A stretch of DNA of 20,616 bases, from positions 1-20,616 of the IMG/VR virus record IMGVR_UViG_3300037071_005426; one strand, 5' to 3'. The notes under the pieces were generated by a model. That model saw only the letters and a program-made list of their open reading frames with translations, was not told the DNA's origin and did no database searches. Within the stretch, counting starts at the first letter, position 1. Each line of letters opens with the position of its first letter. Of the stretch, positions 1-20,616 are shown piece after piece. A program made the position numbers and the translations under genes. Source of the DNA: a virus.

Positions 1-266
1 GCCCCGCTCGAGCGACCATGCCCGCGTTTCCACGGGGTCGCGCCGGATGTCAACCCGGACTCGAGCGGTAGTCTGCGCGGCTCACCATCGCGCCATTCGG
101 CCTGAACGGGTTTGGCCCGGCGTGCTCTCGTGTGCCGTTCAGTAGCGCTCTCGAGCGCTTGGCTTCCGGAGTCTGCGGGGCGAGTATGCCCGTCCCCCCC
201 ACGCTGCCCTGCCGCTCGTTCGTCCAGCAGGCTCACGTGGGGGTCATGCCCGGCGACGGGGGAGGA

Positions 267-285
267 CTCCCGGGGTTAGCGGGAG
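267..285. repeat. 6-bp GC hairpin
   Basis: CTCCCG at 267-272 and CGGGAG at 280-285 are perfect complements around the loop GGGTTAG. No U-tract follows, so a terminator is not supported. It is one of several inverted repeats in the left region. Confidence 0.45.
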
Positions 286-420
286 GGCGGCTCGCGTGCC
301 CTTCGGAAGCGGCAGCCGGGGCGGTTCCCGGTGGGTGAAGGTCTCCTGGCCTCTCGGAGTCCGTGGTCCTTGTCGGTGCGGCCCGTTTCGCTTGCAAGGT
401 CAGTATCGGCCCGGGGTCGC

Positions 421-494
421 CGAAAGTAAAGGGGTCGGAGCAACTTTCTTTCGGGAAAGCCTGTTTCCCCTGGTCAGACGGGGTAAGAAAGTTG
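421..494. repeat. Nested inverted repeat with alternative pairings
   Basis: CAACTTTCTT (441-450) and AAGAAAGTTG (485-494) form a perfect 10-bp inverted repeat. Inside it GGGAAA (453-458) pairs with TTTCCC (464-469) around GCCTG. Competing pairings exist: GAAAGT (422-427) with ACTTTC (443-448), CGAAAG (421-426) with CTTTCG (448-453), and CCCC (467-470) with GGGG (480-483). The A/T-rich arms stand out in GC-rich surroundings. The function is unknown. It could act as a DNA structure at a genome end or as an RNA element. Confidence 0.7.
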
Positions 495-552
495 GCGGGA
501 ACGGGGCACGGGCACGGGCAGCACCGGTCGACGGGGCGGCCGCATGCGGTCA

Positions 553-580
553 GGGGTAGGGGTCAGGGGTCAGGGGTAGG
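553..580 (+). repeat. G-quadruplex-type G4 runs
   Basis: Four runs of GGGG lie at 553-556, 559-562, 566-569 and 573-576, separated by TA, TCA and TCA, with GG following at 579-580. This fits the standard intramolecular G-quadruplex pattern with short loops and four-tetrad potential. The unit resembles TAGGGG/TCAGGGG telomere-like repeats, but nothing shows a telomeric role. Confidence 0.75.
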
Positions 581-586
581 CTCGAG

Positions 587-634
587 CACGGGGCAGCACG
601 GGGCACCGGTGGCAGCACGGGGCACGGGGCACGG
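587..634 (+). repeat. CACGGGG tandem-like repeats
   Basis: CACGGGG recurs at 587, 597, 616 and 623, joined by CAG or CACCGGTGG spacers and ending in CACGG. The unit GGCAGCACGGGGCAC occurs twice. A similar GGCACGGGCACGGGCAGC tract lies just upstream near 505-522. The low-complexity repeat has no coding sense and may form further G-rich structure with the adjacent quadruplex motif. Confidence 0.7.
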
Positions 635-776
635 CGTACACTGCCCGTCGCCGTTCGCACTGCCCTACCCTGTTCGGTCGCCACCGGTCACGGGGTCAGA
701 ATACAGGGAAGGGCACTACCCCTAGACACTGGAGACCACGAGCAGCCCACGGGCACACTCGAGTCGACCCACAGGT

Positions 777-788
777 GGTACGCGTACC
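777..788. repeat. Perfect 12-bp palindrome GGTACGCGTACC
   Basis: GGTACGCGTACC reads the same on both strands. It lies about 135 bases upstream of the first promoter-like element. A dimeric DNA-binding protein site is possible, but the sequence does not repeat in the window, so no role can be assigned. Confidence 0.4.
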
Positions 789-921
789 GCATATGGGGAC
801 GCGATGCAGCCCCCCCTCCCCCCGGGTCCTCTGGTATAGCCTACCCACCAGAATCCAGACATCGCTGATTTTCACAAGTGCACAAAGTCTCACGTCGCAA
901 CTCTCTGACCTGCGGTTTCTA

Positions 922-952
922 GTTTAGGGTTGACGAACATCGTCTAATGTAG
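922..952 (+). promoter_or_regulatory. Promoter-like conserved element, copy A
   Basis: GTTTAGGGTTGACGA (922-936) and CGTCTA (941-946) match copy B at 6161-6191 exactly, with only the four bases between them differing. The element precedes the packaging operon. TTGACG looks like a -35 box, but a TAATGT -10 box would sit only 9 bases away, so a normal sigma70 promoter does not fit. The downstream edge TGTAGAAGAG resembles the start region of single-subunit phage RNA polymerase promoters. It also contains a dyad, GACGA-ACA-TCGTC, so an operator is the alternative. Confidence 0.6.
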
Positions 953-954
953 AA

Positions 955-975
955 GAGCCTGAACTTGAGAGGCTC
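955..975 (+). other. Hairpin just after promoter-like copy A
   Basis: GAGCCT (955-960) pairs perfectly with AGGCTC (970-975) around a 9-base loop. It would lie a few bases from the 5' end if transcription starts near 952. Copy B also has a hairpin in this place, so a 5' mRNA-stabilising stem is plausible. Confidence 0.45.
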
Positions 976-1115
976 AGGGCGGAGGAGCGAGGGTGAGTCC
1001 CGCTCCGGGCTGCACGGCTGCCAACCGCCCGTCGCAGTTGACTTGCGCGACCAGTTGCGCGGACACCTATGCCCTCATCAGGGTGACAATCTACCGCAGG
1101 AGCAAGGGGCGACGT

Positions 1116-1514
1116 ATGCCAGAGTGGGATGACCCGGAGAAGGCACAGGCAGCCTCCCGCAAGGGAGTGAAGCGCCGACAGGAGCTGGCGAAGCTGGCCC
1201 GGGAGGACCCGGACGAGTACATGCGCCAGCGGTTCGCGTCGGAACGCAGCGGTCTGGCGACCCTCCTCCTCGACGCGGCCTACGGTCGCGGGACCTTCGC
1301 GACCTCCTGGACCGTCACCCGGGAGTGCGAGCACGGCCACGAGGTGGAGGTCTTCGTCGAGCAGCCCCTGCTGGACCCGGCGAAGCGCCTGGCGGCCGTC
1401 ACCAAGGCCATGGAGTACGCCTACGGGAAGCCGCAAGTCGGAAGGGCGACGGGCAGCGAGAACGAGGCCAAGAAGAAGGAGGAGCCGGAGACCACCGGCT
1501 TCGTCGTCGAATAG
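1116..1514 (+). CDS. Putative terminase small subunit-like protein (132 aa)
   Basis: This is the first convincing gene of the window and heads the packaging operon, two genes upstream of the large terminase. The chosen ATG follows AGGAG (1098-1102) and AAGGGG (1104-1109). An in-frame upstream start at 993 would add about 41 residues that look like translated leader. The N-terminal half is a basic, charged helical stretch (KRRQELAKLARE). The middle region reads LLLDAAYGRGTF, then LDPAKRLAAVTKAMEYAYGKPQ, which resembles small phage packaging proteins where similar 'aleyayGkP' endings occur. The C-terminal 25 residues are Lys/Glu-rich and probably disordered. No helix-turn-helix can be assigned with certainty, so the small-terminase role rests mostly on position and size. 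A DNA-recognition function at the adjacent repeat-rich region would fit. Confidence 0.5.
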   Translation: MPEWDDPEKAQAASRKGVKRRQELAKLAREDPDEYMRQRFASERSGLATLLLDAAYGRGTFATSWTVTRECEHGHEVEVFVEQPLLDPAKRLAAVTKAMEYAYGKPQVGRATGSENEAKKKEEPETTGFVVE

Positions 1515-1525
1515 GCGCCATCCTG

Positions 1526-1546
1526 CCGCTTACGGCCTGTAAGCGG
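1526..1546 (+). terminator. 8-bp hairpin after the first gene
   Basis: CCGCTTAC (1526-1533) and GTAAGCGG (1539-1546) form a perfect 8-bp stem with loop GGCCT, 12 bases after the stop codon. No T-run follows, so it may act as an attenuator, a processing site or a Rho-independent terminator of the type common in high-GC genomes. The next gene starts 56 bases on. Confidence 0.45.
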
Positions 1547-1601
1547 TGCTCCGCTCCCTGTTATCCACCGAACCGGCACGCTCGTGCCCAAAGGAGTACC
1601 G

Positions 1602-2453
1602 TTGTCCAAGTACACCGGCTGGACCCAGTCTGGCGGCGGCACCTACGAAGCGAGCATCGACACCACCCCCACCTTGCCCGCGGGGCTCTACGGAACGGTC
1701 CGGACCCAGTCCGGCCTGTACTTCATCCTGGAGGAGCAGAGCGACCGTGAGCTTCTCCGGTTCCCTGACTCCCCCGGCGACGCGGTCGTCGACGAGCTGG
1801 CCGACTTCTGGACCAAGGCCGAGCAGTTCGACAAGCACGGCCTCCCCCACAAGCGGGGGGTCCTGCTGTACGGCCCTCCCGGCTCCGGGAAGACCTGCAC
1901 GGTCCAGCTCATCTGCCGCGACGTCATCGCGCGGGATGGCCTGGTGTTCGAGTTCTCCGGCGCTTTCGCTGGAGCCTACGGGGTGCTACGGTCTGTCGAA
2001 CCCGAGCGACCCCTAGTCGTACTGATGGAGGACATCGACTCCATCATCACCCCCCAGAACGAGTCTGGCATCCTCCAGGTCCTGGACGGCATCGGGGCCA
2101 TGCGGAAGGTCGTGTTCATCGCGACCACCAACTACCCCGAGCGCCTCGGCGACCGCCTCGTGAACCGGCCCTCCCGCTTCGACCGCAAGGTCCTGGTGGG
2201 CCACCCGAGCGCAGCCGGGCGCCGCATGTACCTCGAGAGCCTCATGGTGGACGGGGACAGCTTCGACGTCGAGCGCTGGGTGGCGGACACCGAGGACCTC
2301 TCCATGGCGCACGTCAAGGAGCTGTTCGTGGCGGTCAACATCCTGGAGAACCCCTACGAGCAGTCGCTGGCGGACCTGCGGGGCATGAAGCGACGTGCAA
2401 CGAGTGACGACGGCGACCCTGTGCTCGACGCTGGGTTCGGGAGGTACGCGTAG
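1602..2453 (+). CDS. AAA+ ATPase (283 aa)
   Basis: A classic-clade AAA+ ATPase. The Walker A motif GPPGSGKT is at residues 91-98, Walker B VVLMEDID at 139-146 with catalytic Glu143, sensor-1 ATTN at 174-177, and the arginine-finger region NRPSRFDRK at 188-196. An N-terminal domain of about 80 residues precedes it and could hold substrate. There is no membrane segment and no protease or nuclease domain. The TTG start is chosen because AAGGAG (1591-1596) sits five bases upstream. An upstream in-frame GTG at 1584 would place that site inside the coding region. The gene sits between the small- and large-terminase genes and ends in TAGTG, where the next gene begins. Proteins of this clade are ring unfoldases or remodelers. 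Here it may remodel the packaging motor or act on capsid or host proteins, which is inference. It is clearly distinct from the packaging ATPase, encoded separately at 2647. Confidence 0.85.
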   Translation: MSKYTGWTQSGGGTYEASIDTTPTLPAGLYGTVRTQSGLYFILEEQSDRELLRFPDSPGDAVVDELADFWTKAEQFDKHGLPHKRGVLLYGPPGSGKTCTVQLICRDVIARDGLVFEFSGAFAGAYGVLRSVEPERPLVVLMEDIDSIITPQNESGILQVLDGIGAMRKVVFIATTNYPERLGDRLVNRPSRFDRKVLVGHPSAAGRRMYLESLMVDGDSFDVERWVADTEDLSMAHVKELFVAVNILENPYEQSLADLRGMKRRATSDDGDPVLDAGFGRYA

Positions 2454-2647
2454 TGGACGACCGCAGCGCAGTCAGCGCACGCATCGAGTCCATCGTCGAC
2501 GCCATCAACGAGGCGTTCGAGGACGGCGACGGGGACGTGGACGAGCTGGAGGACAAGGACCTCGACGCGCTCATCAACGTCATCCTGGACAAGCAGGCGG
2601 CGGAGCACGAGGCGGTCTGCGACGACGAAGACTGTGAGGGCGCGTAG
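2453..2647 (+). CDS. Small acidic protein (64 aa)
   Basis: A short, strongly acidic protein, largely helical by composition (ESIVDAINEAFEDGDGDVDELEDKDLDALI). The C-terminus carries two cysteines in VCDDEDCEG. The GTG start overlaps the ATPase stop by one base, and GGGAGG at 2439-2444 gives the ribosome binding site. It ends in TAGTG, overlapping the large terminase start by one base, so all three genes are translationally coupled. The DGDGDVDELE stretch loosely recalls a calcium-binding loop but lacks a full EF-hand. It is not recognised as a family. Close coupling suggests a partner or regulator of the ATPase or terminase, possibly a DNA-mimic-like acidic factor. That is speculation from charge and position. 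Confidence 0.75.
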   Translation: MDDRSAVSARIESIVDAINEAFEDGDGDVDELEDKDLDALINVILDKQAAEHEAVCDDEDCEGA

Positions 2648-4158
2648 TGGCGAAGCGTGTCGTCCTGAACCCAGGGGCGCAGAAGGCCTTCGTCAAGAAC
2701 GACGCCCGCGCCTCCGCGTTCATCGGCGGGCTGGGCAGCGGCAAGACGTTCTCCATCATCACCCGTGGACTGGAGTTCTCGAGCCAGCCCCTGGCCGAGG
2801 GCACCATGTACGGCCCGCGCGGCCTGGTGGGCGCCACGTCCTACGGCGTGCTCCGCAAGGTCGTCCAGCCCCAGTTCTTCGAGCTGCTCGAGGGGACCGG
2901 CCTCTGGAAGACGGGCAAGCGAACCACGTCCTGGCAGAAGAGCGAGATGAAGGCGTCGCTCATCGCCAACTGCGGCTGTGCCGACCCGCACGGCTGCGAG
3001 CACGTGACCGAAATCTTCCTGGCGTCGCTCGACGACCCGGACGAGCTGCGAGGCATGGAGCTGTCCTGGTTCGCCATCGACGAGGGCCGCAACACCACGG
3101 CCTACGCGTGGGAGGTCCTGTATGGGCGTCTCCGCCAACAGGGTTACAAGCACGGCGGTTGGGTCGGTTCGACTCCCAACGGCTTCGATTGGATGTACTC
3201 CATGTTCCACCCTGACTCGCCAAAGCGCCTCGACGGCGCGGTTTGGTTCGGGGCGCCTACCATGGAGAATGTCCACCTGCCCGACTCATACATCGAGGGC
3301 CTTACCGCCATGCACCACGGGCGGCAGTACGAACAGGAGGTTCTTGGTCATTTCGTCGGGATGACGGAGGGCGCGGTCTACTTCGAGTGGGACATGAAGG
3401 ACGCTGCCCATCGCATCGAGTACGACCCCAAGCTCGAGCTGTACAGCGAGTGGGACTTCGGGATGGGCGACCTGAACGTGGTCCTGTTCTTCCAGCTCTC
3501 GTGGCGCGAGCACCGCCCGCCGGGCGAGTTGCAGGCCACGCTCATGCTGCCCGTCAAGCACTACGTCGGGGCCATGGAGGCGAACAACGTCATCAGCGGC
3601 GACTGGGCCAAGCGGTTCCACGCGTACTGTGACCAGCACTTCTCCGGGCGGCGCCCGAAGCTGAACATCGGCGACCCCGCCGGGCGGCAGAGGAACCAGG
3701 TGACGGGCACCTCGGTCATCGACGACCTCTACTACCACGGCGTGACCATCACGCCCGCCCCGAAGAAGCCCGTCGACTACGCCGTGCGCATCATGAACAA
3801 CATGATGGCTGACCACCGTATCCTGGTCGACAAGGACCGGTGCGAGCGCCTTGGACAAGCGCTCGCATCGCACAAGTGGGCGATGAACGCCCTTGGGGTG
3901 AAGACCAGCAACACCCCCGTGCACGACTGGACGTCGCACTACAGTGACGCCGCTCGGTACGGGACCACCATCGTCATTCCGAACGTACCCACCGCGAAGG
4001 CCGCACTCCCCGAGCCCGAATACGGGCCCGGCACAGCGGGCTACATCTTCGGCCAGGTGCTCGCTCGCGAAGACGACGACGACGAGTGGCTCGGCGAGCA
4101 GGACGACGAGGAACCCATCAAGTGGGTCCCGACGGCCATGCGCCCCCGCGCCTCATAG
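2647..4158 (+). CDS. terL: Terminase large subunit (503 aa)
   Basis: This is the DNA-packaging motor and nuclease. The N-terminal ATPase has Walker A GGLGSGKT (residues 27-34), Walker B WFAIDEG (141-147) and the coupling motif GSTPNG (174-179). The C-terminal RNase H-like nuclease begins at EWDFG (268-272, first metal-binding Asp270) and ends with HDWTSHYSDAARYG (426-439), whose Asp434 is the likely last catalytic acid. Length is normal for the family. The GTG start overlaps the preceding stop and has GAGGG seven bases upstream. A Cys/His-rich insertion (C109, C111, H115, C117, H119) lies just before Walker B and is not part of the usual fold. The acidic, disordered C-terminus (EDDDDEWLGEQDDEE) may bind the portal, which is encoded next. 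The family call is secure. Confidence 0.95.
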   Translation: MAKRVVLNPGAQKAFVKNDARASAFIGGLGSGKTFSIITRGLEFSSQPLAEGTMYGPRGLVGATSYGVLRKVVQPQFFELLEGTGLWKTGKRTTSWQKSEMKASLIANCGCADPHGCEHVTEIFLASLDDPDELRGMELSWFAIDEGRNTTAYAWEVLYGRLRQQGYKHGGWVGSTPNGFDWMYSMFHPDSPKRLDGAVWFGAPTMENVHLPDSYIEGLTAMHHGRQYEQEVLGHFVGMTEGAVYFEWDMKDAAHRIEYDPKLELYSEWDFGMGDLNVVLFFQLSWREHRPPGELQATLMLPVKHYVGAMEANNVISGDWAKRFHAYCDQHFSGRRPKLNIGDPAGRQRNQVTGTSVIDDLYYHGVTITPAPKKPVDYAVRIMNNMMADHRILVDKDRCERLGQALASHKWAMNALGVKTSNTPVHDWTSHYSDAARYGTTIVIPNVPTAKAALPEPEYGPGTAGYIFGQVLAREDDDDEWLGEQDDEEPIKWVPTAMRPRAS

Positions 4159-4167
4159 GAGTCCGGC

Positions 4168-6147
4168 ATGGAGATGCTCCGCGAGTACAAGAGTGACGCC
4201 GACAAGGTGAAGGTGTACAACCACCGCCTCAAGCAGGCGCAGGACATGTTCGACCAGTGGGGGAAGCCCGCCGCTGAGGAGTGGGTCGGTCGCTACGAGG
4301 GGCGGCCCATGAAGAACCAGCAGACCGGCAAGGGGCACCGCGTCTCCGTGCCTGACGGCACCAGCATCATCGACTCCCTGTTCTCCAGCATGACGGCGGC
4401 CGACGTCGACATCATCGCGGAGGCGGTAGGCAGCGGCACGCTCGAGCAAGAGGAGCTGACCACCGCGGCCGTCAGCAAGGAGTGGGACGAGTGCAAGGTC
4501 AACGAGCACACGGCCCCCGGCATCAAGGACTCCCTGCTCGTCGGCATCGGGTGGGCGAAGACCACGTACGAGTACTACGTCGAGGAGCAAGAGCTGCCAC
4601 GCGCGATGGACGACATCAGCATGGAAATCGACGCGATGCTCAAGCAGGCGGAGGACGCGGGGTCAGACATCGACTTCGACACCATCGCGGCTGCGGTCCC
4701 GGTGACCGAGGTCCAGGAGACCGTGCTCAACGCCAAGGTCAACGTCGACTACGTCCCCTGGGACAAGATGCTGTTCGACCCGACGGCGAAGACGGTCGAG
4801 GACATCCGCTGGTACGCGCAGGTGACCCTCATGCCCGTCGAGCAGGTCATCGAGAACCCCGTGTTCAAGGAGTACTGCAAGAAGTCGGGCACCTCGAAGA
4901 AGCTCAAGGACCTCCGCGGTGACTCCACCATCGACACCAGCATCTTCGGCGACGACGCGCCGTACGGCGTGGCGGACGAGGACACCCGCGTCACCGTGTA
5001 CGAAATCGCGGACCGCGAGACCGGCACCATCTGCACGATGGCCCGCAACGCGGACTTCTTCCTGAACGAGGCCCCCAACCCGCTGGCCATCAACGACCAC
5101 GGCGAGGACTGGGCCCCGTTCGTCCCGCTCATCCTACGCAAGAGCCCCGGGCGCGTCCGGGGCATCAGTGAGATGGAGCTGATGCTCCCGACGCTGCGCG
5201 AGCTGGACCTGTACCACAGCCGCCTGGCCACGTTCATCGAGCGCTTCGCGCCCAAGTTCCTGGTCGAGGAGGGCGCCATCAGCGAGGCTGGGAAGCGGGC
5301 CCTCCGCTCGCAGGAGTACGGCACGGCCGTGGAGATGAAGACCGGCCGGGTCAACGACATCAAGGACCTGGTGGTCCCCCAGCTCCCCGCCGAAATCTTC
5401 GCGGTGCCGGACAAGCTCCAGCAGGCGTTGCGTGAGGCGACGGGCGTGAACGAGCTGATGCGAGGCCTGTTCCCGGACCGGAAGCGGACGGCGACGGAGA
5501 CCGCCGAGGTGGTGTCCGCGAGCGCCGCGCGCCAGGCCGAGAAGCGCGTCCAGCTCGAGCGCTGGTATACCGCCATCGCCCGTCGGATGCTCCAGCTCAT
5601 GCAGATGTTCTACACCGAGGACCGCATGGTCCGGTACATGGACTGGGACGGCCCAGTGGAGTGGCAGTGGACGGCCGACGACATCGTCTTCGAGACGAAG
5701 CTCGAGGTCAGCCTGACGCCGAAGGAGAACAAGACCCGGCAGTCGGAGCGCGACGAGGCCCAGCTCATGCTGAACACGTGGGGCCCGCTGACCCAGCCCG
5801 ACCCCGCGACCGGGGTCCGGATGGTCGACCCGACCCAGCTCTACCGCCTGGTCGGCAAGAAGTTCGGACTCAAGCGGAAGGAGCTGGCGCTCCTCATGCC
5901 CACGCCGGAGGAGCAGCAGATTCAGCAGCTCGCTGCCCAGCAGGGCGCGGCCGGGATGGCATCGGCCCAGCAGGGCCTGGTCGACCCGACCATGGTGCCG
6001 GGTCCCCTCCCCGCCGACGAGCTGGCCGCGGCCACGAACGCGGGCCAGGTCCCGCCGGAGCTGATTGCGGCTGCTCAGGGCATCGGCCCCGGCGGCCCGC
6101 TCGGGTCCGAAATCCTCTCGGAGGACCTCGGGGTGGCCGGAGCATAA
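4168..6147 (+). CDS. Portal protein (659 aa)
   Basis: The portal forms the ring at one vertex through which the terminase pumps DNA and to which the tail attaches. Support is its size, its position directly after terL and portal-type stretches such as VDYVPWDKMLFDPTAKTVED and ATGVNELMRGLFPDRKRTAT. The latter is a helical region typical of the portals of podovirus-like phages, where the segment 'reaTGvnelmrG..' recurs. The Gln/Ala/Gly/Pro-rich C-terminal 90 residues (from about EEQQIQQLAAQQ) look flexible. The ATG is preceded by AGGAG that overlaps the terL stop codon (4157-4161), six bases away. The gene is followed at once by a hairpin and the second promoter-like element, marking the end of the packaging operon. 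Confidence 0.85.
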   Translation: MEMLREYKSDADKVKVYNHRLKQAQDMFDQWGKPAAEEWVGRYEGRPMKNQQTGKGHRVSVPDGTSIIDSLFSSMTAADVDIIAEAVGSGTLEQEELTTAAVSKEWDECKVNEHTAPGIKDSLLVGIGWAKTTYEYYVEEQELPRAMDDISMEIDAMLKQAEDAGSDIDFDTIAAAVPVTEVQETVLNAKVNVDYVPWDKMLFDPTAKTVEDIRWYAQVTLMPVEQVIENPVFKEYCKKSGTSKKLKDLRGDSTIDTSIFGDDAPYGVADEDTRVTVYEIADRETGTICTMARNADFFLNEAPNPLAINDHGEDWAPFVPLILRKSPGRVRGISEMELMLPTLRELDLYHSRLATFIERFAPKFLVEEGAISEAGKRALRSQEYGTAVEMKTGRVNDIKDLVVPQLPAEIFAVPDKLQQALREATGVNELMRGLFPDRKRTATETAEVVSASAARQAEKRVQLERWYTAIARRMLQLMQMFYTEDRMVRYMDWDGPVEWQWTADDIVFETKLEVSLTPKENKTRQSERDEAQLMLNTWGPLTQPDPATGVRMVDPTQLYRLVGKKFGLKRKELALLMPTPEEQQIQQLAAQQGAAGMASAQQGLVDPTMVPGPLPADELAAATNAGQVPPELIAAAQGIGPGGPLGSEILSEDLGVAGA

Positions 6148-6163
6148 CCCCAGCTCAGGGGTT
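6146..6163 (+). terminator. Hairpin at the portal stop codon
   Basis: AACCCC (6146-6151) pairs with GGGGTT (6158-6163) around AGCTCA. The stem overlaps the TAA stop and the first three bases of promoter-like copy B. A weak terminator separating packaging and capsid transcripts is likely. The T-tract is only TTTA. Confidence 0.45.
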
Positions 6164-6191
6164 TAGGGTTGACGATTTGCGTCTACTATGG
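6161..6191 (+). promoter_or_regulatory. Promoter-like conserved element, copy B
   Basis: GTTTAGGGTTGACGA (6161-6175) and CGTCTA (6180-6185) are identical to copy A at 922-952, with the same 4-base spacing. The right edge reads CTACTATGGAGGG, which recalls single-subunit phage polymerase start regions (compare CTATAGGG). It drives, by position, the scaffold and capsid genes. Aligned with copy A, the likely first base is G6191. Spacing excludes a normal -35/-10 pair. A repressor site using the dyad GACG-N5-CGTC is the alternative. Confidence 0.6.
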
Positions 6192-6210
6192 AGGGCACCG
6201 CTTGTGCCTT
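6192..6210 (+). other. Hairpin just after promoter-like copy B
   Basis: AGGGCAC (6192-6198) pairs with GTGCCTT (6204-6210) around CGCTT, seven pairs with one G-U. It would sit at the extreme 5' end of a transcript starting at 6191, mirroring the stem after copy A. Confidence 0.45.
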
Positions 6211-6228
6211 CGTGAAATGTGCATCACC

Positions 6229-6302
6229 GCGACGAACGGCAGAGGCTCCGCGCGCCCCCCGCGCGCCCGCGAGCCAGGCAGGTTCGACCCCTGCCCGTCG
6301 CA
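6229..6302 (+). ncRNA. tRNA-like element in the scaffold-gene leader
   Basis: GCAGG-TTCGACC-CCTGC (6278-6294) is a textbook tRNA T-arm: a 5-bp stem, a 7-base loop and the TTCGA core. The next seven bases CCGTCGC (6295-6301) pair at six of seven positions with GCGACGA (6229-6235), giving an acceptor-like stem and a total length of 74. The middle forms a GC hairpin (6249-6253 with 6261-6265, loop GCCCCCC). There is no normal D-arm, the loop lacks U33 and the spacing to the T-arm is too long, so this is not a standard tRNA. It may be a tRNA mimic, a tRNA relic or a chance structure in the 5' leader. Confidence 0.3.
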
Positions 6303-6376
6303 CTAGCACCACCCAGCCCACGAGACCAACAGCGAGGTCACGCCACCGAGGCGAGGATACACTGTGGAGGCACGAT

Positions 6377-7288
6377 ATGGCTGACAGAGCACCAACGATG
6401 CAAGAGGCCGTAGCGGCCGCACTTGCAGACGGGGCATCCGACGATACCGAGGACGACGAGGGCACAGTCGAAGGGACCGAGGCCACCGAGACCGAGGATG
6501 AGACGGGCGCGGAGAACGAGCAGGACAGCACCGAAGAGGCGACGGGCGAGGAATCCGAGGGCGAGGCCGAGGCATCGGCTGACGTTACAGAGGACGACGT
6601 TCCGACCGTGTACTTCGGCGAGGACCTGAGCGCGTTCGACGCAAAGACGCGGGCAGCAATCATCGAGATTGTGAAGCCGCGTGACCAACACATCCAAACG
6701 CTCCTGCGTGAGAAGGCGACCGAGGCCAAGGCCGAGGACGCAGGCGACGAGGCGGCGCCGAAGGATGAGGCACCTGCGGCCACCACCGACGAGGAACTCC
6801 TCGCCGAGCTGGGGCTCTCAGACGTGTCCGACCCCGACGACCCCACCACGAAGGCACTCCTCACGGTCACACGCTTCGCCCTCGGTCTGAAAGACGAGGT
6901 CACGGAGCTGCGGACCAAGGGCGAGCTGTCCGACACCAAGACGTACTGGGAGACCTCGCTCGCGAGTCTCGAGAAGCAGTACGGCGTGCTTCCTGCCTCC
7001 CACGAGGAGGTCATGCGGGAAGCGGCGAAGGCCGGTGTCGCGGAACCCATGGCGGCCTACTGGCTTATCATGGGGCCGGGTCGACAGCAGCTCATGGCCG
7101 AGGTGACCAAGAGGCGCGACGAGGCGGCCAAGCAGCTCAAGGGCAAGCAGAAGCCGACCAAGCCGCGCACCAGCCAGAACACCGAAGACGTGCCCATCGA
7201 AGCCGACAACGTCGGCGACGCGCTCAAGATTGCTCTCGGGCAGATGGGCAAGGAACGGGGCTGGAGCCTCTACGGCGACGACGACTAG
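6377..7288 (+). CDS. Putative scaffolding protein (303 aa)
   Basis: The scaffold guides capsid assembly and is later lost. Position between portal and major capsid genes, size and composition support the call. Residues 15-75 are extremely acidic and Thr/Glu-rich (repeated TEDE, GEESEGE), a disordered stretch. The middle is helical and charged, and the C-terminal third is Lys-rich (KRRDEAAKQLKGKQKPTK), as expected of scaffold tails that bind the shell. The ATG at 6377 has GTGGAGG upstream (6364-6370). An in-frame ATG at 6188 would add 63 Arg/Pro-rich residues that are translated leader, including the T-arm-like hairpin, so it is rejected. No enzymatic motif is visible. A capsid-bound protease fused to the scaffold is not seen. 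Confidence 0.75.
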   Translation: MADRAPTMQEAVAAALADGASDDTEDDEGTVEGTEATETEDETGAENEQDSTEEATGEESEGEAEASADVTEDDVPTVYFGEDLSAFDAKTRAAIIEIVKPRDQHIQTLLREKATEAKAEDAGDEAAPKDEAPAATTDEELLAELGLSDVSDPDDPTTKALLTVTRFALGLKDEVTELRTKGELSDTKTYWETSLASLEKQYGVLPASHEEVMREAAKAGVAEPMAAYWLIMGPGRQQLMAEVTKRRDEAAKQLKGKQKPTKPRTSQNTEDVPIEADNVGDALKIALGQMGKERGWSLYGDDD

Positions 7289-7300
7289 CACAGGAGCCCG

Positions 7301-7316
7301 TCCGTAACAACGGAGA
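7301..7316 (+). promoter_or_regulatory. Capsid-gene ribosome binding site in a small hairpin
   Basis: TCCGT (7301-7305) pairs with ACGGA (7310-7314) around AACA. The Shine-Dalgarno bases GGAGA (7312-7316) lie partly in the stem, seven bases before the capsid ATG. Partial sequestration could tune capsid translation. The stem is short, so the effect may be small. Confidence 0.4.
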
Positions 7317-7322
7317 CTCGAC

Positions 7323-8270
7323 ATGGCATCAGGAACTGGCCAGCTCGACGAAATCATCGCGACGACCTTCGACAAGGTTCGTCCGGTGCTCGCCGACCAA
7401 ATCACGGTGGAGCTTCCGCTGCTCGCCGCGCTGAACTCGAAGGGTTCGGTCGTGGAAGACGGCGGTAAGCGCATCGTCAAGCCCGTGCTCTACGCATACA
7501 ACGACACCGTCGGCTCGTACGACGGTTACGACCTCATCGACACGACCCCGCAGGACGGGTTCGGCGAGGCCGTGTACGACTGGAAGCAGTACGCCGGTGC
7601 CGTCACCATCGACGGCCGTACCGAGCGTCTGAACTCCGGCTCCGCGCAAATCATCAACATTCTGACTGCGAAGATTGAGCAGCTCCGGGTGTCGATGGAA
7701 GACGACCTGAACTCCATGCTGTGGGGTCTGGGCACTGGGAACTCCGGCAAGGACTTCCTCGGCATCCAGGCCATCGTCGCCGCCTCCGGTACGCTCGGTG
7801 GCATCGACCCCAGCACGGAGACGTGGTGGAAGTCCCGCGCCGACACGGCGATGGACCTGACCACCATCGACGGCGTGCGCGACATCGGCGCGATGTTCAA
7901 CGGTCTGCGTATCGCGAAGTCCTACCCGGACTTCGGGTTCACGACCCAGGCGGTCTTCGAGGCCTACGAGGCCCTCGCCGCCCCGAACATCCGCTTCGAG
8001 AGCCCGCTCAAGGCGGACCTGGGATTCCAGACCGTCTCGTTCCGGACAGCGGAAGTCATGTTCGACGCCGACTGCCCGTCCGCGACCTGGTACTTCCTGA
8101 ACAGCAAGCACTTGCAGTTCGTGAAGCACTCCAGCGCGTGGTTGAAGATGCTCCCCTTCGCGAGCCCTGTGAACCAGGACGCGAAGACCGCACTCGTCAT
8201 CTCGATGGGTGAGCTGGTGACCGACGTCCGTCGGGCACACGGAGTCATCTCGGGCATCGTCACGTCGTAG
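7323..8270 (+). CDS. Major capsid protein, HK97-type fold (315 aa)
   Basis: The principal shell protein. It follows the scaffold at the expected position and has the expected size. The segment VYDWKQYAGAVTIDGRTERL and the following QIINILTAKIEQLRVSMEDD, a long spine-helix region, are typical of small HK97-fold capsid proteins from podovirus- and siphovirus-like phages. The N-terminus (QLDEIIATTFDKVRPVLADQ) is a short arm with no long propeptide, in keeping with a separate scaffold. The late segment KTALVISMGELVTDVRRAHGVISGI resembles the P-domain or A-domain end of the fold. Codons are tighter than in the neighbours (many GGT, CGT), as in highly expressed genes. A UUCG hairpin follows 16 bases after the stop. 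Family membership is fairly secure, but no fold comparison was run. Confidence 0.85.
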   Translation: MASGTGQLDEIIATTFDKVRPVLADQITVELPLLAALNSKGSVVEDGGKRIVKPVLYAYNDTVGSYDGYDLIDTTPQDGFGEAVYDWKQYAGAVTIDGRTERLNSGSAQIINILTAKIEQLRVSMEDDLNSMLWGLGTGNSGKDFLGIQAIVAASGTLGGIDPSTETWWKSRADTAMDLTTIDGVRDIGAMFNGLRIAKSYPDFGFTTQAVFEAYEALAAPNIRFESPLKADLGFQTVSFRTAEVMFDADCPSATWYFLNSKHLQFVKHSSAWLKMLPFASPVNQDAKTALVISMGELVTDVRRAHGVISGIVTS

Positions 8271-8285
8271 TTGACGCGATTCTGG

Positions 8286-8305
8286 TGGGGGGCTTCGGCC
8301 CCCCA
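8286..8305 (+). terminator. UUCG-capped hairpin after the capsid gene
   Basis: TGGGGGGC (8286-8293) and GCCCCCCA (8298-8305) form a perfect 8-bp stem closed by the exceptionally stable C(TTCG)G loop. It lies 16 bases after the capsid stop codon. No U-tract follows, so partial termination or 3'-end protection of capsid mRNA is likely. Confidence 0.7.
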
Positions 8306-8333
8306 TCGGACCCAACCAGGAGGCACCCCCAGC

Positions 8334-8765
8334 ATGGCGAACTTCGTTCCCGAAGGTGAAGACAACAGCAGGTCGAAGCGACCCTTCGGCATCCGTAGTC
8401 AGAACTTCGTCCCGGCAGAAGGTCAGGACGAGGCTCCCCGCCTCTCGGCGGACGAGCAGTGGGAGATTGCGCGCCAAGAGCGCGAGAAGCGACGGGCAGG
8501 CGAGAAGCAGGCGACGTGGGCTCAGGCGGTCGAGAGACTCCGGCTCATGAACCCCGCTCAGGCTGTCCGTACCATCACGGGGATGCCCCCGGCACTCCAG
8601 CAGTTGTACCTCTTCGCCGAAGAGGTTACCTCGAACCGTAGCGACATCCTGTCGTTCTTCCCTGCGGCAGGACCCCAAGCTAGAGAGACGTGGCGCCCCT
8701 ACGCGGAGGGGCTCGTGGCCGAACCACGGCCCGACCAGCCCGTCTCCACCCCATCGGGAGAGTAG
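8334..8765 (+). CDS. Unknown protein (143 aa)
   Basis: I do not recognise this family. ATG at 8334 has a full AGGAGG (8318-8323). The upstream in-frame TTG at 8271 would run through the terminator hairpin and is rejected. The first 45 residues are polar and likely flexible, with FVPEGED and FVPAEGQDE as a small internal repeat. The middle is a charged helix (EQWEIARQEREKRRAGEKQA), then a helical part ending VTSNRSDILSFFPAAGPQARETW. The C-terminus is Pro-rich. It sits between the capsid and decoration-like genes, so a minor head or connector-associated role is reasonable. No motif supports a sharper call. Confidence 0.7.
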   Translation: MANFVPEGEDNSRSKRPFGIRSQNFVPAEGQDEAPRLSADEQWEIARQEREKRRAGEKQATWAQAVERLRLMNPAQAVRTITGMPPALQQLYLFAEEVTSNRSDILSFFPAAGPQARETWRPYAEGLVAEPRPDQPVSTPSGE

Positions 8766-8768
8766 ACA

Positions 8769-9191
8769 ATGGCAATCCTCAAGCGCACCGCGGCGGGGCT
8801 CACGACCTCGTCCAGCCTGCCCGCGACCGTCGTCGGTCTCGGCGCCAAGTACGCCACGCTCCGCACCATCCGGTGCCGGAACTGGGCCAGCTCGGCCAAG
8901 GCGGGGGCCGGTACCGACACGGCCATCAAAATCAAAATCACGGACAACAACTCCGACATCGTGTACCTCGATGCCGCGGACCGTGACTACGCGACCGCAG
9001 AGGTCACCATCAACCCGACGCTGGATGACACGGCCACCGGCCTGAACGTCGTCCCGACCGACGCCACGGGCGCGGCCGCAACGGCGGGCGCAGGTGCCCC
9101 CATCATCATGGAGTCGCCCGTCACCGTGACCATCCTCAACGGTGGCACGACCACGGACTACGTCCAGGTCGACCTTCTGGTGGAGGTGTAA
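8769..9191 (+). CDS. Decoration-like structural protein, paralogue 1 (140 aa)
   Basis: A beta-rich, Ala/Thr/Asp-rich protein that starts four bases after the previous stop. It is a clear paralogue of the protein at 10133: they share NWASSAKAGAGTD, then DAADRDY, DDTATGL, VP.DATGAAA.AG and SP.TVTI.N. Position next to the capsid and the modest size fit a capsid-decoration or virion-surface protein. No cysteines form visible pairs, there is no signal peptide and there are no membrane segments. The conserved AADRDY core and TVTILNGGTTTDY end suggest a single beta sandwich. A role as a minor tail protein cannot be excluded. Confidence 0.65.
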   Translation: MAILKRTAAGLTTSSSLPATVVGLGAKYATLRTIRCRNWASSAKAGAGTDTAIKIKITDNNSDIVYLDAADRDYATAEVTINPTLDDTATGLNVVPTDATGAAATAGAGAPIIMESPVTVTILNGGTTTDYVQVDLLVEV

Positions 9192-9192
9192 C

Positions 9193-10071
9193 ATGGGTAC
9201 CGCACAGCGACTTCGCGTCGACGACGTCTCGGGCGGAGGCACGCCCGCGCCGCTCGTTGGTGGAGCTTCCGGCAGCCCTCGGTTCCGCTTCATGGGGAAC
9301 ATGGGCCACGGCGACGTGCGGGGAGACTCGGCTCGTACCCAGGTCATCACGCTCGGCGCGTTCGCGGGCACGGACTCGTTCAAGGTAAGGGTTCGCGCCC
9401 TGGCCGACGCGGGTGCGGCCGCAGCGACCGACACGGCGGCCTTCGTCCGTGGCACTAACGCCGCGGCGTCGGACCTCCAGACCGCGCTCCGTACGGCCAC
9501 CGGCGATACCGGCCTGACCGTCGCGGGCGACACCGACGAGGGTCCGTTCACGGTCACGTTCGTCAACAAGAAGGGCTTCCCCCTGTTCGAGCTGGTCACG
9601 CTGTCCGCGTGCTCCGGCAACGTGCAGAAGGGCGTCCTGACGTACGACGACGTGCCGCAGACGGGCACCGTGGGCACGGTCCCGACGACCAACGGCGTCG
9701 CGTTCGACCAGGAGTCCAGCAAGGGCTTCGGGGCGGACGTCCCGCTGGGCCACTCGGTGGACACTCGCGGCACGGGCCAGACCCGTGGCGTCGAGCTGCT
9801 TCCCCCGACGGTTGTCTCCGCCCTGGGCGGGGTCGGCCAAGTGGTCATCGACACGACCGAGGTCTCGAGCGGCGGCACGTCCGCCGTCGTCCTGACCTCC
9901 ATCCGGAACATCAACACGGGTGCGTGGGTCGTGGTCGACAACGAGGACGCCGACGGCGACCAGACCATCTCCGGCCTCACGGCTGGCGACTACGCTGCGT
10001 ACTTCCACACGCAGACAGCCGGTGGTCAGGTCTCGCGGCCCTCGGCCCCTGAGTACTTCACCGTCACGTAA
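9193..10071 (+). CDS. Repeat/Ig-like surface protein (292 aa)
   Basis: Lies between two decoration-like paralogues. ATG at 9193 is one base after the previous stop and has GGAGG at 9182-9186. Residues about 52-140 (LGAFAGTDSFKVRVRALAD through SDLQTALRTATGDTGLTV and GPFTVTFVNKKGFPLFELVTL) match a repeat seen in large surface and virion proteins: beta strand, helix 'lq.AL', strand, then 'GPFtVtF'. The C-terminal 90 residues (DTTEVSSGGTSAVVLTSIRN through PSAPEYFTVT) look like an Ig/fibronectin-type domain. The short N-terminal Gly-rich segment SGGGTPAPLVGGASGSP is probably a linker. Role as a head fibre or surface protein is inferred. A strong hairpin terminator follows. Confidence 0.6.
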   Translation: MGTAQRLRVDDVSGGGTPAPLVGGASGSPRFRFMGNMGHGDVRGDSARTQVITLGAFAGTDSFKVRVRALADAGAAAATDTAAFVRGTNAAASDLQTALRTATGDTGLTVAGDTDEGPFTVTFVNKKGFPLFELVTLSACSGNVQKGVLTYDDVPQTGTVGTVPTTNGVAFDQESSKGFGADVPLGHSVDTRGTGQTRGVELLPPTVVSALGGVGQVVIDTTEVSSGGTSAVVLTSIRNINTGAWVVVDNEDADGDQTISGLTAGDYAAYFHTQTAGGQVSRPSAPEYFTVT

Positions 10072-10083
10072 CGATGCACGTCG

Positions 10084-10115
10084 AGCCTGGGCCCTCCAGT
10101 AGGGCCTGGGCTTTC
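10084..10115 (+). terminator. Strong 12-bp hairpin terminator
   Basis: Bases 10084-10095 pair with 10101-10112 (ten Watson-Crick and two G-U pairs) around CCAGT. It is followed by TTTCGTGCTT and then the ribosome binding site GGAGGAG of the next gene. This is the most terminator-like stem in the window and probably lowers expression of the downstream genes. Confidence 0.75.
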
Positions 10116-10132
10116 GTGCTTGGAGGAGACGC

Positions 10133-10558
10133 ATGAGCTACCGGCTCAAGGGACCCGCCGCGGCGGTGACCTCCGCATCGACCACGGTCATCGGCACCAT
10201 CGACCTCGGGGCGAGCTACGGCGTGGTCAAGGGGTTCAAGGCTCAGAACTGGGCCAGCTCCGCGAAGGCGGGCGCCGGTACCGACGCGGCTGAGAAGGTC
10301 AAGCTGACCGACGCGGACGGGGTCGTGTTCTACTACGACGCTGCCGACCGCGACTACAAGACGGCCCTGGTGCACGTCGCCATCTCGGGTGACGACACCG
10401 CGACGGGCCTGGGGTACGTCCCCGTGGACGCTACCGGAGCAGCCGCCTCGGCGGGCTCCAAGGTGGAGTTCGTGGCGAAGAGCCCCATCACCGTGACCAT
10501 CGAGAACGCTGGCACGGCCACCGACTACTTCGAGCTGTCGCTCAAGGTAGACGCCTAG
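10133..10558 (+). CDS. Decoration-like structural protein, paralogue 2 (141 aa)
   Basis: Closest visible relative is the protein at 8769. They share the NWASSAKAGAGTD block (residues about 40-52), YYDAADRDY against YLDAADRDY, DDTATGLGYVPVDATGAAASAG, and the C-terminal SPITVTIENAGTATDY. GGAGGAG precedes the ATG. The gene follows a strong terminator hairpin, so it may be read at lower levels or from an unseen promoter. It is predicted beta-rich. A capsid-decoration or tail-surface role is inferred from paralogy and position. The pair flanks an Ig-like gene, suggesting duplication and later insertion. Confidence 0.65.
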   Translation: MSYRLKGPAAAVTSASTTVIGTIDLGASYGVVKGFKAQNWASSAKAGAGTDAAEKVKLTDADGVVFYYDAADRDYKTALVHVAISGDDTATGLGYVPVDATGAAASAGSKVEFVAKSPITVTIENAGTATDYFELSLKVDA

Positions 10559-10603
10559 CAGCGCGCGTACCATCCAGCGAACCAAGGCGCGCAGGAGAAC
10601 GAC

Positions 10604-10984
10604 ATGGCCATCAAGAAGAAGAGCGTCACCTGCACCGGTACCGGCGCACTGACCCAGTCCCTGGACCTCGGTTCGGCGGTTGGCGAAGTCGTAGCCATCG
10701 ACCTGCTGTCGAACGTCGACACGTCGGTCTCGTGCACCATCACCGACGCCCGCTCGCGGGTCATCGCCACGGCGGCGTCCGGCGACTACACGGCGGCCGG
10801 TGCTCAGCAGGCCATCCTGTACCTCTCCCCCGTCGAGGCCACTGTGTGGGACTCGGCCGGTGAGGTCATGGCCGCGAACGGCGATGCCTCCACCGGAGTC
10901 ATCGCGGAGAGCCCGTTGTCCGTCGTGGCCGCAGGCCTCGACGCCGACGAGACCGTGGTGGTCAACGTCTACGTGAGGGTCTAG
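10604..10984 (+). CDS. Decoration-like protein, diverged paralogue (126 aa)
   Basis: A short beta-rich protein with AGGAG upstream. It keeps the layout of its two neighbours (a TVTI-like strand, ITDA, a YLSPVEA segment and a terminal strand ending in VVVNVYVRV) but little exact sequence. The C-terminal half, DASTGVIAESPLSVVAAGLD, echoes the 'ESPVTV/KSPITV' block of the paralogues. I take it as a third, diverged member, but this needs an alignment. No domain name is assigned. Inverted GCGCGC copies at 10561-10566 and 10587-10592 bracket the intergenic stretch before its ribosome binding site. Confidence 0.5.
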   Translation: MAIKKKSVTCTGTGALTQSLDLGSAVGEVVAIDLLSNVDTSVSCTITDARSRVIATAASGDYTAAGAQQAILYLSPVEATVWDSAGEVMAANGDASTGVIAESPLSVVAAGLDADETVVVNVYVRV

Positions 10985-10986
10985 CC

Positions 10987-11445
10987 ATGACCATCCGTAA
11001 GCGAACCGCCGAAGTGACGGCCGACGCATACGGCAACGCATCCGTCGACGTCAGCACCAGCACCACCGCGCCCACGCGGTTCGCCGCGCTGGTCGGGGTC
11101 GAGGTACCGTCCGAGGGCAACACGAACACGAAGCGGACGCACATCGACGTGTACGAGGTCAACGACTACGACGTCGACGACGCCACGGCAGACACGTACG
11201 GGACGCTGCTGTTCCACCTGTTCGGCGCTCGTACGGACACGCTGTACCAGCCTCGCGTCGAGACCCACAAGGCCTCGGTCAACCAGGCAGCGTCGCCCGG
11301 CGAGGCCAGCCAGCTCACGGCTGAGGAGAACAGTCTCCTCCGCTTCCGCACGGCCCGCCTCCGGGTGGACGTGACGGGCGCGACCCCGGCGAGCACGTTC
11401 GACGTGGAGCTGTTCATCGAGACCGCTGGCGACCAGAGGTTCTAG
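10987..11445 (+). CDS. Unknown beta-rich virion protein (152 aa)
   Basis: The ATG follows two bases after the preceding stop, with GTGAGGG as a weak ribosome site. It may be a fourth, more distant member of the cluster: it starts MTIRKRTAEVTADAYG, close to the AILKRT and AIKKKS starts of the neighbours, and ends in a beta strand DVELFIETAGDQ. The middle contains an Asp/Thr-rich stretch (EVNDYDVDDATADTYG) that could bind metal ions. No enzymatic motif is seen. I infer another small surface or head-tail protein. Its relationship to the neighbours is suggestive only. Confidence 0.55.
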   Translation: MTIRKRTAEVTADAYGNASVDVSTSTTAPTRFAALVGVEVPSEGNTNTKRTHIDVYEVNDYDVDDATADTYGTLLFHLFGARTDTLYQPRVETHKASVNQAASPGEASQLTAEENSLLRFRTARLRVDVTGATPASTFDVELFIETAGDQRF

Positions 11446-11787
11446 ATGGCGCTGTACTGCTTCCGCTGCGACACCTGCGGCATGGCCTGGACCCACGAGG
11501 ACCGGGGCGTGAACGGGGAGCCGTGCACGTGCGGAGAAGGGGCAATCACGCGGGACTACCGGGCTGAGAACGTCGGGGTGGTCGGGCTCGAGCTGCTCAA
11601 GGCCGAGCGCGAGGCTGGGTCGAAGGAGGCGTACGACCGCCTCTTCCTCCCCCACAACGACGACTTCAAGGGCCCGGGCGACCCGGACGGAACCATCGGC
11701 ATGCGGGCTTGGCGGGACAACCACCAGCCGCGCCCGTCGAACCACGCGCCTCGCTGGCCGGGGACCGTCGAGAAGCTGGTGCACTAG
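11446..11787 (+). CDS. Zinc-ribbon protein (113 aa)
   Basis: The N-terminus has CFRCDTCG, then CTCG: four cysteines at residues about 5, 8, 11 and 27-29 within 30 residues, as in FmdB-type zinc-ribbon proteins (CxxC...CxxC). The exact metal set is uncertain because the last pair reads C-T-C-G. The rest is polar with a Pro-rich C-terminus and no DNA-binding helix visible. The ATG follows the previous stop with AGAGG at 11436-11440. Small zinc-ribbon proteins appear in many phage genomes between structural genes. Function here is unknown. It could be a regulator rather than a virion part. Confidence 0.6.
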   Translation: MALYCFRCDTCGMAWTHEDRGVNGEPCTCGEGAITRDYRAENVGVVGLELLKAEREAGSKEAYDRLFLPHNDDFKGPGDPDGTIGMRAWRDNHQPRPSNHAPRWPGTVEKLVH

Positions 11788-11907
11788 ATGGCGCGCCGTC
11801 CGCGCGTCTTCAAGCACACGCTCTCTGACGGTCGTCGGCTGGTCCGGCGCCGCCTCACCAAGCGCACGTACCTCACCCGCATCCGGAAGCCGAAGAAGGA
11901 GTCGTAG
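11788..11907 (+). CDS. Very basic 39-aa peptide
   Basis: A short gene whose ATG sits directly after the stop of the zinc-ribbon gene, and whose TAG overlaps the GTG of the fibre gene by one base. Sixteen of 39 residues are Lys or Arg, with only one Asp and one Glu. Segments include RRLVRRRLTKR and IRKPKKES. The joints on both sides and a sensible, non-shadow composition support a real gene. Such a charge suggests binding to DNA, RNA or acidic capsid protein. No family is recognised. It may be a packaged nucleic-acid-binding peptide, which is speculation. Confidence 0.6.
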   Translation: MARRPRVFKHTLSDGRRLVRRRLTKRTYLTRIRKPKKES

Positions 11908-14051
11908 TGGCAGAGCGCGACCTCCCCATCCTCGGGCTGAACCGACCCTTCCCGTACCGCAAGGACACGGACCCGGCGGATGATGAGGTCCTGACGTACG
12001 ACGAGGTTGACGAGCGCTACGGCCCCGAAGAGGGCGGCAGCGGCTCCGGCGACCACGGCGAGCTGGAAGGCCTGGCGGACGACGACCACCCGCAGTACAC
12101 CACAGACGCAGAGGCCACAGTCATCGCCGACGTGCTCGCAGAGCAGGCGCAGGCAGACGCTGAGGCCGCGGCCGCCTCCTACACGGTCAGCTCCATCGGT
12201 ACCCACACGTCTGACCCTGACGCCCACGGGAACTTCCTGACGGAGGTTGAGGCGGACTCCCTGTACGACGCGCTGGGCGCGGCCGCCGCGGCGGAGGGCA
12301 ACGCCATCTCCACGTCGGAGGCCTACACCGACGACGAGCGGGACGACCACGAGGCTGACTTCGACCACACGAGCCTGCATGCCCGTAGCCACGCCATCAA
12401 CAGCGGGTCGGACCACACGGGCACGCTCGACGACGCTCAGATTCCCGCGAGCATCACGCGCGACGCCGAGGCGGCGGCGGCCTACGCGGCCCTCGCCCAC
12501 ACGCACACGGACAAGACCGGGCGCTTCGGCACCGGCCGCGACGGCGCGGTCGTCCTGGACGGCACCAACCAGTACCCGTGGGCGACCCTGTCCGGCTCGA
12601 CCTACACGATGACGAGCGACGTGCACGCCACGACGTTCAGTCTCAGCAACGCCATCACGCTCCGGCCGCTCGGCTGCGCCATCTACGCGCAGACCTCCAT
12701 CACCGTCACAGGCACCATCGAGTGGGACGGCCTGAACGCATCAGCGAACACCGCAGGTGCCCAGGAAGGCGCGGGCAACGGCTCGCGATGCACCGCGACG
12801 AAGGCAGGCGCAGCTGGGCTGGTGAACACCGACACGGCCGGTAACGCGGGTGCTGCGGGCTACACGAACCAGGGAAGCAGCCCGGGCCTCGGGGGCGCGG
12901 GCGGCGTTGGTGGGACGAACCGCATCGGGGGCTCCGGCGGGGACCTGTCCGTGCCTGTCCCGAGCGCGGGCGGCGTCACACAGTGGGACAACGGTGTCAC
13001 GTCCTCGTGGATGGGGAACGCCTCCGTGACCACAGGCCCTGCGGGCGGGTCCGGCGGCGGCGGCGGCGCAGGCGCAGCCTCCGGCACGTCAGGCGGTGGT
13101 GGCGCGGGGGGCGGGGTTCTCATCCTCATCGGCAGGACCATCACGGTCGATGCCTCGGGCATCATCTCCGCACGTGGGGGTAACGGAGGCAACGCCTCCG
13201 GCACCGGCCCCGTCGGGGGCGGCGGCGGTGGCGGTGGCGGCACCATCTACCTGGAGTACTACACGTACACGAACAACGGCACCGTTCGCGTGGATGGTGG
13301 CACAGGCGGCACGCCCTCGGGCACGCTGGCACTGACCAGCCTCACCGTCCCGAGCAACGCCACGCTGACGTCCGACACGGACGCGGCCCAGGTTCAGGCC
13401 ACGCTCAACATCTCCCCGACCAGCAAGTCCTTCCAGCTCATCGCGGTGATGAGCACCAAGTCGGGTGGTGGAGACGTCCCGACCTCCGTCAAGTTCACGA
13501 CGCAGAACACGGGCGGTGAGCCCTTCGCCTGGGAGAACGCCACCATCACCCAGATTGCCACGGTGGTCAACGGGGACCAGCGGCTCACGCTCTACTGGAT
13601 GCGGTGGGTCGGCTCGTCCAACCACGGTCGTGTGAACGTCGTCTTCCCGGCCACGCAGACCAGCGTCTCCGTGGACTCCGTCGGCGTAGGCGGCAACGTC
13701 CTCTCGGCCAACGCCATCCAGCAGTCCAACACGAACACGGCCACGGGCACGACGTGTGTGGTGACGCTGGGCGTGACCCCGAGCAACCAGAGCTACACGT
13801 TCGGGTTCTTCGCGGTCCAGGCGAACGTGGCGATGACCGCAGGTACGGGCTTCACGGCCAACACTACCCACGCGCACGCGGCCCCGGCGGGCCAGATGCG
13901 CAGCGAGTTCCAGCGCGGTGGGACCGACCCCACCGTGGACATGACGACCGCCGCTTCCCAGACCTGGGTCGGCATCGCCGTCGAGGTCCGGGGCACGGGC
14001 GCAGGCGAGCAAGGCTACAAGGGACGCATCGTCCAGATTCCCCATCTGTAA
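11907..14051 (+). CDS. Glycine-rich tail fibre / receptor-binding protein (714 aa)
   Basis: A large tail-fibre-like protein. The GTG is preceded by AAGGAG (11896-11901). The N-terminal part contains GLADDDHPQY, a motif common to phage fibres and neck-type proteins. Then comes an Ala/Asp-rich helical stretch (QAQADAEAAAASY) and repeated His-rich HTSLHARSHAINSGSDHTG. Next is a glycine-rich region with runs of GG and GGGGGGG (about residues 320-450), likely a collagen-like or polyglycine-sandwich tip. The C-terminus is a beta-rich domain ending YKGRIVQIPHL. The protein therefore probably trimerises and ends in a host-binding domain. Host specificity cannot be read from the sequence. The repeat-rich DNA could allow recombination between phages. 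Confidence 0.7.
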   Translation: MAERDLPILGLNRPFPYRKDTDPADDEVLTYDEVDERYGPEEGGSGSGDHGELEGLADDDHPQYTTDAEATVIADVLAEQAQADAEAAAASYTVSSIGTHTSDPDAHGNFLTEVEADSLYDALGAAAAAEGNAISTSEAYTDDERDDHEADFDHTSLHARSHAINSGSDHTGTLDDAQIPASITRDAEAAAAYAALAHTHTDKTGRFGTGRDGAVVLDGTNQYPWATLSGSTYTMTSDVHATTFSLSNAITLRPLGCAIYAQTSITVTGTIEWDGLNASANTAGAQEGAGNGSRCTATKAGAAGLVNTDTAGNAGAAGYTNQGSSPGLGGAGGVGGTNRIGGSGGDLSVPVPSAGGVTQWDNGVTSSWMGNASVTTGPAGGSGGGGGAGAASGTSGGGGAGGGVLILIGRTITVDASGIISARGGNGGNASGTGPVGGGGGGGGGTIYLEYYTYTNNGTVRVDGGTGGTPSGTLALTSLTVPSNATLTSDTDAAQVQATLNISPTSKSFQLIAVMSTKSGGGDVPTSVKFTTQNTGGEPFAWENATITQIATVVNGDQRLTLYWMRWVGSSNHGRVNVVFPATQTSVSVDSVGVGGNVLSANAIQQSNTNTATGTTCVVTLGVTPSNQSYTFGFFAVQANVAMTAGTGFTANTTHAHAAPAGQMRSEFQRGGTDPTVDMTTAASQTWVGIAVEVRGTGAGEQGYKGRIVQIPHL

Positions 14052-14061
14052 GGAGAGAGAC

Positions 14062-14119
14062 ATAGGGCAAGCGTGGCAGCGACGGTGGCGCAGGCCGCAT
14101 CGTCTACATCACTGTGTAG
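14062..14119 (+). pseudogene. Micro-ORF with a disrupted start codon
   Basis: Downstream of the fibre stop, a strong AAGGAGAG (14050-14057) leads to CATAGGGC where CATGGGC would be expected. Removing the extra A14064 gives an ATG reading MGKRGSDGGAGRIVYITV and stop TAG at 14117-14119. As written, the frame begins with a stop codon. GAGRIVYI resembles the fibre's own end KGRIVQI. Whether this is a broken micro-gene, a relic C-terminus or a sequencing error cannot be settled here. Confidence 0.35.
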
Positions 14120-14128
14120 AGGAGAGAC

Positions 14129-14878
14129 ATGAACCGTGGAACGATGAAGACGGAGCTGCAACGCATAGTCGGCGAGACGTCGGCTTACGACTTCTGGCCC
14201 GAGGCCGAGCACAACTCCAAGCTGAACGAGGCGCTCCGCTACTTCTCGTTCGAGGAGAAGTGGCCCTGGCTCCTGACCGAGGTCGACAGCGGCTCGCTCG
14301 CGGCCAACGACACGCTCTTCCAGTTCCCCGAGGGCATCAGCTTCCCGAGGAACATCAACGTGCTCCTGACCCCCGACGGGGAGACCCGGTCGTACCGGCC
14401 CAAGCGTGTGGACACCGCGTCCGGCTTCGACCTGCGGGAGAACTTCGACGGGCAGACAGCCGCGTACCCGATGTACTACTACCTGGTGAGCCAGGCGGAC
14501 GTCGGCGGCGAGGGCTCGTTCACCGTGACCGCTCGCTTCCTCCCGACCCCCTCCCGCGACTTCACCGTCGCGTACCTGTACTACCGCGTCCCGGCCGAGA
14601 TGAGCGGTGACGCGACCGTGCCTGACATGCCCGTCGAGTACCACATGGGGATTGTCCACAAGGCCGCGGAGCTGCTCTGGCTCAAGGAGCTGGACGGCGC
14701 CTCCAAGGCAGGGGAGCAGGAGAGCCTGTACCAGGACGTTCTGGCCCAGGCCCGCACCGACTACATGAACGACGCGCCTGACACGCCGCTCGTCGCGGGC
14801 TCAGAGGAGCCCCAGCCGACCTGGCCGACGAACACCGACACGTTCACGCGCATGAGAATCCCCGACGTCCTGGGGTAA
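14129..14878 (+). CDS. Head-tail adaptor-like protein (249 aa)
   Basis: Likely a head-to-tail connector (adaptor) protein binding under the portal. The N-terminus (MKTELQRIVGETSAYDFWPEAEHNSKLNEALRYFSFEEKWPWL) has the typical layout 'multi-helix, then LNEALR'. Many adaptor proteins of podo- and siphoviruses start with a helix and 'lNeAlr.i...' like this. A beta-rich middle and the helix-rich VEYHMGIVHKAAELLWLKEL follow. GGAGAG precedes the ATG. It is set apart from the capsid gene by about 6 kb of surface genes, an unusual arrangement. The assignment is by motif layout and position. Confidence 0.65.
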   Translation: MNRGTMKTELQRIVGETSAYDFWPEAEHNSKLNEALRYFSFEEKWPWLLTEVDSGSLAANDTLFQFPEGISFPRNINVLLTPDGETRSYRPKRVDTASGFDLRENFDGQTAAYPMYYYLVSQADVGGEGSFTVTARFLPTPSRDFTVAYLYYRVPAEMSGDATVPDMPVEYHMGIVHKAAELLWLKELDGASKAGEQESLYQDVLAQARTDYMNDAPDTPLVAGSEEPQPTWPTNTDTFTRMRIPDVLG

Positions 14879-14888
14879 GGAGACTGAC

Positions 14889-15356
14889 ATGGCAGGTTCA
14901 GACGGCACTGCGGTCAACCCGGCGACGGGTGACTATGACCAGGCCATCGTGGCTCTGGGTCGGCTGCTCGCGGACGAGACCGTAGACGCAGGAGACGTCA
15001 CCGACCTCGAAGCTGAGGTCGATGAGCTGCAACTCGACGACACGGTCGTGGTCCTCACGGCGGGAGCGGCCATCGCGTACGACGCCCTGCTCGGCCACGT
15101 CGCCACGCTAGCGATGTCGGAGACTGACGCCACGCAGACCATCACCATCAGCAACCTCGCCGCGGGCGAGAGCTGCACGGTGGTCGCCACGCAGGCTGCC
15201 GCGGGCTCGAAAGCCCTGGTCTTCGCCAGCACGTTCTTCGCGGGCGGCACCGAGCCCACGCAGACAGCGGCCGCGGCTGCGGTCGACGTGTACACGGTCA
15301 TCAACATCGGCGGCCAGCTCTACGGCTTCGTCGCCGGACAGGACATGAAGACCTAG
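14889..15356 (+). CDS. Tail-associated beta-domain protein (155 aa)
   Basis: AAGGAG at 14877-14882 precedes the ATG. The first 45 residues are helical and acidic (TDLEAEVDELQLDD, a possible short coiled coil). The rest is a beta domain with 'TQTITISNLAAGESCTVVATQAA' and 'GGTEPTQTAAAAAVDVYTVINIGGQLYGFVAGQDMK', a pattern that occurs in domains at the ends of phage fibres. It resembles a small tail or fibre-tip protein. There are no enzymatic motifs. Next to the LamG-like genes, it probably belongs to an adhesin set. Confidence 0.55.
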   Translation: MAGSDGTAVNPATGDYDQAIVALGRLLADETVDAGDVTDLEAEVDELQLDDTVVVLTAGAAIAYDALLGHVATLAMSETDATQTITISNLAAGESCTVVATQAAAGSKALVFASTFFAGGTEPTQTAAAAAVDVYTVINIGGQLYGFVAGQDMKT

Positions 15357-16115
15357 ATGCAGAAGGGCCCGATGCTCCGAGCAGCAGCGGGCGTGGGGGA
15401 GGCCGCCGAGCCTGACTTCGCACCCGACGACCTGGCAGGCCTCGAGGCTTGGTGGGACTTCTCGGATGCCACCGTGCTGTTCACCGACGACGGCATCACG
15501 AACGTCACCGCAGACGGGCAGGCCATCCAGCGGGTGAACGACAAGTCAGGCAACGCGCACACCGGCTCCGAGCTGTTCGCGAAGCCCATCTACAAGGTCA
15601 ACATCCTGAACAGCCTCTCCGTGGCGCGCGTCGACACCACGTTCCTCGTGCTCGTCGCTGGGTTCGGAGGACTCACGGCCGCCACGGCGTTCTTCGTGAA
15701 CACCGCGGAGGACCCCGCGTCGGTCAACGGCGGGGCGTTCCTCTCGGGCTTCGGGGACACCGGGAACTTCGACCACGTCCCGTTCAACGACGGGAACGTG
15801 TACTACGGGTTCGGCTCGTCGGTGCGCAAGTCGGTCGGGAACGTGGCCGCGGCGCTCTCGACGGCCCGCGTCTACGCCGTGGTCACCGCGTCCGCGGACT
15901 GGCGGATGTACGTCAACGGGACGAGCGTGCACTCGACGGGCACCAACACCGTGGACTGGGGAGCGAACCCCCGGCTCGGGAACGGCGCCGGTGCTGAGCT
16001 GAAAGGCGACATGGCCGAGGCCCTGATTTACGACTCGGTGCTCGACGCCACAGACATGAACCTGGTCGGAAACTACTTGGCCGCCAAGTGGGGCCTGGAT
16101 TGGACGGACATCTAG
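15357..16115 (+). CDS. LamG/concanavalin-like surface protein, copy 1 (252 aa)
   Basis: The ATG abuts the previous stop (TAGATG). The N-terminal 12 residues and a repeated WDFSD.T.LFTD.GIT block match the next gene. The C-terminal part (YAVVTASADWRMYVNGTSVHS, GDMAEALIYDSVLDATDMNLVGNYLAAKWGL) has the strand pattern and final helix of LamG/concanavalin-type jelly-roll domains, which bind sugars on cell surfaces. A carbohydrate-binding role in adsorption is therefore likely. No catalytic hydrolase residues are visible. The Shine-Dalgarno site is poor, so expression probably relies on coupling. Confidence 0.65.
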   Translation: MQKGPMLRAAAGVGEAAEPDFAPDDLAGLEAWWDFSDATVLFTDDGITNVTADGQAIQRVNDKSGNAHTGSELFAKPIYKVNILNSLSVARVDTTFLVLVAGFGGLTAATAFFVNTAEDPASVNGGAFLSGFGDTGNFDHVPFNDGNVYYGFGSSVRKSVGNVAAALSTARVYAVVTASADWRMYVNGTSVHSTGTNTVDWGANPRLGNGAGAELKGDMAEALIYDSVLDATDMNLVGNYLAAKWGLDWTDI

Positions 16116-16811
16116 ATGAAGAAGACAGCGATGCTTCGAGCGGCGGCAGGAGCCGCAGGCGGGTTCGACGTCGGGACTCCCCTGCACAACTGGGACTTCT
16201 CCGACAGCACGACGCTGTTCACGGACACTGGGCTGACGACGCCCATCAGCGCCGACGGCATCATCAAGGGCGCCGCTGACCTGGGCTCCGGCAACAAGAA
16301 GATGACCGAGGCCACCAACGGGCCAACCTGGAAGACGGCCGTGCAGAACGGTCTGGCCGTCGCCCGCTTCGACGGCACGAACGACAAGATGCTGGCCTCC
16401 ACAACCGCCCGTGCTCAGCCCGTGACCTGGGTAGTGGCGGCTAAGTTCAACGAGACCGCCGAAGGCCACTACATGATTGGTGAGGGTACCAGCGCCCACC
16501 TCATCGGAGCCGGAAACACTAAGTTCACGTATGGCGTCGTAGTCGCGTCCTCAATGAACAAGGATACCGACTGGCATGTCTTCACGTACGTTTCCTCGGG
16601 AGCTTCCTCGAAGTTCTATGTGGACGACGTAGACAAGTCCACTACCGTTGTTGACACCGACACGTTCGGTGACATCGGCATCGGGGACGGAGCCAACAGC
16701 GGGTTCCTGGGCGTCGACATCGGCCAGGTGCTCGTCTACGGCAGCGCGCTCAGTGACGGCAACCGACTCGCGTACACCGCCGCGCTCCGCGAGAAGTGGG
16801 ACACGCCGTAG
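16116..16811 (+). CDS. LamG-like surface protein, copy 2 (231 aa)
   Basis: A tandem paralogue of the upstream gene: MKKTAMLRAAAG against MQKGPMLRAAAG, then NWDFSDSTTLFTDTGLT, and PTWKTAVQNGLAVARFDGT against PIYKVNILNSLSVARVDTT. The rest has diverged, with a different tip. Codons from about 16440 on use more A/T endings (TAT, GTT, ACT), suggesting that the distal part came from a lower-GC source. No hydrolase motif is seen. By paralogy it is a carbohydrate-binding or adhesin protein. It begins at the previous stop codon (TAGATG). Confidence 0.6.
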   Translation: MKKTAMLRAAAGAAGGFDVGTPLHNWDFSDSTTLFTDTGLTTPISADGIIKGAADLGSGNKKMTEATNGPTWKTAVQNGLAVARFDGTNDKMLASTTARAQPVTWVVAAKFNETAEGHYMIGEGTSAHLIGAGNTKFTYGVVVASSMNKDTDWHVFTYVSSGASSKFYVDDVDKSTTVVDTDTFGDIGIGDGANSGFLGVDIGQVLVYGSALSDGNRLAYTAALREKWDTP

Positions 16812-16812
16812 C

Positions 16813-17706
16813 ATGACAGAAATCATCGACTTCCAACTGAGAATGGGAGACGGGACTGCCCACGAGCAGGACGCCTACTACGACTTGTCCTCACCGCAGA
16901 TTGAGGATGGCGACACGCTCATCTACCCCCATATGTTCCAGTCGGGGGGCGCGGGCAGCCAGTACCTGCACGTTGACGCGGGAGCGCCCGCGGGAGCGAG
17001 AACAACCGGGCCGTTCGGCAACGGCATCGCCGGGACGAACGATACCAACCTCTCCAGCGACGGTACCGGCTCCATCATCAGGACGCACACGTACGACAAC
17101 AGCGCGTCGCTTGAGTGTAGCGACCTCCCCTTTACGGCGGTTGGCTATAACCTGGGGGCCGCTGGGTCCGATGGAGAGACGGACGCCTTCGGCGGCATTC
17201 TGTTCCGGGGCGGCACGTACGTCAGCCTGGACGACGACGACCACGGGAACTTCCTGGGTGTTCCGCAGGCGTTCCCTACTGTCGACTCGTACTCAGGTAG
17301 CGTCCTAGCAGACGACCAAATCGCCATCTTCATCGCCTGGGCGCAGGACATCACATCGCTCGGGTCTCCAGCCAACGCCGCGTACACGCTCACCACCGAC
17401 AACCCGGACGCTGTCGAGCTGAGCGTGCTTCACAGCTACACGCCCTCGGCAGGCGCGGCCAAGGGGGCCACCCTGGTCTACTACGTTCCAGCGGGCAAAG
17501 ACCCTAGCTCGACCCTGACCTGGGAATCGAACATCGGTAGCGTGAACACGCTCGGTGGGTGGTGCATGGCCGTCGTAACGTTCAGCACGCCGTTTGACGC
17601 GCCCACGGAGGCACACTCCTCGCCGCTCGCGCTGCCGCAGACCCGGCTCAACCTCAAGCAGCTACCGAACCGGGTACGCAGCTCGGACCTGACCGAGGTC
17701 CTGTAG
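16813..17706 (+). CDS. Surface protein with shared C-terminal tag, member 1 (297 aa)
   Basis: The ATG lies one base past the previous stop, without a strong ribosome site. An in-frame ATG at 16648 inside the LamG-like gene would add 55 residues and is rejected. The protein is beta-rich (DLSSPQIEDGDTLIYPHMF, then SLDDDDHGNFLG and a Ser/Thr-rich middle). The last 26 residues carry HSSPLALPQTRLNLKQLPNR (17614-17673), which is nearly copied at the end of the next gene. Codon use is again somewhat less GC-rich than the window average. I infer a tail-surface or adhesin role. The family is not recognised. Confidence 0.6.
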   Translation: MTEIIDFQLRMGDGTAHEQDAYYDLSSPQIEDGDTLIYPHMFQSGGAGSQYLHVDAGAPAGARTTGPFGNGIAGTNDTNLSSDGTGSIIRTHTYDNSASLECSDLPFTAVGYNLGAAGSDGETDAFGGILFRGGTYVSLDDDDHGNFLGVPQAFPTVDSYSGSVLADDQIAIFIAWAQDITSLGSPANAAYTLTTDNPDAVELSVLHSYTPSAGAAKGATLVYYVPAGKDPSSTLTWESNIGSVNTLGGWCMAVVTFSTPFDAPTEAHSSPLALPQTRLNLKQLPNRVRSSDLTEVL

Positions 17707-18578
17707 TGGCCTTCCGGGACTCCACGTCCGGCATCTTCACCCTCCTGCTCGACGCGGGACAGGACATCGTCATCCCCCGGCCGGACGCCGAGGACGGCGA
17801 CGTCATCTACACCTGCATCGCGGTGGTGGGGAACTACGGGTCCATGCCCATCGCCTCCCCACCCAGCGGGTGGGTGACCGAGGGAGCCGCCGACCTCATC
17901 AGCAACAACGGTGCGGTCGTGACGGGCGCCATGAGGATGTACTCGCACCCGGTGGGGGCAGCCGAAGGTACGGACGACACCTGGACCCTGACCTCCGCGC
18001 TACCCACGGGGCCGGGCACCAGCGCCGTCTACTGCTCGGCGTCCTTCGAGCTGTCTGGTGCGTTCGTCGGAGGAAGCGACACGTTCGGCACGAGCACCGG
18101 GGCGCCGACGTACACCGACGACGAGTACGCGGCGGGCACGAACGGCGCCATGGCCGGGCTCGACGTCGGCGTGGTGTACGGCCTGCTCGGGTCGGACAAC
18201 GACCACGTGAACGCCGGGTCTGAGCAGGACTGGGACGACCCCACGCTGGGTGGCTCCGAGACGAAGACGCTCCGCGAGGAGCAGTACACCGGGAACGTGT
18301 TCTACAACGGGAACCGGAACGTGGCGCTCAAGCTCTGGCTCTACACCTCGGAGTTCACGGCCGACGGGTCCGGCACCCAGGAGCAGGTCAGCATCGGGTA
18401 CGACGCGGACCACGGCGGGTTCATCGCGCGCCGCCACTACTTCTGGCCGAACGCCCCGGCGCCGGTACCGGACGTGACGCACTCGGCGCCGCTCGAGCTG
18501 CCGCAGACCCGCCTCAACTTGAAGGTGTTCCCGAACCGGACGGGCACCGTAAACCTGGAGGGCATGGATGCCAAGTAA
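17706..18578 (+). CDS. Surface protein with shared C-terminal tag, member 2 (290 aa)
   Basis: The GTG overlaps the preceding stop by one base. The N-terminal half reads DAEDGDVIYTCIAVVGNYG and PPSGWVTEGAADL, a pattern typical of phage tail domains ('DGD.l.....PPSGWT'). The upstream protein has the matching DGDTLIYPHMF. The C-terminus HSAPLELPQTRLNLKVFPNR (18480-18539) repeats the tag of that gene. A common anchoring peptide on two different surface domains is a plausible reading. There is no catalytic motif and no membrane segment. It is probably a virion-surface protein. Confidence 0.6.
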   Translation: MAFRDSTSGIFTLLLDAGQDIVIPRPDAEDGDVIYTCIAVVGNYGSMPIASPPSGWVTEGAADLISNNGAVVTGAMRMYSHPVGAAEGTDDTWTLTSALPTGPGTSAVYCSASFELSGAFVGGSDTFGTSTGAPTYTDDEYAAGTNGAMAGLDVGVVYGLLGSDNDHVNAGSEQDWDDPTLGGSETKTLREEQYTGNVFYNGNRNVALKLWLYTSEFTADGSGTQEQVSIGYDADHGGFIARRHYFWPNAPAPVPDVTHSAPLELPQTRLNLKVFPNRTGTVNLEGMDAK

Positions 18579-18816
18579 CGACCGCCTGCCCGTCACCGCC
18601 CCCACCCGCTCCCTCGTCAAGGGAGTGCCCACGGGGCTGCGGAAGGCGCTCGAGCGCTGGGCTCGCGCCATCCAGGGGAACTTCGACCACATGGACCTGG
18701 TCATCACGCAGGTGAACGAGAAGCACAACAACCTCGACGACAACGTGCAGGCGCTGACCGAGCACCTGAACGACAAGGTCGCCGACCTCGAGTCGCGCCT
18801 CTCGGCGCTGGAGTAG
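18568..18816 (+). CDS. Coiled-coil protein (82 aa)
   Basis: The ATG overlaps the previous gene by 11 bases and has GGAGGG five bases upstream (18557-18562), which decides the start. The first 45 residues contain the basic helix KGVPTGLRKALERWARAI. The rest is a heptad-like coiled coil (VNEKHNNLDDNVQALTEHLNDKVADLESRLSALE). It probably trimerises or forms a helical bundle, acting as a tail-stem or fibre-anchor piece. Its place directly before the nozzle-like gene supports a tail role. The exact function is unknown. Confidence 0.7.
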   Translation: MPSNDRLPVTAPTRSLVKGVPTGLRKALERWARAIQGNFDHMDLVITQVNEKHNNLDDNVQALTEHLNDKVADLESRLSALE

Positions 18817-18818
18817 AC

Positions 18819-20616
18819 ATGACCCTGGTGACCGCTCCGAACATCATCGAGCAGAGCGACTTCTCGATGGGGCACAGCCCGCAGGGCGAGGACGCCAGCA
18901 CCGACGCCTCCGCGCTGCTGGACTGCCTCAACCTCATCCTGGACAAGAACACCGGCTCGCTCATCACCCGTGGCGGCTTCCAGCGTGACTGGCTCCTGAC
19001 CGGCATCTCCGACCTGAACGACCACTGGGTCACGAACGTCTACGCCTGGGGTTCCCCGCAGGGCTCCAAGCTCATGGTCATCGTCACCGACGGCTCCGCG
19101 AGCGCCGACAACGTGGGCCTCATCCTGGTGGACCTCGAGGCGAACAGCTACGGCCGTATCGACACCGCCGGGCGCACCTGGGCCAACCCCAAGGAGCACC
19201 ACTGGGGCGTGGGCATGGAGGGCATCTGGTACGGCGGCGTCATCGGCGAGCCCATGTACTCGTACAACGACTTCACGAACACGTGGGACGCTGACGCAGG
19301 CGTGCCCGCGGGTGTGCTCCCCCTCATCGACGATGTCAACGACGGGACGGGCATCGCGCCGGGCATCGGCTACGCGAGGGACCACGCGTTCAAGGGCGAC
19401 GAAATCGTGAGCTTCGACGGGGCGTACTACCGCCCGGCCCGGAGCATCCGGTTCGACGAGTTCGACAACGACGAGAACGTCTACCAGGTGGGCGACAAAG
19501 TGTCCCGCATATTCGTGTGGGCGTCGACCAACATCTACTGGAAGAGCTTCAAGTGCATCCAGAAGCACGACCCTGACACGGTCGACGCCGACCCAGGGAC
19601 CGGCGCGGACTGGCGCGACTACTGGACCAAGGTCCGGCTGCCGCTGCCGAACAACTCCGACGACGGCAACGAGACCTCCTCGTCCTGGTACTTCGTGCCG
19701 GACGCCGCGGAGACATCCATCGCCGCGTGGCACGCGAACCGCCTGTTCCTGCGATGGGACGACGAGGGCGACCGCTCGCGCCTCCAGTTCTCCGCGCCCG
19801 TCAAGCCCGAGAAGGGCGAGGACATCCCGGACGTCGTGTGGTCCCCTGACTTCGCGCCGGGCAACAGCATCCTCGGCGCCGGGGGCGGGTGGCTGCCGTT
19901 CAACGACGGGACCCACCACGGGTTCATCACCGCCCTGCGCTCCTACGGCGACCGCCTGCTCGTGTTCAAGAGGCAGGCCGTGTGGGCCCTGGTAGGCACG
20001 GACGACAGCACCTGGCAGACCAAGCGCATCATCGAGGGCATCGGGGCCGTGGGCCCGCAGAGCCACTGCGCCGTGGACGGCATGGTCTACTTCCTCTCGG
20101 ACGAGGGCCTGTACGTCACCGACGGGCAGGAGGCACGCGAGGTCCCCGGCAACGAGCGGTACCGCGACTACATCCGGACCCGGCTCGACGAGAGCCAGTT
20201 CGTGCAGTCGACGGGCGTTCGACGGGTGGACCAGTACCCGGTCGTCTGGCCGTTCGACGGGTTCATCTGGATTTCGATGCCGTCCGACGAGAACAGCACG
20301 GACAAGTACGTGACGCTCGCCTACCACGTGGAGACGGGCTCCTGGTACTACACCAACCTCCCGGTCAAGGACACGGCCTTCTACCGCGAGACGGGCAAGA
20401 CGCTCCTCTCGATGGTGCCGCCCCCCTCGTACGGAGAGCTGGACGGCGCGGGCACCGTGCCGAAGCTGTACCAGTACATCCGGACCCTGACGGCGGACGC
20501 TGACGGCCTCATCTCAGAGGGCTCGAGCGACATCGCCTGGCGTGCCCGCTTCGGCTGGTGGAGCTTCTCCACCCTCCGCGAGGAACGGCGCATCCGACGC
20601 GTGTGGGCGCTTCTCC
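18819..20616 (+). CDS. Tail nozzle / head-stabilisation-like protein (partial, at least 599 aa)
   Basis: The frame runs from ATG at 18819 to the window edge without a stop, so the C-terminus is missing. The opening PNIIEQSDFSMGHSPQGEDASTDASALLDCLNLILDKNTGSL resembles the start of phage tail nozzle/stabilisation proteins ('DFsgG...p......l.N...d..G.l..R'). The later FKRQAVWALVGTDDSTWQTKRIIEGIGAVGPQSHCAVDGMVYFLSDEGLYVTDG is the strongest family signature: bladed beta-propeller repeats of the type 'k..siWal.G.d..tW..r.i...Gc.aprs.v.v.g.v.FlSddGvY'. Such proteins cap the short tail of podoviruses. An ATG two bases after the previous stop supports translational coupling. Confidence 0.7.
   Translation, partial: MTLVTAPNIIEQSDFSMGHSPQGEDASTDASALLDCLNLILDKNTGSLITRGGFQRDWLLTGISDLNDHWVTNVYAWGSPQGSKLMVIVTDGSASADNVGLILVDLEANSYGRIDTAGRTWANPKEHHWGVGMEGIWYGGVIGEPMYSYNDFTNTWDADAGVPAGVLPLIDDVNDGTGIAPGIGYARDHAFKGDEIVSFDGAYYRPARSIRFDEFDNDENVYQVGDKVSRIFVWASTNIYWKSFKCIQKHDPDTVDADPGTGADWRDYWTKVRLPLPNNSDDGNETSSSWYFVPDAAETSIAAWHANRLFLRWDDEGDRSRLQFSAPVKPEKGEDIPDVVWSPDFAPGNSILGAGGGWLPFNDGTHHGFITALRSYGDRLLVFKRQAVWALVGTDDSTWQTKRIIEGIGAVGPQSHCAVDGMVYFLSDEGLYVTDGQEAREVPGNERYRDYIRTRLDESQFVQSTGVRRVDQYPVVWPFDGFIWISMPSDENSTDKYVTLAYHVETGSWYYTNLPVKDTAFYRETGKTLLSMVPPPSYGELDGAGTVPKLYQYIRTLTADADGLISEGSSDIAWRARFGWWSFSTLREERRIRRVWALL

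Follow-up and report, generated by a model that had tools for sequence, protein, structure and literature searches.

Matched promoter-like elements before the packaging and capsid operons of an uncultivated phage, and their drifting counterparts in related phages

What reads the two nearly identical elements that precede the packaging and capsid operons of a phage known from a sequence record? The window, that is, the whole stretch analysed here (20,616 nt of the IMG/VR record IMGVR_UViG_3300037071_005426), is a 20.6-kb fragment (G000) of this virus's genome that does not include the early region; its features are collected in Table 1. The two elements, P1 and P2, were recognised by the match between GTTTAGGGTTGACGAACATCGTCTA (922-946) and GTTTAGGGTTGACGATTTGCGTCTA (6161-6185), which are identical in 21 of 25 bases and differ in the four central ones. 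The pattern GTTTAGGGTTGACGnnnnnCGTCTA is present exactly twice in the window, at these two positions, and no further copy of the 25-base element with up to three mismatches was found in it. This match is not due to chance, since the highest 25-mer identity between the two intergenic regions was 21, compared with at most 19 in 300 dinucleotide shuffles, and since relatives carry matched pairs as well. The sequence-only reading had described the match, the position of each copy before a separate operon and a -35-like TTGACG (930-935 and 6169-6174) lying 9 bases from any -10-like box. All three observations hold: packaging genes follow P1, capsid genes follow P2, and the distance to TAATGT or TACTAT measures 9 bases. 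The proposed length of 25 bases does not, as the conserved unit reaches about 957 and about 6195 through a TAnnnT-(A)GAGGG block common to the relatives.

Table 1. Features of the window that bear on P1 and P2.
Feature	Position	Strand	Basis or remark
Conserved block TTTTCACAAGTGCACAAAGT upstream of P1	869-888	+	Common to L006/L007
Upstream site A, CTGACCTGCGGTTT	905-918	+	Common with the virion-operon promoters of relatives; absent before P2 of the window's virus
Promoter-like element P1, before the packaging operon	922-957	+	Sequence comparison; counterpart at the same place in relatives
P1, variable box GTTTAGGGTTGACG	922-935		
P1, CGTC	941-944		
P1, -10-like TAATGT	945-950		
P1, purine block AGAAGAG	951-957		
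Hairpin just after P1, GAGCCT/AGGCTC	955-975	+	6 bp (955-960/970-975), 9-nt loop; P2 hairpin differs in sequence
First gene after P1, small protein, function not assigned, small-terminase position	1116-1514	+	52% identical in L005
Terminase large subunit (TerL), packaging operon	2647-4158	+	phrog_2, 4.6e-18
Portal protein, packaging operon	4168-6147	+	PF23899, 1.9e-17
Promoter-like element P2, before the capsid operon	6161-6195	+	Sequence comparison; relatives
P2, variable box GTTTAGGGTTGACG	6161-6174		
P2, CGTC	6180-6183		
P2, -10-like TACTAT	6184-6189		
P2, purine block GGAGGG	6190-6195		
Hairpin starting in the P2 purine block, GAGGGCAC/GTGCCTTC	6191-6211	+	8 bp with one G.U (6191-6198/6204-6211)
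Scaffold-like gene, first of the capsid operon after P2	6377-7288	+	Position and acidic composition; no family match
Major head protein	7323-8270	+	phrog_9953, 1.7e-63

This phage is without a close cultured relative: searching the phage collection gave no match at the DNA level and one distant match with the portal protein, and a search of genome contigs with the head protein gave none. The IMG/VR contig L003/L004 is identical to the window over 11,457 bases and adds 1,432 bases leftward. The stretch to the left of P1 (1-920) is long, GC-rich and repeat-rich, lacks evident genes and is possibly a packaging or terminal region. Within the packaging operon there is an AAA ATPase gene (1584-2453; PF00004, 5.3e-15) that was not detected in the relatives compared. 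In several relatives the leaders of the packaging and capsid operons, the places of P1 and P2, contain tRNA genes (L016 589-2245 and 6291-6695; L020 28-1555 and 5795-6236; L081 6413-6486), up to 21 of them in one 9.7-kb contig; the search gave none for L004, the contig with the left half of the window.

Protein searches of IMG/VR led to about sixty related loci. The exact motif of the window, allowing up to five substitutions, was absent from the first relatives fetched, and eleven IMG/VR relatives (one weakly) have a matched pair of their own at the same two places. L005, whose head protein is 85% identical to that of the window, carries GTTTAGGGTTACACnnnGGGGGTCAC twice, L006 carries GGGTTGCnnnnnTGCGCTACnnGTAGAGGG twice and L008 GGTTGCCnnnTAAGTGTGTTCTAGGGAGG twice; other own pairs are those of L017, L019, L038, L039, G003, G010 and G012. 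The best 30-mers of these pairs share 23-28 identities, with shuffled controls reaching at most 23, and the pair of G004 is weaker (21/30). When each P1 was compared with every P2, the own partner gave a mean of 24.6 identities in 30 and the foreign ones a mean of 18.8 and a maximum of 22, the own P2 being the best partner for 11 of the 12 genomes. Only G001 departs from this: its P2 is located past the 300 bases compared, and its full region gives 26/30. The same comparison showed no matched pair in G007, G011, G013, G014 and several fragments. Elements of this type are matched within a genome and drift between phages. Recent duplication alone was discarded as the source of the copies, as it would not place them at the same syntenic positions in every relative.

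Six larger relatives, examined genome-wide by intergenic comparison and weight-matrix scans, contain three to five copies each: five in G003 (203+, 6235+, 36639+ and, with a one-base shift, 36624- and 32648-), four in G008, five in G010 and three each in G006, G005 and G012. Matrix matches reached at least 44 bits and the next best anywhere in these genomes at most 12.2 bits, with no weaker copies in between. G003 was taken as complete because its ends overlap with 253 of 254 bases identical; G006 and G008 have repeated ends too. The third G003 copy stands before the gene for DNA polymerase A (PF00476, 2.5e-67) and a divergent one faces the primase/helicase operon, and divergent sets were also found in G010, G006, G008 and G005, so that the operons preceded by copies are packaging, capsid, polA and primase/helicase. 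As with the phage-sigma promoters of the phiEco32/7-11 type, the same element stands before several late operons at conserved places. The sequence-only reading had proposed a non-standard, phage-specific promoter-like element with a recogniser encoded outside the window, and these sets, matched within each relative and extending to further operons, bear it out. The copies thus form a small phage regulon of putative promoters whose specificity drifts phage by phage. Repeated units of the GCGTTTCACCATCTGCAGTA type also occur between genes in the right-hand part of G002 (39427-39482 and 40590-40625), with equivalents in G004.

Almost every copy is directed into the operon that follows it. After three of them (G008 207, G005 7006 and G012 25184) a crude gene caller placed a small opposite-strand ORF, so the orientation is not proven for every copy. 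This general orientation, and the presence of copies before the polA and helicase operons, argue against a role of the elements as operators for a repressor or as sites of DNA replication or packaging, a reading that we regard as highly improbable. What speaks for it is the dyad GACG-N5-CGTC in both copies of the window's virus, already noted as a possible operator, and the location of P1 near packaging genes; however, no dyad of at least 4 bp is common to the copies of any of 14 other genomes, and because the dyad is unique to the window's virus the operator idea loses its footing.

An alignment of 41 elements from 15 genomes, with anchors set by hand at T|(A)GAGGG, revealed a conserved unit of about 36 bases composed of two unlike halves. 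Numbering from the purine block, T(-1) is present in 90% of the elements and G at +2, +4, +5 and +6 in 75-84%; GGTT is frequent at -23 to -20 (weighted by genome), and conserved bases extend to about -29. The constant 3' half (TAnnnT followed by GAGGG or GGAGGG) is joined to a drifting 5' half, mean element identity being 0.65 within genomes and 0.35 between them. Middle promoters of the T4 type have a -10 that strongly matches TATAAT; here the hexamer is imperfect, TAnnnT being seen in the window, G008 and G010, whereas several relatives have 7-mers (TACCTGT, TACTAGT) and the G005 elements lack it (CAGTAGC). Such an arrangement is what would be expected if a host component read the 3' half and a phage component the 5' half, and the drift of specificity from phage to phage suggests that the reader of the latter is probably phage-encoded.

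If the last T of TAnnnT is set at -7, GTTTAGGGTT occupies -35 to -26, with 13 bases between it and the hexamer, and the full box GTTTAGGGTTGACG extends over about -35 to -22. This is the register of the T4 MotA box, located at -35 to -26, centred at -30 and combined with a host -10 (PMC2988021); in the window, GTTTAGGGTT-N13-TAATGT/TACTAT has the box at the 12-13 bases upstream of a host-type -10 expected of a T4 middle-type promoter, in the place of a -35. On these grounds we favour, with moderate confidence, the reading of the two elements as promoters of one phage-specific regulon, used by host RNA polymerase together with a phage factor that binds the box; the promoter role, the reading by the host polymerase and the identity of the box reader are what we infer from sequence comparison. 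The 3' half would be recognised by the host polymerase with its sigma, and the 5' half (GTTTAGGGTTGACG in the window) by a phage DNA-binding factor made early. As the box shares the MotA register, this factor may stand in for sigma region 4 at -35, and, once early transcription has taken place, it would turn on the operons for replication, packaging and capsid.

Differences between hosts could also account for the drift if a host alternative sigma factor (of the extracytoplasmic-function type, or sigma54) or a host activator read the elements and the phages had adapted to different hosts. We find this improbable. The CGTC before TA recalls the -10 motifs of extracytoplasmic sigma factors, but the upstream boxes are unlike their known motifs. 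GG-N10-GC, with the -24/-12 spacing of sigma54, occurs in P2 of the window, L006, L019, L038 and L039, but it is missing from P1 of the window, G001, L008 and G003, so the elements as a set do not follow the sigma54 pattern. Moreover, a query containing upstream site A matches almost exclusively records of actinobacteriophages, and Actinobacteria are not known to have sigma54.

Of 27 P1/P2 elements, 18 have site A (TGACC[A/T]G, core CTGACCTGCGGTTT, in either orientation) within the interval -60 to -16, as does 1 of 14 others; the classes were split by hand, and the background is 2.3% of random 45-base windows. Site A marks putative promoters of virion genes, not those of replication genes. Occurrences include L008 194, L019 716, L039 84, G003 193 and others, and intergenic regions of Mycobacterium and Streptomyces phages have the site too. 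Searched against the annotated phage collection, the query with site A retrieved 326 records, all but one from phages of Actinobacteria; with E-values of 0.3-4 among the matches listed, which are weak, this suggests actinobacterial hosts as a lead. As a 15-mer, site A occurs in at least 120 viral contigs, a count near the estimated chance expectation and therefore not interpretable alone. Site A combined with GGGTTG was found in 16 contigs, of which the newly fetched non-family ones showed no terminase, portal or head-protein homology.

The downstream side of the elements raises another alternative. As the sequence-only reading had stated, a hairpin lies within a few bases of each copy, and hairpins recur at P2 of several relatives. 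For the 45 bases past the boundary of 25 elements, the mean folding z was -0.99, compared with -0.14 for random windows; the signal was strongest at the P2 copies, many of whose stems have their first bases within GAGGG. The hairpins start 1-7 bases past the last T of the hexamer, and the usual sigma70 gap from hexamer to start is 6-7 bases. Their positions would fit a start inside GAGGG with a 5' stem better than a standard sigma70 start. Antitermination sites of the nut/boxB type were discarded, as the P1 and P2 hairpins have unlike sequences and leave no conserved boxB.

Hairpin placement is the main point in favour of an analogy with promoters of a single-subunit phage RNA polymerase (T7, SP6 or N4 type), in which GAGGG would begin the transcript and the stem stabilise its 5' end. 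Uniformity within genomes, drift between them and a conserved purine start block are likewise typical of such promoters, and TTTAGG..TGAC and CTATGGAGGG are reminiscent of SP6. The earlier suggestion of such a polymerase nevertheless did not survive the searches. PF00940 was absent from 20 relatives, including the complete, five-copy G003; the search gave no match in control genomes and detected both T7 and N4, added as positive controls. The convincing matches to polymerase motif B in large ORFs were DNA polymerase A genes, a 1,874-residue virion protein (L116 3908-9529, G003) had no polymerase match, and no T7-type, DPBB-motif or virion polymerase was found in the relatives. This virion protein contains a weak ParB-like stretch and is kept in about ten relatives. 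Given 20 relatives without the enzyme and a search able to find T7 and N4, the reader is probably not a T7-type polymerase; for the window's own virus, whose genome is incomplete, the presumed absence derives from its relatives. The element is also about 13 bases longer than a T7 or SP6 promoter and does not have the form of a unit of about 23 bases from -17 to +6. Altogether, we consider a single-subunit polymerase very improbable.

The other recogniser that had been suggested, a phage sigma factor, fared differently: a protein resembling sigma region 4 is encoded in relatives, but a search of 16 records at E<=1 detected no sigma region 2, although 11 of 14 control genomes match. A complete phage sigma of the phiEco32/7-11 style, reading both halves, is therefore unlikely. 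The bipartite element, the conserved positions with drifting sequences and the region-4-like proteins would suit it, as in 7-11 (PMC8948821), but nothing similar to region 2 was seen in the candidate proteins.

These candidates, of roughly 120-190 residues, have a sigma-region-4-like helix-turn-helix and lack region 2. They were detected with PF08281 in eight records, and a profile built from six added G008, G010 and L074; ORFs of this kind are present in G002-G004, G006, G008, G010, G012, G014 and L074. One branch shares an N-terminal motif (WYxxhGxxYxxxDWGxRxxxGES) and the C-terminal helix-turn-helix. L074 and L072 are above the Pfam Sigma70_r4 cut-off (1.4e-7 and 4.5e-7), PHROG 11138, with no assigned function, links several of the proteins, and phmmer gave a match to SigF region 4 (0.00087). 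An AlphaFold model of the L074 protein had a mean pLDDT of 63, with the helix-turn-helix region scored best, and its top Foldseek matches were sigma region-4 domains (E at least 0.011). Across the diverse set of these sequences no stretch was sufficiently conserved to serve as a query for related loci, and a close pair used as query returned only the two records already known. Elements and a region-4-like gene coexist in G003, G004, G006, G008, G010 and G012, that is, in 6 of 7 genomes having both elements and early genes, and G007 has neither the repeated elements nor the protein. G005 carries three elements, and its region-4-like match is a 73-residue helix-turn-helix protein heading the packaging operon; the association is thus incomplete, the G005 factor being missing or unrecognised. 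The region-4-like protein is a candidate reader of the box, although co-occurrence is not proof. Tentatively, a stand-alone protein of this kind, without region 2, may take over the -35 function of the holoenzyme at three to five promoters per genome, factor and box co-evolving so that almost every related phage would have arrived at a specificity of its own.

If this is so, these phages would provide a natural series of rewired specificities: about a dozen boxes, each presumably having a reader of its own, stand before the same operons, joined to a constant half probably read by the host. Such a series would open the evolution of promoter recognition to testing and could yield small orthogonal promoter/factor pairs for high-GC bacteria, and the elements would point to a gene-expression switch of an uncultivated phage group.

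The redirection of host polymerase to phage-specific promoters is known; the combination of constant and variable halves with a region-4-like protein lacking region 2 appears to be new. The promoters of T7, SP6 and K11 resemble the present elements in being uniform within a phage and divergent between phages, with a conserved G-rich start and 5' stem-loops, and differ in their length (23 bases, about 36 here) and in having a polymerase gene, of which none was found in the relatives. T4 middle promoters combine a MotA box with a host -10 through sigma appropriation (PMC2988021, PMC6755090). Like the putative promoters described here, they have a phage box of about 10 bases at -35 to -26, 12-13 bases from a host-type -10, and no usable -35 hexamer; unlike them, T4 has nearly 60 such promoters, not three to five, and the elements of these phages have a different box that drifts and a much more conserved purine block past the -10. 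For conserved positions with changed sequences, the best comparison may be Salmonella phage 7-11, a phiEco32-like phage whose gp47 sigma reads GTAAtg-16-aCTA late promoters; between 7-11 and phiEco32 the promoter positions are conserved and the sequences changed, with the phage sigma as reader (PMC8948821). Those phages are unrelated to ours and their hosts probably differ, and here no sigma region 2 was detected and the element couples a box that drifts to a TAnnnT/GAGGG block that stays constant. Both groups keep promoter positions while sequences change between phages, and in both, according to our proposal, the host polymerase serves late operons with the help of a phage-made specificity factor homologous to region 4.
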